NCBI RefSeq assembly: GCF_005377625.1 | Contig: NZ_CP040098.1 | Span: 3,089,279 to 3,153,278 of the forward strand | Source: Desulfoglaeba alkanexedens ALDC | GTDB taxonomy: Bacteria; Desulfobacterota; Syntrophobacteria; Syntrophobacterales; DSM-9756 | Reading direction: 5' to 3' | Length of the DNA: 64,000 nt | In this document: positions 1 to 64,000 of the stretch, piece by piece | Numbering within the stretch: position 1 is the stretch's first letter | How the letters are laid out: every line of letters starts with the position of its first letter | The notes under the pieces: generated by a model | The model's database searches: none | The model's input: the letters and a program-made list of their open reading frames with translations, nothing else | Told to the model about the DNA's origin: nothing | Made by a program: the position numbers and the translations under genes

Positions 1-58
1 CGGGAGCATCTCTAAACTAAAGATTTTCCTTTTTAGATCCCTTACCCCCTTCACGCAT

Positions 59-95
59 AAAAAAATCCCCGGACACATAGTCTGCGTCCGGGGAT
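59..95 (-). terminator. Intrinsic terminator of the riboswitch expression platform
   Basis: A perfect 10-bp stem (65-74 pairing with 86-95) is followed on the minus strand by seven T residues (65-59). It lies directly downstream of the cobalamin riboswitch, as expected for a transcription-terminating expression platform. Confidence 0.8.
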
Positions 96-129
96 TCCGT
101 TTTTAATCCCACTTTTAGATGCCGCGCCC

Positions 130-335
130 CCACATCCACGAGGAGCCAGGCAGCCCTATCTCTTTGAAAGCAGGTCTTCCGGCTTCCGGATCACCCTACT
201 CGCCGCGCCTTCCCGCCCTTGCGAGCAGTGGCTTGATTGCGGCTTTCGTCCCCGGTCACGGCGGCGGGTCCGCGACGGAATCGCACCGTCTTCCCTTTCA
301 AGGCCCGAGGGCCACTCTCAATTTGTTGCTCCTCT
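130..335 (-). promoter_or_regulatory. Cobalamin (adenosylcobalamin) riboswitch
   Basis: Read on the minus strand, the region carries the hallmarks of the B12 riboswitch. The B12 box (GAAGCCGGAAGACCTGC) lies at 186-170, GCCACTG at about 232-225, and a GGGAAGACGGTGCGATTCC core running into GGACCCGCC at about 296-263. It is followed at once by a strong terminator hairpin at 95-65, so it probably controls transcription termination. The regulated gene must lie left of base 1 on the minus strand, most likely cobalamin synthesis, transport or a B12-independent isozyme (inference from the class). No coding gene is supported in this stretch. Confidence 0.87.
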
Positions 336-496
336 AAATCATCATTTTTTTGAGGTCAAGAAAAAAGTTGCACCCTCTCTTGAAGAGCAAAGTGATAGCT
401 AAACCCATCTTTCCAGTACGTCTCAGATATATGTGCGATATCGTCATGTTACGGTCACCCTAACAGAGTGTTGCAAAAACCAAATATAGTTCGTGC
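336..496. other. Intergenic, no gene seen
   Basis: No supported gene. For the minus-strand riboswitch this should contain the promoter and transcription start, but I cannot point to a convincing -35/-10 pair. Confidence 0.4.
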
Positions 497-597
497 ATAT
501 CCGTTGATGTCACTCTTTTGGAATCTTGGTCGTCCATCAAGGGCTTTCGTACCAAGGTCGGCTTCAAGATACCACCGGCAGCCTATCTGACAAAGAA
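497..597 (+). pseudogene. IS5-type transposase remnant
   Basis: The + frame reads ISVDVTLLESWSSIKGFRTK, resembling the conserved block around the first catalytic Asp of IS5-group transposases (usual form SVDGTLxxAWxSxKSFRxK). Only about 30 codons remain, and the catalytic-region Gly is Val. The reading then runs into a REP-like repeat at about 600-660 (CCGGCAAGCCGGTTCCTAC). It is a decayed fragment. Confidence 0.5.
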
Positions 598-769
598 AGG
601 ACAGCAATCCGAATCCCTGGTCGCCGGCAAGCCGGTTCCTACAAAAAGCCAGTAAAACCTATTCTGGGACAAATTTTTAATTCTTCATGATTTTTTTTTC
701 AGGAGCTAGTATTTCAAAATCTGTGGTAAGGCTACGGTCGCCCGGCTTCGATCTGTTTTCGGACATACC

Positions 770-994
770 TCACCCCCGTTCAACTTCAATATAGAAGGTG
801 TGGTAGAGCGCGTGCAGGTTGTGATCCCGAGCCGACCAGCGTTTCTCAAAGGCCGGATGAGAGGGATCCTTCAAAGAAAACATGGCGAAGGCGCTCATGG
901 CCGCATCCGCAAAGGAGATCTGCGGCCTGCCCTTTCGGGGATCGGGGATCTTTTCGAACTCACGGCGCACCGCCCTCACCAGAGCCATCTGCAT
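770..994 (-). pseudogene. Transposase N-terminal fragment (DDE_Tnp_1-associated type)
   Basis: The 74-residue reading begins MQMALVRAVRREFEKIPDPR and contains MSAFAMFSLKDPS, the typical N-terminus of a DDE transposase group common in anaerobic Desulfobacterota. A full protein would be about 400 residues, so only the N-terminal part remains and the frame closes at 772. A second fragment, possibly from the same type of element but from the middle of the protein, lies at 50490-50829 on the other strand. Confidence 0.6.
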
Positions 995-1019
995 TCAGAT
1001 GCTTGCGAAGTCGGATCTT

Positions 1020-1125
1020 GTCGGAGCCCGAAACGACCCCGCGGGTTTGCGAAAACAAAATCCTTCAAGCCCCGCTTTTCAAACCTTTACAGGGGCTACG
1101 GGAATTGCTGACTAACCCCCATGCC
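1020..1125. repeat. Degenerate dispersed sequence shared with 51.3 kb and 12.3 kb
   Basis: The + strand translation of this stretch (GFAKTKSFKPRF) corresponds to the minus-strand translation at 51280-51400 (EFAKTKPFKARF), so the DNA is a dispersed copy in opposite orientation. A more decayed relative lies at 12300-12400. I do not recognise its origin. Confidence 0.45.
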
Positions 1126-1307
1126 CGGGCACGGGCAGAACGAAGGATGAAAATTCGCGATACGGGGCAGTGGGGTAAAGCCCAAAAACATGGCACAATA
1201 AGCAATCGGCATTATTGGTGAATCTTCTATTTTCATGTAAAAATTATAAAATAAAGTTTTTCAAAGAGCGAAATATACGGTAGAAGAGGATAGACAAATC
1301 GGAATTC

Positions 1308-1871
1308 GTGTGCGATAAATGGAATGAAATTTTTCTCTATCCTGGGGGCCATCGGTTGGAGTGCTGCCAAGTGAGCAAAGACGGGACAAAGCTTTATCAG
1401 GCCGAGGCTCAAGCCTGCCGACAGTGTGAAACCCAGCCCCGGTGTTGCCGTTCGAAGTCTGGTCGCCCTCGAACCGTCAAAATCGATAACTACGAGCACT
1501 TGCGTCAAGCAATGGCACGCAAGATGAGTGAACCGAAAGCGCGGGAAGCCTATCGCAGACGCAAGGCGTTTGCGGGACCCGTCTTTGGGCACATGAAAAA
1601 TCTTGGGTTTCGAGGTCTACGCCTGCGGGGTCTGGAAAAGGTCAAGGGCGAGTTTGCCCTGATGAGCGCTGCTCACAACTTCCTGAAAATTGTGAGGGCC
1701 GTGGTGAGGGGTATCCATTTCGAGCAGGGGCAGATGATGGAGCAGGCTGCCTCAAGAGGCAGCTTGCTCCTTTTTGAATGCCTTTTCAGAGACTGCTTAT
1801 GCACGACATCCCCCATCCGCGAGCAAAGACTTTCTCGTTACGGTAGTTTCACCCGACATGTTTGCTTATGA
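1308..1871 (+). pseudogene. IS1182-family transposase, C-terminal fragment
   Basis: The C-terminal part of an IS1182-type transposase is visible. Cysteine pairs (CRQCETQPRCC) precede the YRRRKAFAGPVFGHMKN block, which carries the region where the catalytic Glu normally sits (usual form R...EPVFGxxK; here AGPVFG, so the Glu appears replaced). RGLRLRGLEKVKGEFALMSAAHN follows in two stretches. Full members are about 450-500 residues; the N-terminal 300 with the two catalytic Asp are absent. The last 40 codons look like read-through into non-homologous DNA. The element cannot be active. Confidence 0.75.
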
Positions 1872-2005
1872 ATTATGTATGGCTCGAATTCCAAGCCACA
1901 TTCTCGGACAAACTCTTAGCTTATTTTCAAGGGGAAAATTCCAATTCCCGTTGAACCAAGGCCGTCTTGGTCAAGAATGAACTATAAAACAAGGAGGATT
2001 GAACT

Positions 2006-3451
2006 ATGGCAGGTATTACGTCTTATGGTGCTTACATTCCCCGGTATAGGATGAATCGGAAGGTGATTTTTGATCAGTTTGGGTGGTTCAATCCGGCGAA
2101 TGCAAGTGTGGCAAGGGGAGAAAAGGCCGTTGCAAATTATGATGAGGACACTATTACAATGGCTGTTGCAGCGGCCACCGACTGCCTCAATGGCAGGGAT
2201 AGGAAGGAAGTCGATGGTGTGTATTTGGCTTCTGTATCTCTTCCATTTGCCGAGAGGCAAAATGCAGTGATTGTTTCGGATGCCCTTAATTGTTCCTCCA
2301 AATTACGGACAGCGGATTTCGGTGGTTCGCTCAGATCCGGCACCACGGCTCTTCTTTCGGCCTTTGATGCGGCAGATGCCGGGGGCAATATAATGGTTTG
2401 TGCCGCTGATTCAAGGGTGGGGAAGCCTGGCAGTGCTCAGGAGTATACATTTGGAGATGGTGCAGCAGCTCTATTGGTAGGGAATGATGGGGTTGTTGCG
2501 GAGTTTAAGGGCTCTTTTTCGGTTTCGCGTGATTTTATTGATTATCGGCGTCTGCCGCAGGAAAAGTTTGGGCATGAATGGGAGGCGAGATGGATTCGGG
2601 ATGAAGGTTATGGAAAGATTATACCCGAGGCCGCCTTCGGGCTGCTCAGGAACTACGGTTTGGACATAAAAGACTTTGCCAAGATTGTAATCGCCTGTCC
2701 TGTACAGGCTGCGTTTGTCGGACTGGTTAAGACTTTAGGTGCAAAACCTGAGCAGATTCAGGATAACATGATGTCAAACGTTGGCGATTCGGGGTCAGCA
2801 TTGCCTTTTATGATGTTTGTGGCGGCGCTTGAAGAGGCAAAACCCGGAGATAAGATTATGGTTATCAGCTATGGCAATGGTAGTGATGCGATCTATTTTG
2901 AGGTAACTGATGAGATAGAGAAAGTAAAAAAGGGAAGGAAGGGCATCAAAGGTTGCCTTTCCGAGAAAGAAGCCCTTCCCATTTATGGGAAATATCTTGT
3001 TTTCAAAAATATTATACCCATAGAGGCGGGGATTCGAGGTGAGGAAATTCCCCCTACGGCAATGTCTGTTCTCTGGCGAGAGGGCAGGACCATTTCAGCC
3101 CTTGTCGGCTCGAGATGCAAGGTATGCGGCACCCCTCAGTATCCGAGACACAGGGTGTGTGTAAATCCTGATTGCGGCGCTGTTGATCAGATGGAAGATT
3201 ACCATTTTTCCGATAAGACAGGGACTGTCAATTCTTATACCGGAGATAATCTGGCCTTTTGCTGGGATCCGCCCCAAATTTACGGTTCCGTTGATTTTGG
3301 AGACGGTGGGAGGATATTTCTTGAATTTACAGATTGCGAACTTGGTTCTCTAAAGGTTGGAATGCCCGTTTTCATGAGCTTTCGCAAGAAATATGCCGAT
3401 CCACAGAGAGGGCATTACGGTTATTTCTGGAAGGCTGTACCGGTTAAATAG
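2006..3451 (+). CDS. HMG-CoA synthase-like/OB-fold (DUF35) fusion protein
   Basis: A 481-residue protein with two parts. Residues 1-330 resemble the HMG-CoA synthase/KAS III thiolase fold (start MAGITSYGAYIPRYRMNRK, then a FGDGAAALLVG loop). Residues 355-481 are a DUF35 domain with a Zn ribbon (CKVCG...CVNPDCG, four Cys) followed by an OB fold. In bacteria and archaea such proteins pair with a thiolase, and the DUF35 part is thought to hold acyl-CoA between thiolase and synthase. The thiolase gene follows 83 bp downstream. The start is supported by AAGGAGG seven bases upstream of ATG. No pathway is certain: aromatic or branched acyl-CoA metabolism are both possible. The pair is AT-richer than its surroundings and lies between IS fragments, suggesting transfer. 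Confidence 0.75.
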   Translation: MAGITSYGAYIPRYRMNRKVIFDQFGWFNPANASVARGEKAVANYDEDTITMAVAAATDCLNGRDRKEVDGVYLASVSLPFAERQNAVIVSDALNCSSKLRTADFGGSLRSGTTALLSAFDAADAGGNIMVCAADSRVGKPGSAQEYTFGDGAAALLVGNDGVVAEFKGSFSVSRDFIDYRRLPQEKFGHEWEARWIRDEGYGKIIPEAAFGLLRNYGLDIKDFAKIVIACPVQAAFVGLVKTLGAKPEQIQDNMMSNVGDSGSALPFMMFVAALEEAKPGDKIMVISYGNGSDAIYFEVTDEIEKVKKGRKGIKGCLSEKEALPIYGKYLVFKNIIPIEAGIRGEEIPPTAMSVLWREGRTISALVGSRCKVCGTPQYPRHRVCVNPDCGAVDQMEDYHFSDKTGTVNSYTGDNLAFCWDPPQIYGSVDFGDGGRIFLEFTDCELGSLKVGMPVFMSFRKKYADPQRGHYGYFWKAVPVK

Positions 3452-3534
3452 AAAATCATAAATCACAAGTCAGTGATGTTAAATCCAAGCACCTTGCTTT
3501 GACTTGTTTTAAGTATGTCATAAGGAGGTATAGG

Positions 3535-4737
3535 ATGGCAAAAGGGATAAAGAACAAGGTTGCTATAATAGGGATGGGTTGCACAAAATTTGGCGAATTA
3601 TGGGATAAAAGTGCTTCTGATTTGATAGTTGATGCATATAAAGAGGCAATGGAAGATGCCGGTATAGAGAAGAAGCACATAGATGCCGCCTGGTTCAGCA
3701 GTTGTGTTGATGAAGTCAATGTTGGCAAAGGCGGGTTTCCGTTGGCAAGAACCTTAAAGCTGCCCTTTCTCCCTGTAACAAGAACGGAAAATTTCTGTGC
3801 ATCGGGGACTGAGGCATTTCGCGGTGCCTGTTATGCTGTGGCCTCCGGCGCCTGCGACATTGCTCTGGCTCTTGGCGTGGAGAAGCTCAAGGATACAGGG
3901 TATGGCGGATTGCCTGATTTCGGGCAGTTAATGGGCGTAGAAAGAAGGGTTATAGGGCCTAACCTAACGGCGCCGGGTGCGTTTGCCATGATGGCAACCA
4001 AATATTTTAATCGTTATGGCCTTTCACCGGAGGAAGGCAAAAGGGTTCTGGCGCATATATCGTCAAAGAGTCATCACAATGGAACGCTCTGCCCAAAGGC
4101 TCATCTGCGCAGAGAGGTTTCTATTGAGCAAATCATGAAAGCGCCGATGATAGCCTGGCCGCTGGGTCTTTTTGATTGCTGTGGCGTGAGCGATGGAGCG
4201 GCGGCAGCCATCGTTGTTCGTGCTGATATGGCTAAGGATTTTAGGAAGGATCCCATTTACGTGAAGGCCCTTCAAATTGCTATAACCTCTGGAGAGGAAG
4301 AGGGTTATAGAAGCTGGGATGGCGCCCATGTGGAGCCGACATGTCGCGCGGCAATCAGGGCTTATGAAGAAGCAGGGATAACAAACCCACGGGAAGAGAT
4401 AAGTATGATGGACGTCCATGACTGTTTTTCTATTACTGAGCTTGTGACATATGAGGATCTTCAGATATCCCCGAGAGGAAAGGCGAGAGAGGATGTGGAG
4501 GCAGGTTTTTTTGATCTGGATGGCAAAATACCCTGCCAGACCGATGGAGGGTTGAAGTGTTTTGGTCATCCGATTGGAGCATCGGGTCTCAGGATGCTTT
4601 ATGAGGAGTATCAGCAGCTTCAGGGGAAGGCCGGAGAAAGACAGGTGAAAAATCCAAGAATAGGACTTACTCACAATCTGGGTGGATTCCCGCATATGAG
4701 CGTCTGCAGTGTAGCGATTGTGGGAAATGAGCTATAA
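3535..4737 (+). CDS. Thiolase family protein (SCP-x-like acyl-CoA acetyltransferase)
   Basis: About 400 residues from MAKGIKNKVAIIGMGCTKFG, of the thiolase/SCP-x type. The nucleophile Cys is in TENFCASGTEAFRG, and the HDCFSITE and GGLKCFGHPIGASGLR blocks supply the second His and the Cys/His of the active site. The ATG at 3535 was chosen over the in-frame ATG at 3499 because AAGGAGG lies just before it and the N-terminus then matches the family. It is the partner of the DUF35 fusion protein upstream (same strand, 83-bp gap), where the two probably form a channelled thiolase complex. The substrate cannot be told from sequence. Confidence 0.8.
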   Translation: MAKGIKNKVAIIGMGCTKFGELWDKSASDLIVDAYKEAMEDAGIEKKHIDAAWFSSCVDEVNVGKGGFPLARTLKLPFLPVTRTENFCASGTEAFRGACYAVASGACDIALALGVEKLKDTGYGGLPDFGQLMGVERRVIGPNLTAPGAFAMMATKYFNRYGLSPEEGKRVLAHISSKSHHNGTLCPKAHLRREVSIEQIMKAPMIAWPLGLFDCCGVSDGAAAAIVVRADMAKDFRKDPIYVKALQIAITSGEEEGYRSWDGAHVEPTCRAAIRAYEEAGITNPREEISMMDVHDCFSITELVTYEDLQISPRGKAREDVEAGFFDLDGKIPCQTDGGLKCFGHPIGASGLRMLYEEYQQLQGKAGERQVKNPRIGLTHNLGGFPHMSVCSVAIVGNEL

Positions 4738-4860
4738 TGTAGGTATCAGGATTGTATGTGGTATAATTTTTCTTGCGTGAATTCAGAAAGTTTCGATAAG
4801 AGGGCGCTTTTCCTTTAAACGGCTGTTGTCCAAACGTATCTGATCAGAGGATAGGGGTTG

Positions 4861-5475
4861 CTACGCCAAACGGGTGATCCAGTCGAGGTCGGGGTGTTGC
4901 TCTTTGAAATACGAATCGAAGGCCTGCACAAGCACCGAGAAGGTGGACATCTTGTGCAGGCTGCAGGTTTGCCGCAGGGGCAATATGCGCACCACCCAAC
5001 GGTTACCTTTGTCGCTTTTCGTGCCTTGGCTTCTTTTGCGCCAGAGGACCCCAAAGCGGATCGTGCGTTCGGCGAAGTTATTGGTGGGCTCGACCCCTTT
5101 GTTCACGAGGAAGGTGAACAGGGTGTCCATCTCTTTTTCGAGCCTGCGGGCAAACGTACCCGCCGCGCTCTTGCTGTCTCAGTAAAGACCGATGAGATGA
5201 CACAGCCTTGCATAGAAAGCCCGCCACTCCCCGCGAGGGTGGGAGGTGCGTTGGCCATTTTGACCAGCGGCTGAAGTTCCTTGCGGGCCCATGTGGCAAA
5301 GGTCGAAAGCTCCTCTGGACGGGTGCTCTCAGAGAGGGCTTTGGCCCTGCGGAGGTGACGGCTCAAGCAGGTCCGCCTTGCGTTCACCTATTTTCGGTAC
5401 ACGGCGGCGTCGTCGCTTGCGAGGATTCTTTCCCAAGCGCCGATGAGCTCCTCGAAGGCATCTAAGTACAGGTCC
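4861..5475 (-). pseudogene. IS66-family transposase, C-terminal half, frameshifted
   Basis: The C-terminal reading 5130-4861 contains KGVEPTNNFAERTIRFGVLW followed by RKRSQGTKSDKGNRW, the IS66 TnpC signature with its catalytic Glu. Upstream, frames carry RHLRRAKALSES and WERILASDDAAVYRK, the segment before it, but they are separated by stops and frame changes at about 5130 and 5385. The N-terminal half and the accessory orfs (tnpA, tnpB) are absent. It is a dead relic. Confidence 0.75.
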
Positions 5476-5494
5476 ACGAAGAATCCTTGCAAGC

Positions 5495-5617
5495 CGGCAA
5501 AGCCGGAAAAACCGGTGCACGTTGAGCACGAATACGGCCGCGATGGCGCGTTTCATCTATTTGCCGCCTTCGATACGCGCACAGGTAAAGTGTATGCCCG
5601 ATGTTTCAGAATCGAGC
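5495..5617 (+). pseudogene. IS630-family transposase fragment
   Basis: The + frame reads EHEYGRDGAFHLFAAFDTRT then GKVYARC, matching the DDE_3 domain block (RxGTxNLFAAFDTRTGKVYG) of IS630 transposases. About 40 codons survive, abutting the IS66 relic on one side and repeat sequence on the other. Confidence 0.6.
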
Positions 5618-5679
5618 AGTGTTTCAGTATCCTCCAACGGAAACGTCTCAAGATCGTGGATTTGAAGTCCATCGATGAT

Positions 5680-5962
5680 GGGTGCAGATCTTTTGCTTCT
5701 TGTTCCCAAGCTCCAGCTTGGGAACACAACTGTGCAGAAGCTCCAGCCTCGCTGAGGCCGTTCCCAAGCCATAGCTTGGGAACGAGGGGAATTCTGTTTC
5801 CCCTCCCCTTGTGGGAGGGGATTAAGGGGAGGGGAATGTAACTGATTGACATACATTAATTTTCTCACCCTCACCCCAACCCTCTCCCATCAAGGGAGAG
5901 GGGGGATTTTTTGACCTTCGTTAACCTTTTTGCTTAAGGTCTCCACTTTAGAACGCTACCAA
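5680..5962 (+). repeat. Chimeric repeat: family 1 left end joined to family 2 right end
   Basis: It begins with the family 1 terminus GGGTGCAGATCTTTTGCTTC and its palindromes (CCAAGCTCCAGCTTGG). At about 5790 it switches to the family 2 body (CCCCTCCCCTTGTGGGAGGG) and ends with the family 2 terminus AGAACGCTACCAA at 5962. The outer ends are therefore unrelated, indicating recombination or nested insertion. Confidence 0.7.
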
Positions 5963-6475
5963 CATTTTAAGTTTCGCTCGGCCGCAGATATTATGGCCAT
6001 CCAAAACTGTTGTCGAACTTTTTTAGAGGGGGCTCGCTGCGATTTTCCCCAACCGTTACGCGAACGAGAGGACAGCGTGAAGGACTGCAGCTCATCTTTC
6101 TTGACATTACGGGTCCGTGAGGATGGGAAGTTCGGCCTCATGCCCCTTCCGGCCGGCGGATGGTGGGAGAAACGGGGACCCCGAGAGTTTGAAAGATCTT
6201 GCCGCATGATCCCCGGGCATTCCGTAAAGATGGCAAAGCGCTTGTCGCCCTGCTTAAGGGCAAGGCGTGTCACCTTCTTTTAAACTTCGTGAAACAGTTG
6301 CGTAACGGTGAACAATATAATCGGTCATCCATACTAAAAAATACGGCCTCTCTTCCGTCGTTACGGCCGGCGGCAGGTTTGCGATGCTTTCGGCAAGGGC
6401 GCCTGAGCCCAAGGGCTCGGCAAGAGCGGCGGAGGCTCAGTCCAACCACGTTTTCTTTACGGCGAAGGAGTTGTA
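5963..6475. other. Intergenic stretch upstream of the HD-domain gene
   Basis: About 510 bp with no recognisable gene. A 105-residue minus-strand reading (6273-5956) has no family I recognise. A GC-rich inverted segment near 6360-6440 precedes the GAAGGAG ribosome site of the next gene. Confidence 0.35.
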
Positions 6476-7615
6476 GTGAACGGCGGCGTCTTCATGGAAC
6501 GACGGAAGTTCCTTCAACTGAGCCTCATGGCGGGAGGCGTGGCGGCTCTGCAAGCGGCACTGCCCAAGGTCTCAGCCGCGCAACTCAGGACGGTGGTCCT
6601 GGAAGAGTGCTTGGATTTGAGTCCCCTGGACATGGCCGAACGATCGGAAATAGTCATGCAATCCTGGAACTTCCTTCGCCGGGCGGCCTCGGAAATCCGG
6701 AACGCCTCCCTTCAAGAGGCTGTTTTCGGAATTCTGGACAATCCGGCTCCCACCTTTACCGAACCGCTGAGTTCAGAAAAGGACCGCAAAGAGGTGTACC
6801 ACCGGCTGCAGGTGGAAGGGGCGGTGGATGAGATTTCCTTCGACCAGTTTCTTCCTCCTGTGGAAGATCCCCGCAAATCTCCGTGGCCCTTCCTTGCGGG
6901 GCCGGGGAGCGGCTACCAGAGCCATCATGCCTATCCGGGCGGGCTCGTCACCCACACAGCGGTCAACACCATGGTATCTCTCAGCCTCTACGAACACTAC
7001 AAGACGGTTTTCGACTTTAATCTCGACCGCGATGTGGTGATCGCTTCCCAGTTACTCCACGATCTGCACAAACCGTGGGTTCTTCAATGGCAGGAAGACG
7101 GCGGATCCCGCACGGAACGGAAACTGGCCGGCACCGGCGAACACCACGTGTACAGCGTTGCAGAAAGCCTGCACCGCGGCCTTTCTGCCGAGGTGTGCGT
7201 GGCCCAGGCTTGTGCGCACAATCATCCGGGTTTTCCAAAGGATGAGGAAGGAGCGGTGTGCTGGCTCAAGGCCGCTGCGATCCTTACCGGGAAGGACCCC
7301 GTGAAGGCGGGCCTGCTGGATTCGAACGGCAAGACGCTGCCGGTGCCGCGGCGGATGGAAAATTTCGTCTGTCACCTGGGGGACCATGACTGGGTCCTGA
7401 CCGTACCGGCCGCCAAGTGGGTGATCGAAGAAATGGAGCGAATCGCCGTAAAGGACTACGGCATGTCGGAGGCGGATCTGAAGGGGCGTCGGTTCAATCA
7501 ACTCAGAAACTATGTCTTTTCCCAGGCGTCCATCATGGCCCTTTACCACGTGCTGAGTACGCGAGGTTCCGACGCGCTTTCGCACACGGTGCGATCGATC
7601 GTGATTCCCGCTTGA
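6476..7615 (+). CDS. Tat-exported HD-domain protein
   Basis: The GTG start at 6476 is preceded at five bases by GAAGGAG. The N-terminus has a twin-arginine signal (ERRKFLQLSLMAGGVAALQA) ending near an AxA site (VSAAQ), so export by Tat is expected. The body carries an HD-type metal site: YPGGLVTHTAVNT, then LLHDLHKPW (the HD pair), GEHHVYSVAE and CAHNHPG, giving the His/Asp ligands of HD phosphohydrolases. Substrate unknown. It stands next to an exported alkaline phosphatase, which may mean shared phosphate scavenging (inference). An ATG at 6494 is an alternative start but has no close ribosome site. Confidence 0.65.
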   Translation: MNGGVFMERRKFLQLSLMAGGVAALQAALPKVSAAQLRTVVLEECLDLSPLDMAERSEIVMQSWNFLRRAASEIRNASLQEAVFGILDNPAPTFTEPLSSEKDRKEVYHRLQVEGAVDEISFDQFLPPVEDPRKSPWPFLAGPGSGYQSHHAYPGGLVTHTAVNTMVSLSLYEHYKTVFDFNLDRDVVIASQLLHDLHKPWVLQWQEDGGSRTERKLAGTGEHHVYSVAESLHRGLSAEVCVAQACAHNHPGFPKDEEGAVCWLKAAAILTGKDPVKAGLLDSNGKTLPVPRRMENFVCHLGDHDWVLTVPAAKWVIEEMERIAVKDYGMSEADLKGRRFNQLRNYVFSQASIMALYHVLSTRGSDALSHTVRSIVIPA

Positions 7616-7691
7616 GAAAGTCGATGGGGTGCTTTCATTTCGGCAAAGAGCAGGGAACACATTGGGTAGGAAGGAAGGAAGGAGGAGCACG

Positions 7692-9197
7692 ATGCGGACT
7701 GAGATGGTGCGAGCAAAAAAGGTGGCAAAGGCGCTGGTTTTGTTCGGACTCGTGGCCCTTTCGGCCCTGCAGCCGCAAGGCGGGCTCTGGGCAGCCGACG
7801 ACTATCCCCGTACGGCCAAATATATTTTCTTATTCATCGGGGACGGCATGGGCATTCCCCAGCGGGCCGCCGCATCGGCGTACACCGGAAAGCCCCTCAC
7901 CGTGGATACCTTTCCCGCCCAGGGGGTGACCACTACCGCTGCGGCCGACCGCTTCATCACAGATTCCGCGGCGGCGGGTACCGCCATGGCATCGGGAACC
8001 AAGAGCAGGATCGGTTACTTGGGTGTGGATCCCAACCTGAGGCCGGTCAAGACCCTGGCTGAGATGGCCAAAGAGCAGGGAAAGAAGGTGGGCATCGTTT
8101 CCAGCGTGAGTATCGATCATGCCACGCCGGCGGCTTTCTATGCCCACGTTCCGTCCCGGAGCATGTACCATGAAATCGGCATGGCCTTGGTGAAAAGCGA
8201 TTTCGACTTCTTCGGCGGCGGCGGGTTCAAGGATCCCGATGGCAAGAAGTCCAAGGCGCCGCAGGGTAACGTGCTGGAGGCGGCCCGTTCGGCCGGCTAT
8301 ACCCTGGTGGACAACAAGCGGGACTTCATGGCCCTGAAGAACTCCCCCGGCCTCAAGGTGATCGCCATCAACCCGTGGCTTCAGGACAGTGCCGCCATGC
8401 CCTACGAGATCGACCGAAGGTCCGAAGACATCTCCCTGGCCGAATTTACCGAAAAGGCCGTGGAGCTTCTCGACAACCCGCAGGGGTTCTTCCTCATGGT
8501 CGAAGGCGGAAAGATCGACTGGGCATGCCATGCGAACGATGGCGTGGCCGCCATCAGAGACACCTTGGCGTTGGACGAAGCCGTGCGGGTGGCCTTTCAC
8601 TTCTATGAAAAACATCCCCAGGAAACGCTTATAGTGGTGACGGGGGATCATGAATGCGGAGGGCTCACCCTGGGATTTGCCGGAACCAAGTACGAGACGG
8701 AATTCAACATGCTGAAGCACCAGAAGGTGTCGTTTCAGAAATTCAGCGACGAGGTGTTGAAGCAGTTCCGGCAGGAATGCGGTGCCGACTGTGATTTCGA
8801 AAAGATCAAGCCCGTTATCACCGCCAATTTCGGATTGAAGTTCACCGGGGATCCCCAATCGGATCCGCTCGTGCTAAAGCCCTACCAGGAGGCCATGCTT
8901 CGAGAGGCTTTTGAACGGTCCATGGCGGCGGAACGGATCAAGGCCGATGATCCCGAAACCTACCTCCTGTATGGGGACTACGACCCGCTCACCGTGACCC
9001 TCACCCATGTACTCAACAACAACGCCGGGCTCGGCTGGACTTCGTTCCAGCACACGGGCGCGCCCGTCACCACGTCGGCCGTTGGGGTGGGAGCAGAGCT
9101 TTTTAACGGCTACTATGACAACACGGATCTGGCCAAAAAGACCATGTCCGTTATGGGCCTGACGCCCCAGGTGGTCTACATGGCCGAAGCGGCCTGA
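7692..9197 (+). CDS. Alkaline phosphatase (PhoA superfamily), exported
   Basis: A 501-residue protein that should hydrolyse phosphomonoesters in the periplasm. After an N-terminal signal (VAKALVLFGLVALSALQPQG, cleavage near LWAAD) come FLFIGDGMG (metal-binding Asp), TDSAAAGTAMASGTKS with the nucleophile Ser after TD, the late metal ligands in VVTGDHECGGL, and a final His in FQHTGAPV. Length fits the family. The ATG at 7692 follows AAGGAAGGAGGAGCACG; earlier in-frame starts lack a ribosome site. A hairpin terminator lies at 9239-9274, just before the next gene. Confidence 0.88.
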   Translation: MRTEMVRAKKVAKALVLFGLVALSALQPQGGLWAADDYPRTAKYIFLFIGDGMGIPQRAAASAYTGKPLTVDTFPAQGVTTTAAADRFITDSAAAGTAMASGTKSRIGYLGVDPNLRPVKTLAEMAKEQGKKVGIVSSVSIDHATPAAFYAHVPSRSMYHEIGMALVKSDFDFFGGGGFKDPDGKKSKAPQGNVLEAARSAGYTLVDNKRDFMALKNSPGLKVIAINPWLQDSAAMPYEIDRRSEDISLAEFTEKAVELLDNPQGFFLMVEGGKIDWACHANDGVAAIRDTLALDEAVRVAFHFYEKHPQETLIVVTGDHECGGLTLGFAGTKYETEFNMLKHQKVSFQKFSDEVLKQFRQECGADCDFEKIKPVITANFGLKFTGDPQSDPLVLKPYQEAMLREAFERSMAAERIKADDPETYLLYGDYDPLTVTLTHVLNNNAGLGWTSFQHTGAPVTTSAVGVGAELFNGYYDNTDLAKKTMSVMGLTPQVVYMAEAA

Positions 9198-9238
9198 TCC
9201 TTTCCTGTTTTTGTCTGAGAGAAATGCAGTGCAAAGCG

Positions 9239-9274
9239 GCGGAGACGGCCGGGACCGTCTCCGCGCGTGCTTTT
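9239..9274 (+). terminator. Hairpin after the phosphatase gene
   Basis: The stem GCGGAGACGG (9239-9248) pairs perfectly with CCGTCTCCGC (9255-9264), with TTTT at 9271-9274. It could terminate or attenuate transcription between the phosphatase and the YibE/F gene. The T run is short and displaced, so efficiency is uncertain. Confidence 0.5.
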
Positions 9275-9291
9275 CGGGGAAAGGAGGTCTC

Positions 9292-10494
9292 ATGGCGGGC
9301 GTTAGGAGACGTCGCCTGGCAGGGGTTTGCGCCATCGTCTGCCTTACGGCGGCATGTTTTCTCTTTCCGTCGTCCTATGGCGATCGCGTGGACGACCAGG
9401 CGGTTCGGTGCGCCGGGCGGGTTGTTGCCGTGGACGATTCTCAGGTTCAGCAAGTCGGACTGATCCGGAAGGGCTCCCAACTTCTCATGCTCCAGATAGA
9501 AGACGGCCCCTTCGAGGGCAGGCAGGTCCAGGCCGTGAACCAGTTGCTGGGGCGAATGGACATCGACAAGGTCTTCCGGCCGGGAGACCGAGCTCTCTTG
9601 GTCTTGTCTCTGAATCCCAAAGGGGAAATCGTCTTTGTCGCCGCCCAGGACCATTGGCGCATCGGATGGGAAATCGGCTTACTGGGGCTCTTTTGCCTGT
9701 TGCTCTTGGTCTTCGCCGGCTGGACGGGGGCCAAGGCCATCGGATCCTTTCTCTTTTCCGCTGTCTTCATCTGGAGAGTCATGATCCCCGCCTTCCTGGA
9801 AGGTTGGGACCCCGTCCCTGTAGCCCTGGCCGGCACGTCGCTCCTCACCGGAGTGATCGTCTTCATGGTGGCGGGATTCACTTGGCGCGGTCTGACCGCC
9901 TTCCTGGGGGCCATGCTGGGGGTGATTACCAGCTGCGTTCTCGCCATGGTCTTCGTGCCGCTTTTCCACACCAACGGGGCGGTACTGCCCTTTTCCGAAA
10001 CCATGCTGTACGCAGGATATGCCCATTTGAGTCTTCCGCGGCTTTTCGTGGCGGCCATTTTCGTGGCGGCATCCGGGGCCCTCATGGACCTGGCCATGGA
10101 TGTGGCCGCGGCCATGGAGGAAGTGGCACGCGCCCGGCCGGATTATACCTTTTCCCGGCTCCTTTCTTCCGGGCTTAAGGTGGGCCGCGCCGTTGTGGGT
10201 ACAATGACCACGACGCTGCTGCTGGCCTACTCCGGAGGCTACATGACACTCCTGATGACCTTCATGGCTCAGGGAGTGCCGGTGGTCAATCTCATGAACC
10301 ATGTGTATGTGGCTTCGGAAATCCTGAAGACCCTGGTGGGAAGCTTCGGCCTGGTGACCGTTGCGCCCTTCACAGCCGTTGCGGGCGCGTTCATCTATGG
10401 GCGCGTGTGGAGTGTGACGGCATTCGGCCAACCGCCGCTGGGGGCAAGGGAAATCGCTGGACCCGAGACGGCTTCCAGTCTCCCATTGGATTGA
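9292..10494 (+). CDS. YibE/F family membrane protein
   Basis: About 400 residues with one N-terminal membrane anchor or signal, an extracytoplasmic region (residues about 30-120), then six or seven hydrophobic segments. The signature AASGALMDLAMDVAAAMEEV followed by ARPDY is typical of YibE/F, as is the GTMTTTLLLAYSGGYMTLLM segment. The biochemical function of the family is not established; a transport role is assumed in databases. The ATG at 9292 was chosen because AAAGGAGG sits six bases upstream; the longer in-frame reading from 9211 crosses the terminator hairpin. Confidence 0.8.
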   Translation: MAGVRRRRLAGVCAIVCLTAACFLFPSSYGDRVDDQAVRCAGRVVAVDDSQVQQVGLIRKGSQLLMLQIEDGPFEGRQVQAVNQLLGRMDIDKVFRPGDRALLVLSLNPKGEIVFVAAQDHWRIGWEIGLLGLFCLLLLVFAGWTGAKAIGSFLFSAVFIWRVMIPAFLEGWDPVPVALAGTSLLTGVIVFMVAGFTWRGLTAFLGAMLGVITSCVLAMVFVPLFHTNGAVLPFSETMLYAGYAHLSLPRLFVAAIFVAASGALMDLAMDVAAAMEEVARARPDYTFSRLLSSGLKVGRAVVGTMTTTLLLAYSGGYMTLLMTFMAQGVPVVNLMNHVYVASEILKTLVGSFGLVTVAPFTAVAGAFIYGRVWSVTAFGQPPLGAREIAGPETASSLPLD

Positions 10495-10540
10495 TGGACG
10501 CGTCGAGAAGGAGCGAGACGCTCACCAGTTTCCGTATGTT

Positions 10541-10753
10541 TCACGGCCGGTGGTACCGTCCCGGATTTACCCTAATCCGCTCGATATTGATACCGATAGA
10601 TAGGAACCGCGACCGTTGTGCCCGCCGGATCCGCCATGGCTTGACGCCGGTTCGTTCTGCCAAGGCGGCCAGGAATAAGTCCAGCGCCTGCTCGAAGGTG
10701 TATCCGCGATGGTCCGTCGCAAAGACCAGAAGCTCCCGCACCCAGCGAATCAA
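10541..10753 (-). pseudogene. Possible tyrosine-recombinase (integrase) N-terminal fragment
   Basis: The minus reading MIRWVRELLVFATDHRGYTF then EQALDLFLAALAERTGVKPW resembles the N-terminal SAM-like DNA-binding domain of phage/integron-type integrases. A continuation (VPIYRYQYRAD) appears in a different frame at about 10590-10572, so the copy is frameshifted and truncated. The match is from memory of the pattern only. Confidence 0.35.
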
Positions 10754-10865
10754 ATGTGGCTGGCGCTTTGCCGGTGCCGGCTATCGTTTGCGCAGAAACT
10801 CGGCATACCTGCCAGGTCATTGGCAACCTTATGCTGGTCAGGTGATTTCTGCTTGGATTTTTTCC

Positions 10866-10894
10866 TTGACTAGGGAGTGAGCGTTTACTATAGT
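10866..10894 (+). promoter_or_regulatory. Sigma-70-type promoter
   Basis: TTGACT (10866-10871) and TATAGT (10889-10894) are separated by exactly 17 bases, with AT-rich sequence after. The next + strand gene is the selenocysteine peroxiredoxin at 11331, but a 317-bp family 1 element (10948-11264) now lies between them, so the element may have been inserted into the original leader. Confidence 0.55.
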
Positions 10895-10947
10895 AATGAT
10901 TATTAATTATATGAATTGACAGGGAACCGTTCCGGATAATCGGAAAT

Positions 10948-11264
10948 GGGTGCGGACCTTTTAGGACGACATCCAGGGTGACCCTCTGAGGTAGACCCAG
11001 ATGGCCTTGAAGCAGCGAGCGCATCAGCTCCGTTTTCCCTCGTTCCCAAGCTCCAGCTTGGGAACGCCCTGCCCGGGAAGCTCCAGCTTCCCTCCTGCTA
11101 CAGCTGAAACGCGGTATCTTTCTGGGGAGCTCGCCAGGATCTTGAAGTGGCTTTCCCCTCGTTCCCAAGCTCTGGCTTGGAAACGGCCTAACCGAACCTG
11201 GACCTTCTGCACAGTTGTATTCCCAAGCCGGAGCTTGGGAACAAGAAGCAAAAGATCTGCACCC
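10948..11264 (-). repeat. Family 1 MITE-like element, long form
   Basis: A complete element of 317 bp. Its ends are imperfect inverted repeats: GGGTGCGGACCTTTTAG at the left and, read inward from the right, GGGTGCAGATCTTTTGC. It contains three or four palindromes of the type CCAAGCTCCAGCTTGG and no gene. The same long form occurs at 39155-39472 in opposite orientation with the same internal order. Confidence 0.8.
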
Positions 11265-11330
11265 ATTGGAATTTGAGTGGAATACCAAGCTAGCCCGCCA
11301 TAAAAAGACGTATTCCAGGAGGAGATCAAG

Positions 11331-12032
11331 ATGGCAGAAATGAAAGATGGTTGTGTTAAGCCGGCACGTGGGCCGATTATGCCCACCATTGAGCCCTCGG
11401 CCATAGCCAGGGAAACTCTATCATTAAAGGAGGTTAAGATGTTAGCAAGAGTCGGTCAGGAAGCTATTGACTTTGAAGCAAACGCTTACATCGAGGGTGT
11501 AGGTTTGCAGCCTGTCAAATTCAGCGATTACAAAGGTAAATGGATAGCCCTTTGCTTCTATCCGGGGGATTTTACTTTTGTTTGACCGACCGAATTGGCG
11601 GCGGTCGCCGCCCGCTATGACGAGCTTAAGGCACTTGGGGTAGAAGTGCTGGCCATGAGCACCGACAGCCGCTTCGTGCATAAGGTTTGGCAGGAGCAAG
11701 AGTTGTCCAGAATGGTCGAGGGTGGTGTACCGTTCCCATTGCTCGAAGATGCTGGTGGGAAGATAGGCACAATTTATGGGGTGTATGATGAAGCGGCTGG
11801 GGTAGACATTCGCGGTCGGTTCATCATTGACCCGGACTTTGTGATACGAGCGATGGAAGTGCTGACCCCTGAGGTGGGTCGGAGTCCTGAGGAGTTGATC
11901 AGGCAAATCAAAGCGTTCCAACACGTGCATGCCACAGGAGAGGTAACGCCGTCAGGCTGGCAACCGGGTCAAACCACGCTCAAGCCTGGTCCGGAGCTGG
12001 TAGGGAGAGTATGGGAGGTCTGGAAGCCCTAA
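11331..12032 (+). CDS. Selenocysteine-containing peroxiredoxin (AhpC/TSA type), UGA at 11583-11585
   Basis: Two abutting in-frame segments form one AhpC/TSA peroxiredoxin if UGA at 11583-11585 is read through. The block is FYPGDFTFV-UGA-PTELAAV, and the family motif is FTFVCPTE, so UGA sits exactly at the peroxidatic Cys. A SECIS-like hairpin (GGCGGC-GGTC-GCCGCC, 11597-11612) starts 11 bases after UGA. The rest matches the family: VLAMSTDS, FPLLEDAGGKI, RGRFIIDP, and a C-terminal GEVTPSGWQPG where typical 2-Cys members have GEVCPxGW. The resolving Cys is thus Thr, and no Cys follows the UGA, suggesting a 1-Sec mechanism. Expected role: cytosolic peroxide reduction. Start uncertain: the ATG at 11331 (AGGAGGAG upstream) and 11439 (AAAGGAGG upstream, MLARVGQEAIDF, the usual N-terminus) both have ribosome sites. 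selA/B/C are not in the window. Confidence 0.85.
11597..11612 (+). promoter_or_regulatory. Putative bacterial SECIS hairpin
   Basis: A perfect 6-bp stem GGCGGC/GCCGCC with loop GGTC; the loop begins 17 bases after the UGA. Bacterial SECIS elements are short hairpins immediately downstream of UGA, with the apical loop at about this distance and a G in the loop. The codons remain compatible with the protein (ELAAVAAR), as required for an element inside a coding region. Confidence 0.7.
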
Positions 12033-12153
12033 AGTGTGGCAAAGGCGGGCTAAGCAGAGGCTGGAGCCGACAGCGCCTTCGGTGCTTCGGCTCAGCCGCA
12101 AACCGTTGGATCTCCATGTTTCCGGAGCCTCTGTGAATGCTTGAAAAAACGAT

Positions 12154-12294
12154 GGGTGCAGATCTTTTGCTTCTTGTTCCCAAGCTGGAGCTTGGGAACG
12201 AGGGGAAACGGAGTTGATGCGCTTGCTGCTTCAAGGCCATCTGGATCTACCTCAGAGGGTCCACCCTGGGTGTCGTTCTAAAAGATCCGCACCC
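12154..12294 (+). repeat. Family 1 MITE-like element, short form
   Basis: A 141-bp element with ends GGGTGCAGATCTTTTGC and, inverted, GGGTGCGGATCTTTTAG, and one central palindrome. The short form lacks the additional palindromes of the 317-bp copies. Its right half (GATGCGCTTGCTGCTTCAAG then GCCATCTGGATCTACCTC) is shared with 15335-15474, 39155-39472 and 37357-37460. Confidence 0.8.
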
Positions 12295-12554
12295 AAAAAC
12301 GATCCTTGGAGGACTTCGTTGTCGCAAAGCCGACGACCCTCTTTTCTCGGCCGCTCTTGACTTAAAGCGATCCACTCCGGGAATTGCCGGCTCTGCACCT
12401 TCTGCCATCCGGTTAAGGTAGAGATTGGGGGACGCTGCGCGCCACGGAACGAGCGTCAGTAAGTCATCGCGCCGGGGCGCGCAAGCTCGCCCGACGTTCG
12501 ACTTCAGACGCCGCTGCGTTCGACCTGAAATGGAGTAGAAAGGAGCACACGACG
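12295..12554. other. Intergenic, decayed sequence
   Basis: About 260 bp between the short family 1 element and the YeeE/YedE gene. The left part (about 12300-12400) is a decayed relative of the dispersed sequence at 51.3 kb. The right part ends in the AAAGGAG ribosome site for the next gene. No gene seen. Confidence 0.4.
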
Positions 12555-13097
12555 ATGAAGTGGAAAACAGAAGACGGCGGATGGAGTCCCTACCTAGCGG
12601 GAGCATTGGTGGGACTACTGGCCATTGCTTCAGTCTATGCGACAACTCGGTGGATGCACAAAACAAGCTACCTTGGTGCATCAACGACTTTTGTGCGGGC
12701 CGCAGGACTACTTGAACGGACAATCGCCCCGGATCGCGTTGCTGCCAACGAGTACTACACCAAGGAGAAGGTAAAGGTGGATTGGCAGTTCATGCTTGTT
12801 TTGGGAATTTTCGCCGGAGCTGTGATTGGTTCGACAACAGATAAGAGCTTTAAGATGGAGAGTGTTCCGCCCATATGGCGAGAACGGTTTGGTGCGTCCA
12901 TATGGATGCGAGCTATAGCGGCCTTTGTCGGAGGCATTGTTGCGATGCTCGGTGCCCGCATGGCGGACGGTTGTCCCAGCGGACACGGCCTCAGCGGCAT
13001 GATGCAGCTATCGGCAAGTTCGTTTGTCGTCATGGGCTTGTTCTTTGGGGTAGGGGTGATCTTTGCCGCCCTGATCTATAGGAGGAAAGCGCAATGA
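12555..13097 (+). CDS. YeeE/YedE family membrane protein, first half
   Basis: A 180-residue membrane protein of the sulphur-transport (YeeE/YedE, TsuA-like) family. It has about four hydrophobic segments and the family's Cys motif ADGCPSGHGLSG near the end. TsuA proteins carry thiosulfate across the inner membrane using conserved Cys; YedE of E. coli is often linked to selenium metabolism. Here the usual two-repeat protein is split into two genes that overlap by four bases (ATGA, 13094-13097), so they are surely co-translated. The neighbouring selenocysteine peroxiredoxin and persulfide-dioxygenase-like protein fit transport of a sulfur or selenium species. The start has AAAGGAG upstream. Confidence 0.8.
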   Translation: MKWKTEDGGWSPYLAGALVGLLAIASVYATTRWMHKTSYLGASTTFVRAAGLLERTIAPDRVAANEYYTKEKVKVDWQFMLVLGIFAGAVIGSTTDKSFKMESVPPIWRERFGASIWMRAIAAFVGGIVAMLGARMADGCPSGHGLSGMMQLSASSFVVMGLFFGVGVIFAALIYRRKAQ

Positions 13098-13624
13098 GCA
13101 TCGATCAGACACTCGGATTGGTTACAGGAGTGATCTTCGGATTCCTCTTGCAGAAAGGGCGCGTTCTCCGATTCGAAAAGCAGGTGGGCGCCATGCTGCT
13201 GAAGGACATGACAATGCCCAAGTTCATGCTGTCTGCCATATTGGTCGGCATGGTTGGCATACAGCTTCTTGCAACGACTGAAGTCATAAATCTCAGCCAT
13301 AAGCCTATGAACCTTGGTGGCGTCTTGCTGGGAGGCATCCTTTTTGGTTGTGGCTGGGCGGTGATGGGTTTATGTCCTGGCACCTCTGTGGGGGCGTTTG
13401 GTGAAGGGCGCTGGCATGCCGTGTTTGCCATTGCTGGAATGATTGCGGGTGCAGCTCTCTATTCGGAGCTTTACCCACTCTTAAAATCGACGGTTCTGGC
13501 ATGGAAGGACTTCGGCAAGATAGGACTGGCCGACGTGCTTGGCGTTTCCCCATGGCTCATAGTTCCTATATTCTGGGCTGGAATTGTCTGGCTTTTCGTT
13601 TGGTTTGAGCGGAAGAAGCTCTGA
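13094..13624 (+). CDS. YeeE/YedE family membrane protein, second half
   Basis: A 176-residue membrane protein, the partner of the preceding gene. The repeat motif is GCGWAVMGLCPGTSVGAFGE, carrying the second conserved Cys of the family, with four hydrophobic segments. The N-terminus (MSIDQTLGLVTGVIFGFLLQ) begins with the first helix. It should form a heteromeric or pseudo-dimeric inner-membrane channel with the first half. The ribosome site AGGAGG lies inside the end of the upstream gene. Confidence 0.8.
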   Translation: MSIDQTLGLVTGVIFGFLLQKGRVLRFEKQVGAMLLKDMTMPKFMLSAILVGMVGIQLLATTEVINLSHKPMNLGGVLLGGILFGCGWAVMGLCPGTSVGAFGEGRWHAVFAIAGMIAGAALYSELYPLLKSTVLAWKDFGKIGLADVLGVSPWLIVPIFWAGIVWLFVWFERKKL

Positions 13625-13738
13625 GGGCGAATGAAGCCATCGAACAAGGCCATGCACTTGGACGGGAATTCGGCTGCGCTCCATTGCCGCCGGTTATGGC
13701 CGGCGCCTGTGTAGGCAAAGTCGCTTGATCGTGGCTAC

Positions 13739-13831
13739 AAACACCCCAACCCTCTCCCATCAAGGGAGAGCGGTATTTTTTGACCTTCGTCAACCTTTTT
13801 GCTTAAGGTCTCCACTTTAGAACGCTGGCAA
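13739..13831 (+). repeat. Family 2 repeat, right-end fragment
   Basis: It holds CCCCAACCCTCTCCCATCAA and the right terminus of family 2 (AGGTCTCCACTTTAGAACGC then TGGCAA). The left terminus and G-rich body are missing. It lies 65 bp upstream of the MBL/rhodanese gene. Confidence 0.65.
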
Positions 13832-13895
13832 TGTTTTAATGCGTGTCTGTGGCAGGACCTTTTCGATAAAATTAAACGGAGAAAGGAGTTGAAGG

Positions 13896-15278
13896 ATGTA
13901 TTTTAAACAGATTACCGTGCCTGGATTGGGTTGCAATTCCTATGTTATCGGCTGTCCAGGAGCAAAAGAAGCGGTTGTTGTGGACCCGAAACGCGATGTG
14001 CAGGATTACATGGACATATCCAGGGATGAAGGTATGAAAATAACCCATATCATTGAAACCCATGTGCACGCCGATCATGTAAGCGGCAACCAGGAATTAA
14101 AATCCCGCACTGGAGCGGCCATTTACTACGGTGAAGGCACGCCCGTGACCTTTGATCATAAAGAACTGAAAGAAGGTGATATCATTGAATTCGGCATGGT
14201 CAAACTAGAAATTTTGAGTACCCCAGGCCATACGCCGAACTCCATATCGATTCTGGTAACGGACAAGGCCCGCGCTAACATACCCGAGCTGATTCTTACA
14301 GGAGACCTTCTTTTCGTCGGTTCTATCGGCCGGCCGGATCTGGCTGGAGCGGAAGTCTTAGAGGAACAGGTGAAAAATCTGTATCATTCTCTTTATGAGA
14401 AAGTGCTTCGCTTGCCGGATTATTTGGAGGTTTTCCCTGCCCATGGTCAGGGTTCCCTATGCGGCAAAGGATTAAGTGCCAAGGCCAGCAGCACTTTAGG
14501 CTATGAACGTCAGACACAGCCCCTGCTTCAATTACCGGGGTTTGGTGCGTTTCACGATCAGATTGCGAGTGTTTTTCCTGTCAGGCCAAAAAGTTTTACG
14601 CACATTATCAGTACCAATACCTATGGCGCTCCGCTTCTGGAGCGCTGTCCGGTGGAGCAAACGCTGAATCCCGACCAATTTGAACAGATCCGCCAACAAG
14701 GTGCAACTATTATCGATACCCGGGACACGGCTTGTTTTGGTGGATTTCATATCCCCGGCGCAATAAATATCGGATTTGAAAACCAGATGGCCAACTGGAT
14801 CGGCATGGTTGTTGATCCTCTGGACAAGCTACTGCTGGTGGTGGATCACCGGGATAGGTATGAAGAAATGACGACGCAACTGCACAGAATCGGTTATGAT
14901 AATATATATGGTTATCTTTCGGGCGGCATAGCCGCCTGGATTTCCAGCGGCATGCCCATTGACAGCTTATCGCCGATCTCCGCCCAAATACTTAAACAGA
15001 AATTGGACAAGAAGGATTTCGGCCAAATCGTGGATGTTCGGACCCCCGAAGAAAGGGCGCAAGGCCATATACCGGATTCATGGCACATACCCATGACCGA
15101 TATTCTGGAAAAAAGTCCGGACATTCCGAAAGATGAAGAAGTAATTGTGGTTTGCAGCACCGGATATAGGTCTAATATCGTCGCAAGCCATCTCAAACAG
15201 GATGGATTCAGCCACGTGCACAGTCTGGCTGGAGGCCTCATTGCCTGGCAGAATGCAGGCTATGGTCTTGTAGACTGA
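13896..15278 (+). CDS. MBL-fold/tandem rhodanese protein (persulfide-dioxygenase-like)
   Basis: A 460-residue cytosolic protein. Residues 1-235 are a metallo-beta-lactamase fold with the metal motif THVHADHVSGN (HxHxDH), TPGHTPNS and TGDLLFVGSIGRPD, as in ETHE1-like persulfide dioxygenases. Two rhodanese domains follow. The first (about 265-355) lacks the catalytic Cys (LLVVDHRDRYEE), so it is inactive or structural. The second (about 365-460) has it (IVVCSTGYRSN). The family oxidises glutathione persulfide to sulfite, and a rhodanese partner moves the sulfane sulfur. It follows the YeeE/YedE pair, forming a sulfur-detoxification group with the peroxiredoxin. The ATG is preceded by AGAAAGGAG. 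Confidence 0.82.
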   Translation: MYFKQITVPGLGCNSYVIGCPGAKEAVVVDPKRDVQDYMDISRDEGMKITHIIETHVHADHVSGNQELKSRTGAAIYYGEGTPVTFDHKELKEGDIIEFGMVKLEILSTPGHTPNSISILVTDKARANIPELILTGDLLFVGSIGRPDLAGAEVLEEQVKNLYHSLYEKVLRLPDYLEVFPAHGQGSLCGKGLSAKASSTLGYERQTQPLLQLPGFGAFHDQIASVFPVRPKSFTHIISTNTYGAPLLERCPVEQTLNPDQFEQIRQQGATIIDTRDTACFGGFHIPGAINIGFENQMANWIGMVVDPLDKLLLVVDHRDRYEEMTTQLHRIGYDNIYGYLSGGIAAWISSGMPIDSLSPISAQILKQKLDKKDFGQIVDVRTPEERAQGHIPDSWHIPMTDILEKSPDIPKDEEVIVVCSTGYRSNIVASHLKQDGFSHVHSLAGGLIAWQNAGYGLVD

Positions 15279-15334
15279 ATCGTGGTCGATCTTAAAGTTG
15301 CCAGTTTAAGGGAGCTAGATGCATGATATTTATT

Positions 15335-15474
15335 GGGTGAAGATCTTTTCCTTCTTGTTCCCAAGCCGGAGCTTGGGAACGAGGGGAAACGGAGCTGATG
15401 CGCTTGCTGCTTCAAGGCCATCTGGATCTACCTCAGAGGGTCACCCTGGATGTCGTTCTATAAGATCCGCACCC
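15335..15474 (+). repeat. Family 1 MITE-like element, short form
   Basis: A 140-bp element with ends GGGTGAAGATCTTTTCC and, inverted, GGGTGCGGATCTTATAG. Flanking bases are ATT on the left and AAT on the right, so ATTGGGTG...CACCCAAT is a slightly longer inverted repeat. Confidence 0.78.
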
Positions 15475-15713
15475 AATGGATTTTTGCAATCTTATGGATT
15501 TTTAAGTTGCAACTTTGTCCACTTTTACTCTGCAACAAAGAATATCGTTCAAAAAGATCTGCAGCCATGGAACTTCAGGTTAATCGCGCTTTTTGGGTTG
15601 CATGGGGGTCTTCGGATGCGGTTGGGTGACGAAAGGTGTGCTTGACAAGGGCTGCCTTTTTTTTCTATGTTGCATTAACAGGTCTTGCGGGTCAAAAGGA
15701 TAGAGGGGAAGCC
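15475..15713 (+). promoter_or_regulatory. Promoter region of the aromatic amino acid operon
   Basis: TTGACA at about 15642-15647 and TATGTT about 18 bases later form a sigma-70-type promoter. Transcription would start about 30-40 bases before the leader peptide at 15714 and run through the attenuator into the pheA operon. The rest of the stretch is AT-richer and holds no gene; an isolated piece of a family 1 end (AAAGATCTGCAGCCA) lies at about 15554. Confidence 0.55.
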
Positions 15714-15785
15714 GTGGGCGGTGCAAGTCGATTTTTTATGTATTTTTTTTATCGGCCGAAGAGCCGACGGCTGACCCGCCTTTAG
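15714..15785 (+). CDS. Phe/Tyr-rich leader peptide of the pheA-aro operon
   Basis: A 23-codon reading with GTG start, preceded at a few bases by GAGGGGAA. The peptide is MGGASRFFMYFFYRPKSRRL then TRL. The run FFMYFFY holds four Phe and two Tyr in seven codons, the pattern expected of control codons in translational attenuation (compare PheL of enterobacteria). A strong terminator follows at 15811-15841, then genes for Phe/Tyr synthesis. When charged tRNA-Phe or tRNA-Tyr is scarce the ribosome should stall here and let an antiterminator form (inference). It is too short for automatic gene callers. A shorter version could start at the ATG at 15738 (MYFFYRPKSRRLTRL). Confidence 0.7.
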   Translation: MGGASRFFMYFFYRPKSRRLTRL

Positions 15786-15810
15786 TCCACGCCAAAATGG
15801 GGATGGTGTC

Positions 15811-15841
15811 AAGGCCGCGGGTTCAGCCCGCGGCCTTTTTT
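15811..15841 (+). terminator. Attenuator terminator upstream of pheA-aro genes
   Basis: A perfect 11-bp GC-rich stem (15811-15821 with 15827-15837), loop TTCAG, and four T directly after. It lies 25 bases past the leader peptide stop and before the first operon gene, the geometry of a classical attenuator. Confidence 0.75.
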
Positions 15842-15909
15842 GCTTGTGCGCCGGGCTGAGGAGGCGGTGGACGGCGCCTGGAGCCCGGCGGGAGACTTCG
15901 AGGACCGCC

Positions 15910-16290
15910 ATGAAGGAAGCGTGGGTGCAGTTGGAAGAATGGTCCAAGGATCTTGCGACGACGCCGCTGGAAAGCGGGGCCGCGGCCTTGGTATTTACTC
16001 CGGGCTACGCTCAGAGCGCCAGGGGGTCTTGGGCGGCTCAGAGTGATTGCCGAGGACGGAGATCCGACGCCGGGAAAGGACGTCTTCTTCCTGGAGCACA
16101 AGACGGCGAGGGACGAGCGGAAGAGGGGACTCTTTTCCTTCAAAACGCGGAGACCGTGTGTCTTGTGACCTCGGAAGGGGAAGCGCGTTCCGTGGCGGCT
16201 CTGGAGCCGGCTGACGCGGTGTTGGTATCCATGGAGGCCGGGGCCCGCCGTTTCGGGAGGTCCGTTGAAGAAACCATTTGGGAGAAATGA
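15910..16290 (+). pseudogene. 3-dehydroquinate synthase II remnant (internal deletion, frameshifts)
   Basis: The N-terminal reading MKEAWVQLEEWSKDLATTPL then ESGAAALV matches the start of archaeal-type DHQ synthase II. The reading shifts by one frame at about 16025 (GLGRLRVIAEDGDPTPGKDV is the family's next block) and back at about 16110-16130 to LFLQNAETVCLVTSEG and ARRFGRSVEETIWEK, the family C-terminus. About 200 central residues are missing compared with the usual 330-380. The C-terminal end overlaps the pheA start (ATGA). In Desulfovibrio and methanogens this enzyme makes 3-dehydroquinate from an amino sugar rather than DAHP. The copy here cannot be functional unless the sequence is wrong. 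Confidence 0.68.
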
Positions 16291-17417
16291 CCGTGACCGA
16301 AGAAATCCAAGCGTTGCGAGAAGGGATCGACGGACTGGACCGGGAACTGCTCGAGTTGCTGAACCGGCGCATGGATTATGCCCGGAGGATCGGGGAAATC
16401 AAGGCGCGCCACGGGATCGATCCGTTTGATCCCGCGCGGGAAGAGGCCATCTGCCGGTGCCTCACCGCGCGGAACCGCGGGCCGCTTTCCGACGAATCGG
16501 TTCGGGCCATCTACCGGGAAATCCTCGCCGCATCGCGAATCCTGCAGCAGCCCCTCGGCGTCGCCTTCCTCGGCCCCGAATGGACCTATTCCCACCTGGC
16601 GGCGATTTCGCTTTTCGGACATAACGCCCGCTACGTACCGCACCGCACGCTCATCGACGTCTTCGATGCCCTCAACAAAAACCTGGCCCACATCGCCCTG
16701 GTCCCCGTGGAAAATTCGCTGGAAGGAGGCATCGCTCAGACCATGGACCTCCTCTACGAGCGGCCGGTGGTGATCGTTCGGGAATGTTACCTGGAAATCG
16801 CCCACTGCCTGGCGGGACGAGGCGGCGAAGTGGCCGCGGTCAAACGCATCTACGGTCATCCTCACGCCCTGGCCCAATGCCGCCGCTGGGTCTTTGAAAA
16901 CCTGCGCCATGCCGAATTACACGAGAGCGCTTCCACGGCCCAGGCCGCCCAGCATGCCGCCAAGGACCCGGAGGGTGCCGCCATCTGCAGCCTGCAGGCC
17001 GCCTGCCATCACGGCCTGAAGATCCTCGCGGAGCGGGTCGAAGACCATTCGGGGAACACCACGCGCTTTTTTGCTTTGGGTCATCGAAAGAACGCCCCCA
17101 CGGGACACGACAAGACGAGCATTCTCTTCGCCGTTCCGGACAAACCGGGGGCCCTCTACACGGCTCTGGAACCCTTCGCCAGGTGGCAGCTCAACATGAC
17201 CCGGATCGAGTCTCGACCCAACCGGTTGATGCCTTGGCAGTATCTTTTCTTTTCCGACTTCGAAGGCCACCGGGACGATCCCCAGATAGAGGACTCGCTT
17301 CAGGCGCTTTCCGAGCGGACCTCATTTCTGAAAATTCTGGGTTCCTACCCGAGAAGCGATCCAATGAAACCCATCCGGTTCGATTTCGAGAAGGTACGCT
17401 TCGGTGGTGAAAACTGA
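16287..17417 (+). CDS. pheA: Bifunctional chorismate mutase/prephenate dehydratase
   Basis: A 376-residue P-protein that converts chorismate to prephenate and then to phenylpyruvate. Residues 1-90 are an AroQ chorismate mutase (LREGIDGLDRELLELLNRR, then IGEIKARHG). Residues about 95-270 are prephenate dehydratase (VAFLGPEWTYSHLAA, LVPVENSLEGGI, and SGNTTRFFALG with the catalytic Thr). Residues about 280-365 are the ACT regulatory domain (KTSILFAVPDKPGALYTAL, IESRP). Feedback inhibition by Phe is usual through ACT. The ATG overlaps the preceding stop (ATGA); GTG at 16293 has better ribosome-site spacing (GGGAGAAA) and is an alternative start. First intact gene of the aro operon, under the Phe/Tyr attenuator. 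Confidence 0.92.
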   Translation: MTVTEEIQALREGIDGLDRELLELLNRRMDYARRIGEIKARHGIDPFDPAREEAICRCLTARNRGPLSDESVRAIYREILAASRILQQPLGVAFLGPEWTYSHLAAISLFGHNARYVPHRTLIDVFDALNKNLAHIALVPVENSLEGGIAQTMDLLYERPVVIVRECYLEIAHCLAGRGGEVAAVKRIYGHPHALAQCRRWVFENLRHAELHESASTAQAAQHAAKDPEGAAICSLQAACHHGLKILAERVEDHSGNTTRFFALGHRKNAPTGHDKTSILFAVPDKPGALYTALEPFARWQLNMTRIESRPNRLMPWQYLFFSDFEGHRDDPQIEDSLQALSERTSFLKILGSYPRSDPMKPIRFDFEKVRFGGEN

Positions 17418-18114
17418 CAGTCTTCCCGGCCCTCTCTGCGGCTGCCTGTGGGACGCGGCGCCGGAGACGCTCGCCCCCCTTCTTGCGGGAGTCCCTGTGG
17501 ATCTGGTGGAATGGCGTATGGATCTGTCCTCCTCCCAACCGTTGCGCGAGGCGCTGCTCGGAGCGTTGAAAGAGATCGAAAGCACACGGCGGCGGCCCCT
17601 TCTCGTGACCAACCGGCCGGTGCGCCAGGGCGGGCGCTTCGAGGGAAGCGAGGCTCGAAGGATCGATCTTCTGCGGTGCGCCGTTTCGGCGGGTGCTGAA
17701 TGGGTGGACCTGGAAGAGGATGTGCCGCCCTCGGTCGTCCGCGAATTCCGGAGCCTGGGTGCGGGGGTGGTGATTTCCCACCACGACTTCGGCGGCACGC
17801 CCCCCGATTCGGAAATCCGCGGGATACTGGAACGGATGGCCGCGAAGGAACCCGATGTGCTCAAGTTTGCCTCGCTCGCACGTTCCGCCGCGGACCCGCT
17901 CCGCCTGCTGGCGTGGATCGCCGGATCCGAAGCTCGCCAGGATCTTCCGCTAATCGCCTTCTGCATGGGAACGCTCGGCCGGTGGTCACGGCTGGTGAGC
18001 ATCATCCTGGGCAGTCCCTGGACCTACGTTCAGCTTCCGGGACACGGCGAAGCGGCGCCGGGGCAGTTCGAAGCGGAAGAGGCGAGGCGGCTTCTGGGAG
18101 CGCTGGGTGGATAA
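17404..18114 (+). CDS. aroD: 3-dehydroquinate dehydratase, type I
   Basis: 236 residues, converting 3-dehydroquinate to 3-dehydroshikimate via a Schiff base. The family residues are visible: Glu in DLVEWRMD, the catalytic His in VISHHDF, and the Schiff-base Lys in DVLKFAS, with LPLIAFCMGTLGRWSR near the end. The GTG start lies 14 bases inside pheA, so the two are translationally coupled. A REP-like insertion at 18167-18348 follows before aroE. Confidence 0.88.
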   Translation: MVKTDSLPGPLCGCLWDAAPETLAPLLAGVPVDLVEWRMDLSSSQPLREALLGALKEIESTRRRPLLVTNRPVRQGGRFEGSEARRIDLLRCAVSAGAEWVDLEEDVPPSVVREFRSLGAGVVISHHDFGGTPPDSEIRGILERMAAKEPDVLKFASLARSAADPLRLLAWIAGSEARQDLPLIAFCMGTLGRWSRLVSIILGSPWTYVQLPGHGEAAPGQFEAEEARRLLGALGG

Positions 18115-18166
18115 TTCCCGCTCCAGATCCAGAGATCGCCGCACGATTTTTTTTCGTGGAACCCCA

Positions 18167-18348
18167 GGAGTGTGTCCGAGAATTAGTATACATAACATTT
18201 CCACCTTGTTCCCAAGCTCCAGCTTGGGAACACAGCTGTGCAGAAGCTCCAGCTTCGATTCCCATGAGGCTGTTCCTAAGCCAGAGCTTGGGAACGAGGG
18301 GAATTGCGTTGCCCCGAAGGGTTGATTCTGTGTTCTCGGACACGCTCC
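18167..18348 (+). repeat. Family 3 element with terminal inverted repeats, inserted in the aro operon
   Basis: GGAGTGTGTCCGAGAA at the left (18167-18182) is the inverted complement of the right end (18333-18348) with one mismatch. The 182-bp interior contains palindromes of the family 1 type (CCAAGCTCCAGCTTGG), so the families can nest. It separates aroD from aroE but does not interrupt either frame. Confidence 0.75.
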
Positions 18349-18374
18349 TAGACGAAGGTTTTCGGGAGGCAGCC

Positions 18375-19217
18375 ATGGACGCGGTTCGACCCGTTCATGA
18401 ACAGCTCTATGCAGTAATCGGCCATCCGGTGGGTCACAGCCTGAGCCCGGCCATGATGCGGGCGGCCTTCGCCCACCTCGGATACCCGGCGGTTTACTTG
18501 GCGCTGGATGTGGCGTCGGCTTCGGAAGGCCTGGATCTTCTTTACCGGGTGGGCTTCCAGGGACTCAGCGTGACGATTCCGCACAAGGAAGCCGCTCTGG
18601 GTCGTTGCGTGAGCGTGGACGAAGGGGCGCGGGCCGTCGGGGCGGTGAACACCGTGCGCCGGACCGCCTCCGGCTGGGAGGGCCGGAACACGGACTGGCT
18701 GGGTGCCGTCCGGGCGCTCCAACGGAAGGGCCCCTTCAAGGGACGAACGGCGCTGGTGATCGGGGCGGGTGGTGCCGCGCGGGGCGTAGTGTACGGACTC
18801 ATGCAGGGTGGAGCCGCCGTCGCGGTGACCAACCGGAGCCCGGAACGCGGACAGGCCCTGGCCCGCGGTTTTCATTGCGATTTCGCCGCCTTCGAAGACC
18901 TCGGAACGCGGTCTTTCGACCTTGTGGTTCAAACGACTTCCGTAGGCATGACGGGCCAGCCCGATGCTCTGCCTCTTCCGCCGGGCTTTTTCCGGGCCGG
19001 GATGACGGTCATGGACATCGTGTATCGGCCCCTGTGGACCCGTTTTCTCAAAGAAGCCCGCGATGCGGGTTGCGAGACGGTGACGGGCCTCGACATGCTC
19101 CTTTACCAGGGCATGGCGCAGCTCGAATGGTGGACCGGTCTCAAAGCCCCGGAGGAGGTCATGCGCCGGGCCTTGGAGGCCGCGCTGGAGCCGGGCGAGG
19201 ACCCGGCGGGCCGGTGA
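18375..19217 (+). CDS. aroE: Shikimate dehydrogenase
   Basis: 280 residues, reducing 3-dehydroshikimate to shikimate with NADPH. Seen: VIGHPVGHSLSPAM (shikimate-binding Ser residues), TIPHKEAA with the catalytic Lys, GAVNT, GRNTDWLG (Asp partner), the nucleotide-binding GAGGAARGV and TNRSPERG, and GLDMLLYQG at the end. The ATG at 18375 is preceded by GGGAGG. The frame is open much further upstream only because it reads through the inserted repeat. Confidence 0.9.
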   Translation: MDAVRPVHEQLYAVIGHPVGHSLSPAMMRAAFAHLGYPAVYLALDVASASEGLDLLYRVGFQGLSVTIPHKEAALGRCVSVDEGARAVGAVNTVRRTASGWEGRNTDWLGAVRALQRKGPFKGRTALVIGAGGAARGVVYGLMQGGAAVAVTNRSPERGQALARGFHCDFAAFEDLGTRSFDLVVQTTSVGMTGQPDALPLPPGFFRAGMTVMDIVYRPLWTRFLKEARDAGCETVTGLDMLLYQGMAQLEWWTGLKAPEEVMRRALEAALEPGEDPAGR

Positions 19218-19276
19218 AGGGGGGCTTGGGTCCGCGAGGCTTCGTCCAGAACCAGGAAGCGTGGAAAGGGTGAACC

Positions 19277-20554
19277 ATGGCCAAGACCGTTGAAACCATC
19301 CAGCCCGTTGAACGGATCCGGGGGCGGGTCCGGGTGCCCGGTTCCAAGTCCGTTACCCACCGGGCGCTGATGCTGGCCGCTCTGGCGCGGGGGGAAAGTG
19401 AGATCCTCGATGCCCTTCGCGCCGAAGATACGGAACTCACCGCCCGGGCGCTGGAGCACCTCGGGGTCACCGTGGCATGGGACGACCGGAGGGTGCTGGT
19501 GCATCCTCCCGCGTCGCGGTGGGAGCCGTCGCCTGAAGCCATCCACCTGGGAAACAGTGGAACCAGCATGCGCCTGCTGCTCGGGATCGCGGCGGCCGGA
19601 AAGGGGGATTTCGTCTTCGATGGGACGCCGCGGCTTCGAGAGCGCCCCGTGGGGCCGGTAATCGACGCGCTCCGCCGCCTGGGGGTTCGAGCCGCCTACC
19701 TCGGTCGAGAGGGTTATCCGCCGGTTCAGCTCCAAAGCGACGGCCTTACCGGCGGATCCGTTTGGGTGGATGCCCGTGAGAGCAGCCAGTTCGTCTCGGC
19801 CCTCGTGATGGCCGCCTCGGCCGCTCGAAGCGACGTCGAAGTATGCTGGGAAGGTAAGGCGGCCTCGCTGCCTTACCTGCACCTGACCGTCGAAATGATG
19901 CGCCGCGTGGGCCTGAGGGCGGACTGGATCGGGTCGAACGGCATCATGGTTCCCGGAAGGCAAGAGGTCCGGGGATTTCGATACCGGGTCGAAGGCGATT
20001 GCTCTTCGGCGTCCTACTTTTGGGCCGCAGCCGCCTTGACCGGGGGTGAGGTCTTCACGTATCCTTTAACCGCTGACGCACTCCAAGGGGACTGCCGCTT
20101 CCTTGCCGTACTCGAAGCCATGGGCTGCACGGTGGTCTGGGAAGAAGAGGGGGTGCGCGTCGTGGGACCGGAACGACTCCGCCCCGTGGATCTGGGCATG
20201 AACGACATGCCCGACATGGTGCCCACGCTGGCGGTGCTGGCGGCGTTCGCCCCGGGAACCACCAGGATCCGGAACGTCGCCCACCTCAGAATCAAGGAAT
20301 CGGACCGGATCCGTGCGGTGGCGGAGGAGCTGGCGAAACTCGCCGTCCCCGTCGATGAGTTGCCCGACGGCCTCGTGATTTCCGGCGGAGGCGTCAAAGG
20401 GGCGGTGGTGGAAGCCCACGACGACCACCGGATCGCCATGGCGTTCGCTGTGGCCGGGTTGAAAGTCCCCGGGATATCGATCGCCGGGGCGGAAACGGTT
20501 TCCAAATCCTTTCCCAAGTTTTGGGAGGTTTTTCGAAAACTGAGCCATGGCTAG
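19277..20554 (+). CDS. aroA: 3-phosphoshikimate 1-carboxyvinyltransferase (EPSP synthase)
   Basis: 425 residues. It joins phosphoenolpyruvate to shikimate-3-phosphate. Motifs: VPGSKSVTHRALMLAALARG (substrate Lys/Ser), LGNSGTSMRLLLG (PEP-binding loop), DGTPRLRERPVGP, RESSQFVSAL, MNDMPDMVP (catalytic Asp), LRIKESDRIRA and DDHRIAMAF. Length is standard. The genes between chorismate mutase and this enzyme cover steps 3, 4 and 6 of the shikimate pathway; shikimate kinase and chorismate synthase are not here. Its end overlaps the next gene by 8 bases. Confidence 0.92.
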   Translation: MAKTVETIQPVERIRGRVRVPGSKSVTHRALMLAALARGESEILDALRAEDTELTARALEHLGVTVAWDDRRVLVHPPASRWEPSPEAIHLGNSGTSMRLLLGIAAAGKGDFVFDGTPRLRERPVGPVIDALRRLGVRAAYLGREGYPPVQLQSDGLTGGSVWVDARESSQFVSALVMAASAARSDVEVCWEGKAASLPYLHLTVEMMRRVGLRADWIGSNGIMVPGRQEVRGFRYRVEGDCSSASYFWAAAALTGGEVFTYPLTADALQGDCRFLAVLEAMGCTVVWEEEGVRVVGPERLRPVDLGMNDMPDMVPTLAVLAAFAPGTTRIRNVAHLRIKESDRIRAVAEELAKLAVPVDELPDGLVISGGGVKGAVVEAHDDHRIAMAFAVAGLKVPGISIAGAETVSKSFPKFWEVFRKLSHG

Positions 20555-22031
20555 ACTTCGACTTCAGACGGTCTTCCGCGATCATCCCGCCTTCTGTTTG
20601 CTTTCATCTTTCATGGCGTTTGTGGTGCTGTGCGGCGTTTCAACCCCCCGCCAAACCGCCGCCGCCAAAAACACACTCATCAGCTGGTCCGGTCATCTGG
20701 AACGCCTCCGGAAGGTGGCGGATGAGATCGGGATCCAGGTCGTTCGACTTCCCCGGGGTCAAGTCGTTTGGGAATACCAGCCTCAAATCCCCCTGGTCCC
20801 GGCTTCTCTGGCCAAGGTCCTCACTTCCTACGCAGCCCTGGAGCATCTGGGGGCGTCCCACACCTTCAGGACGGGCATTTGGGCCCTCCAGGCGCCGAGA
20901 GGCGGCGTCATCTCCGGAAACGTATGGATCCGGGGGGAAGGAGACCCGTACCTCCTTACGGAAAAGGCGTGGCTGCTGGCTTTGAAGCTCAAAGCCCTGG
21001 GCGTGGAACGCATTTCCGGGGGCGTTCTGGTGGACAACAGCTTTTTCAGCCCCCCCGTGGAACGGCTCTGCATCGACGGCCGGTGTGAGCGGCCGCACAA
21101 CCCGGTGATCACGCCCACCGCCTTCAATTTCAACACGTTGCAATTCCAGCTCTACCCCGGTGCGGCAGCGGGAAGCCCGGTTTACGTCACCTGGTTTCCG
21201 CCCGGAAGTTACGTGGCCGTCGAAAACCGGGCGCAGACCGTGGCTTCGAACGGCAAGCTTTCCGTGGGGCTGGTATCGCTGGGTGTCAAGGAAGGCGGGA
21301 GGGAAGCCTTTCGCCTGACGGGGACGGTACCCGTGGGCATTCAGAATCCCCTGGAATACCGGGTAAACGTGGCGGATCCTGAAGCCTTCACGGCGCAAAG
21401 CTTTCGGGAGCTGCTCCGGCAATGCGGGATCACGGTGACCGGTTCCGAAGCCGGAGCGGGCAGGGTGCCGAGCGGCGCGAAACTGCTGACCTTCCACCAT
21501 TCCCCGCCGCTGGGGGACCTGCTTTTCGGCCTCAACCGCTACAGCAACAATTTCATGGCGGAGGTGCTCCTGAGGGACCTGGGGGCGACCCGGTCCGGCG
21601 ATTCTTCGAGCTCCTTGACCGCGGGCCTGCAGGTCTTGCGGGAAAGCCTCCTACGTCTGGGACTCCACCCGGAGGAATTCCAACTGGACAGCGGATCCGG
21701 GCTGAGCCGGACCAGCCGCGCCAGCGCCCGGACGTTCTGCAAGGTGTTGGAAGCCGTTTACATGGACTTCACGGCGGCTCCCGAGTTCGTTTCCTCACTG
21801 GCCCAAAACGGCCACGACGGGACGTTGCGGCGGCGCCTTCGGACCGACGCGCTCCTGGTCCGCGGAAAGACGGGGACCCTCAGTCAGGTGATCACCTTCT
21901 CTGGATACGTGTCCGATTCTCACGGCAAGGTTTACGCCGTTACGGTCCTTTTGAACGGTGTGAAAAACAACTGGGAGGGTCGAAGGGCCCTGGACGCATT
22001 CGTGCGCGACGTCCCGCGGCTCGCCGGGTAG
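20547..22031 (+). CDS. dacB: D-alanyl-D-alanine carboxypeptidase/endopeptidase (PBP4, S13 family)
   Basis: A 494-residue exported peptidase that trims peptidoglycan cross-links and stem peptides in the periplasm. A signal peptide spans residues about 12-40 (CLLSSFMAFVVLCGVS). Active-site motifs of the S13 family: SLAK (SxxK, nucleophile Ser) in PASLAKVLTSYA, SNN (SxN) in LNRYSNNFMAEVL, and KTG in VRGKTGTLSQV. A long insert between SxxK and SxN is typical. It starts inside the last codons of aroA, so it is expressed with the aro operon although its function is unrelated. Confidence 0.88.
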   Translation: MARLRLQTVFRDHPAFCLLSSFMAFVVLCGVSTPRQTAAAKNTLISWSGHLERLRKVADEIGIQVVRLPRGQVVWEYQPQIPLVPASLAKVLTSYAALEHLGASHTFRTGIWALQAPRGGVISGNVWIRGEGDPYLLTEKAWLLALKLKALGVERISGGVLVDNSFFSPPVERLCIDGRCERPHNPVITPTAFNFNTLQFQLYPGAAAGSPVYVTWFPPGSYVAVENRAQTVASNGKLSVGLVSLGVKEGGREAFRLTGTVPVGIQNPLEYRVNVADPEAFTAQSFRELLRQCGITVTGSEAGAGRVPSGAKLLTFHHSPPLGDLLFGLNRYSNNFMAEVLLRDLGATRSGDSSSSLTAGLQVLRESLLRLGLHPEEFQLDSGSGLSRTSRASARTFCKVLEAVYMDFTAAPEFVSSLAQNGHDGTLRRRLRTDALLVRGKTGTLSQVITFSGYVSDSHGKVYAVTVLLNGVKNNWEGRRALDAFVRDVPRLAG

Positions 22032-22165
22032 GAGCGTGTCCGGGAATCGGTTTCACGGCTCTTTTGTAGGAGCCGGCTTGCCGGCGATCAGGGTCAACGG
22101 AGCATCACCGGTTTTACGGATCGCGGCGGGGGCGCCGCTCCCACAACGACCATCATCGCGGCGAG
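22030..22165 (+). repeat. Family 3/REP-like repeat
   Basis: It begins with GGAGCGTGTCCGGGAAT (family 3 terminus) directly at the dacB stop codon. It contains GTAGGAGCCGGCTTGCCGGC (a hairpin) and inverted pieces of the type GCGGCGAGGGCGCCG. The layout resembles the REP sequences of pseudomonads. Confidence 0.65.
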
Positions 22166-22203
22166 GGCGCCGATTCACAACCGCATTTGAGCGGAGGGTG
22201 ACC

Positions 22204-22956
22204 ATGAGCGCGAATGTTCAGGTGAAGCCTTACGAGGAACTGTCCGAAGCAGAACTGATTCCCTGGATCATGGACGGGTTGCGCCGGACCATCGTGCACT
22301 ACGGATGCTGGTTCCGGGAAGTGGAGTACCAGCTCGGGATGGAAAAGGCCATGGAGGTGGAAGCGGAAGCCGGCGATGCGGCCTTCGCCATCATCTTGAA
22401 GCGCCTGTCCCGGGTGCTGGGGTTCGAAATGGAAGACGGAATGCCCAAGGCGTTAAAATCACTAAGTAAAGATAAGCTGATGGAACTCATGGAGGCCGTG
22501 GGGACCAACTGGCTGGCCAACGACGGGGTTTGGTTTCAGGCCGTTGAGAAACGCCACGGGATGTACGCGGCCAAGCGCTGCAACGACACCTGCTGGACCC
22601 GCTTTTCCCCGTACGAAGCGCTCCGCATCAAACGGCTTCTGAATCTGCCGGCTCTTCCGGGACTGGAAGGCCTGAAGGCGGCCCTGGGGTACCGCCTTTA
22701 CGCGCGCGTCAACGAGCAGACCATCGAGGATGTGGATGAGCGGTCGTTCATATTCCGGATGGTGGAATGCCGGGTTCAGAGCGCTCGAAAGCGCAAAGGA
22801 CTGGATGACTATCCCTGCAAATCCGCCGGACTGGTGGAATATCCCTATTTCGCCGCCGCCATCGATCCCAGGATTCAGACCGAATGCGTGGGATGCCCTC
22901 CGGACCCGCACCCGGAAGAGTGGTGGTGCGCCTGGAAGTTCACGCTCAACGAATAA
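22204..22956 (+). CDS. DUF6125 family protein
   Basis: A 250-residue soluble protein starting MSANVQVKPYEELSEAEL, with GGAGG before the ATG. It is rich in Cys and Trp toward the end (CNDTCWTRF, CPPDPHPEEWWCAWKF), with Cys spacing that could bind metal. No signal or membrane segment. I recognise the family (annotated as DUF6125, frequent in anaerobic Desulfobacterota) but not a function. The reading upstream of the ATG belongs to the repeat at 22030. Confidence 0.6.
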   Translation: MSANVQVKPYEELSEAELIPWIMDGLRRTIVHYGCWFREVEYQLGMEKAMEVEAEAGDAAFAIILKRLSRVLGFEMEDGMPKALKSLSKDKLMELMEAVGTNWLANDGVWFQAVEKRHGMYAAKRCNDTCWTRFSPYEALRIKRLLNLPALPGLEGLKAALGYRLYARVNEQTIEDVDERSFIFRMVECRVQSARKRKGLDDYPCKSAGLVEYPYFAAAIDPRIQTECVGCPPDPHPEEWWCAWKFTLNE

Positions 22957-23259
22957 TGCGCGACGTTCAGAAGGCGGCGGCGCTTCGCGATCACGCTCGG
23001 GGATGGCTTTTCCGGTTCCGGGAAGCGCCGGTGGCGGGGCGTCGACTGTTGCACAAACAGCACACTCAGGAACGCTGGTGTTGTCTTTGAGCCACAGCGG
23101 CGGCTGCGGCGGATCTCCGGCCTGAGAGGGGCGCTGCGGCCCATGAGCCGTCATGTGGCTGATTTGACTGAGGAATGATGGCAGCCGGTAAAATCATCCC
23201 GTTGTTGGTTATATGGTATGGCCCTTGCTCCAATAGGGAGTCGAGGAGGAACGAGACCG

Positions 23260-24204
23260 TTGAAATACGACCTGTTCAATCAGCACACCATTCAAGCGGA
23301 AGTTGGATTTGGCGGGACGGGGCTGCATTCGGGGGCTCAAGTGAATGTGGTACTCCGTCCCGCGCCTCCTGACCATGGCATCGTATTCCACCGGGTCGAC
23401 CAGCCGTGGGCGCCGCGGATTCCGGCCCGCTATGACCGTGTGGTGGACACCTCGCTTGCGACGGTGATCGGCGGCGGCGGGGTCACGGTGGGCACCATAG
23501 AGCATTTTATGGCGGCGGCCCGCGTGGTTGGAATCGACAACCTGTGCGTGGAGATCGACGGGCCGGAAATGCCGGTCTTGGATGGAAGCGCCGCCCCGTT
23601 CCTGGACATTTTCAAGCAGGCGGGGCTTAGGGCGCAGGGCGCCGTCAAGACATGCCTCAGGATCGAGCATTCCTTCATGGTTCAACATGGAGATGCGTTC
23701 ATCAAGGTGCGTCCGGCGGATGCGTTGCACATCCACTACACCATTGAATTTCCTCACCCCTTGGTGGGCCGCCAGTCTTACAAGTGGACCCTGGAGGCGG
23801 GTACGTTCGCCCGGGAACTGGCAGGTGCCCGGACCTTCGGCTTTCTGAAAGACGTTCAGTACCTGCAAAGCAAGGGGCTGGCGCTGGGCGGGTCCCTGGA
23901 AAACGCCGTGGTCTTCGACGAGCACGGGGTGTTGAACGGAGAAGGGCTGCGCTTCGGCGATGAGTGCGTCCGGCACAAGGTGCTGGACTTCATCGGTGAC
24001 CTGGCCTTGTGCCCGTTTCCTGTCTTCGGTGCGTTCGAGGTTCACAAAGGCGGCCATGCACTCCACAACCGGTTGCTTCGGGAAATGTTTCAGCGGCCGG
24101 GATATGCGCGGTTCGTGACGCCGGCGCCTCTGATGCCGTCCGCCCGGGTGGGCGGACCGTTGCCTTCCCTGTATTGGGAGCCGCTTTCGCTGAAGCGGTC
24201 CTGA
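23260..24204 (+). CDS. lpxC: UDP-3-O-acyl-N-acetylglucosamine deacetylase
   Basis: 314 residues. It is the committed, zinc-dependent step of lipid A synthesis in the cytoplasm. Zinc ligands and catalytic residues are seen in TIEHFMAA (His), RHKVLDFIGDLAL (His and Asp) and KGGHALHNRL (catalytic His). The N-terminus LKYDLFNQHTI ... GTGLHSG matches the family. I chose the TTG at 23260 because GAGGAGGA lies nine bases upstream and the protein then starts at the conserved QHTI strand; the ATG at 23218 has no ribosome site. This implies a Gram-negative outer membrane with LPS. Confidence 0.88.
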   Translation: MKYDLFNQHTIQAEVGFGGTGLHSGAQVNVVLRPAPPDHGIVFHRVDQPWAPRIPARYDRVVDTSLATVIGGGGVTVGTIEHFMAAARVVGIDNLCVEIDGPEMPVLDGSAAPFLDIFKQAGLRAQGAVKTCLRIEHSFMVQHGDAFIKVRPADALHIHYTIEFPHPLVGRQSYKWTLEAGTFARELAGARTFGFLKDVQYLQSKGLALGGSLENAVVFDEHGVLNGEGLRFGDECVRHKVLDFIGDLALCPFPVFGAFEVHKGGHALHNRLLREMFQRPGYARFVTPAPLMPSARVGGPLPSLYWEPLSLKRS

Positions 24205-24312
24205 CGGCGGAGCCTTCGGGCTTTGTTGGCACCTGGGGGCTTCACGCCCCGCCTGCCGAACCTCATCACGATTTTCCGCGAAATCACCGCTAAGAAAAGA
24301 CCTACTGCATCC

Positions 24313-24341
24313 TTGTCACGATAGGGGGCCTCCGCTACAAT
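24313..24341 (+). promoter_or_regulatory. Sigma-70-type promoter before DUF4390-ntrY-ntrX
   Basis: TTGTCA (24313-24318) and TACAAT (24336-24341) with a 17-base spacer, 45 bases upstream of the DUF4390 start. It is the best promoter candidate for the three-gene operon. Confidence 0.6.
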
Positions 24342-24385
24342 CGTGCCTTCATGATTCCCGTGCGTCGGCGGAGGCGGCTCGATTC

Positions 24386-24955
24386 ATGCGTTTTCTCACG
24401 ATTGGCTTCTGTGTTGGTGCCTTCCTTGTGGCATGCCTGGTTCCCGGCGAGGTTCCCGCAGCCGGCGAGGCGGAAATCGTCGGGCTTCAAGTTTTCCGGG
24501 ACCCGCCGAATCTGAAGGTCAGCTTCCGGATCGAGAATCCCTTCACGCCCCAAATGGACGAAGCCATCGTGAGCGGCATCCCGATCACGTTCCGAATCTT
24601 TCTGGTGCTGGAAACCCCCGGCCTCCCGTTGATGCGCACGAACCTCTTGGACCAGACTTTCGAACATTCCATGAAGTACGATACATTGCATAATCAGTTC
24701 CAGGTCAGGCGGACGGAATTTCCGGGGGAAATGCTGCTCACGGCGGACCATGAAAAGGCCAAGCAGTGGATGAGCGAGGTGACCGGCATTTCGATCATCC
24801 CGCTATGGCGACTCACCAAGGGGCAGGAGTATCGGTTGAGAGTGAAGGCCGAATTGTCCAAGGTCCGGTTACCTCTTTTTTATCGATACATATTTTTCTT
24901 TGTCTCCCTCTGGGATTTCGAGACCGGTTGGGCCCAAATTGAGTTTATTTATTAG
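24386..24955 (+). CDS. DUF4390 family exported protein
   Basis: A 189-residue protein with an N-terminal signal (FLTIGFCVGAFLVACLVPG). The body is beta-rich and ends in a hydrophobic LFYRYIFFFVSLWDFET segment. DUF4390 genes are commonly located just upstream of an NtrY-like kinase, as here (8-bp gap). Function unknown; periplasmic or membrane-associated. GGAGG lies 13 bases before the ATG. Confidence 0.7.
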   Translation: MRFLTIGFCVGAFLVACLVPGEVPAAGEAEIVGLQVFRDPPNLKVSFRIENPFTPQMDEAIVSGIPITFRIFLVLETPGLPLMRTNLLDQTFEHSMKYDTLHNQFQVRRTEFPGEMLLTADHEKAKQWMSEVTGISIIPLWRLTKGQEYRLRVKAELSKVRLPLFYRYIFFFVSLWDFETGWAQIEFIY

Positions 24956-24963
24956 ATGTTTCC

Positions 24964-27189
24964 ATGAATTATCCTGATTTTTCTACGATTCGAAAGCGCC
25001 GCCGCCGGGAACGGGTGTGGGTGGCGGTGATCCTAGCCCTCCTGCTCATCTTCGGTTTTTTCGAAGGGTGGTTTTTCCAGTTCCAGTCGGACCTTCCCCT
25101 GGTCGGGAACATCCTCCTTTTCGCCCTGATCAACCTGAATGTTCTGCTGCTGTTGCTGCTCTTCTACGTGCTCATGCGCCACATCGTGAAGCTCATATTC
25201 GAGCGGCGCCGGAACATCCTGGGGCATCGGCTGCGCACGCGGCTGGCCATCGCCTTCGCCTGCCTTGCGCTGATCCCCACGCTCCCGCTCTTCGGGTTGG
25301 CGACTCAGTTCATTTCCTTCAGTCTGGAATACTGGTTTAGCTCGCAGGTGGAACGGTCCCTCGAAGAAAGCATGCTCTTCGGCAAGCAGTACCTGGAGGA
25401 AGAGACTCGGAAGCTGCTCGCCGACGGGGACAGCCTTTCCGTGGAATTGATCGGGGTCGGGGGAACCGCTGAAGATTTGGCCCGAACGCAACCGGATCGG
25501 CTGCCCGATGGACTCCTGGAGCGCTACCGGTTGAGCGGGCTTTTTGTCGCCTCAGCCGGCGGCAAGGTCTTCTGGCAGCGATGGGATGAAGACGGGCCGA
25601 CCTTCGATGCGGCGGCTCTCAAGGCGGTGATGGAGGAAGCGCTTCAGCGGGAACTGAAAAGCCAGCTGGTACCGTTGGAAAAGGGGTCGGAAGCGCTGAT
25701 CGCTCTGCGTGAAGTACCCATCGCCACGCCGCTTTCCGATCCGCCGCGGCTGTTCATCGGGTTGGTGCGGAAACTGCCCGCAGGTGTCAGCGAACGGCTG
25801 AACGCCGTGACGTCCGGCTACGAAAATTACCTGCAGCTGAAACTGCTTCAGGAGCCTCTGAAAACCAGCCATCTCATCACCTTTTCCATCATCACGCTGC
25901 TGGTCATATTTGCGGCCATCTGGTTCGGCCTGTTTCTCGCCAAGAGCATCACCGTGCCCATTCAGGGGCTTCTCCAAGCCATGGAAAGGGTGGCGCAGGG
26001 TGACCTGAACGTGCAACTGGACTGGGACCGGGAAGACGAACTGGGGATGCTGGTGAAGTCGTTCAATCGGATGGTTCACGACCTTCGGTTGAGCCGCGAG
26101 CAGCTGGCGAGTGCCTACGAGGCGCTGAAGGCGGGCAATGAGGAACTGGAAGCCCGACGCCGCTACATTGAAATCATTTTGAGGAACATCGGGGCGGGGG
26201 TGGTGAGCGTGGACGCCGACGGCGTGGTGCGGACTATAAACAAGTCGGCGGAAGCCATGTTCGGGTTTCGGGCGGAGGAAGTGAGCGGCCGTTCGTACAC
26301 GGACCTGCTGCAGCCGGATCACCTGGAAATCGTGAAGGCGTTCATGAGTGCCTCCAGCGTGGGGCGCCAGGCGAACGTGGAAAAACAGTTCCAGGTGATG
26401 GTGGGCAACCGGCCGTTGGTGCTTCTCATCAAGGCGACGCTTCTCAGAGACGAATCGGGGCGGTACCTGGGCGTGGTGGTGGTCTTCGACGACCTGACGG
26501 AACTGGAGAAGGCGCACCGCATGGCCGCCTGGCGGGAAGTCGCCCGGCGGATCGCTCACGAAATCAAGAACCCGCTGACCCCCATCCAGCTTTCGGCTCA
26601 GAGGCTCCGGCGGCGGTATCCCGAGCTGTTGGAGGCGAAAGAGGGGATCCTGGACGAGTGCACCCGGACGATCATCGACCAGGTGGAACAGATGAAGCGG
26701 TTGGTGAACGAGTTTTCCACCTTTGCGAGGCTGCCCAGCGCCAACCCGGCGCCTTGCCACCTGGGAGACCTGGTCCGCGAATGCCTCGGCCTGTACCGTC
26801 ACACGTACGGCCGGATCAGTTTCGACGTTTCTATGGCCCCGGATTTTCCGGTGCTTCGGCTTGACCGGGACCAGTTCCGGCAGGTGATGATCAATCTGCT
26901 GGAAAACGCGGTCCAGGCTATGGACGGTTCCGACGGGCGGGTGGAGGTGCGCCTCACCTACGATCCGATCCTTCGGATCGCCCGGCTGGAATGCGCCGAT
27001 ACCGGCCAGGGGTTGCGCCCGGAAGACAAATTGAGGATATTCGAGCCGTATTATTCGACCAAAGAGAAAGGGACGGGTCTGGGGCTGGCGATCGTTTCGA
27101 ACATCGTAGCCGACCATAACGGCTACATCCGGGTTCGGGACAACCAGCCCAAAGGAACCGTGATCGTGATCGAACTGCCCGCTGTGTAG
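24964..27189 (+). CDS. NtrY-like membrane sensor histidine kinase
   Basis: A 741-residue kinase. N-terminal membrane segments at about 20-42, 46-70 and 95-120, a periplasmic region to about 305, then another membrane segment (LITFSIITLLVIFAAIWFGL). HAMP follows (about 325-380, ending LGMLVKSFNRM), then PAS (about 400-510), HisKA with AHEIKNPLTPIQLSAQRL, and HATPase (NLLENAVQAM, DTGQGLRPED, GTGLGLAIVSNIVADHNG). The architecture is that of NtrY. It should phosphorylate the NtrX-like regulator encoded next. NtrY/NtrX systems respond to nitrogen, redox or envelope signals; the signal here is unknown. Confidence 0.88.
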   Translation: MNYPDFSTIRKRRRRERVWVAVILALLLIFGFFEGWFFQFQSDLPLVGNILLFALINLNVLLLLLLFYVLMRHIVKLIFERRRNILGHRLRTRLAIAFACLALIPTLPLFGLATQFISFSLEYWFSSQVERSLEESMLFGKQYLEEETRKLLADGDSLSVELIGVGGTAEDLARTQPDRLPDGLLERYRLSGLFVASAGGKVFWQRWDEDGPTFDAAALKAVMEEALQRELKSQLVPLEKGSEALIALREVPIATPLSDPPRLFIGLVRKLPAGVSERLNAVTSGYENYLQLKLLQEPLKTSHLITFSIITLLVIFAAIWFGLFLAKSITVPIQGLLQAMERVAQGDLNVQLDWDREDELGMLVKSFNRMVHDLRLSREQLASAYEALKAGNEELEARRRYIEIILRNIGAGVVSVDADGVVRTINKSAEAMFGFRAEEVSGRSYTDLLQPDHLEIVKAFMSASSVGRQANVEKQFQVMVGNRPLVLLIKATLLRDESGRYLGVVVVFDDLTELEKAHRMAAWREVARRIAHEIKNPLTPIQLSAQRLRRRYPELLEAKEGILDECTRTIIDQVEQMKRLVNEFSTFARLPSANPAPCHLGDLVRECLGLYRHTYGRISFDVSMAPDFPVLRLDRDQFRQVMINLLENAVQAMDGSDGRVEVRLTYDPILRIARLECADTGQGLRPEDKLRIFEPYYSTKEKGTGLGLAIVSNIVADHNGYIRVRDNQPKGTVIVIELPAV

Positions 27190-27231
27190 CGTGAAAACGG
27201 CGGCGGACGAAGTTGAAACGGGTTGGCCGCG

Positions 27232-28596
27232 ATGAAAGAACGCATATTGGTCGTCGACGACGAGGCGAGCATTGTCCAGTCGCTGAGTGGGGTACTGGAA
27301 GACGAAGGCTACCAGGTCTTGTCCGCGGGTTCCGGAGAAGATGCCCTGAAGGAGATCCGGAAGGAACCGCCCGACCTGGTGCTGCTCGACATCTGGCTTC
27401 CCGGAATGGACGGGCTCACCGTGCTGGAGCGCCTCAAGAGAACGTCTCCCGGGATTCCCGTCATCATCATCAGCGGACACGGGAATATCGAAACGGCGGT
27501 CAAGGCGACCCGCATGGGGGCGTGCGACTTTGTGGAGAAGCCGCTTTCCATCGAACGCATCCTGGTTTCCGTTCAGAACGCCCTGCAGATTTCGAGGCTG
27601 GAAGCCGAAAACCGCCTTTGGCGTCAGAAGGCGGAAAAGCGCTACGACATCACCGGGGAAAGTCCCGCCATCAAGGCGCTCCGCGACCAGATCGCCCGGG
27701 CCGCCCCGAGCAACGCGACGGTACTCGTCACCGGCGAAAACGGAACGGGGAAGGAACTGGTAGCACGATCCATCCATCGCTTGAGCGGGCGCCGGGACCA
27801 ACCCCTGGTGGAAGTCAACTGCGCGGCGATCCCCGAAGAGCTGATCGAAAGCGAATTGTTCGGCCACGAAAAGGGCGCTTTCACGGGAGCCCAGGAACGG
27901 CGGCGGGGGAAATTCGATCTGGCCGACGGAGGGACCCTCTTCCTGGACGAAATCGGTGACATGAGCCTCAAGACCCAGGCCAAGATCCTGCGGATCATCC
28001 AGGAACAGGCCTTCGAACGGGTGGGCGGCACCCGGACCATCCGCGTCGACGTCCGGATCGTCGCCGCGACCAACAAAGACCTGCAGCAGGAGATCGTTGC
28101 CGGCCGCTTCCGCCAGGACCTCTATTTTCGCCTCAACGTGATCCCGATCCACGTGGCGCCGCTTCGCGAGAGGGTCGAAGACATTCCGCTCCTGGTGGAA
28201 GATTTCCTGGCCGAACTGGCCCAGGAAAGCGCGTTGGGCCGGAAACGAATCGCCCCGGCCGTCTACGGATACCTGCAGCGGCATCCGTGGCCCGGCAACG
28301 TCCGGGAACTCAAGAACTTCGTCGAACGGCTCGTCATCATGACGCCGGGGCCGGAAATCGAGGTGAAAGACCTCCCGGCCGACTTTCTGGATCAGCTCGA
28401 AGAACGGCCGCGCAGCGGCGATCTTTACCGCTTGGAAACCTTCAAGGAGGCTCGGAGCTTTTTCGAACGCGAGTTCCTGTCTCGAAAGCTCAGGGAAAAC
28501 GGCTGGAACGTGTCGCTCACGGCCTCGAAGATCGGTCTGGAGCGCACGTATCTTCACCGCAAGATGAAGGCCCTGGGGATCGGGGGAAACGATTGA
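27232..28596 (+). CDS. NtrX-like sigma-54-dependent response regulator
   Basis: 454 residues. REC domain 1-120 with the phosphorylated Asp at about 53 (LVLLDIWLPGMDG) and ISGHGNIETA. AAA+ domain about 140-380 with Walker A GENGTGKE, the sigma-54 contact loop GAFTGA (intact), Walker [12 protein letters not shown] and NVRELKNFVERL. A Fis-type HTH at the end (LTASKIGLERTYLHRKMKAL). It activates RNA polymerase with sigma-54. It is separated from ntrY by 42 bp, so co-transcribed. The ATG at 27232 gives the canonical REC start MKERILVVDDE. Confidence 0.9.
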   Translation: MKERILVVDDEASIVQSLSGVLEDEGYQVLSAGSGEDALKEIRKEPPDLVLLDIWLPGMDGLTVLERLKRTSPGIPVIIISGHGNIETAVKATRMGACDFVEKPLSIERILVSVQNALQISRLEAENRLWRQKAEKRYDITGESPAIKALRDQIARAAPSNATVLVTGENGTGKELVARSIHRLSGRRDQPLVEVNCAAIPEELIESELFGHEKGAFTGAQERRRGKFDLADGGTLFLDEIGDMSLKTQAKILRIIQEQAFERVGGTRTIRVDVRIVAATNKDLQQEIVAGRFRQDLYFRLNVIPIHVAPLRERVEDIPLLVEDFLAELAQESALGRKRIAPAVYGYLQRHPWPGNVRELKNFVERLVIMTPGPEIEVKDLPADFLDQLEERPRSGDLYRLETFKEARSFFEREFLSRKLRENGWNVSLTASKIGLERTYLHRKMKALGIGGND

Positions 28597-28650
28597 ACCT
28601 GCACCTTGACACGGTGGGGGGATGGTGTTACACCCCTCCGCACAAGCTGT

Positions 28651-28728
28651 CGGGGCGTGGCGCAGTCTGGTGAGCGCACTAGCATGGGGAGCTAGGGGTC
28701 GGCGGTTCAAATCCGCCCGTCCCGACCA
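28651..28728 (+). tRNA. tRNA-Pro (anticodon GGG)
   Basis: A cloverleaf is readable: acceptor CGGGGCG pairs with CGTCCCG, anticodon stem CTAGC/GCTAG around loop ATGGGGA (anticodon GGG, reads CCC/CCU), T arm GGCGGTTCAAATCCGCC, and encoded CCA at 28726-28728. G37 after the anticodon is normal for tRNA-Pro. A strong hairpin terminator follows at 28741. Confidence 0.93.
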
Positions 28729-28740
28729 GCACGGTAAGTC

Positions 28741-28764
28741 AAGGGGCTGAGGATCAGCCCCTTT
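28741..28764 (+). terminator. Intrinsic terminator of tRNA-Pro
   Basis: AAGGGGCTGA (28741-28750) pairs with TCAGCCCCTT (28754-28763), followed by a few T (CTTTCTTCG). It lies 12 bases after the tRNA. Confidence 0.7.
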
Positions 28765-28906
28765 CTTCGTATTGAAAACGGTTGCCTTTTACAATGGACA
28801 CGTCATTCTGTGGAGCTGTAATAGCGAGTTTAGATCATGCGAGAACTATCGTGCCACAGGGGGGGGATTGCTTAATGAGTACCAGAAAGAATGGAGGTTC
28901 TAAGGT

Positions 28907-29038
28907 ATGAGAAAAGTTATGTGCACGTTTATTGCGGTGATGATGTATCTTGGTTTTGCATGTGGTTTTCTTGGGTGTCAATCAGAGGAGAAGAGCTCTC
29001 CGCCTTCAGAGTCAGGAAGCGTAGCACCTCAACAGTAA
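28907..29038 (+). CDS. Small predicted lipoprotein
   Basis: A 43-residue peptide. It starts MRKVMCTFIAVMMYLGFACG and continues FLGCQSEEKSSPPSESG. A positive start, a hydrophobic stretch and the lipobox FLGC at residues 21-24 suggest export and lipidation; the mature part would be only about 20 polar residues. GGAGG lies nine bases before the ATG. Many bacteria carry such tiny lipoproteins (entericidin-like in size), but I see no specific homology. Confidence 0.5.
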   Translation: MRKVMCTFIAVMMYLGFACGFLGCQSEEKSSPPSESGSVAPQQ

Positions 29039-29280
29039 AAAGTAAAAACTGAGTCTTGAGGTTCTGTCTCATCCTGGGGCCGAAGCTTTGCCGGAACCTG
29101 TCGATGATTTTCACAACACGTAGAACCGGGTTGATCCACGCTGCCTCCGGCAATGGTAGAGGCATTGGCACCCCCCCTGTAGCAGGACAGTTGTCGCATG
29201 ATCTAAATCCGTCAATATTCCAAGGGTTGGACCAGAACAAATGCGCGAAAAAGTTCATAGGATTCTCACATGTTATAAAA
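29039..29280. other. Unassigned intergenic DNA
   Basis: A minus-strand reading of 109 residues (29258-28929) crosses this stretch and contains a plausible protein-like segment (AWINPVLRVVKIIDRFRQSF then GPRMRQNLKTQF). It also overlaps the small lipoprotein gene in antisense. I cannot place it in a family; it could be a relic. Confidence 0.25.
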
Positions 29281-29600
29281 AATAGTTTCCCCTCGTTCCC
29301 AAGCTCCGGCTTGGGAACGCCCTGCCCGGGAAGCTCCAGGTTCGCCTCACCGTAAAGGATTCGTAGCGTAGAAAATAATAGACTTAATATTTGATGCCAA
29401 ATTCTATTTCCCCTCCCCTTGTGGGAGGGGATTAAGGGGAGGGGAATGAAGGGAGCCGGCCTGGATCTCGAAGTGCTCTTTGCGGGTTAAGAGCGGGATC
29501 CACGCTAGAATAATAAATGTGACGAAGTAGGGGTGTTCCCCTCGTTCCCAAGCTCCGGCTTGGAAACGCCCTCACCGAAGCTGGAGCTTCTGCACAGTTG
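29281..29600. repeat. Family 1 and family 2 partial copies
   Basis: It contains a family 1 palindrome pair at 29285-29342, a family 2 left end at 29361-29450 (TCGTAGCGTAGAAAATAATA then the G-rich body), and another family 1 piece at 29535-29610. None is bounded by two matching ends. Confidence 0.6.
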
Positions 29601-29800
29601 TGTTCCCAAGCTGGAGCTTGGGAACAAGGTGGATGGTGTGGAGCTTGGGAACAAGGTGGATGGTGTGGAGCTTGGGAACAAGGTGGATGGTGTGGAGCTT
29701 GGGAACAAGGTGGATGGTGTGGAGCTTGGGAACAAGGTGGATGGTGTGGAGCTTGGGAACAAGGTGGATGGTGTGGAGCTTGGGAACAAGGTGGAAAATC
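29601..29800 (+). repeat. 27-bp tandem repeat (minisatellite), about 7 copies
   Basis: The unit GAGCTTGGGAACAAGGTGGA plus TGGTGTG repeats with near-perfect identity about seven times. The unit is half of a family 1 palindrome plus a 10-bp linker. Because 27 is a multiple of three, all frames stay open and give spurious repeat peptides (VDGVELGNK); I do not consider them genes. Confidence 0.85.
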
Positions 29801-29843
29801 ACACCGTCCGCCGGCCCATACGCATGTGGGAACGCCCCATTGT

Positions 29844-29965
29844 GGGAGCGGCGCCCTTGCCGCGATGAGCAACGACCTTCATCGCGGCGAAGGCCGCTCC
29901 TATAAGGGACAAGGAACCTCAGGGCGCGACATTCATGGGCTTGTTTTTGTACAAGCTCAGAGGGG
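29844..29965 (+). repeat. REP-like inverted repeat pair (family 3 group)
   Basis: GGGAGCGGCGCCCTTGCCGC and GATGAG on the left pair with CATCGCGGCGAAGGCCGCTC on the right, forming a long hairpin. It ends with GGCTTGTTTTTGTACAAGCTC, a diverged family 3 terminus. It lies just beyond the 3' end of hisHF. Confidence 0.6.
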
Positions 29966-29983
29966 AGCGCCCCGGCGGGGTAC

Positions 29984-31564
29984 CTATGGAGCGATCCACC
30001 GAACCGGAACCTTCCCGTGCAAAAACGCCTTCACTTCCCCGATGCCCACCTCGCGGCGGTGGAAGATCCCGGCGGCCAGTGCAGCTTCAGCCCGCGTTTT
30101 GGTGAAAACCTCCAGGAAGTGGTCGGCGCAGCCCGCCCCGCTTGAGGCGATCACCGGGATGGTGACGGCCTCCCGCACGGCGCGGATAAGCTCCAGGTCG
30201 AAGCCCAGGTTGGTTCCGTCCCGGTCGATGCAGTTGAGGAGAATTTCTCCCGCTCCCAAGTCCTCGCATACGCGGGCCAAGGTCACGGCGTCCACGTCCC
30301 GCCCCTCACGGCCGCCCTTTACCGTACACTGGTACCAGCAGAAGCGTTCCCCGTTGGGGCCGGGCGTGTCGGTTTCGATCACGGGGTGAGGCACCGCGCC
30401 GGGCGAGGCCGCGTACACCCGCCGCGGATCGATGGAGACGACCACGGCCTGGCTGCCGTACACCCGGGAGATCTCCTCGATAGCGCTCCGCCCCGTGGGG
30501 CCGCCCGCCTTCAGGACCTCTTCCACGATGGCCACGGCGTCGCTTCCGATGGACACCTTGTCGGCTCCCGACCGGAAGTATTCAGAAGCCACCTGGAGAG
30601 CCCCGTAGCGGGTGCCGTCCTTATCGGTGTAGTCGCGAATGCCCCCGCCGATGGTGAGCGGCACGAAGACCTTTTCCGACGTCCTCCGAAGGACCTCCAG
30701 CATGGGCAGGTCCTTCAAGGGGAAGTCGCGAAAGCCGGTGATATTGAGAAAGGTGATTTCGTCGGCGCCTTCTTCGTAGTAGCGGCGGGCCAGATCCACG
30801 GGCTTTCCCAGGTTGCGCACGTGGCCCTGTTCACGCACGTCGTACCGGTCGCCCTTCGTGACCACCAGATCCCCCTGGTCGTTGGCCCGTACGTCCAGGC
30901 AGGCGATGATCCGTTTGGCCGGCTCGGTCTTGGGTTCCACCACCGGCGGCAGCACCGGGGCGGCCTTCCCATCCAGGAAATTTTCCAGGATCTTCAGCCC
31001 CACGGGACCGCTCTTTTCCGGATGAAACTGGACGGCCGCAACCCGGCCTTGCTGGACGGCGCTCACAAATGCCACGCTGTAGTCGGTGACGGCCAGCACG
31101 ACGGACGGATCCTCCGGATCCACGTAGTAAGAGTGGACGAAGTAGACCCTTTCGTTCCCCTCGAGGCCGTGAAAGAGGCCGGACGGTTTCCTCGCCCTAA
31201 AGCCGTTCCAGCCGATATGAGGCACGGCGAGATCCACCCGGAACCGTCGAACGATCCCCGGCAGGAATCCCAAGCCGTCTTCGCCCGGTGCTTCTTCACT
31301 TCCCTGGAAGAGGGCCTGCAGGCCCAGGCAGATTCCCAGAAACGGCCGATCGGCATTGAGATAGGCCACGAGGGGTTCCACGTAGCCGCGATGCCTCAGC
31401 ACCCGCATCATCTCCCCGAAGGCCCCCACGCCGGGAAAGACAAGCCTTTCCGCCTGCAGGATGTCCTCCGGGCGCTCCACGAAGCGAACATCCCGGCCGA
31501 GACTCCGAATGGCGTTCACCACGCTGCGAACGTTTCCCGCACCATAGTCGAGCACCGTCACCAT
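29984..31564 (-). CDS. hisHF: Fused imidazole glycerol phosphate synthase (HisH-HisF)
   Basis: A 526-residue protein. Residues 1-205 are the HisH glutamine amidotransferase (DYGAGNVRSVVNA, nucleophile Cys in GICLGLQALF, His/Glu of the triad in VQFHPEKSG). Residues about 220-526 are the HisF cyclase barrel (RIIACLDVRANDQGDL, VPLTIGGGIRD, DKVSIGSDAV, VIASSGAG). It makes imidazole glycerol phosphate and AICAR in histidine synthesis, with ammonia tunnelled between domains. Most bacteria encode HisH and HisF separately; the fused form with insertions such as NDQGDLVVTKGDRYDVRE is the organisation of eukaryotic HIS7. No other his gene is near. GGAGAC lies before the ATG. Confidence 0.9.
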   Translation of the reverse strand: MVTVLDYGAGNVRSVVNAIRSLGRDVRFVERPEDILQAERLVFPGVGAFGEMMRVLRHRGYVEPLVAYLNADRPFLGICLGLQALFQGSEEAPGEDGLGFLPGIVRRFRVDLAVPHIGWNGFRARKPSGLFHGLEGNERVYFVHSYYVDPEDPSVVLAVTDYSVAFVSAVQQGRVAAVQFHPEKSGPVGLKILENFLDGKAAPVLPPVVEPKTEPAKRIIACLDVRANDQGDLVVTKGDRYDVREQGHVRNLGKPVDLARRYYEEGADEITFLNITGFRDFPLKDLPMLEVLRRTSEKVFVPLTIGGGIRDYTDKDGTRYGALQVASEYFRSGADKVSIGSDAVAIVEEVLKAGGPTGRSAIEEISRVYGSQAVVVSIDPRRVYAASPGAVPHPVIETDTPGPNGERFCWYQCTVKGGREGRDVDAVTLARVCEDLGAGEILLNCIDRDGTNLGFDLELIRAVREAVTIPVIASSGAGCADHFLEVFTKTRAEAALAAGIFHRREVGIGEVKAFLHGKVPVRWIAP

Positions 31565-31639
31565 AAGCGGCGTCTCCTCTCTTCCGTTGAAAACCGCATG
31601 ATAGGGGGCTTAGGTTCCTTCCTCGCGCAGGAGCGTTTC

Positions 31640-31876
31640 ACGATCAGCACATCTAGGCTGACACATGCCCTGCAGGAGCCGGTTTGCCGGCTATTAGGGT
31701 CAACGCGGCATTAACGCGGCATTGCCCGGTTCCACCTTGTTCCCAAGCTCCAGCTTGGGAACACAACTGTGCAGAAGCTCTAGCTTCGTAACATTTTGAG
31801 ATGTTACGAAGGCCGCTCTTACAGGATGAAGGAACCTCGTGGGCCGACTTTGATACACCCGTTTTCGGACAAGCTC
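31640..31876 (-). repeat. Family 3 element carrying family 1 palindromes
   Basis: It contains CAGGAGCCGGTTTGCCGGCT, a family 1 pair (CCAAGCTCCAGCTTGG, 31745-31760) and the family 3 terminus TTTTCGGACAAGCTCC at about 31863-31878, ending at the 3' end of the phosphodiesterase gene. No coding capacity. Confidence 0.55.
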
Positions 31877-32761
31877 CTATGAACCGTTGCGCTGGAGGGT
31901 CTCTCTCTTTTTCTTGAGTTGCACGAGCACATGAGGCCGGTCGGTGATGATGCCGAATACGCCCATGTCCCGGAACCGCTCCAGGTCCTCCCGCTCGTTG
32001 ACGGTCCACGCGATCACCGGAATGTCTTCCTCCCGGCACCGCCGGAGGTTTTCTTCGTGCAAGATCGCCGCCTTGGGGTGATACGTGTCCGCTCCCAGGC
32101 GCCGGACGGCCGCCACGGGGTCCTGGAAGGGGTTTTGGCTCAGGATCCCCACAGGCAGGGAGGGTTCCAGAGACTTCACCCGAAGGACGGCATCCTTATG
32201 GAAGGACGAGACGAGCACCGAGCGGGCCATGCCCGTTTCCATGACGATGCGCACCGTTTGTTCCGTCAGGCGGGCCCGGGTCTTGCCGTCGCCCTTGATT
32301 TCCACGTTGATCCTCCAGCCCAGGGCTTGGGTCAACAAGAGAGCTTGGCGCAGGGTGGGCAATCGGTGGTGGGTTTCATCTTCGGGGTCCTTGATGGCCT
32401 GCAGAATCCATTGGATGGGATCGCCGGGCGGGTCCGCATTCGGCGGATGGACATCTATGTCCAGTTTTTCCAGATCGGCCAGCAGGTAATCCCTCACCCG
32501 CCACGGGGACCGCTTCGCGTCCACCTGAGTCGCATTGGACGTGCGCTTCAGCGTGGGATCGTGGATCACCACCGGGACGCCGTCGGCGGACAGCTGCACA
32601 TCCATCTCCCAGAAATCGGCTCCCACGGCGAAACTGAGCATGGCCGCAGCCAGCGTGTTTTCCGAGGCCAAAGCGCGCCCACCGCGGTGCGCCCCCACGA
32701 GGGGAGGACCCCAGGGGGAGTGCCACCGGATCTTCCAATCACTGATAGGGGTCGCCGACAA
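31877..32761 (-). CDS. Glycerophosphodiester phosphodiesterase family protein
   Basis: About 294 residues of a GDPD TIM barrel. The signature catalytic His/Arg and Glu are in LVGAHRGGRALASENTLAA, metal ligands in WEMDVQLSADGVPVVIHDP, and later INVEIKGDGKTR and GIITDRPHV. It would hydrolyse glycerophosphodiesters to glycerol-3-phosphate. No signal peptide is visible. Start problem: a family 3 repeat covers the 5' end. The frame stays open into the repeat to 32890, and the first start with a ribosome site (GGAGGAG) is a TTG at 32761 inside the repeat. So the repeat may have replaced the original start region and now supplies initiation. Confidence 0.72.
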   Translation of the reverse strand: MSATPISDWKIRWHSPWGPPLVGAHRGGRALASENTLAAAMLSFAVGADFWEMDVQLSADGVPVVIHDPTLKRTSNATQVDAKRSPWRVRDYLLADLEKLDIDVHPPNADPPGDPIQWILQAIKDPEDETHHRLPTLRQALLLTQALGWRINVEIKGDGKTRARLTEQTVRIVMETGMARSVLVSSFHKDAVLRVKSLEPSLPVGILSQNPFQDPVAAVRRLGADTYHPKAAILHEENLRRCREEDIPVIAWTVNEREDLERFRDMGVFGIITDRPHVLVQLKKKRETLQRNGS

Positions 32762-32815
32762 GCCGGCTCCTCCAAAAGGCCCCTGAAACCTATTCTCGGA
32801 CACGCTCTCGGCGGA
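32690..32815 (-). repeat. Family 3/REP-like repeat at the GDPD 5' end
   Basis: On the minus strand it starts GAGCGTGTCCGAGAATAGG and carries GGAGGAGCCGGCTTGTCGGC. The same arrangement occurs at 22030 and, in reverse, at 600-660. Its inner edge is uncertain. Confidence 0.6.
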
Positions 32816-32896
32816 AGACAATGCCAGGGAATTCCGACAAAAGGCGGGAACCGATCCGCCACGCGCTCTAAAGCAACGACTCTCTCCCATCGGCTG

Positions 32897-33697
32897 TCAC
32901 GAGGATCCGTGGGAAACTCGAAGCTCGTAGGATAGGTAGACCTTCATGCCCTTTTCGGCAGCGGCCTGTTTCACCTTGGGGGATACCTGGTATGTGACGA
33001 GAACCGGAAAGACTTCCATGCCCGAAATTTCCCGGACCCTCGCCATGGTCTTGAGGAATCCGTCCACATCGCGCTTTTTAAGCTGAGACTTGGCTTCGCC
33101 GAGGATGGCCACCCGCCGGCCGTTCAGAACGCCGTAACCCCAGATGTTCACTTCCACGTAGCGATTGGGCGCCGTCTCCAGGAAGGTGCAGACCAGCTGC
33201 CCATCGATCTCCATCCCGAAGTCGCGGGCCAAAAGATGCGGCAAGGCCCAGATGGCTTCGTCTTCCAGGCGGTATCCCACCGTGTGGGCCAAGCCGCCGA
33301 GCATTTCCCGTGTCCTGCGGTGTTCGTCGGTGAGTCTGGCCAACATGACTTCCGTCTTTTTCTGGGCTTCCGCCAATTCTTCGACCCTAGCCTCGGTGCG
33401 TTTTTGAGCCTCCGCCAGTTCCTCGACCCTAGCCTCGGTGCGTTTTTGAGCCTCCGCCAGTTCCTCGACCCTAGCCTCGGTGCGTTTTTGAGCCTCCGCC
33501 AGTTCCTCGATTTTTTCAGCCAGTCGATCGAGGCGCTGCTCGGTACGGGCTTGGGCTTGAGCCAGTTCGCGGACCACCTGTTTGAGATCGTCGAACTCCT
33601 CGCGGGTCACGCGGATTTCACGCACCCGGTCGTCTACGATCGCAACGATCGCCTTGTAGATCTCGCTGGTGATTCCCTGGCCTGTGGTCTGCGGCAT
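32897..33697 (-). CDS. Coiled-coil protein with PD-(D/E)XK nuclease-like C-terminal domain (DUF3782-like)
   Basis: 266 residues. Residues about 45-130 form a long coiled coil built from a 14-residue unit EELAEAQKRTEARV repeated three times almost identically, with weaker copies on both sides. The C-terminal 120 residues (VNIWGYGVLNGRRVAILGEA then KSQLKKRDVDGFL) resemble the restriction-endonuclease-like fold (the GEAKSQ segment gives the E-x-K). Such proteins are often annotated DUF3782 and are common in cyanobacteria and thermophiles; their function is not established. The exact 42-bp DNA repeats make the coil length likely to vary between strains. Confidence 0.6.
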   Translation of the reverse strand: MPQTTGQGITSEIYKAIVAIVDDRVREIRVTREEFDDLKQVVRELAQAQARTEQRLDRLAEKIEELAEAQKRTEARVEELAEAQKRTEARVEELAEAQKRTEARVEELAEAQKKTEVMLARLTDEHRRTREMLGGLAHTVGYRLEDEAIWALPHLLARDFGMEIDGQLVCTFLETAPNRYVEVNIWGYGVLNGRRVAILGEAKSQLKKRDVDGFLKTMARVREISGMEVFPVLVTYQVSPKVKQAAAEKGMKVYLSYELRVSHGSS

Positions 33698-33718
33698 GGT
33701 TTCCCCGCCTGAGATTCC

Positions 33719-34194
33719 TTGGTAGCGTAGAGAATAATAGACCTAATATTTGATGGCAAATTCTATTTCCCCTTCTCCCCCGAGACGGATCGGTCTGTCA
33801 CGACGAAATCGAGCCTAAAATTTGACGCCAAATTCTATTTCCCCTCCCCTTGTGGGAGGGGATTAAGGGGAGGGGAATGTAACTGATTGACATGCGTTAA
33901 TTTTTTCACCCTCACCCCAACCCTCTCCCATCAAGGGAGAGGGGGATTTTTTTGACAATTCTATTTCCCGTCCCCTTGTGGGAGGGGATTAAGGGGAGGG
34001 GAATGTAACTGATTGACATGCGTTAATTTTCTCACCCTCACCCCAACCCTCTCCCATCAAGGGAGAGGGGGATTTTTTTGACAATTCTATTTCCCCTCCC
34101 CTTGTGGGAGGGGATTAAGGGGAGGGGGAGAAGGGGATCTTTTTGACCTTCGTTAACCTTTTTGCTTAAGGTCTCCACTTTAGAACGCTACCAA
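33719..34194 (+). repeat. Family 2 element, complete, with internal 126-bp tandem copies
   Basis: A 476-bp element whose ends are TTGGTAGCGTAGAGAATAAT at the left and, inverted, TTGGTAGCGTTCTAAAGTGG at the right. The interior has three units starting AATTCTATTTCC at 33831, 33957 and 34083 (126-bp period), the last truncated. Each unit contains the hairpins CCCTCCCCTTGTGGGAGGGG and CCCTCTCCCATCAAGGGAGA. A 60-bp stretch near 33778-33825 is unique to this copy. Confidence 0.82.
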
Positions 34195-34296
34195 TTCCTT
34201 TACCTTTTGCAATAATCTCTTTCTAACTTCTGCGCGCTGCGGTCGTCAATGGAAAGTCCGCCGAACCTGGGGGACCTGCCCACGGCTGGACGGTGT

Positions 34297-34405
34297 TCAA
34301 GCCAGAGGCTCGAGGGTCCCTTCCACCACCTCGTATGCCTGATCGGAGAGGCGCTGGACCTGCTCCAGATCGTGGGACACCACCACTTCACGTCTTCGTT
34401 GACCA
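34297..34405 (-). pseudogene. ABC transporter ATPase C-terminal remnant
   Basis: The minus reading RREVVVSHDLEQVQRLSDQA then YEVVEGTLEPLA followed by stop has the H-loop (SHD) and the usual end of an ABC ATPase. Only about 32 codons remain and a stop lies just upstream. It sits directly downstream of the activase gene. Confidence 0.5.
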
Positions 34406-34416
34406 AGGAGGCAGGT

Positions 34417-35175
34417 TCATGGAAGGGCACCCGCCAGGGCGGCGCCCAAGGCACCCACCACGTCAGGGTCTTCGGCCAGGATCAAGCCGCCGCCGAGCGA
34501 ATCGCCTATGAGACGAACGATGCAGCGGTTGTGGGCCACGCCGCCCGCGAACACCACGGGCCGCTCCCCGCCCACGCGGCGCAGCATGGCCAGAGTCCGT
34601 CGCACCACGGCTTGATGCAGGGCCATGGCGATGTTTTGCGGCCTTTCTCCCCGCGCCATCAAGGAAGTGGCTTCCGACTCGGCGAAGACGGTGCACATAC
34701 TGTTGAGGGTCACCTGTTTGTCCGCTTCCAGAGCAAAGTCCCCAAATACTTCCAGCGGAACCTGAAGCGAAGACGCCATGAATTCCAGGAACTTTCCTGT
34801 GCCGGCGGCGCATCGATCGTTCATTTCGAATCGGACCACCGCGCCTTCCCGGGACAGGGCGATGACCTTGGTGTCCTGACCGCCGATATCCAAAACGGTC
34901 CGGGCCTCGGGGACCAAGTGGTGCACTCCCCGGGCGTAGGCCTGAATTTCGGTGATGGTTCGGACCGAAAGCCCCGGAAAGTGTTCCGCCACCAAACGCC
35001 GGCCGTAACCGGTGGCAACCACGGGGCACCCGTCGGCATCGGCCAGCAACTTGCGGCACTGGGCCACCGGGTCGAAGGTGGTGGGGACCTTGTCCCAGCT
35101 CCAGCGCCCGGTGGCGGGGTCCCAAACAACCCGCTCAATGGAGCGGCTTCCTATGTCGATCCCGATAACAGCCAT
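34417..35175 (-). CDS. BadF/BcrA/HgdC-type ATP-dependent activase (YjiL-like)
   Basis: A 252-residue ASKHA-fold ATPase. It begins MAVIGIDIGSRSIERVVWD (phosphate loop), then VLDIGGQDTKVIAL, and has the two Cys that hold the [4Fe-4S] cluster between subunits in NDRCAAGTGKF and NSMCTVFAESE, and VFAGGVAHN. Such activases donate one low-potential electron, driven by ATP, to a dehydratase or reductase. The partner is the gene 14 bases upstream (35190-36461), so this is its dedicated activator. Confidence 0.85.
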   Translation of the reverse strand: MAVIGIDIGSRSIERVVWDPATGRWSWDKVPTTFDPVAQCRKLLADADGCPVVATGYGRRLVAEHFPGLSVRTITEIQAYARGVHHLVPEARTVLDIGGQDTKVIALSREGAVVRFEMNDRCAAGTGKFLEFMASSLQVPLEVFGDFALEADKQVTLNSMCTVFAESEATSLMARGERPQNIAMALHQAVVRRTLAMLRRVGGERPVVFAGGVAHNRCIVRLIGDSLGGGLILAEDPDVVGALGAALAGALP

Positions 35176-35189
35176 GGCGGAATGAGCTC

Positions 35190-36461
35190 CTAACGGATCA
35201 TCTCCACGAAGGCCTCAACCCGGGTTTTGAGCTGCTCCACGTCCTCCATGCTGTAATCCGTTTCGACGGCCAGCATGGGGATGCCCGCATTGCGAAGGGC
35301 CTTTTCCACCTTGAAGCTTTCCATGGCGTAGGGCTGGCAGAAAGACAGACCGTAGTGGATCACGCCTTTCACCTCCAACTCGCGCGCCAGGTCCACGATG
35401 TGCTCCAGCCGCTCGGTGTTGGGCGTAAAACAGGCGCAGTCGATCTTCATGTATCGCTCCACGATGGCATCCAGCATCTCTTCCAAGGTTCTACCGCTTT
35501 CGTCCACCAGGTCACGGGTGTTGCGGGTTCCGATGCACGATTCCTCGCCCACCATCACCGCCCCGGAAGATTCGATGATGTACGGAAGCTTCCAGTTGGG
35601 AATCGCCATGGGGCATCCGGAAAGCAGGACTCGAGCGGCACCGTCCGCCACGCCTTCGCCGCGGCGGACCTTTGCTTCCAGCTCGTCGCAGAGCTCGCCG
35701 ATCTTCTGCGTAAAACGATCCGGATCGTCGTAGAAACTCACCTGGTTGATGAGCAGCACATCGCGGCCGGAGATGGGAACGGGCTGAGCCGCCCGAAGCC
35801 GATTGAGGCGCTGCAGCACCCGCCGGCGCCGGTTGATGAGGCGAACGGCCTCACTCAGGTTTTCCGCGGTGATGGACCGGCCGGTCAGATCCTCCACGGC
35901 CTCTTTGAAACGCAGCACCTCCGCCTTCCACAGCGCCCGGTCCGCAGCGCCTTTCATCTGAGGGATCTCCATGACGTAGACGGGGGCGTGGTCGGAAAAG
36001 ATTTCGTAGGCCTTTTTTTTGCCGTCACAGGTGGTTTCTCCCACTATCATGTCGCACGATTCTGTGAACGGACACAGCCGGGCCAGCTTGAAACCCACGA
36101 AGGACTTGATGAGGGCGCACGTGTTGCGGGGAAGGATCTTTTCCGCCGCTTCCGTGCCGGCTTCCGCCCCGGCGCAAAGCCCCACCTGAATGCCGCCCGC
36201 CGCCCAGACGATCTCTTCGGGCACAAAAACACAAAAGGTACCGATCACCTTACGTCCTTGAGCCCTGGCTTCCTCCAGTTCCCGGATGCGAAGGCCGTGG
36301 ATCTCGGACACGACAAAATCCAGGTATTCCATACCCCGCAATCGCCCCTGTTGGCTCATGTAGATGTCGCCGTAAAACTTTCCCAACACCTCGAGCAGGG
36401 ACGTATGGGCATCCAGATCCAGGCCCAGCCGCTCCCACATGGCTTCGTAGCTTGCCGTCAT
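35190..36461 (-). CDS. Double-cubane-cluster reductase (2-hydroxyacyl-CoA dehydratase D family, YjiM-like)
   Basis: 423 residues of the HgdB/FldC family. Conserved Cys are visible in IGTFCVFVPEEI, RLCPFTESCD, GETTCDGKKKAYE, LSGCPMAIPNWK, GEESCIGTRN and YGLSFCQPY. With a single large subunit plus one activase (instead of the two-subunit dehydratase) it fits the double-cubane-cluster proteins (YjiM/DCCP), which carry an [8Fe-9S] cluster and reduce small molecules at low potential. The physiological substrate is not known. The ATG at 36461 has GGAGGAGG five bases upstream; a longer frame to 36542 lacks one. Operon with the activase. Confidence 0.8.
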   Translation of the reverse strand: MTASYEAMWERLGLDLDAHTSLLEVLGKFYGDIYMSQQGRLRGMEYLDFVVSEIHGLRIRELEEARAQGRKVIGTFCVFVPEEIVWAAGGIQVGLCAGAEAGTEAAEKILPRNTCALIKSFVGFKLARLCPFTESCDMIVGETTCDGKKKAYEIFSDHAPVYVMEIPQMKGAADRALWKAEVLRFKEAVEDLTGRSITAENLSEAVRLINRRRRVLQRLNRLRAAQPVPISGRDVLLINQVSFYDDPDRFTQKIGELCDELEAKVRRGEGVADGAARVLLSGCPMAIPNWKLPYIIESSGAVMVGEESCIGTRNTRDLVDESGRTLEEMLDAIVERYMKIDCACFTPNTERLEHIVDLARELEVKGVIHYGLSFCQPYAMESFKVEKALRNAGIPMLAVETDYSMEDVEQLKTRVEAFVEMIR

Positions 36462-36722
36462 CAGCCTCCTCCATAAGACACGGTACCGGGAATCACGCCC
36501 AGACGCAGGCCGCGGCCCATCCGCGGAGCGGATGGGGTTCACCGCCTGTTTCTAAGAGATGAAGGCCGAAGGGGCAAATAGGAAATGGCAGGGTTTATGG
36601 ATGGTAAGCATCGGAATGTTCTATGGTTACGACGCCGTTGGGAACACAACTGTGCGGAAGCTCCAGCTTCGATTCCCACGAGGCCGTTCCCAAGCCAGAG
36701 CTTGAGAACGAGGGGGGGGGGG
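36462..36722. other. Intergenic with family 1 fragment
   Basis: No gene. 36640-36715 is a family 1 piece (inverted palindromes, GTGCGGAAGCTCCAGCTTCG) that runs through a G tract into the 125-bp tandem array at 36723. Confidence 0.5.
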
Positions 36723-37347
36723 AATTCTATTTCCCCTCCCCTTGTGGGAGGGGATTAAGGGGAGGGGAATGTAACTGATTGACATGCGTTAATTTTCTCA
36801 CCCTCACCCCAACCCTCTCCCATCAAGGGAGAGGGGGATTTTTTGACAATTCTATTTCCCCTCCCCTTGTGGGAGGGGATTAAGGGGAGGGGAATGTAAC
36901 TGATTGACATGCGTTAATTTTCTCACCCTCACCCCAACCCTCTCCCATCAAGGGAGAGGGGGATTTTTTGACAATTCTATTTCCCCTCCCCTTGTGGGAG
37001 GGGATTAAGGGGAGGGGAATGTAACTGATTGACATACGTTAATTTTCTCACCCTCACCCCAACCCTCTCCCATCAAGGGAGAGGGGGATTTTTTGACAAT
37101 TCTATTTCCCCTCCCCTTGTGGGAGGGGATTAAGGGGAGGGGAATGTAACTGATTGACATGCGTTAATTTTCTCACCCTCACCCCAACCCTCTCCCATCA
37201 AGGGAGAGGGCGATTTTTTGACAATTCTATTTCCCCTCCCCTTGTGGGAGGGGATTAAGGGGAGGGGAATGTAACTGATTGACATGCGTTAATTTTCTCA
37301 CCCTCACCCCAACCCTCTCCCATCAAGGGAGAGGGCGATTTTTTGAC
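36723..37347 (+). repeat. Tandem array of five 125-bp family 2 units
   Basis: Units start AATTCTATTTCCCC at 36723, 36848, 36973, 37098 and 37223, an exact 125-bp period with only one or two base changes between copies (for example CATGCG/CATACG, and GGGGG/GGGCG). Each has two hairpins (CCCTCCCCTTGTGGGAGGGG and CCCTCTCCCATCAAGGGAGA). Neither family 2 terminus is present; both sides abut family 1 sequence. Confidence 0.9.
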
Positions 37348-37460
37348 CTTGTTCCCAAGCTGGAGCTAGGGAACGATAGGAAACGGAGTTGATGCGCTTT
37401 CTGCTTCAAGGCCATCTGGATCTACCTCTGAGGGTCCACCCTGGATGTCGTTCTAATGGA
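37348..37460 (+). repeat. Family 1 partial copy
   Basis: One palindrome (CCAAGCTGGAGCTAGG) and the right arm to GGATGTCGTTCTAA; the terminal GGGTGC end is missing. Confidence 0.6.
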
Positions 37461-37547
37461 CAACGGAGATATGAAAGTCGGCTTGGTGGGCGGTGATTCG
37501 ATTTTGGCGTCGTGTGATGAGGGCTGAATCGGACTGGATTGAAAAAA

Positions 37548-39028
37548 TCAGCGTTTGTCTATGTTGAGTTTGCGCATGCGGGCGCGCAAGGTACTGCGGT
37601 CCAAGCCCAGGATTTCAACCGCGCTGTTTTTGCCACTCACTTTCCAGCCCGTCTGTTCCAGCACTCGTTTGATATATTCGCGCTCGAAATTTTCGAGTGT
37701 TTGTTCAGATTTACGGGGATCCTCGTGCCTTGGTTTCAGATCATCCACCAGCCGCAGCTTGGGGCCCGAAGAGTTGATCACCGCCCGTTCGAGGACATTT
37801 TCCAGCTCGCGAATATTGCCCGGCCAATGGTATCGCAGCAGGGTGTCCATTACGTGCACCGGAATCGTCTGGATGGATTTGCCCAGTCTCTTGGTGATCT
37901 TGTCGACAAAGAAGTGAACCAGCAAAGGGATATCCTCCAAGCGATCACGCAGCGGCGGCATGGTGATCGGAAAAATATTCAACCGGTACCAGAGATCTTC
38001 CCTGAAAGCGCCCTTACGGACTTCCTCTTCCAGATTGCGATTGGTGGCGGCAATAATGCGGACATCCACCTTTCGCGTTTCTGAGCTGCCCAGGCGCTCA
38101 AATTCACCACTATCAATTACCTGGAGCAGCTTGGGCTGCAATCCCAATGGCAGTTCCCCTATCTCATCCAAAAAAAGAGTGGCCCCGTCCGCGATTTCAA
38201 AACGGCCCAAACGCCTGGAATGCGCCCCGGTGAAAGCCCCTTTTCATGACCGAAAAGTTCGCTTTCGATCAACTGCAAAGGCAAGGTCGCGCAATTCGTC
38301 TTCACCAGGGCGCGATCTTTGCGCAGGCTCGAGGCGTGAATGGCGCGCGCAGCAAGTTCCTTGCCGGTTCCGGTTTCGCCCAGGATCAAGATGTTGGTGT
38401 CAGTGGCGGCGATCTGTTCAATTTTGAAAAACACATAGTTGATGGCATCGCTTTGCCCGACCATGTTCTCAAAGTTGTATTCTTGTTTGATTTCCTCCTG
38501 GAGATAAGCTCTCTCGGCTTCAAGCTGATCTTTCAAGACCCTGATTTCAGAAAGGGCGGCCTCGGCTTTTTGCCGGCTGATCTCCAACGCCTGGTTTGCC
38601 TCTTTGAGTTCGGCCGTTCGTTGTTCGACAATATCTTCAAGATGTCTTTTGTAATATTCGCGCTCGGTCACATCTTCGACAGCCAGCAGAACCATTTTGG
38701 TTTGACTGCCGTCAATATATATCCGTCTGGCGTTCAAATGCATTATTTTCAGGCCGATATCCTGAAATGAATGCTCGACCTCGAAATCATGGAAACTGGT
38801 ATTTTGAGGAAGGATATTTTCAAGCAATAACCGGAGCTTGGGGATGTCCCATTGCCGATTGCCGAGGTCATAAATCAGCACGCCCTCTGTTTCATCGGGC
38901 TTTACATTGAATGTACGATAAAAAGAAGGGTTTGCGGTGATGACTTTGAGGTCCGGGCCCAAAAGGATCAAGGGCTCGCGAATGGACCCCAGAATGCTCT
39001 TGTGGATTTTCAGAAAACTTTCTTCCAT
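37548..39028 (-). pseudogene. Sigma-54-dependent PAS/Fis regulator with one-base frameshift
   Basis: It reads as one regulator of about 490 residues if one base is restored. N-terminal PAS (about 10-125, ending VLLAVEDVTERE), a coiled coil (about 130-185), AAA+ with Walker A GETGTGKE and [10 protein letters not shown]. Here the frame changes: the DNA has GAAAAGGGGCTTTCACC where GAAAAGGGGGCTTTCACC would restore GAFTGA. The second frame continues [18 protein letters not shown] (Walker B), [21 protein letters not shown] and a Fis HTH ([19 protein letters not shown]). The break is in a G run at about 38236-38240, so a sequencing or assembly error is possible. If real, the sigma-54 contact loop is lost and the regulator is dead. 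Confidence 0.75.
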
Positions 39029-39154
39029 TTGATACCGCCCCTGTTTATTTGCATGGAATCAAACGGTTAGAAAGAAATATCAAAAAATCCGAATCGCATC
39101 AATAACCCCCATGACCCCGTGGGGTCACAACGAAGCATGAAAATATTGTGAATT

Positions 39155-39472
39155 GGGTGCAGATCTTTTACTTCTTGTTCCCAAGCTCCAGCTTGGGAAC
39201 ACAACGGTGCAGAAGCTCCAGCTTCGGTGAGGCCGTTCCCAAGCCAGAGCTTGGGAACGAGGGGAAAGACCACTTCGAGATCCTGGCGAGCACCCTAGAA
39301 AGACAGCGAGTTTCAGCTGTAGCAGGAGGGAAGCTGGAGCTTCCCGGGCAGGGCGTTCCCAAGCTTGAGCTTGGGAACGAGGGGAAACGGAGCTGATGCG
39401 CTTGCTGCTTCAAGGCCATCTGGATCTACCTCAGAAGGTCACCCTGGATGTCGTTCTAAAAGATCCGCACCC
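39155..39472 (+). repeat. Family 1 MITE-like element, long form
   Basis: 318 bp with ends GGGTGCAGATCTTTTACTTC and, inverted, GGGTGCGGATCTTTTAGAAC. It contains four palindromes and is collinear with the copy at 10948-11264 (reverse orientation). It separates the sigma-54 regulator from the cyclic glucan synthase 3' end. Confidence 0.82.
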
Positions 39473-39495
39473 TTGCCGGATCTTTTCATATTTAT

Positions 39496-42400
39496 CTACA
39501 TGCCCACGGTCGTCCCATTTTTCAGATCGGTATCTGCGAGCCGGTCCGGATGCCCGGGTACCGGCGTCTCGACCTCCACCCGGTGTTCCCGGTGGTCGTC
39601 GACAAGCGGAATGCTCTGATCGGGCTGCTCGATGCCATCCACGGTTACCTGCATCCACCCCTTGCCGGCGGCCGGTTGCCGGACCCTGATGTGGTAAATG
39701 GTCTCCCGGTAACGGTAATGCACCTTGAATCCCTCCCAATCCGAGGGCAAGCGCGGTGCAATCCAGAGCTTGTCCCCTTGGCGCTTGAGGCCCAGAAGGG
39801 ATTCCACGATGAGTCGATACATCCAGGCCGCCGAACCCGTGTACCAGGTCCACCCGCCGCGGCCGGTGTGCGGCGGCACCGCATAGACGTCCGCGGCGAC
39901 GACGTAGGGTTCCACTTTGTAGGTGGCCGCTTCCTCGGCCGATCGGGCGTGGTTCACCGGATTGATCATGCGAAACAGCTCCCACGCGTGCCGGTTGTCC
40001 CCCAGGCGGGCGAAGGCCATTGCCGCCCAGATGGCCGCGTGGGTGTACTGCCCGCCGTTTTCCCGCACGCCGGGGGCATAGCCTTTGATATAGCCGGGGT
40101 CCAGGGCGGATTTGTCGAAAGGCGGGTCCAGGAGCTGTATCAGTCCATGCTCGCGGCGAACAAGACGCGCATCCACCGCTTCCATGGCCAACCGCGAACG
40201 CGCGTCACCGCCCGCCCCTGAAAGCACGGACCAGCTCTGGGCGATCGAATCGATTTGACATTCCGAGCTGCTCGACGATCCAAGCGGCGTGCCGTCGTCG
40301 AAATAGGCGCGCCGGTACCACGCGCCGTCCCAGCCATGTGCCTCGAGATCGCCACGCAGACGATCCGCTTCTCTGCGGCAGCGTTGGGCAAAGGCGTCGT
40401 CTCCCCGTTCCCGGGCGATCTCGCTGAAACGCGTGAGCACGTCGTAGAGGAAAAATCCCAACCACACGCTTTCTCCCTTGCCGCCCACGCCCACCAGGTT
40501 CATCCCGTCGTTCCAGTCGCCCGAGCCGATCAACGGCAGGCCGTGCTCGCCGAATTTGAGGCTTTTCATGATGGCGCGGACACAGTGTTGGTAAAGACTC
40601 TGGGTCTCTTCGGACTGCCCGGGCTGATCGTAATAGGATTCTTCATCGTCTTTTAACGGGTGCCCCTCGAGGAAGTGGACGGGCTCATCCAACACCCCGC
40701 TATCCCCCGTGGTCCGAACATAGCGGCAGGTCGCCAGCGGCAGCCAGAGGTAATCGTCCGAACAGCGCGTGCGCACTCCCCGTCCTGTCGGCGGGTGCCA
40801 CCAGTGCTGCACGTCGCCCTCCGGGAATTGACGGGCCGCGCACACGAGCAGGTGCTCGCGCACCAGATGCGGCTTTGCGTGGATGAGGGCCATCACGTCC
40901 TGCAACTGATCGCGGAATCCGAAGGCGCCCCCCGACTGGTAGGTGGCGCTGCGCGCCCAAAGTCGGCACGCCAGCGTTTGGTACAACAGCCAGCCGTTGG
41001 CCATCACGTTCAAGGACGGATCGGGCGTTTCCACACTGACCGCCCCCAGGGTGTGGGCCCAGTACTTCCCTACCGCACCGAGAACGACACGCGCACTGGT
41101 GGATCCTCGGAAACGATTGACCAGGTTGCGCGCATCGTTGGCAGAGCGCCCGACGCCAAGCCGGAAGACAATCTCCCGTTCCTGCCCGCCGGCCAGATCG
41201 AGGCTCACCTGAATCGCACCGCAGGGATCCAGCGCGGCGCCCACCTTGCCGGAAAGATGGGTCCGTAACATGGCGGCCGGATTCCGCAGCGACCCGTTGC
41301 GCCCCAGGAATTCGGTCCGGTTGCCGGTTACGCTGCGCGTTGCATCGTCTACGTCGAAGAACGCAACGCGGTCCCGGAACTCGGTGTTGTACGGGTTGCG
41401 CGCAAACAGTGCGCCACTGTTCGGGTCGATTTCAGTGATGACATGCATGCTCGATTGCGGCCGCAGGTCGCCAAGGACCCATTCCACGTACCCGGTGGCG
41501 GAGATCCGCCGGGGTCGCCCCGAGGTGTTGCGCACCTTGAGCACCATGAACTTGATGGCTGCGTCCAGGGCGACGTAAACCCACAGCTCTGAATGGATGC
41601 CGCGCTCGGTGTGCTCGAAGACGCTGTAGCCGAAGCCGTGCCGGGTGACGTAGGGCGTGGCTCCACGGCAGGGCAGGGGCGTAGGCGACCAGAAGTGGCC
41701 GCGCTCTTCATCGCGCAGGTATAAAGCTTCTCCGCTCGAATCAACGACAGGGTCGTTGCCCCAGGGCGTCAGGCGGAATTCGTGGGCATTCTCGCTCCAG
41801 GTGTAGGCCTGGCCGCTCTCGGAGATAACGCTGCCGAAATGCGGGTTGGCCAGCACATTCACCCAAGGCGCCGGTGTCACCTGCCCGCGGGCGGTGGTCA
41901 TGACGTATTCGCGACCATCCGGGGTAAATCCGCCTATCCCGTTGAAAAAATCCAAATCGGGGCGAGGCAATGCGTCCACGGTCAAGGGTTCGGCGCGGTG
42001 GATGCGGGTCGGGGCAAGCAACGGCGCCACGGATTCCAGGGGACCGAGTCGACCGATCTGGTCCGCCAGCGCCCCCCGCCTGTCGGTGATGATGACGCGC
42101 GCCACCGATTGGATCAATAGGCGATCCCCCTCCGCGATCTGGTCCGCGGGTCTTACGAAGATGCCTCCGGGGCGATCGATCACGTTGGCTTCGGTACTGG
42201 CGGCAATAATCTCCATGATCTGGTCATGGAGCAGTTGCCGGTAACCGGCGCGATCTTCGTTCCAGATCACCAAATCCACCACCAGCCCTTTGAGATGCCA
42301 GTAGGCGTGGGCTTGCACGAGTTGGCGTACCAGCTCGATATAGGCCGGATTTTCAATCCTCAGGAGCACAATCGGCAGGTCGCCGGAGATCCCGTAACCC

Positions 42401-45024
42401 CATAGCCCGGACTGGCCCCGCCGATTTTGTTTAAGGACGCTCGGATCGGCTCGCAGCGCGGCATTGGGGTAGATGATCGAACCGGCCAGGCGTCCGAAAA
42501 GTTGCGCATCGGCCTGTGAGGCGTTGAGCTGCCGCAGCAGAACCTGGCCATGGGTCCAGGCCAGATCGAAAACGCGGTCGGCGAGTCGTCGATCCTGGTA
42601 TTTTTCCACCAGGCGTAGGGCGGCTTCACGGGTTCCAGCGATGCCGGAGACGATATTGATGGTCGCCGATGCTTCGGGATCCAGGACGATCCGGTAGCGG
42701 ATGGCGACAATCGGATCGAGCACGGAGCCGTCGCTCCCCGAGAGGGCCCCCGGAGTAGAATTGCCACCGCCGCGCATCGCTTGCGGATCGGCGAGGGAGT
42801 TGCCCCGGCCGATGAACTGCATGCGATCGGTCTCATAGGAAACATCTTCGATCTGTGCGCCATGCACGGCCATCAGATGCAACATCCAGGGGGTCTGCTC
42901 GCCGTTGGAGCGAGGCCGGCGCGTGCACAGGATCGCGTGTTGCCGATTGAGGATCTCGGTCTGCACAAACAGATTGCTGAACGCCGGATGCAATGCATCG
43001 GCGGCCGGCGGCGCCAGGACCACTTCCGCATAACTGGTCACGTCGATGGACCGGCGCATCCGCGCGCGGTTGGTGATGCGCACGCGGCGCAGCTCGATGT
43101 CATCCTCGATGGAGACCGCGATCTCGGTATGGGTGTCGTACCCGTGGTCGCGGGAACGAAACTCGGCGCGTCCTTCCGAAAAGATCACCTCGGACGACTT
43201 GGATCGTTTGAGCGTCGGTTGACATGCGGTGGACCAGAACTTTCCGCTGGTCACGTCGCGCAGGTAGCAGAAGGTGCCCCAATTGTCGCAGGTGCGGTCT
43301 TCCCGCCAGCGCGTGACGGCCAGGTCCTTCCAGCGGCTGTAACCGCCGCCGGCATTGGTGATCATCACGTGGTAGCGGCCGTTGGAGAGCAACTGCACGG
43401 CCGGGGTCGGCAAGTCGGGGCTTGTGTAAACCCGAATCGGCGTTTCGGGGGCACCGGAAACCATATGGTGCTCGGAAATATCGGTGGTGTGCGCATAGAA
43501 TGCGGACGCCTTGGGAATCCTTTCCTGGAGAAGCAGCAGGGTCGCTTGAAACGAAGGCACCGACTCGAACCGCCTCTGCATCGGTCGGTCCAGGAGCAAA
43601 TGGGCCAATGCCAGCAGGCTCATGCCCTGGTGATGGGCCATGAAGGACCGGACAATGGCGTAGGATTGTCCGGGCGGCAGACGTGACGGGGTGTAATCGA
43701 TGGCTTCGAAAAAGCCATAGCGGGTTTCAAAGCCTTCGGCAGAGAGTCGCTCAAGGTTCAGACATGCCCGCTCGGGCGCCACCATCAGCGCCAGGATCGA
43801 GGCATAGGGCGCAATCACCAAGTCCTCCGCCAGACCCCGTTTGAGTCCCAGGCGGGGTACGCCGAAGGCGCGGTACTGGTAGTTGAAATGCGCATCGATG
43901 GCGTTGTAGCCGCATTCCGAAACACCCCACGGCACACCACGCTTTTTCCCGTAGGCGATCTGGCTGTCCACCGCGGTTTTGCAGGTCTGATCGAGCAGGG
44001 TGTGTTCGTAGGTCGGCATCACCAGCAGCGGCATCAGGTATTCGAACATCGAACCGCTCCACGACAGCAAGATCGGGTCTCCTCCGGCGATGGTGAGCAA
44101 ACGGGCCAAGGCGAACCAGCTTTCCTGCGGTAGCTTCCCCTGGGCAATCCCCACGAAACTGGCAAACCGTGCTTCCGAAGCCAGCAGATCGTAGTAACCG
44201 GCGTCGCACCGGTGTTCACCGACATTATAGCCGATGGTCAGCAGATGACGCTTCTCGTCAAACAGAAAATCGTAGTCCATCCGCGCGAGTGCGTCGCATT
44301 GCAGCGCAAGCCCTTCGATGGCCGCAATCCTTGTTCGGGCGCGTCGACCGGCTGCCGCGACGAGGCTCTGCAGTTCATTGCGCCAAACGGGCGCCTCCGG
44401 CGTTGCGAAAAAGTCCGGTCGCTGCGCTATGGCCGCCTGGATTTTTTGGTCCAGAAGCGCCAGTTCGCGCAGGGTTGGGATCGCTTCGAGATCCGGAAAG
44501 CTGCCGAGGCATTCGCGGAAAGGCAAAGGATCTGTCCACGGTGCAAGATGGGAAAAATCATCGAGGGCATCGCGACATTGCTCGGCGAAGGCACGGACCC
44601 ACCATCTCAACGGGCTTTCAGGGTCCGCGTCGAACGCTTCGATGCCGGCACCCAACTCCGCGGCCGAGGCGGTCAACCGCTCCAGGACCAATCTCCACGC
44701 CATGAGGGTAGAAGGTGGGCAACTGGCCGCGGACGCCAGGGCCTGCTGAAGCCCGGCGAGCCGAGCCGGCGTATCTGCATTGGCATTGGGATTGGCGGCC
44801 GCAAGATCGGCAACAATGCCGACGGTGTCGCCAAGGCCGTCGAACAAGCGCATCGATAGAATTTTGTCATCGGCAAGGGCCAGCAGCCCCGGCTGAAGTG
44901 TCAGCAAATGACCCGCCAGGTTCCCGCTGTCCACCGACGAGATATAGAGGGGCGGCAGCGGTTGCAGGGATTGGGTGTCATACCAGTTGTAGAAGTGGCC
45001 CAGGTGGCGTTCCAGGGTCAGCAT
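39496..45024 (-). CDS. Cyclic beta-1,2-glucan synthase, C-terminal part (glycoamylase-like and GH94 regions)
   Basis: 1842 residues that continue the reading of the next entry in the same frame after an in-frame UGA (45063-45061). It opens with the glycoamylase-like region ([48 protein letters not shown]). Beta-sandwich regions and a C-terminal GH94 phosphorylase-like (alpha/alpha)6 domain follow, with [20 protein letters not shown] and [13 protein letters not shown]. In NdvB/ChvB this part controls ring size by phosphorolysis of the polyglucose. The ATG at 45024 has only a weak GAAGG upstream, so separate translation is doubtful. The full protein (about 2870 residues) matches the family length when both parts are joined. 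Confidence 0.8.
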
Positions 45025-45060
45025 GGTGTGGAGGGCCTTCGTGGTTCGATCGAGAAGCTT

Positions 45061-48000
45061 TCAGGCCGAAAGGTAGCCGAAGTCGTAGGCGGACAAATTG
45101 GCCAGCAGCGCGAGGCCCATGTTGGTCGGCGATGTGCGGTGGGCGACCACGGGATCGGGATGCGCCTGATAGTTATCCGGCGGCAGCCAGTGATCTTGCG
45201 GACCGATGAAGGTCTCGAAAAAGGCCCAGGTTTTGCGCGCAAGCCGGCGCAGAAAGAGGGTCTGATCCGTCGTCAGCCGTTCCCGGCGGCGAGCGGGCGG
45301 TTGGCTGATCCACCAGGCGATGGCAGGCGAAGCCATCCAGAGGCACAGGACAGGTCCTGCGACGGCGAGGGCGGCCGGCCTTGATATGATCAGATAAATC
45401 GTCGTAGCGGCTGCCAGAACCGGGGCAAACCACATGGTTCGCCAGGAATCGGCCAAGTGCGTGCCGTTTTGGCGGTCCGCGTCACCCGACAGATCCCACT
45501 GGAGCAGTTGCCGGTGTGAAATCAGCATCCGCCAACCGGCGCGCGCCACGGCATCCAGGCTGAAAAACCCTTCATAGGGAAGACATACGAGGGTGAATAC
45601 AGCTTGAACGACGTTGCGCAGGGCCGTGCGCGCCTCGGCGGCAAGGTGCTGCCCCAGCGTCACATCGTCGGACTTCTGCAGTGTCTTCAGGGTCGATGCG
45701 CATAAGGCGGGAATCAGGATGATGCCGATCACCGCCCAGGTCCAGAACCACGGCCACGGGAAAACGATCCACCCCGTCAGCAGCATGACTGTCAACGCCG
45801 CGGCCACCAGACTGCGGCGCAGGTTGTCGAAGATCTTCCATCTGGACAGCATCGAGAGCGATTTTTTGGGCCGTCGCCTGTTGGGAACAGGGATATCCGG
45901 CAACAGCCAGCGGGCAATCTGCCAGTCGCCGCGAATCCAACGATGCCGGCGGTTCACATCGGCACTGTAGCTGGATGGATACTCCTCGTACAACTCGACA
46001 TCGCTGAGCAGCCCGGCCCGGGCATAACAACCTTCCAGAAGATCATGGCTGAGGATGCGATTGGGCGGGAAACGCCCCGCCATGGCCCGTTCGAAAGCAT
46101 CCACCTCATAGATGCCCTTGCCGATGAACGAGCCCTCACCGAACAGGTCTTGGTACACATCGGAAACGGCGCGGGTATAGGGATCGATGCCGGAATCACT
46201 GGCGCACAGGTGCGCATACCGTGACCGGTTCTTGCCGGAAAGGCTCACCGCCACCCGCGGCTGGAGAATGCCGTATCCCGCCACGACGCGTTGTTTCTCC
46301 GGGTCGTAACGCGCACGATTGAGCGGGTGGGCCATGACCCCCACAAACTGCCATGCTGAATCGCGCGCCAGTTGGGTATCGGTGTCCAGGGTGATCACGT
46401 ACTTGACGTTCGCCAAGACCCTGGTGTCACCCACCACGAGGGCGAAGCGATCCATCGGGGCGCCCTGGGCCCCGCCGCGCAGAAGCGCATTTAAATCCGT
46501 GAGTTTGCCGCGCTTGCGCTCGTAGCCCATCCAGATCCGGTCGTGCGGATTCCATCGACGCGGGCGATGAAACAGGAAGAAGCGATCACCTTCCGGACAC
46601 GGGTACCGGCTGTTCAACGCTTCGATTTTCTGACGGGTCAGCCGCAACAGCAATTCGTCTTCCGGCAGCGTTTCTTCCACGGCGTCGCGAAAATCGGTGA
46701 GCAGGCCGAAGTGGAGGTGGTCATCCCGATTGGCCAGGAAGCGGACTTCCAGGCCCTCGATCAGTTCCTCGATGTTTTTCGTGCCGGTGAGCATCGCCGG
46801 GACCACCACCAGCGTGCGCAGTTCCGAGGGAATTCCATGGGAAAAGTCCATGCGCGGCAGCGGAAGCGGCGTCGCCAGGGCCGTCGCCAGCCAGTTTACC
46901 AGGGCCACCGCCAGATGACTGGTGCACACAAGCCAGAGCAATCCAAACAACCCGAGCGCCCAAACCGGCAATCCGGCGCTATGGGCCCTGGCCGCGAGGC
47001 AGCCGGAGAAAATTGCCGTCAGCAACAGGATGGCGCCGCCATAAAGCGGCAAAGAAAAGCGGCCGCCGATTTTGCGCAGCATTTCGGCGAACGACAAGCG
47101 CACCCGCGCCATGCCTTCGAGCCGGGTCAATCCTTCGTCGATCAGATAGAACCCGACATGCGCTTCACGGTCTGAGCCGCCTTTGGCGGCCGCGCTCTCT
47201 TGCGCCAGATGGATCGCCCGGCGTGCCACCTCGCTCTCGGCGTGCGGACTGCGCTTGGCAATCTTCTCTACGACGTGACGGTAGCGATCACGGGTGGCAA
47301 AATCCATCTTGCCGTATACGTCTCCGGGATCCTCACGCAGGGTCTGCTCGACGATGCTCATGGTTTCGACGAACTCACGCCACGCCATCGCCCCCAGGAA
47401 ACGCAAGCTGCCGATACTGTTGCTCATGGAAACCTGATCCGCCGCTTGTTGTTGGGTTTCCCTGTGCACCAGTTGTTCGATGGTCTGGCCGGACTCGGAC
47501 AGACGCTGTTCAATCCAGGTGAGGGGCAAGGATAGAGCAGAGCCTTGGCTCTGCAGCAAGCGCGTCAGCTCGGCGACAAACGCGCTCACCATCGGGGGCT
47601 TGGCACGGGCCATGTCGGCGACCGCCAGAATCAGGCTCTTGGGGTCCCGGCCGGCTATCTCCGTCATCAGCTCGGCCCAGTGATTGGCCCGGTTGCGCTC
47701 GATCCTGCCCGCGGCGATCCGGGCGGCCACCCGGCGCAGATTCTCGATCAGGGCCAGACGCAGCATGATGGGGATGGCCCACAATTCACCGATCTTGAGG
47801 ATGGTCACCGACTGGTAGGCGGCCACGAAACTGCTCAGATTTTCCGGATCCACCCGCCCATCGCCGTGGGCGATAATCTCCAGGGCGATATCGTAGATGC
47901 GGGGAAGCCCGGCCGATGGCGCGTTCAAGAGACGCGGCAGTTCCCGGCTGTACCCCTTGGGCAAGTGTCGTCTGGCCGTTCGGATCTGCTCCTCGATCAG

Positions 48001-48120
48001 ATAGAAATTATCGAGCAACCATTCGCCGGCCGGGTCGATCCGCTGCTTGGCCTTGATGGCCTCCGTTAATAGGTTGCAGGTCGCCATCAAAACGCCTTCG
48101 TTTTCCGTAAGCCGCGGCAA
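45061..48120 (-). CDS. Cyclic beta-1,2-glucan synthase, N-terminal part (GT84 region)
   Basis: 1019 residues matching the first third of NdvB/ChvB. The N-terminal helical region (DPAGEWLLDNFYLIEEQIRT) is followed by membrane segments at about 345-370 and 375-405. The GT84 glycosyltransferase part follows, with VITLDTDTQLARDSAWQF (DxD-type), FGEGSFIGKGIYEVDAF and RHRWIRGDWQIARWLLPDIP (the QxxRW-like motif), then more membrane segments (about 755-800 and 900-950). It stops at [19 protein letters not shown], where relatives have Gly. The TTG at 48120 is the first start; homology continues upstream (LPLKLHGEALANSHKL) to a stop near 48207, so the true N-terminus is uncertain. Product: periplasmic osmoregulating glucans from UDP-glucose. 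Confidence 0.8.
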   Translation of the reverse strand: MPRLTENEGVLMATCNLLTEAIKAKQRIDPAGEWLLDNFYLIEEQIRTARRHLPKGYSRELPRLLNAPSAGLPRIYDIALEIIAHGDGRVDPENLSSFVAAYQSVTILKIGELWAIPIMLRLALIENLRRVAARIAAGRIERNRANHWAELMTEIAGRDPKSLILAVADMARAKPPMVSAFVAELTRLLQSQGSALSLPLTWIEQRLSESGQTIEQLVHRETQQQAADQVSMSNSIGSLRFLGAMAWREFVETMSIVEQTLREDPGDVYGKMDFATRDRYRHVVEKIAKRSPHAESEVARRAIHLAQESAAAKGGSDREAHVGFYLIDEGLTRLEGMARVRLSFAEMLRKIGGRFSLPLYGGAILLLTAIFSGCLAARAHSAGLPVWALGLFGLLWLVCTSHLAVALVNWLATALATPLPLPRMDFSHGIPSELRTLVVVPAMLTGTKNIEELIEGLEVRFLANRDDHLHFGLLTDFRDAVEETLPEDELLLRLTRQKIEALNSRYPCPEGDRFFLFHRPRRWNPHDRIWMGYERKRGKLTDLNALLRGGAQGAPMDRFALVVGDTRVLANVKYVITLDTDTQLARDSAWQFVGVMAHPLNRARYDPEKQRVVAGYGILQPRVAVSLSGKNRSRYAHLCASDSGIDPYTRAVSDVYQDLFGEGSFIGKGIYEVDAFERAMAGRFPPNRILSHDLLEGCYARAGLLSDVELYEEYPSSYSADVNRRHRWIRGDWQIARWLLPDIPVPNRRRPKKSLSMLSRWKIFDNLRRSLVAAALTVMLLTGWIVFPWPWFWTWAVIGIILIPALCASTLKTLQKSDDVTLGQHLAAEARTALRNVVQAVFTLVCLPYEGFFSLDAVARAGWRMLISHRQLLQWDLSGDADRQNGTHLADSWRTMWFAPVLAAATTIYLIISRPAALAVAGPVLCLWMASPAIAWWISQPPARRRERLTTDQTLFLRRLARKTWAFFETFIGPQDHWLPPDNYQAHPDPVVAHRTSPTNMGLALLANLSAYDFGYLSA

Positions 48121-48217
48121 CAGCCGGTCCGAAGCGTGCCTCGTACTCAGTTTATGGGAGTTCGCCAGCGCCTCCCCGTGCAGCTTCAGCGGAAGCTGAC
48201 GGTCCTGTTGGAATCAT

Positions 48218-48247
48218 CGGATCGGGTCCGACAATGGACCCGATCCG
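48218..48247. terminator. Perfect 12-bp inverted repeat
   Basis: CGGATCGGGTCC (48218-48229) and GGACCCGATCCG (48236-48247) around a 6-base loop. It lies between the BON genes and the glucan synthase. There is no T run on either side, so termination is unproven; it could be an operator or mRNA-stabilising hairpin. Confidence 0.45.
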
Positions 48248-48270
48248 ACGTTCCGCAAGTGGATCGAGGA

Positions 48271-48330
48271 TCACCAGCCCTTGACAATGAGGTTGTTTTG
48301 GACCGATTTGACCTCTTTGACGCTTTGGTA
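48271..48330 (-). pseudogene. Relic of a second BON-domain C-terminus
   Basis: The minus reading GYQSVKEVKSVQNNLIVKGW followed by stop closely parallels the last residues of the intact BON protein just upstream (SVEGVKSVKNDLIVK). It lies within 75 bases of that gene's stop codon and looks like the leftover of a tandem duplication. Confidence 0.5.
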
Positions 48331-48342
48331 ACCCTCCTTTCG

Positions 48343-48657
48343 CTATTTCACGATCAGATCATTCTTGACGGATTTAACCCCCTCGACGCTGCGCGCGATT
48401 TGTCCCGCCTTGGCAGCGGCATCCTGCGTATCGACAAAGCCGCTCAATTGAACGACTCCCTTGTAAGTCTCGACGCTGATCTGGAAGGACTCGAGGAAAT
48501 CGTCCTCAGCCAGCAACGCCTTGACTTTGGTCGTGATGACCGAATCGTCAATATATTCTCCGGTACTGGACTTTTCTGATGTCGGTGAGCAGCTCAAAAA
48601 GGTGAAAAAAACGATGCAAGCGACCAAACTGCCAATAATCGTGCGTTTCGTGTTCAT
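48343..48657 (-). CDS. BON-domain lipoprotein (OsmY-like)
   Basis: 104 residues. N-terminal lipoprotein signal (IIGSLVACIVFFTFLSC, lipobox TFLSC), then one BON domain (DDSVITTKVKALLAEDDFLE, VVQLSGFVDTQDAAAKA, GVKSVKNDLIVK). BON proteins bind membranes and are induced by osmotic and envelope stress. The ATG at 48657 follows AAAGGAGAG. It belongs to a minus-strand stress block with the CsbD, LapA-like and small membrane proteins, upstream of the osmoregulating glucan synthase. Confidence 0.82.
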   Translation of the reverse strand: MNTKRTIIGSLVACIVFFTFLSCSPTSEKSSTGEYIDDSVITTKVKALLAEDDFLESFQISVETYKGVVQLSGFVDTQDAAAKAGQIARSVEGVKSVKNDLIVK

Positions 48658-48716
48658 GATCGGCTCTCCTTTCTTAGATATTTCATTTTGGCCGACATGG
48701 CATCGGCGGATCACAA

Positions 48717-48860
48717 TCATCGGCGCCCTTGAATCACCTGGATCAGGATCACAATGAGGGCAATCACCAGCAGGGCATGAATGATGCCCCCCAGGGTGTA
48801 GCCGGTCAATAATCCCAACGCCCAGAGAACCAACAGAATTACAAATATAGTCCAAAGCAT
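48717..48860 (-). CDS. Small hydrophobic membrane protein (lmo0937-like)
   Basis: A 47-residue peptide. It begins MLWTIFVILLVLWALGLLTG, continues YTLGGIIHALLVIALIVILI and ends QVIQGRR. It has two membrane helices with a short Gly-rich turn and matches the small stress-associated membrane proteins annotated lmo0937 family. AAAGGAG lies just upstream of the ATG. It sits between the CsbD and BON genes. Confidence 0.75.
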   Translation of the reverse strand: MLWTIFVILLVLWALGLLTGYTLGGIIHALLVIALIVILIQVIQGRR

Positions 48861-48909
48861 GGCAGACTCCTTTCTGATCCCGTCAAATCCCATTGACAGG
48901 TGTCAATGG

Positions 48910-49089
48910 TTACTTCCCAACGACCTTCTTGATATCTCCGGCTTTCTCTTGAACCTTGCCGGCTGCGTTTTCACCTTTTCCTTCGATTTCCAGTTCAGGG
49001 TTGTCGGCGATTTTGCCGGCGACCTCCTTGATCTTACCCTTGACCCGGTGAAGCTTGCCTTCCACGTGGTCTCTTATGCTCCATTTCAT
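48910..49089 (-). CDS. CsbD family stress protein
   Basis: A 59-residue hydrophilic protein, MKWSIRDHVEGKLHRVKGKI at the start and AAGKVQEKAGDIKKVVGK at the end, with the repeated G-K-x-K-E-x-x-G pattern of CsbD. The family is induced by general and osmotic stress; its molecular role is not established. AAGGAGGAATCC precedes the ATG. Confidence 0.85.
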   Translation of the reverse strand: MKWSIRDHVEGKLHRVKGKIKEVAGKIADNPELEIEGKGENAAGKVQEKAGDIKKVVGK

Positions 49090-49174
49090 GGATTCCTCCT
49101 TCTAGTGGATGATGATGTGACCGTTTATCATGACCGTTGCCACGCCCAACACTTCCCGCGCTCTGGGTTGCCTG

Positions 49175-49396
49175 TCAGCCATCAGAGAATTCGGCGTTGC
49201 TTTTCCTTCTGCCGAAGCCGCCGTGGAGCAGCCAGCCCAGGATGACGCCCACCGATAGAACCAGGAGCATCAACAAGGCACCGGACATCGACAGCGTCCA
49301 GAATAAAAACCGCAGATTCATGACAGCTACATTCTGCACGATGAACAAAAGCACCAATCCGGCCAGGCTCACTCCGATAATTTTTTTAGGCTTCAT
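49175..49396 (-). CDS. LapA-domain (DUF1049) inner-membrane protein
   Basis: 73 residues with two membrane segments (IIGVSLAGLVLLFIVQNVAV and ALLMLLVLSVGVILGWLLHG) and the QNxxxxxLRFLFW motif of LapA/YciS-like proteins. In E. coli the family helps control LPS synthesis. GGGAGGA lies upstream of the ATG, which overlaps the end of the radical-SAM remnant. Confidence 0.75.
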   Translation of the reverse strand: MKPKKIIGVSLAGLVLLFIVQNVAVMNLRFLFWTLSMSGALLMLLVLSVGVILGWLLHGGFGRRKSNAEFSDG

Positions 49397-49802
49397 GAAA
49401 ATCCTCCCGGTTCCGATCTTGTAGATCCATATTCAAAGCTATGCTTTCTGTTAATGAAAAGGTATCCGGCTCCGCCGTAAAAAGCGGTCCGCCCCCCACG
49501 ATCTTCAATTCCATCGCCTTGCAGCACGCGATGATCTGGGCAACCGATTTGCGCTGAATGGCCATTGCGCCCAAAAAGCAATGATCTACCCAGGCCAGAT
49601 CCTCAAAACCAAGCGGAGGGAAGGCAGATTTCTTCTTGATGGGGTGCACCTCTTTTGCTTCTTGTTCCCAAGCTCCAGCTTGGGAACACAAGTGTGCAGA
49701 AGCTCCAGCTTCGGTGAGGCCGTTCCCAAGCTGGAGCTTGGGAACGAGGGGAAATGACCAGAAGGTTTCGGGAAATTTTGCGTATATTAACAACATGTTC
49801 AT
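49386..49802 (-). pseudogene. B12-binding radical SAM protein fragment with repeat insertion
   Basis: The first 17 codons (MNMLLIYAKFPETFWSF) are the typical start of B12-binding radical SAM (DUF4070) proteins. A family 1 repeat piece (49641-49755) is then inserted, in frame by chance. After it come KKSAFPPLGFEDLAWVDHCF then LGAMAIQRKSVAQIIACCKA and VGGGPLFTAEPDTF, the B12-binding part, with further residues missing between PPLG and DLAW. No radical SAM Cys motif remains. Its ATG overlaps the stop of the upstream ABM gene (ATGA), so it was once its operon partner. Confidence 0.7.
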
Positions 49803-50155
49803 TGTCTATCCCCCTTTCTGAAATTATCGTCTTTTGTAGCACGTACAGCGAGCACAGCTTCCATCCCTTCGGTTTTTCGGACAGTGTGAATTTGGATGCT
49901 GTGTGCCTGGCGCAATAGACTTTTTGTTCCCAGCAAAACACCGAAGACGTCAGACTTTAGATAAGTGTCCAGCTTCTCGCGGCTCTCCCATTCCTCGAGC
50001 ACGCAAAGCAGATTTTTGTCCCTTATCTCGCATAAAAGCGCATAGCTGAGGCAACCCGCCTGTCTTTCCATGGAGGCCATCAACGAGAGAATTGTTTGCA
50101 CCACCTCTTTTTGCTTTTCGGGTAACGTCTCCATGGTGATTCGAATGATGATCAT
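49799..50155 (-). CDS. ABM-domain (putative quinol monooxygenase) protein
   Basis: 118 residues of the antibiotic-biosynthesis-monooxygenase fold (YgiN-like): MIIIRITMETLPEKQKEVVQ, then MERQAGCLSYALLCEIRDKN, VLEEWESREKLDTYLKS and FGVLLG. Small dimeric ferredoxin-like proteins of this type act on quinones or as stress proteins. Its stop overlaps the start of the broken radical SAM gene. The start begins MIIIRIT with GGTTGCC upstream, a weak ribosome site. Confidence 0.72.
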   Translation of the reverse strand: MIIIRITMETLPEKQKEVVQTILSLMASMERQAGCLSYALLCEIRDKNLLCVLEEWESREKLDTYLKSDVFGVLLGTKSLLRQAHSIQIHTVRKTEGMEAVLAVRATKDDNFRKGDRQ

Positions 50156-50489
50156 GGCAACCGCCTTCCGGTAAAGCCGATCTTGAGTTTTATGGTGAAA
50201 TTACAACCATCGCCAATTTTCTTTTTTAGGCCCCAAAACATGATGCCAGCCTCCATGATAGCCGTGTTCTTTGTATGCCGTTTACCGACTCTATGGTCTA
50301 TCTACTCAAAATCCATGCCTGAAATCGCATGTAATCTTATTTAGCTGTTTTAATTAGGAGATTTGGCTGAACAGGCGTGAGTGGAAAGTGCGGAAAGGGT
50401 CATTGGAAGTGATCATATATGACCATTAACCATATATGACCAAATGGCCCTGTCTGACGACCTGACCGGTTTGGGGATCAAAATTATAG
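50156..50489. promoter_or_regulatory. Intergenic region with TCATATATGA palindromes
   Basis: An AT-rich gene-free stretch upstream of the minus-strand stress block. Two copies of CATATATGACCA (about 50415 and 50432), the first inside the palindrome TCATATATGA, could be operator half sites. No clear -35/-10 pair was found. Confidence 0.35.
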
Positions 50490-50829
50490 GGGTGCAGTTA
50501 CTGTTATCTCCCAAGGTGACTTCCACCTTTCGGTTAAACCCGGCGATCACGCTTTCCTCTTGGAAAAGGCCGACGAGGCCATCGCCGATAGCCGGGCTGT
50601 GGAGTTCTGGGACGCAGCGGAAGACAACCCCGAAACCCTCCATTACTTCCGATTCGTGAACGATCTTCCCCTCAACAAGTCCCATCCCAACCTTCGAATG
50701 AACCTCCTCGAATGCTCGCAGGTGACCCGCAAGGAGCTTCTGCGGTTTTCCTGGGTCACCGATATCCTCATCCGCCGGGTAAACGCCGTCACCTTGATGC
50801 GGATCGGCCGGTCGCGCCGGCTCCTATAG
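50490..50829 (+). pseudogene. Transposase fragment, central part (DDE_Tnp_1 type)
   Basis: The + reading FHLSVKPGDHAFLLEKADEA, then HYFRFVNDLPLNKSHPNLRM and NLLE, then LRFSWVTDILI follows the centre of DDE transposases with the KPGDH and FRFVNDxPLN blocks. Both ends are missing, and the later catalytic segment is replaced by REP-like repeat. It may come from the same kind of element as the N-terminal piece at 770-994. Confidence 0.6.
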
Positions 50830-51048
50830 AAGCAACCGCGCTCTTGTGGGAGCGGCGCCCCATGTGGGAGCGGCGCCCTCGCCGCGATGAACCGACGTAA
50901 CTGCGTCGCCGTGAGGCGGGGTGGGGAGCAACGGGAGGCGAACGACCCGTCCGTAGGATAACGAACTCGATTCGGCCGGGCGTAATCGGCGAGCCTGCAA
51001 GGCAGCTCAGAGCCCCCCCTTTTCATGAGCTTGTTTTTGGACAAACTC
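50815..51048 (+). repeat. REP-like/family 3 cluster
   Basis: GTGGGAGCGGCGCC occurs twice in tandem at about 50847-50880 and is followed by CCGCGATGAACC; a family 3-type end GAGCTTGTTTTTGGACAAAC closes the stretch, abutting the family 2 element directly. No gene. Confidence 0.6.
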
Positions 51049-51200
51049 TTGGTAGCGTAGAAAATAATAGACCTAATATTTGATGCAAAATTCCATTTCC
51101 CCTCCCCTTGTGGGAGGGGATTAAGGGGAGGGGAGAGAGGGGGATTTTTTGACCTTCGTTAACCTTTTTGGTTAAGGTCACCACTTTAGAACGCTGCCAA
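51049..51200 (+). repeat. Family 2 element, complete short form
   Basis: 152 bp between TTGGTAGCGTAGAAAATAAT and the inverted right end TTGGCAGCGTTCTAAAGTGG. Only one copy of the G-rich hairpin is inside, so this is the minimal form of the family. Confidence 0.8.
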
Positions 51201-51524
51201 ATTCTTAGACGTGTCCTTGGGGGCCTTGCCGTCGACCTCGAGGCCGGCATAGCCGTCTCCGATGAGGGTGTTCGTTTTCGCCGCGCCGAATCGCGCCCGC
51301 CCAGCAATTCCCGAAGCCTCTGCAAATGCTTGAGAAAGCGAGCCTTGAAGGGTTTCGTTTTCGCAAACTCGACGACCCTATTTTCATGCGCGCTCTTCAC
51401 CCAAAGGCGATCTGCTCCGGGAATTGGTGTCGCCCGCCAGACATTTACGATGACCGGCTTGCCGGATCCAGCCTCGTTCAACGGCTCGAAGACGAGCGCG
51501 TATTCACCCGCCGCGCCGGACAGG
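51201..51524 (-). other. Trailer side of the CRISPR array with a dispersed sequence
   Basis: The minus reading includes VNVWRATPIPGADRLWVKSA and EFAKTKPFKARFLKHLQRLR, a protein-like stretch also present in decayed form near 1030 and 12350. It runs on into the last, degenerate CRISPR repeat. I cannot assign a family and see no start. Confidence 0.35.
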
Positions 51525-54500
51525 GCCACAATCCCCTCAAATCGGGGCCGTCCTTCGGACGAAACTGCCATCAGCAAGCTCCAGCAGGGGATCCCTGTCT
51601 CAATCCCCTCAAATCGGGGCCGTTCTTCGGACTTCACAGCGGAGTTGGAGGCGGTGCGGGCAAAGCATCGTCTCAATCCCCTCAAATCGGGGCCGTCCTT
51701 CGGACCGACCATATCGACGGTGACGGCTTGAACAATCAGGTCTCAATCCCCCTCAAATCGGGGCCGTCCTTCGGACGCTCTGTCCGTCAACATCAATTGG
51801 AGGTGCCCATGCAGTCTCAATCCCCTCAAATCGGGGCCGTCCTTCGGACCGAATCGAATCAAGTACCGCGGAGGGTTCGATCGAATGTCTCAATCCCCTC
51901 AAATCGGGGCCGTCCTTCGGACCCTCAGGGACCTGTGGCAACAAATTCCAGCGACGGTGTCGCGTCTCAATCCCCTCAAATCGGGGCCGTCCTTCGGACG
52001 ACTCAGCAACCCTGCTCGGGCTTTTGCTCGAGGTCTCAATCCCCTCAAATCGGGGCCGTCCTTCGGACGCCAGGAGCATTCCAGCACGCACTTGGGACAG
52101 GCATTAGTCTCAATCCCCTCAAATCGGGGCCGTCCTTCGGACAATTCTTAACACCCGATATATCCAATGGGAACTTCAAGTCTCAATCCCCTCAAATCGG
52201 GGCCGTCCTTCGGACACAGCCTCACTGATGACCAGAGGAAGATAGTTGAGAGTCTCAATCCCCTCAAATCGGGGCCGTCCTTCGGACACAGCCTCACTGA
52301 TGACCAGAGGAAGATAGTTGAGAGTCTCAATCCCCTCAAATCGGGGCCGTCCTTCGGACAAGCTGAAGTTCGAGAATCAGCGCCTGCGGCTGGAGAGTCT
52401 CAATCCCCTCAAATCGGGGCCGTCCTTCGGACCCAAGTGTGGGATGTGTTGCTGCTCGGATGCCTACATGTCTCAATCCCCTCAAATCGGGGCCGTCCTT
52501 CGGACCTTGAGACTTTTCTTATCCCGGCATCCTCTGTCAATGAATTGTCTCAATCCCCTCAAATCGGGGCCGTCCTTCGGACCATGCTGGAGATAATCGA
52601 GACTCCAGCGCCGCCTAAGGGTCTCAATCCCCTCAAATCGGGGCCGTCCTTCGGACCCTAAGAGGGCGGCACCTAAGAAGGCGCCGCCTAAGAGGTCTCA
52701 ATCCCCTCAAATCGGGGCCGTCCTTCGGACATATTTCTCCCCTGGAGGAATGATAAAATTTAATAGGTCTCAATCCCCTCAAATCGGGGCCGTCCTTCGG
52801 ACCCTGCTTGACATCGAAGATTGGCTCCGGGAAGAAGAGTCTCAATCCCCTCAAATCGGGGCCGTCCTTCGGACGAATTTCTAATCGCTTTGGAGCATAG
52901 CTTGCTTCAAGTCTCAATCCCCTCAAATCGGGGCCGTCCTTCGGACAGGAGCAAGACTTACATCCGTAATCTGGAACGTAGGATGTCTCAATCCCCTCAA
53001 ATCGGGGCCGTCCTTCGGACGATCAGCTACGGAAAGAGTATGCTCTGGCCATAGAGTCTCAATCCCCTCAAATCGGGGCCGTCCTTCGGACCCGAACCGG
53101 AAGGGCGGGGCTTACCACCCCGCGACAGTCTCAATCCCCTCAAATCGGGGCCGTCCTTCGGACAGGAGGCGCCTAAGAGGGCGCCTAAGAGGTCTCAATC
53201 CCCTCAAATCGGGGCCGTCCTTCGGACACAGGGCGCCTTTGGGCACATTGCTTTCCGGGGAAGGGTCTCAATCCCCTCAAATCGGGGCCGTCCTTCGGAC
53301 CATAGACTAACCTGCTATATCAAGGTCCCCGGCAGGGTCTCAATCCCCTCAAATCGGGGCCGTCCTTCGGACAAAACGCAGAGGTTCACCGCTTACTACG
53401 AAAGGACAAGTCTCAATCCCCTCAAATCGGGGCCGTCCTTCGGACGGAGAGCATCATGAACAAAATAGCAAGGCTCTTTCAAGTCTCAATCCCCTCAAAT
53501 CGGGGCCGTCCTTCGGACCGATCACGGGGACGAGGTCCGCTACTACGGCACCACGGTCTCAATCCCCTCAAATCGGGGCCGTCCTTCGGACCCGCGGCGA
53601 TACAGAGCAGAGTAATAAGAAGAAACAGTCTCAATCCCCTCAAATCGGGGCCGTCCTTCGGACATATGGATAAGAGAATCAAGGAAATCGTGGCATTTCT
53701 GTCTCAATCCCCTCAAATCGGGGCCGTCCTTCGGACACAGGCAATTACGGCGACGGTTATCACGTGGTAGCTGTCTCAATCCCCTCAAATCGGGGCCGTC
53801 CTTCGGACTTACTGCGGATAGATGTTATACGGACCCCGATACGGTCTCAATCCCCTCAAATCGGGGCCGTCCTTCGGACGGTCTCACGTTGGCGGGAGGT
53901 TGACGTACGGAACCTGTCTCAATCCCCTCAAATCGGGGCCGTCCTTCGGACTGAGGACGATCCCATGGGTTTGACCAGAGTAGTCAAGTCTCAATCCCCT
54001 CAAATCGGGGCCGTCCTTCGGACAGGATGACCGCAAGGCCATTCTGCAAGACGAGATAACGTCTCAATCCCCTCAAATCGGGGCCGTCCTTCGGACATTG
54101 CACTGGAGGAGATTCCCACTCCGCCCCCGTTTTTGGTCTCAATCCCCTCAAATCGGGGCCGTCCTTCGGACCTATGGCTGTAGCAATTCAGACGAGAATC
54201 CCTGTTTTGTCTCAATCCCCTCAAATCGGGGCCGTCCTTCGGACCCCCCCGGAGTTTATCGCTGATGCTTGGGAGGCGGTGTCCCGTCTCAATCCCCTCA
54301 AATCGGGGCCGTCCTTCGGACGGGAGTTATGCTTAGATTCAAATTTGGATTGGCATATGTCTCAATCCCCTCAAATCGGGGCCGTCCTTCGGACATATTT
54401 CCCGATTTCTTCGCATATCTGGAAGACTCACGTCTCAATCCCCTCAAATCGGGGCCGTCCTTCGGACATATTTCCCGATTTCTTCGCATATCTGGAAGAC

Positions 54501-57500
54501 TCACGTCTCAATCCCCTCAAATCGGGGCCGTCCTTCGGACTCGTCCTGGCTAGAATGCGGCGGCGGACGAGCCTACCGTCTCAATCCCCTCAAATCGGGG
54601 CCGTCCTTCGGACAAATCCCGGCCGGCGCAACCTTGGGAATTCTATCCGGTCTCAATCCCCTCAAATCGGGGCCGTCCTTCGGACAGGAGAGACATGGCA
54701 AAGGCAAAGAAGACTTCGGGTTCTGGGTCTCAATCCCCTCAAATCGGGGCCGTCCTTCGGACACGAAGAGAGAGACGGTGGAGATTCCCCGTCCCGACGG
54801 AGTCTCAATCCCCTCAAATCGGGGCCGTCCTTCGGACTCAGGAAAAACCCAACGGGCGGAGTACCTGACTCGTTGGTCTCAATCCCCTCAAATCGGGGCC
54901 GTCCTTCGGACAAGAGCATTGCTCAGTTGCTTGGAACACCCTGGCCTAGTCTCAATCCCCTCAAATCGGGGCCGTCCTTCGGACGAAGGCCCCGATTCCC
55001 TCGGGGCCTATCGAGGCTCCCTTTGAGAGTCTCAATCCCCTCAAATCGGGGCCGTCCTTCGGACTAACCAGGAGAGAGCGATGCGGTTTGAAAAAATCTC
55101 TGTCTCAATCCCCTCAAATCGGGGCCGTCCTTCGGACCTTCTCGATGACGATTTACTGGACGAACTTTGATTTTTTTGTCTCAATCCCCTCAAATCGGGG
55201 CCGTCCTTCGGACTCAATGGCAATATGCTGGAGATTTTAGAATCTCCAGCAAAGTCTCAATCCCCTCAAATCGGGGCCGTCCTTCGGACTTGAGAAGATG
55301 AGATAAGGCGACCCATTGTGGCCTAAACAGTCTCAATCCCCTCAAATCGGGGCCGTCCTTCGGACCCGTGGTGTCCGATTTCATATGGACCCTCCGAGCT
55401 TATTGTCTCAATCCCCTCAAATCGGGGCCGTCCTTCGGACCGCCCAAAAAGGCGCCGCCTAAGAGGGCGCCTTCGAGTCTCAATCCCCTCAAATCGGGGC
55501 CGTCCTTCGGACTGGAGGATATGATACGGAAAGGTGGCCTTACCGCCTTAGTCTCAATCCCCTCAAATCGGGGCCGTCCTTCGGACTCTATCCGGGGCCC
55601 ACAAGGGCCTCCGGATCAGACTCGTCTCAATCCCCTCAAATCGGGGCCGTCCTTCGGACTCACGTTGGGGACGTCTCTCGACCTGGGACCGTATCCCAGT
55701 CTCAATCCCCTCAAATCGGGGCCGTCCTTCGGACTCACGTTGGGGACGTCTCTCGACCTGGGACCGTATCCCAGTCTCAATCCCCTCAAATCGGGGCCGT
55801 CCTTCGGACTCTTAACTGCGTTGAATGATCTGAAGGGTTCCATCGAGTCTCAATCCCCTCAAATCGGGGCCGTCCTTCGGACACTAACCAGGAGGAGAAC
55901 ATGAAGTTGGAGAAAATATGTCTCAATCCCCTCAAATCGGGGCCGTCCTTCGGACACTCCGGATCCGGCTCACGGAACCCATGCGGGCCCCGATGTCTCA
56001 ATCCCCTCAAATCGGGGCCGTCCTTCGGACCTCCGGATCAGGCTCACCGAGCCCTTAAAGGCCCCGATACCGTCTCAATCCCCTCAAATCGGGGCCGTCC
56101 TTCGGACGAGGGATACTAACTCCTCCTTCATTGATTTCATCGGTCTCAATCCCCTCAAATCGGGGCCGTCCTTCGGACCAAACTAGACTTATCGCTCATT
56201 CGGGAGGAGAAGAGAGTCTCAATCCCCTCAAATCGGGGCCGTCCTTCGGACCGCGAGGGGGAGATGGACCCCACCTCCCTTCGCCGCACCGTCTCAATCC
56301 CCTCAAATCGGGGCCGTCCTTCGGACAACACTAATCTCCACCGCACCGTCAACGCCGCTCCAGTCTCAATCCCCTCAAATCGGGGCCGTCCTTCGGACAT
56401 TACATCGGCTTTTCGGCCTGACCGCCGAAAACGGTCTCAATCCCCTCAAATCGGGGCCGTCCTTCGGACCAGCCGGCTGCACCCTAGGAATCGAATCGGG
56501 GGCCCAGTCTCAATCCCCTCAAATCGGGGCCGTCCTTCGGACCAAAAAGTGATTTTTTCAATCTCTAATGTCGAAATCACGTCTCAATCCCCTCAAATCG
56601 GGGCCGTCCTTCGGACTTGATCGAGATCGAATAGAGGAAAGAACCCAGCCCTCGTCTCAATCCCCTCAAATCGGGGCCGTCCTTCGGACGAGGCGATGGC
56701 CCGAAGATAGTTCCTCTCCCGATAAGCGGACCGCGTCTCAATCCCCTCAAATCGGGGCCGTCCTTCGGACTGAAAAAACCGCAAGACTTTTCCGAACCAC
56801 GGACGGCTGTCTCAATCCCCTCAAATCGGGGCCGTCCTTCGGACCCAAGGTGGAACGAAAATCCGCAAACTGGCGGTCCCAGTCTCAATCCCCTCAAATC
56901 GGGGCCGTCCTTCGGACGGGGCTGGATGGGGTACTTCGTCAGTGTCTTTATCAGGTCTCAATCCCCTCAAATCGGGGCCGTCCTTCGGACTAAGCCCAAA
57001 GGAGTTGCCCGTGGGGCATAGGGCTCGTCTCAATCCCCTCAAATCGGGGCCGTCCTTCGGACAACAATAAGGAGGAGTGCGACTTTTTCGCGGACGATGT
57101 GTCTCAATCCCCTCAAATCGGGGCCGTCCTTCGGACAATATCGCCAACGGCATCGATAGTGGTACCGAGCACGTCTCAATCCCCTCAAATCGGGGCCGTC
57201 CTTCGGACCAGACAAACAAATCTTTAGACTGGTCTCCGTGAGTGGTCTCAATCCCCTCAAATCGGGGCCGTCCTTCGGACCGAGTTGATCCCAAGGCCTT
57301 CGTCATAGCGGAGCAAGTCTCAATCCCCTCAAATCGGGGCCGTCCTTCGGACCCCTGGTGGCGGCTAAGGCTGCCCTAAACGTATAAGTCTCAATCCCCT
57401 CAAATCGGGGCCGTCCTTCGGACGCATGCTCCAAAGCAAGACAGGCAGGGCGGGGCTGAGTCTCAATCCCCTCAAATCGGGGCCGTCCTTCGGACGCAGT

Positions 57501-59839
57501 GAAGCACCTGAGACGGACCGTAAGCATGTAGTGTCTCAATCCCCTCAAATCGGGGCCGTCCTTCGGACCCGGCGCGGGTACTCCGTAGACTCCGTCGAGG
57601 AGTTGGTCTCAATCCCCTCAAATCGGGGCCGTCCTTCGGACACATCACGGACAAGCTCAAGAGCATCATTGAACGGGGGTCTCAATCCCCTCAAATCGGG
57701 GCCGTCCTTCGGACAAGGGTCGCAGCCGGGAGACCGGCTACGACTTCTAGTCTCAATCCCCTCAAATCGGGGCCGTCCTTCGGACGTGGATGGCGCTTAC
57801 AGGAGTGCCCGTTCAAGGACGACAGTCTCAATCCCCTCAAATCGGGGCCGTCCTTCGGACTCTAGGGGGTGGGGGCTCCGGCCCCCGCCCTTTTTTTAGT
57901 CTCAATCCCCTCAAATCGGGGCCGTCCTTCGGACTGGAGGAGTCTCTGGGCATGGTCTACTGCCCAGTGTGGTCTCAATCCCCTCAAATCGGGGCCGTCC
58001 TTCGGACAAGGAGGAATGACGGGTGGCCGTAGGCATCGAATTAAGTCTCAATCCCCTCAAATCGGGGCCGTCCTTCGGACTACCTTCTTTGATGGCCAAG
58101 ACGTGTCTGTCGAGGAAGTCTCAATCCCCTCAAATCGGGGCCGTCCTTCGGACGACAGCTTCATTGAGCAAAGCTACGAAGGCATAATCGGTCTCAATCC
58201 CCTCAAATCGGGGCCGTCCTTCGGACCTCATCACTTCTGGCGACATAGTCGCTGATACTCGCTGGTCTCAATCCCCTCAAATCGGGGCCGTCCTTCGGAC
58301 GGAGAAATAAATGAAACTAAGGGAAATGCTCCAGGAAAACCGTCTCAATCCCCTCAAATCGGGGCCGTCCTTCGGACCGTATTTCTTGGCAAAATAATGT
58401 TGGCAGGAAGAGTTGTCTCAATCCCCTCAAATCGGGGCCGTCCTTCGGACGGATTTCGATAGGCTTGCTGATAGGTCGACGATTGAGTCTCAATCCCCTC
58501 AAATCGGGGCCGTCCTTCGGACTCGCGTATCAAGGATATGGTCGTGGATTGGACCTTGACTGGTCTCAATCCCCTCAAATCGGGGCCGTCCTTCGGACTC
58601 AACCGGTTCCTGGTATAAGGGCGTTCTTCATGCAGTCTCAATCCCCTCAAATCGGGGCCGTCCTTCGGACCCAGATAGGAATCACTGCAACCCTTCGACT
58701 GCTTAGGTCTCAATCCCCTCAAATCGGGGCCGTCCTTCGGACCGAAATTCCTGATGGGATGGATGTCGATCACGTGAACGGTCTCAATCCCCTCAAATCG
58801 GGGCCGTCCTTCGGACATCTCCGGGCTCAAATAATGTAGAACAGAATCAACATAGTCTCAATCCCCTCAAATCGGGGCCGTCCTTCGGACAATCTTGACA
58901 GACGCCGGCGCATACTTTTTCATGCCCGTCTCAATCCCCTCAAATCGGGGCCGTCCTTCGGACTGATTTCATCGTTACGAATGGCGCGTGGGATTTGCTG
59001 GGTCTCAATCCCCTCAAATCGGGGCCGTCCTTCGGACCTGAGCCCGAGAAGGGTTCAGGGAAGAGTCGTACCCGTCTCAATCCCCTCAAATCGGGGCCGT
59101 CCTTCGGACAGCATGCCTATACCGACAGTTTATCTAAACCTCAGAGGTCTCAATCCCCTCAAATCGGGGCCGTCCTTCGGACGGCTGTCCTGGCTGATGC
59201 CGCTAAGGAGCGGCGTCGGTTGTCTCAATCCCCTCAAATCGGGGCCGTCCTTCGGACAGAAACGGCCATATCTAAGCAGCAGCCGGCTGAGATTGTCTCA
59301 ATCCCCTCAAATCGGGGCCGTCCTTCGGACCTACGGGGGGCAACCAACAGGTTTTCCTCAATGGATTGTCTCAATCCCCTCAAATCGGGGCCGTCCTTCG
59401 GACGGAATATCTAAGGCCTATTGGAAGATGTGGAATGTGGTCTCAATCCCCTCAAATCGGGGCCGTCCTTCGGACGTACCCGAGGGCCTTGTTGGCTTTC
59501 GGACTTGCCAAGTCTCAATCCCCTCAAATCGGGGCCGTCCTTCGGACAAACAGTCGGTCTTTCGACACGTACAGTTCCGACCCTAGTCTCAATCCCCTCA
59601 AATCGGGGCCGTCCTTCGGACAAGAAGACCGAGAGAGGCGGCGTAGCCGCAGTGATCAAGTCTCAATCCCCTCAAATCGGGGCCGTCCTTCGGACTCGTC
59701 GAACTACCGGAGGACCTAAGGGGACGGTGGGGGTCTCAATCCCCTCAAATCGGGGCCGTCCTTCGGACATAGATGTTAAGGATATCAAGCAGTTTGTGAT
59801 CAAGTCTCAATCCCCTCAAATCGGGGCCGTCCTTCGGAC
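51525..59839 (-). CRISPR. CRISPR array, about 114 repeats of 36 bp
   Basis: By eye I count about 113 intact repeats plus one degenerate copy. On the + strand the 36-bp repeat begins GTCTCAATCCCCTC and ends CCGTCCTTCGGAC, with the internal stem CCCCTCAAATCGGGG. Spacers are 27-44 nt, mostly 36-38. Transcription is assigned to the minus strand: the repeat then ends in ATTGAGAC, the usual 8-nt crRNA handle, and the degenerate copies (51525 with mismatches at its 5' side, 51597 with one, 51740 with an extra C) are at the left, the old end. New spacers should enter at about 59840. The cas genes to the right are also on the minus strand. Three spacers are tandemly duplicated (52216/52288, 54395/54468, 55660/55735). 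Type III by the RAMP and CARF genes; cas1, cas2 and cas10 are not in the window. Confidence 0.97.
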
Positions 59840-60240
59840 TCTACACCGCCAGAGCCGCCTTTGTCCAGGGGTTGCAGACGCGGATCCGCGCATATCCCCC
59901 CATTTCGCCGCCCGGTCCCGCAAGCAGGCTTCCGGGCGCCCCCACGAAGGCAGCTAAGTGACCGAGTATCCACGACTTCTGGAAATCCGCGCATGGCTTT
60001 CACCTCGTTGCTTGAATTTCAACAGGTTATCCCGCATCCAGGGAAAAGCCCCGGGATGCGCGGACGGCCCGGCACCGCGCCGATGGGAGGCTCCCCGAGG
60101 ATGGGTTTCAACGGGAAAACGGCGAGCGTTTGCGGTCCAGCTGATGCCGCGGCGGAGCTTCCGCCCCCGAACGGATATCAAGCTGCCTGACCGGAGAAGC
60201 CGTCTGAGAATAGCCTTCACTCTTTTGGCACTGAGTGTCC
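59840..60240 (-). promoter_or_regulatory. Putative CRISPR leader
   Basis: About 400 gene-free bases adjoining the leader-proximal repeat on the side of the cas genes. The position follows from the inferred array orientation. It is GC-rich rather than AT-rich, and I do not see a convincing promoter, so the leader boundaries are unknown. Short minus-strand readings here have no family. Confidence 0.4.
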
Positions 60241-60497
60241 GTTTTTTCGCGTAAGGGAGGTTCGCAAACGGCGCTTAAGAGCGACTCATGTCCTGTAGGG
60301 GCGCAGCGGTGCTGCGCCCCTACTTGCCGGCGATCAGGATCAACGCGAGATTGCGCTTTGTCCATCGCGGCGAGGGCGGGCTTGCACCCCATCGGCCCGA
60401 GGGCGGGCCTCCTACGGGCGGCGGCGCCGGCAAGCCGGCTCCTACGGGCGAGGTCGCCGGCAAAGCACAAGGCGGGGTCGCCTGCAGGGCGGGGTCG
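60240..60497 (+). repeat. REP-like repeat cluster
   Basis: A perfect 13-bp hairpin GTAGGGGCGCAGC/GCTGCGCCCCTAC lies at 60295-60323, followed by GCCGGCAAGCCGGCTCCTAC and several GGCGAGGGCGGGC units. It is the family 3/REP group and separates the CARF gene from the leader. Confidence 0.6.
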
Positions 60498-61559
60498 CTA
60501 TTTCAGCCTCCTGAGGCAATCGGCGACGAGCTGGGTCTGCTCCTCGCCCCTGGCCGTGGTCTCTACCCGAAGAGGCAGCGCATTTTGCGGGCCGCCATAG
60601 CAGACTCCGATGATCCCGTTTACTGCATCGATCACTTTCACTCTCGATCCCGAACCTTGGGGATCGTATCGAACCGAGGTGACATAGGGGATATCGCAAA
60701 GCCTTTCCACGAACTGTTCCCATCCCGCGGGTCGATGGTGTTCCACGGTCGAAACGTGGTTTTTCTCCCGGGGCAGCCTGGTGTCCGCTTTGGGCCAGAG
60801 CACGCGAGGCCCCATGGAAAGGCGCTCTCGGGCAACCTTGTAGAGAAGGTCCCCGGCCGCCGAAAGGTAGGTACATCCGTCTTCGGCGTCTTCCACCAGC
60901 GGCCTGAGTTCCGGCCTTCCTTTCAGCCACGATTCGACTTCGGCGCTCTTTCGCGGTTCGTCGTCAATCCATTGGAAGAAATCGCTGTGTTGGACGACAA
61001 AGTCCGCATTCCAGGTGAGCGGCATCCGCGGCAGGCGGACCAATTCCCGGTGTAGCTCGTGGATATAGACCACTTCGATTCCAAGAAGAGCGCCCATCAG
61101 GTTGAGAAAGGCGATTTCCGCCTTGAACCCGCCGGTGGCGCAAACGACCGTTTGAATTCCGCGTTCTTGGGCGTCGTGAACTCTCCTGATCGCTGCATCG
61201 ACCAGGGCCTTGAGCCCCGAGGTGAACTGGGCGGCTCCATACCCCAGCCTGCCGATTTGTTCCAGCGCCACAACTCGGACCTTGGCACGATAGAAGCTCT
61301 GGAGTCGCTCCGCGCAGAAACGGCCCTCGGGGGTATCGGAGTGCAACAACACGAGGATGTCCGTTTCGGCAAGTTCGAGCCTGGCGAGGGTGTTGGTCTC
61401 GGCGCTGGCCGCGGCCGCATCGGCTGTTTGGAGCCAGCGGTCCACTTCATCGTCGGGGGGCAGGGGGTCGCGGTTGCGCGGATTCCAGCCGCCCCAGGGA
61501 CGGCCGTCACGGTTGGTCAGAAGCGATGTTCCTACGGTGCAAAGGATCTGGCGGGGCAT
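60498..61559 (-). CDS. CARF-domain CRISPR protein (APE2256/Crn1-like N-terminus, unassigned C-terminus)
   Basis: 353 residues. Residues 1-185 match the APE2256-type CARF fold: ILCTVGTSLLTN at the start, SAETNTLARL, VLLHSDTPEGRFCAE and ATGGFKAEIAF, then VVYIHELHRELVRLPRMP. The Ser of GTSLL and the Lys of GGFKAE correspond to the residues used by Crn1 ring nucleases to bind and cut cyclic tetra-adenylate (family knowledge). Residues about 190-260 are a linker helix region. The last 80 residues (WEQFVERLCDIPYVTSVRYD ... GSRVKVID ... GIIGVCYGG ... LPLRVETTARG) form a small alpha/beta domain that is neither HEPN nor PD-(D/E)XK. A RelE-like fold is conceivable. AAGGAGGAATTC precedes the ATG. It follows the RAMP gene by 36 bases in the same operon. 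Confidence 0.78.
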   Translation of the reverse strand: MPRQILCTVGTSLLTNRDGRPWGGWNPRNRDPLPPDDEVDRWLQTADAAAASAETNTLARLELAETDILVLLHSDTPEGRFCAERLQSFYRAKVRVVALEQIGRLGYGAAQFTSGLKALVDAAIRRVHDAQERGIQTVVCATGGFKAEIAFLNLMGALLGIEVVYIHELHRELVRLPRMPLTWNADFVVQHSDFFQWIDDEPRKSAEVESWLKGRPELRPLVEDAEDGCTYLSAAGDLLYKVARERLSMGPRVLWPKADTRLPREKNHVSTVEHHRPAGWEQFVERLCDIPYVTSVRYDPQGSGSRVKVIDAVNGIIGVCYGGPQNALPLRVETTARGEEQTQLVADCLRRLK

Positions 61560-61595
61560 GAATTCCTCCTTCTTGGATCTCTTGGCCGCCGAAGC

Positions 61596-63989
61596 TCAGA
61601 CATCCTGGAGCATAGGCAAACCCGTGTCGTCAACAAGATCACGGAGAGCAAAGCGGCCACCAGGCTTCTCATTGGCAACAAACCACTTAAAAGACTCACC
61701 TTGGGGATGCGGTTGTTTTGTAACCCGGGGGTAATGAATCGGCAGCGCGTCATCGAACCCTCTGCATGCCCTGAGAAACGCCTCGATGAACGAGATCTCT
61801 TCGAAAGAGCCTTTGCCCCTGGGCCGGCCGTAGGCCCGAACCAACGCTTCTTTGAAGGCCGCCATCGCATCTTCAGGGATCTCTTCGGACCTGCCTTGAT
61901 CAGACCACCCACGATACCATTCACGCAGAAGTAGCCCCGTACATAACTTGCATTCGGCCCCCGCCAACCGCACACTCCCGAATCCAATGGGCTTGCCGCC
62001 GCCGAAGCGATGGTAGTGTCTTTCCGGAAGGTTCAGAAGAAACCATAGAGCGCCCAATTCGACTTTGGACAGGTTGGTCACATGAATGTCGAAACTGAAT
62101 CGTGCGCCCTGTTTGATCCAGCCAAGAATGGAACGGTTTTGATCATCCCGCTGCTCCCGGCCGTTATCTATGGGGCGGCGGTACTCCTGCCAAGGTCCGT
62201 TGGACCTTTGGGTCCTGTCTTCCAAAGGGGAATGCCAGTGGTTGGCCGGGAGTCCGCTGTGGTGCGGGAAGACCTTGCGACCGCGGAGGCCTTTGCCCGG
62301 CTTGTAGCCGGCATCAATCTTGGAGAGCCCGTCCCGTTGAGCCTCGCCTTGGGGCGAGGCGGCAACGTAAAATCGCCCCTGTTGAGGCTTGGGGGCGGCC
62401 AGAATAGCCAAAGGCAGCCCGTCTCCCGGAAACGTTTCGACGGATTCGTCCGGGGATGTGTCACACGTTACCGGCCCGATACGCAGGAGGCCCTTGAACG
62501 CTCTGGAGTTTTTCGGCCTCCGCGGCTGGTTGTCGGAATCCCCCATGACCCACCCGAAGACGCGGTCGGCAGGGGAGAGTTCAGACATCGTCGAAGCGGG
62601 TCGAAGCGAGGGGTCCAACAAATGCCACGGAGCGACAGGGTAGAGCTCCCGAGTGATCATGACGGGAAAAAGCGCTTCCACACCGGTGTTCCCGTTTTTC
62701 AGGCGGGCGTAGCACAGAGTGCCGTCTTGCAGTTCGCGATCCTTTTTTGTGTAGACATGGCGCGACCAGGCGGTCTGGCCCGGCTTCGGACCGAGGTATT
62801 CATCCGGCCTTCGGCTGTCCTTTTTACGCCTTTCCAGGTCTTCTTCATGTATTTCCTGGTAATTTTCGATCAACTGCTTCCATTGCTCTCGGAGCTCGTC
62901 GGTTACGGGAAACGGCCCGGCGGGAGGCGTCCCTTCGCAGAAAAAGACTCTTTCATCGTGCTTGCGTTCGATGTTGGCGTTGGTGATGCACACCCAGCCG
63001 CGAATCGGTTTTGAGGGTGCCGGTGGATTTCCCAAGTTTGCACCAATTTTGTCTATCTTTGTTACCTTCCAATACTTGAACTTGCGACTTCGGTGCTGAA
63101 CAAGCTCCACCCAACACTCCACCTTGTCGCCATGCTGAGGGAGAGAGCCGTCAGAATAGGTGAGCGCACGGCTCGTGTTCTTATTGTTGCCGCTGTATCG
63201 GGTGAGCCAGGCGGCATATTGGGGTCCGCTAGGGGATCCATTATTCCCAATTTCAGACGTACCGGTGAGCAGATGGATTTTTCCGTTTTCAATCCGCGCC
63301 GGGATCAAGCGGAGCCCCTCCCTTGCCTCCATTCGATAGGCGAGACGCTTGCCATGATTTGTTCGGGGGAACCGGCCCAGTCGCGAGTTGGTTACGGCCT
63401 CGTAGGCTGAGCGCAGCATTCCTCGTACGCTGGATGAGGGCAAGAGAGGTTTGCCGTCGCTGTCGAGCAATAGGGCAAAGGTCTTGTGCCCGTTGTCGTC
63501 TTCCCGGCAGCTGTTGGGGTCGGGGACGAGAAGTGGGGTGATCGCTTCCATCGTGACGCGAATCCGGCCGGTGAAACGATCGGAGTGAAATCGATCGTGT
63601 GTCGCGGGTTCATGGTCGCCCAAGTCCGGATCGTTCGTTTCGCGGGGCGGTGCAGGGATGAAATTGTATGGGTTGTGGAATTCTCGCTTCACGGTGCGCG
63701 GTTGGCCGGCTGTTGGTTGATGCCCGGCTCCCTTTTGATGGAATGTTTTTGAATGACCAGTAGGGGCCGTCGCGGTTGCCGGCGGCACGAACTGCGATCC
63801 CACCTCGCGGATTTTTTTCGGCTGTCCGCCTTCCCGTTCGAACTCCACTTCCGTGCCGTGCAGCTCCTTCAATCTTGCCCAAATGGATTGGCTCAATTCG
63901 CCTCGGGCCGGATTAAAGAGTTTCCCGCCTATTTCGATTTGGGGTTTCCCTTTTTTGCTGAGAATGAGCTTCCCGCGTTCGAGTGCCAT
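61596..63989 (-). CDS. Type III CRISPR RAMP protein (TIGR03986-like, Cas7 superfamily)
   Basis: 797 residues. A small N-terminal domain (GKLILSKKGKPQIEIGGKLF), a Pro/Thr-rich linker (about 65-115), and a RAMP core: FTGRIRVTMEAITPLLVPDP, LPSSSVRGMLRSAYEAV (Gly-Arg loop) and, near residue 655, YHRFGGGKPIGFGSVRLAG, the glycine-rich RAMP motif. It fits the large single RAMP family TIGR03986 seen in type III (III-D-like) loci. As a backbone or accessory Cas7 it would bind crRNA or target RNA. The ATG overlaps an upstream TGA by one base (63991-63989), so another cas gene must end at the window edge. Its stop is followed by the CARF gene. Confidence 0.82.
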   Translation of the reverse strand: MALERGKLILSKKGKPQIEIGGKLFNPARGELSQSIWARLKELHGTEVEFEREGGQPKKIREVGSQFVPPATATAPTGHSKTFHQKGAGHQPTAGQPRTVKREFHNPYNFIPAPPRETNDPDLGDHEPATHDRFHSDRFTGRIRVTMEAITPLLVPDPNSCREDDNGHKTFALLLDSDGKPLLPSSSVRGMLRSAYEAVTNSRLGRFPRTNHGKRLAYRMEAREGLRLIPARIENGKIHLLTGTSEIGNNGSPSGPQYAAWLTRYSGNNKNTSRALTYSDGSLPQHGDKVECWVELVQHRSRKFKYWKVTKIDKIGANLGNPPAPSKPIRGWVCITNANIERKHDERVFFCEGTPPAGPFPVTDELREQWKQLIENYQEIHEEDLERRKKDSRRPDEYLGPKPGQTAWSRHVYTKKDRELQDGTLCYARLKNGNTGVEALFPVMITRELYPVAPWHLLDPSLRPASTMSELSPADRVFGWVMGDSDNQPRRPKNSRAFKGLLRIGPVTCDTSPDESVETFPGDGLPLAILAAPKPQQGRFYVAASPQGEAQRDGLSKIDAGYKPGKGLRGRKVFPHHSGLPANHWHSPLEDRTQRSNGPWQEYRRPIDNGREQRDDQNRSILGWIKQGARFSFDIHVTNLSKVELGALWFLLNLPERHYHRFGGGKPIGFGSVRLAGAECKLCTGLLLREWYRGWSDQGRSEEIPEDAMAAFKEALVRAYGRPRGKGSFEEISFIEAFLRACRGFDDALPIHYPRVTKQPHPQGESFKWFVANEKPGGRFALRDLVDDTGLPMLQDV

Positions 63990-64000
63990 CAGCGCACCTC

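Follow-up and report, generated by a model that had tools for sequence, protein, structure and literature searches.

The window, a 64,000-nucleotide stretch of the Desulfoglaeba alkanexedens ALDC genome, contains a forward-strand gene (prxU, 11331-12032) for a selenocysteine-containing peroxiredoxin of the AhpC/Prx1 type. The reading frame ends in TAA and is open except for a single internal stop, the TGA at 11583-11585, which reads FTFV*PTELAAV (the asterisk is the TGA). If this TGA is read as selenocysteine (Sec), then the product has 233 amino acids, with Sec at position 85, and it matches the NCBIfam model for PrxU (NF040737) at 365.6 bits (the cut-off is 270). The match is full-length, at positions 6-232 of the 233-position model. 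The product also contains the PFam domains PF00578 (AhpC-TSA) and 1-cysPrx_C; the latter matches 2-Cys proteins as well. When the protein is aligned to human Prx2, Sec85 lies at the peroxidatic cysteine and Thr206 (11946-11948) lies at the resolving cysteine. The active-site motif is PxxxTxxU. The AlphaFold model of the product has a mean pLDDT of 80.9, and a fold search with residues 35-232 of the model identified the 2-Cys peroxiredoxin fold (Z of about 22 to Prx4/Prx2), which supports a peroxiredoxin fold.

Among the two AhpC-TSA matches in this genome that we classed, prxU is the only AhpC/Prx1-type peroxiredoxin. The other is a Tpx-like protein, encoded beside a desulfoferrodoxin-like gene, and AhpC-TSA matches one further protein. 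Downstream of prxU, we found two Sulf_transp (YeeE/YedE-like) genes, along with a gene for a metallo-beta-lactamase/rhodanese protein. In relatives, the neighboring genes include those for flavodiiron proteins, rubrerythrins, Fur-type proteins, and desulfoferrodoxin-like proteins (these families were recognized by eye), which is in keeping with the oxygen defense of anaerobes. Inverted copies of a repeat that is rich in GTTCCCAAGCTCCAGCTTGGGAAC palindromes lie on both sides of prxU (10947-11266 and 12145-12295). We considered whether the repeats make prxU a mobile cassette and rejected this idea: the genome contains about 40 or more near-full copies, which are 92-96% identical and form a MITE- or REP-like family, so being flanked by two of them is weak evidence for a cassette. 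Elsewhere in the window, there is a cobalamin riboswitch on the reverse strand (152-334, 109 bits).

The sequence-only reading had proposed that this gene encodes a selenoprotein peroxiredoxin, as UGA occupies the catalytic position in one frame with no other damage, and indeed the only stop within the frame is at 11583-11585. All 80 of the nearest relatives that we identified in genome contigs, from many phyla (including Chloroflexota, Thermodesulfobacteriota, Zixibacteria, Actinomycetota, Bacillota, Myxococcota, and others), also have TGA at the codon for Sec85, so the in-frame TGA is not due to chance. More broadly, in a survey across phyla, 129 of 395 genomes encoded a member of PrxU above the cut-off, and nearly all of these have TGA. 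The reading would have been refuted by a genome without selABC, but this genome (one contig of 3.37 Mb) has tRNA-Sec as well as selA, selB, and selD, which scored 623, 379, and 380 bits, respectively. It is from the same family as a genome with a PrxU identical to that of Desulfacinum hydrothermale, which makes Syntrophobacteraceae probable. Because the Rfam model for tRNA-Sec matches all of the control genomes weakly, the identification of tRNA-Sec rests on the strength of the match (75 bits, which is over the cut-off) together with ARAGORN's prediction of a tRNA-SeC with the anticodon TCA. The selD of this genome (L018, C1:409171-410097) is itself a selenoprotein gene, with TGA in GAG*ASKIGP.

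Just downstream of the UGA codon is a bacterial SECIS (bSECIS) hairpin (11597-11612), with a 6-bp stem (GGCGGC/GCCGCC) and the loop GGUC; the sequence-only reading had noticed it 11 bases past the TGA, and we found it in that place. According to published rules, the apical loop of a bSECIS has 3-9 nucleotides with a G in the first two positions, the upper stem has 4-16 bp, and the loop lies 16-37 nucleotides after the UGA (PMC13188914). The hairpin in prxU agrees with these rules, as its loop has 4 nucleotides and begins 17 nucleotides after the UGA. Among PrxU genes, the loops are mostly AGUU or GGUC, in agreement with the same rules. Across 123 distinct Sec-encoding genes, the bases of the stem can pair in 93.5% of cells, as compared to 85.1 ± 0.5% if codons are permuted among the sequences that share the amino acid at that site (1,000 shuffles; the best shuffle reached 86.9%). 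For instance, above the identical peptide LAAVAA, a single synonymous stem pair is found as G-C, A-T, T-A, and C-G. Conversely, the stem was not kept in any of 8 homologs with cysteine in place of Sec. The hairpin was not the minimum-energy fold of a 48-nucleotide piece of the window taken by itself, in which the bases near the UGA pair instead (z = -1.2). The case for the hairpin thus comes from comparing genes and not from folding energy. We expect that the bases of the rival pairing that are next to the UGA would be covered by the ribosome during decoding.

Given the score for PrxU, the genes for Sec insertion, the TGA in 80/80 relatives, and the conserved hairpin, comparative analysis indicates that prxU is a functional selenoprotein gene from the known PrxU family, and the SECIS that had been proposed for it is borne out by the covariation. 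Nothing but the stop codon itself hints that the gene might be broken by a nonsense mutation or a sequencing error. With the same TGA in every one of the nearest relatives, compensatory changes in the SECIS, and the full machinery for Sec, this explanation is extremely improbable, and we consider a pseudogene or a sequencing error to be ruled out by the conserved TGA. A different PrxU gene (L126, from genome G186) has an additional in-frame TAG on the 5' side of its Sec codon (YHKG*FTNV), which could reflect an error, recoding, or decay.

The first start codon of prxU (Met1) is an ATG that is preceded, at a distance of 8 nucleotides, by the Shine-Dalgarno sequence AGGAGG (together, 11317-11333). 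A Shine-Dalgarno match of at least 5 nucleotides is present at this position in 117 of the 123 genes that encode the long form. From Met1, an N-terminal extension of 36 codons (11331-11438), with the motif GCVKPARGPI, leads to the core domain. In an alignment of 36 members, Cys8 and Gly14 of the extension are invariant and Pro11 and Pro15 are nearly so, while the extension is otherwise variable. Furthermore, the extension is free of stop codons in 122/123 genes, and Pro11 and Gly14 are each encoded by all four of their codons. The lack of stop codons and the synonymous variation at the conserved cysteine, proline, and glycine residues imply that the extension is translated.

The sequence-only reading made no mention of a second potential start within the gene, AAAGGAGGTTAAG-ATG (11426-11441), which would begin translation at Met37, where the core domain starts. 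At this position, 117 of the 123 long-form genes have both a Shine-Dalgarno match of at least 5 nucleotides and a start codon (ATG, GTG, or TTG), as compared to 66.1 ± 4.8 (maximum 81) in 300 synonymous randomizations that used each gene's own codons. Similarly, 106/123 genes have a match of at least 6 nucleotides (35.3 ± 4.4 expected; maximum 49). The relatives being compared are not independent. The excess persists among those that are under 85% identical (56/61 vs. 31.3 ± 3.3), under 80% identical (25/29 vs. 13.0 ± 2.3), or under 77% identical (19/21 vs. 10.8 ± 2.0); a stricter non-redundant subset of 7 genes has no power. At other in-frame codons in these genes that resemble starts, such a Shine-Dalgarno sequence is present just 9% of the time (148/1,648). 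Also, wherever valine occurs in the start column, it is encoded by GTG (14/14 genes; 36% expected; p of about 7e-7). The internal Shine-Dalgarno sequence overlaps different peptides (KEV, QEV, KEE, EEV, or REV), and its GGAG(G) is shifted to a different codon frame in about 10 genes, so it is the nucleotide motif itself that is conserved.

Because a Shine-Dalgarno sequence is maintained at each of the two in-frame starts, and because the extension is free of stops and uses synonymous codons, both starts, which are 36 codons apart, look to be under selection. The best reading of these comparisons is that prxU is a dual-start gene that would produce a long form with a cysteine-containing tail and a short form with just the core. 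The internal Shine-Dalgarno sequence and ATG could instead be a relic from before the extension arose from an old 5' leader, or a site of ribosome pausing, with only the long form being made. Short relatives in the PrxU family do start at exactly the core position, with a Shine-Dalgarno match of at least 5 nucleotides in 32/34 of them. This suggests that the gene gained the extension at its 5' end, perhaps by growth over an older leader, and kept the old start. However, a relic would be expected to decay, whereas the Shine-Dalgarno sequence and start codon are kept in 117/123 genes from many phyla, well in excess of what synonymous randomization gives, and a pause site would not require that every valine be encoded by GTG. 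We therefore consider it unlikely that only the long form is made.

The sequence-only reading had noted that the canonical resolving cysteine is replaced by threonine, and Thr206 does align with the GEVCP column of Prx2. It went on to propose an enzyme with a single Sec that relies on an external thiol partner. The first part of that proposal fits the lack of the C-terminal cysteine, but the second sits less well with two other cysteines: Cys8 (11352-11354) and Cys75 (11553-11555), which is 10 residues N-terminal of Sec, are, like Sec, invariant in the 36-member alignment, and both are almost invariant across the long-form clade. The codon for Cys8 is TGT in 74 genes and TGC in 49 genes. Among 165 PrxU genes, 122 have Cys8 only, 23 have a C-terminal cysteine only (as GxEVCPA or a shifted PCGW), 3 have both, 11 have another pair of cysteines (at +111/+143), and 6 have none of these arrangements. 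Of those 6, 4 have a core with no cysteine besides Sec. Cysteine at the C-terminal resolving column was found only in other clades of PrxU and in three intermediates.

This distribution is suggestive of the resolving cysteine having moved from the C-terminus to the N-terminal tail. It is not proof, since on the tree each clade strongly tends to keep to one arrangement, with few changes, and three members carry both cysteines; and as the tree provides just 2-3 independent contrasts, we do not claim a statistical association between the loss of the C-terminal cysteine and the presence of Cys8. Nearly all members of this clade that lack the C-terminal resolving cysteine have Cys8, so an internal resolving thiol seems at least as likely as an external partner, and it is plausible that Cys8 is a relocated resolving cysteine. 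The AlphaFold model has low confidence for the extension (pLDDT of about 54 for residues 1-10), so its geometry provides no support for Cys8 reaching Sec85.

If prxU encodes a true 1-Sec peroxiredoxin that depends on external thiols, then Cys8 and Cys75 would have structural or regulatory roles. This bears only on the last step of our preferred explanation, the resolving role of Cys8. Thr206 at the resolving column and the match to 1-cysPrx_C are consistent with such an enzyme, and a paralogous subgroup of PrxU without cysteines in the core implies that Sec-only enzymes do seem to exist in the family. On the other hand, Cys8 is invariant in the 36 aligned members although the extension is otherwise variable, which speaks against this alternative. 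We give the 1-Sec alternative a substantial chance of being correct, if somewhat short of even. As for the overall reading, that prxU is a PrxU selenoprotein gene with two starts whose Cys8 is possibly the resolving cysteine, we are fairly confident in it.

We propose that SelB and Sec-tRNA would read the UGA as Sec85, and that the selenol of Sec85, in the usual peroxiredoxin active site, would reduce peroxide and be converted to a selenenic acid. From what is established for peroxiredoxins, a thiol would then resolve this acid, and thioredoxin would recycle the enzyme. The gene would yield both the long form, with Cys8 in its tail, and the short form from Met37, and the two forms may assemble together in peroxiredoxin rings. 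The least certain step is that Cys8 of the long form might do the job of the lost C-terminal cysteine by forming a selenylsulfide with oxidized Sec85, which would then be reduced by thioredoxin. Short subunits would have to rely on their neighbors or on free thiols. Equally uncertain is whether the ratio of long to short forms might tune the resolving step. The full proposal, that anaerobes from many phyla make two proteoforms of PrxU whose mix, set by translation, governs the share of Sec sites in the ring that have a tethered resolving cysteine, now in an N-terminal tail instead of at the C-terminus, is tentative, and we would lean against its being correct in every part.

As a selenoprotein, prxU is one more well-supported member of PrxU. 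Sec-containing peroxiredoxins were already known (PMC1794560, PMC13188914), and PrxU was, by the account cited in PMC13188914, first purified from Eubacterium acidaminophilum (Sohling 2001). prxU belongs to the same sequence family (NF040737) and shares with it the UGA at the peroxidatic position and the SECIS directly downstream, while the internal start and the arrangement of Cys8 and Thr206 are without description in the open-licence papers that we searched. Compared to typical 2-Cys peroxiredoxins (AhpC/Prx1, such as human Prx2), prxU has the same fold (36% identity) and the motif PxxxTxxC/U, but it has threonine instead of the C-terminal resolving cysteine, an N-terminal tail with a cysteine, and Sec instead of cysteine. 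Bacterial genes with dual starts are also known, including those for CheA-L/S, CcmM, and infB (as cited in PMC11005335). Like prxU, these have two in-frame starts that give N-terminal proteoforms, but prxU encodes a selenoprotein, and the evidence for its dual start comes from sequence comparison. We found no description of a Sec-containing peroxiredoxin with a dual start that is kept across phyla in our search of open-licence papers. What is new, then, is that a selenoprotein gene has a conserved internal start, and that a cysteine near the N-terminus may stand in for the classic resolving cysteine. If correct, this would give insight into how the peroxiredoxins of strict anaerobes recycle oxidized Sec. 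Both features are hidden when a gene caller ends the frame at UGA or picks the wrong start.

We also noticed other arrangements of cysteines in the family. The core is free of cysteine in a divergent subgroup of PrxU-like proteins (L144, L170, L172, and L174, with GGDYTFVU), and these are apparently true Sec-only peroxiredoxins, as judged from their sequences. Three of the genomes with this subgroup (G207, G230, and G367) also encode a long-form PrxU. Another clade (L133, L134, L136, L141, L143, L145, L164, L166, L171, L173, and L175) lacks both Cys8 and the C-terminal cysteine and has a conserved pair of cysteines that are 111 and 143-144 residues past the Sec or Cys, which is possibly a third resolving arrangement.
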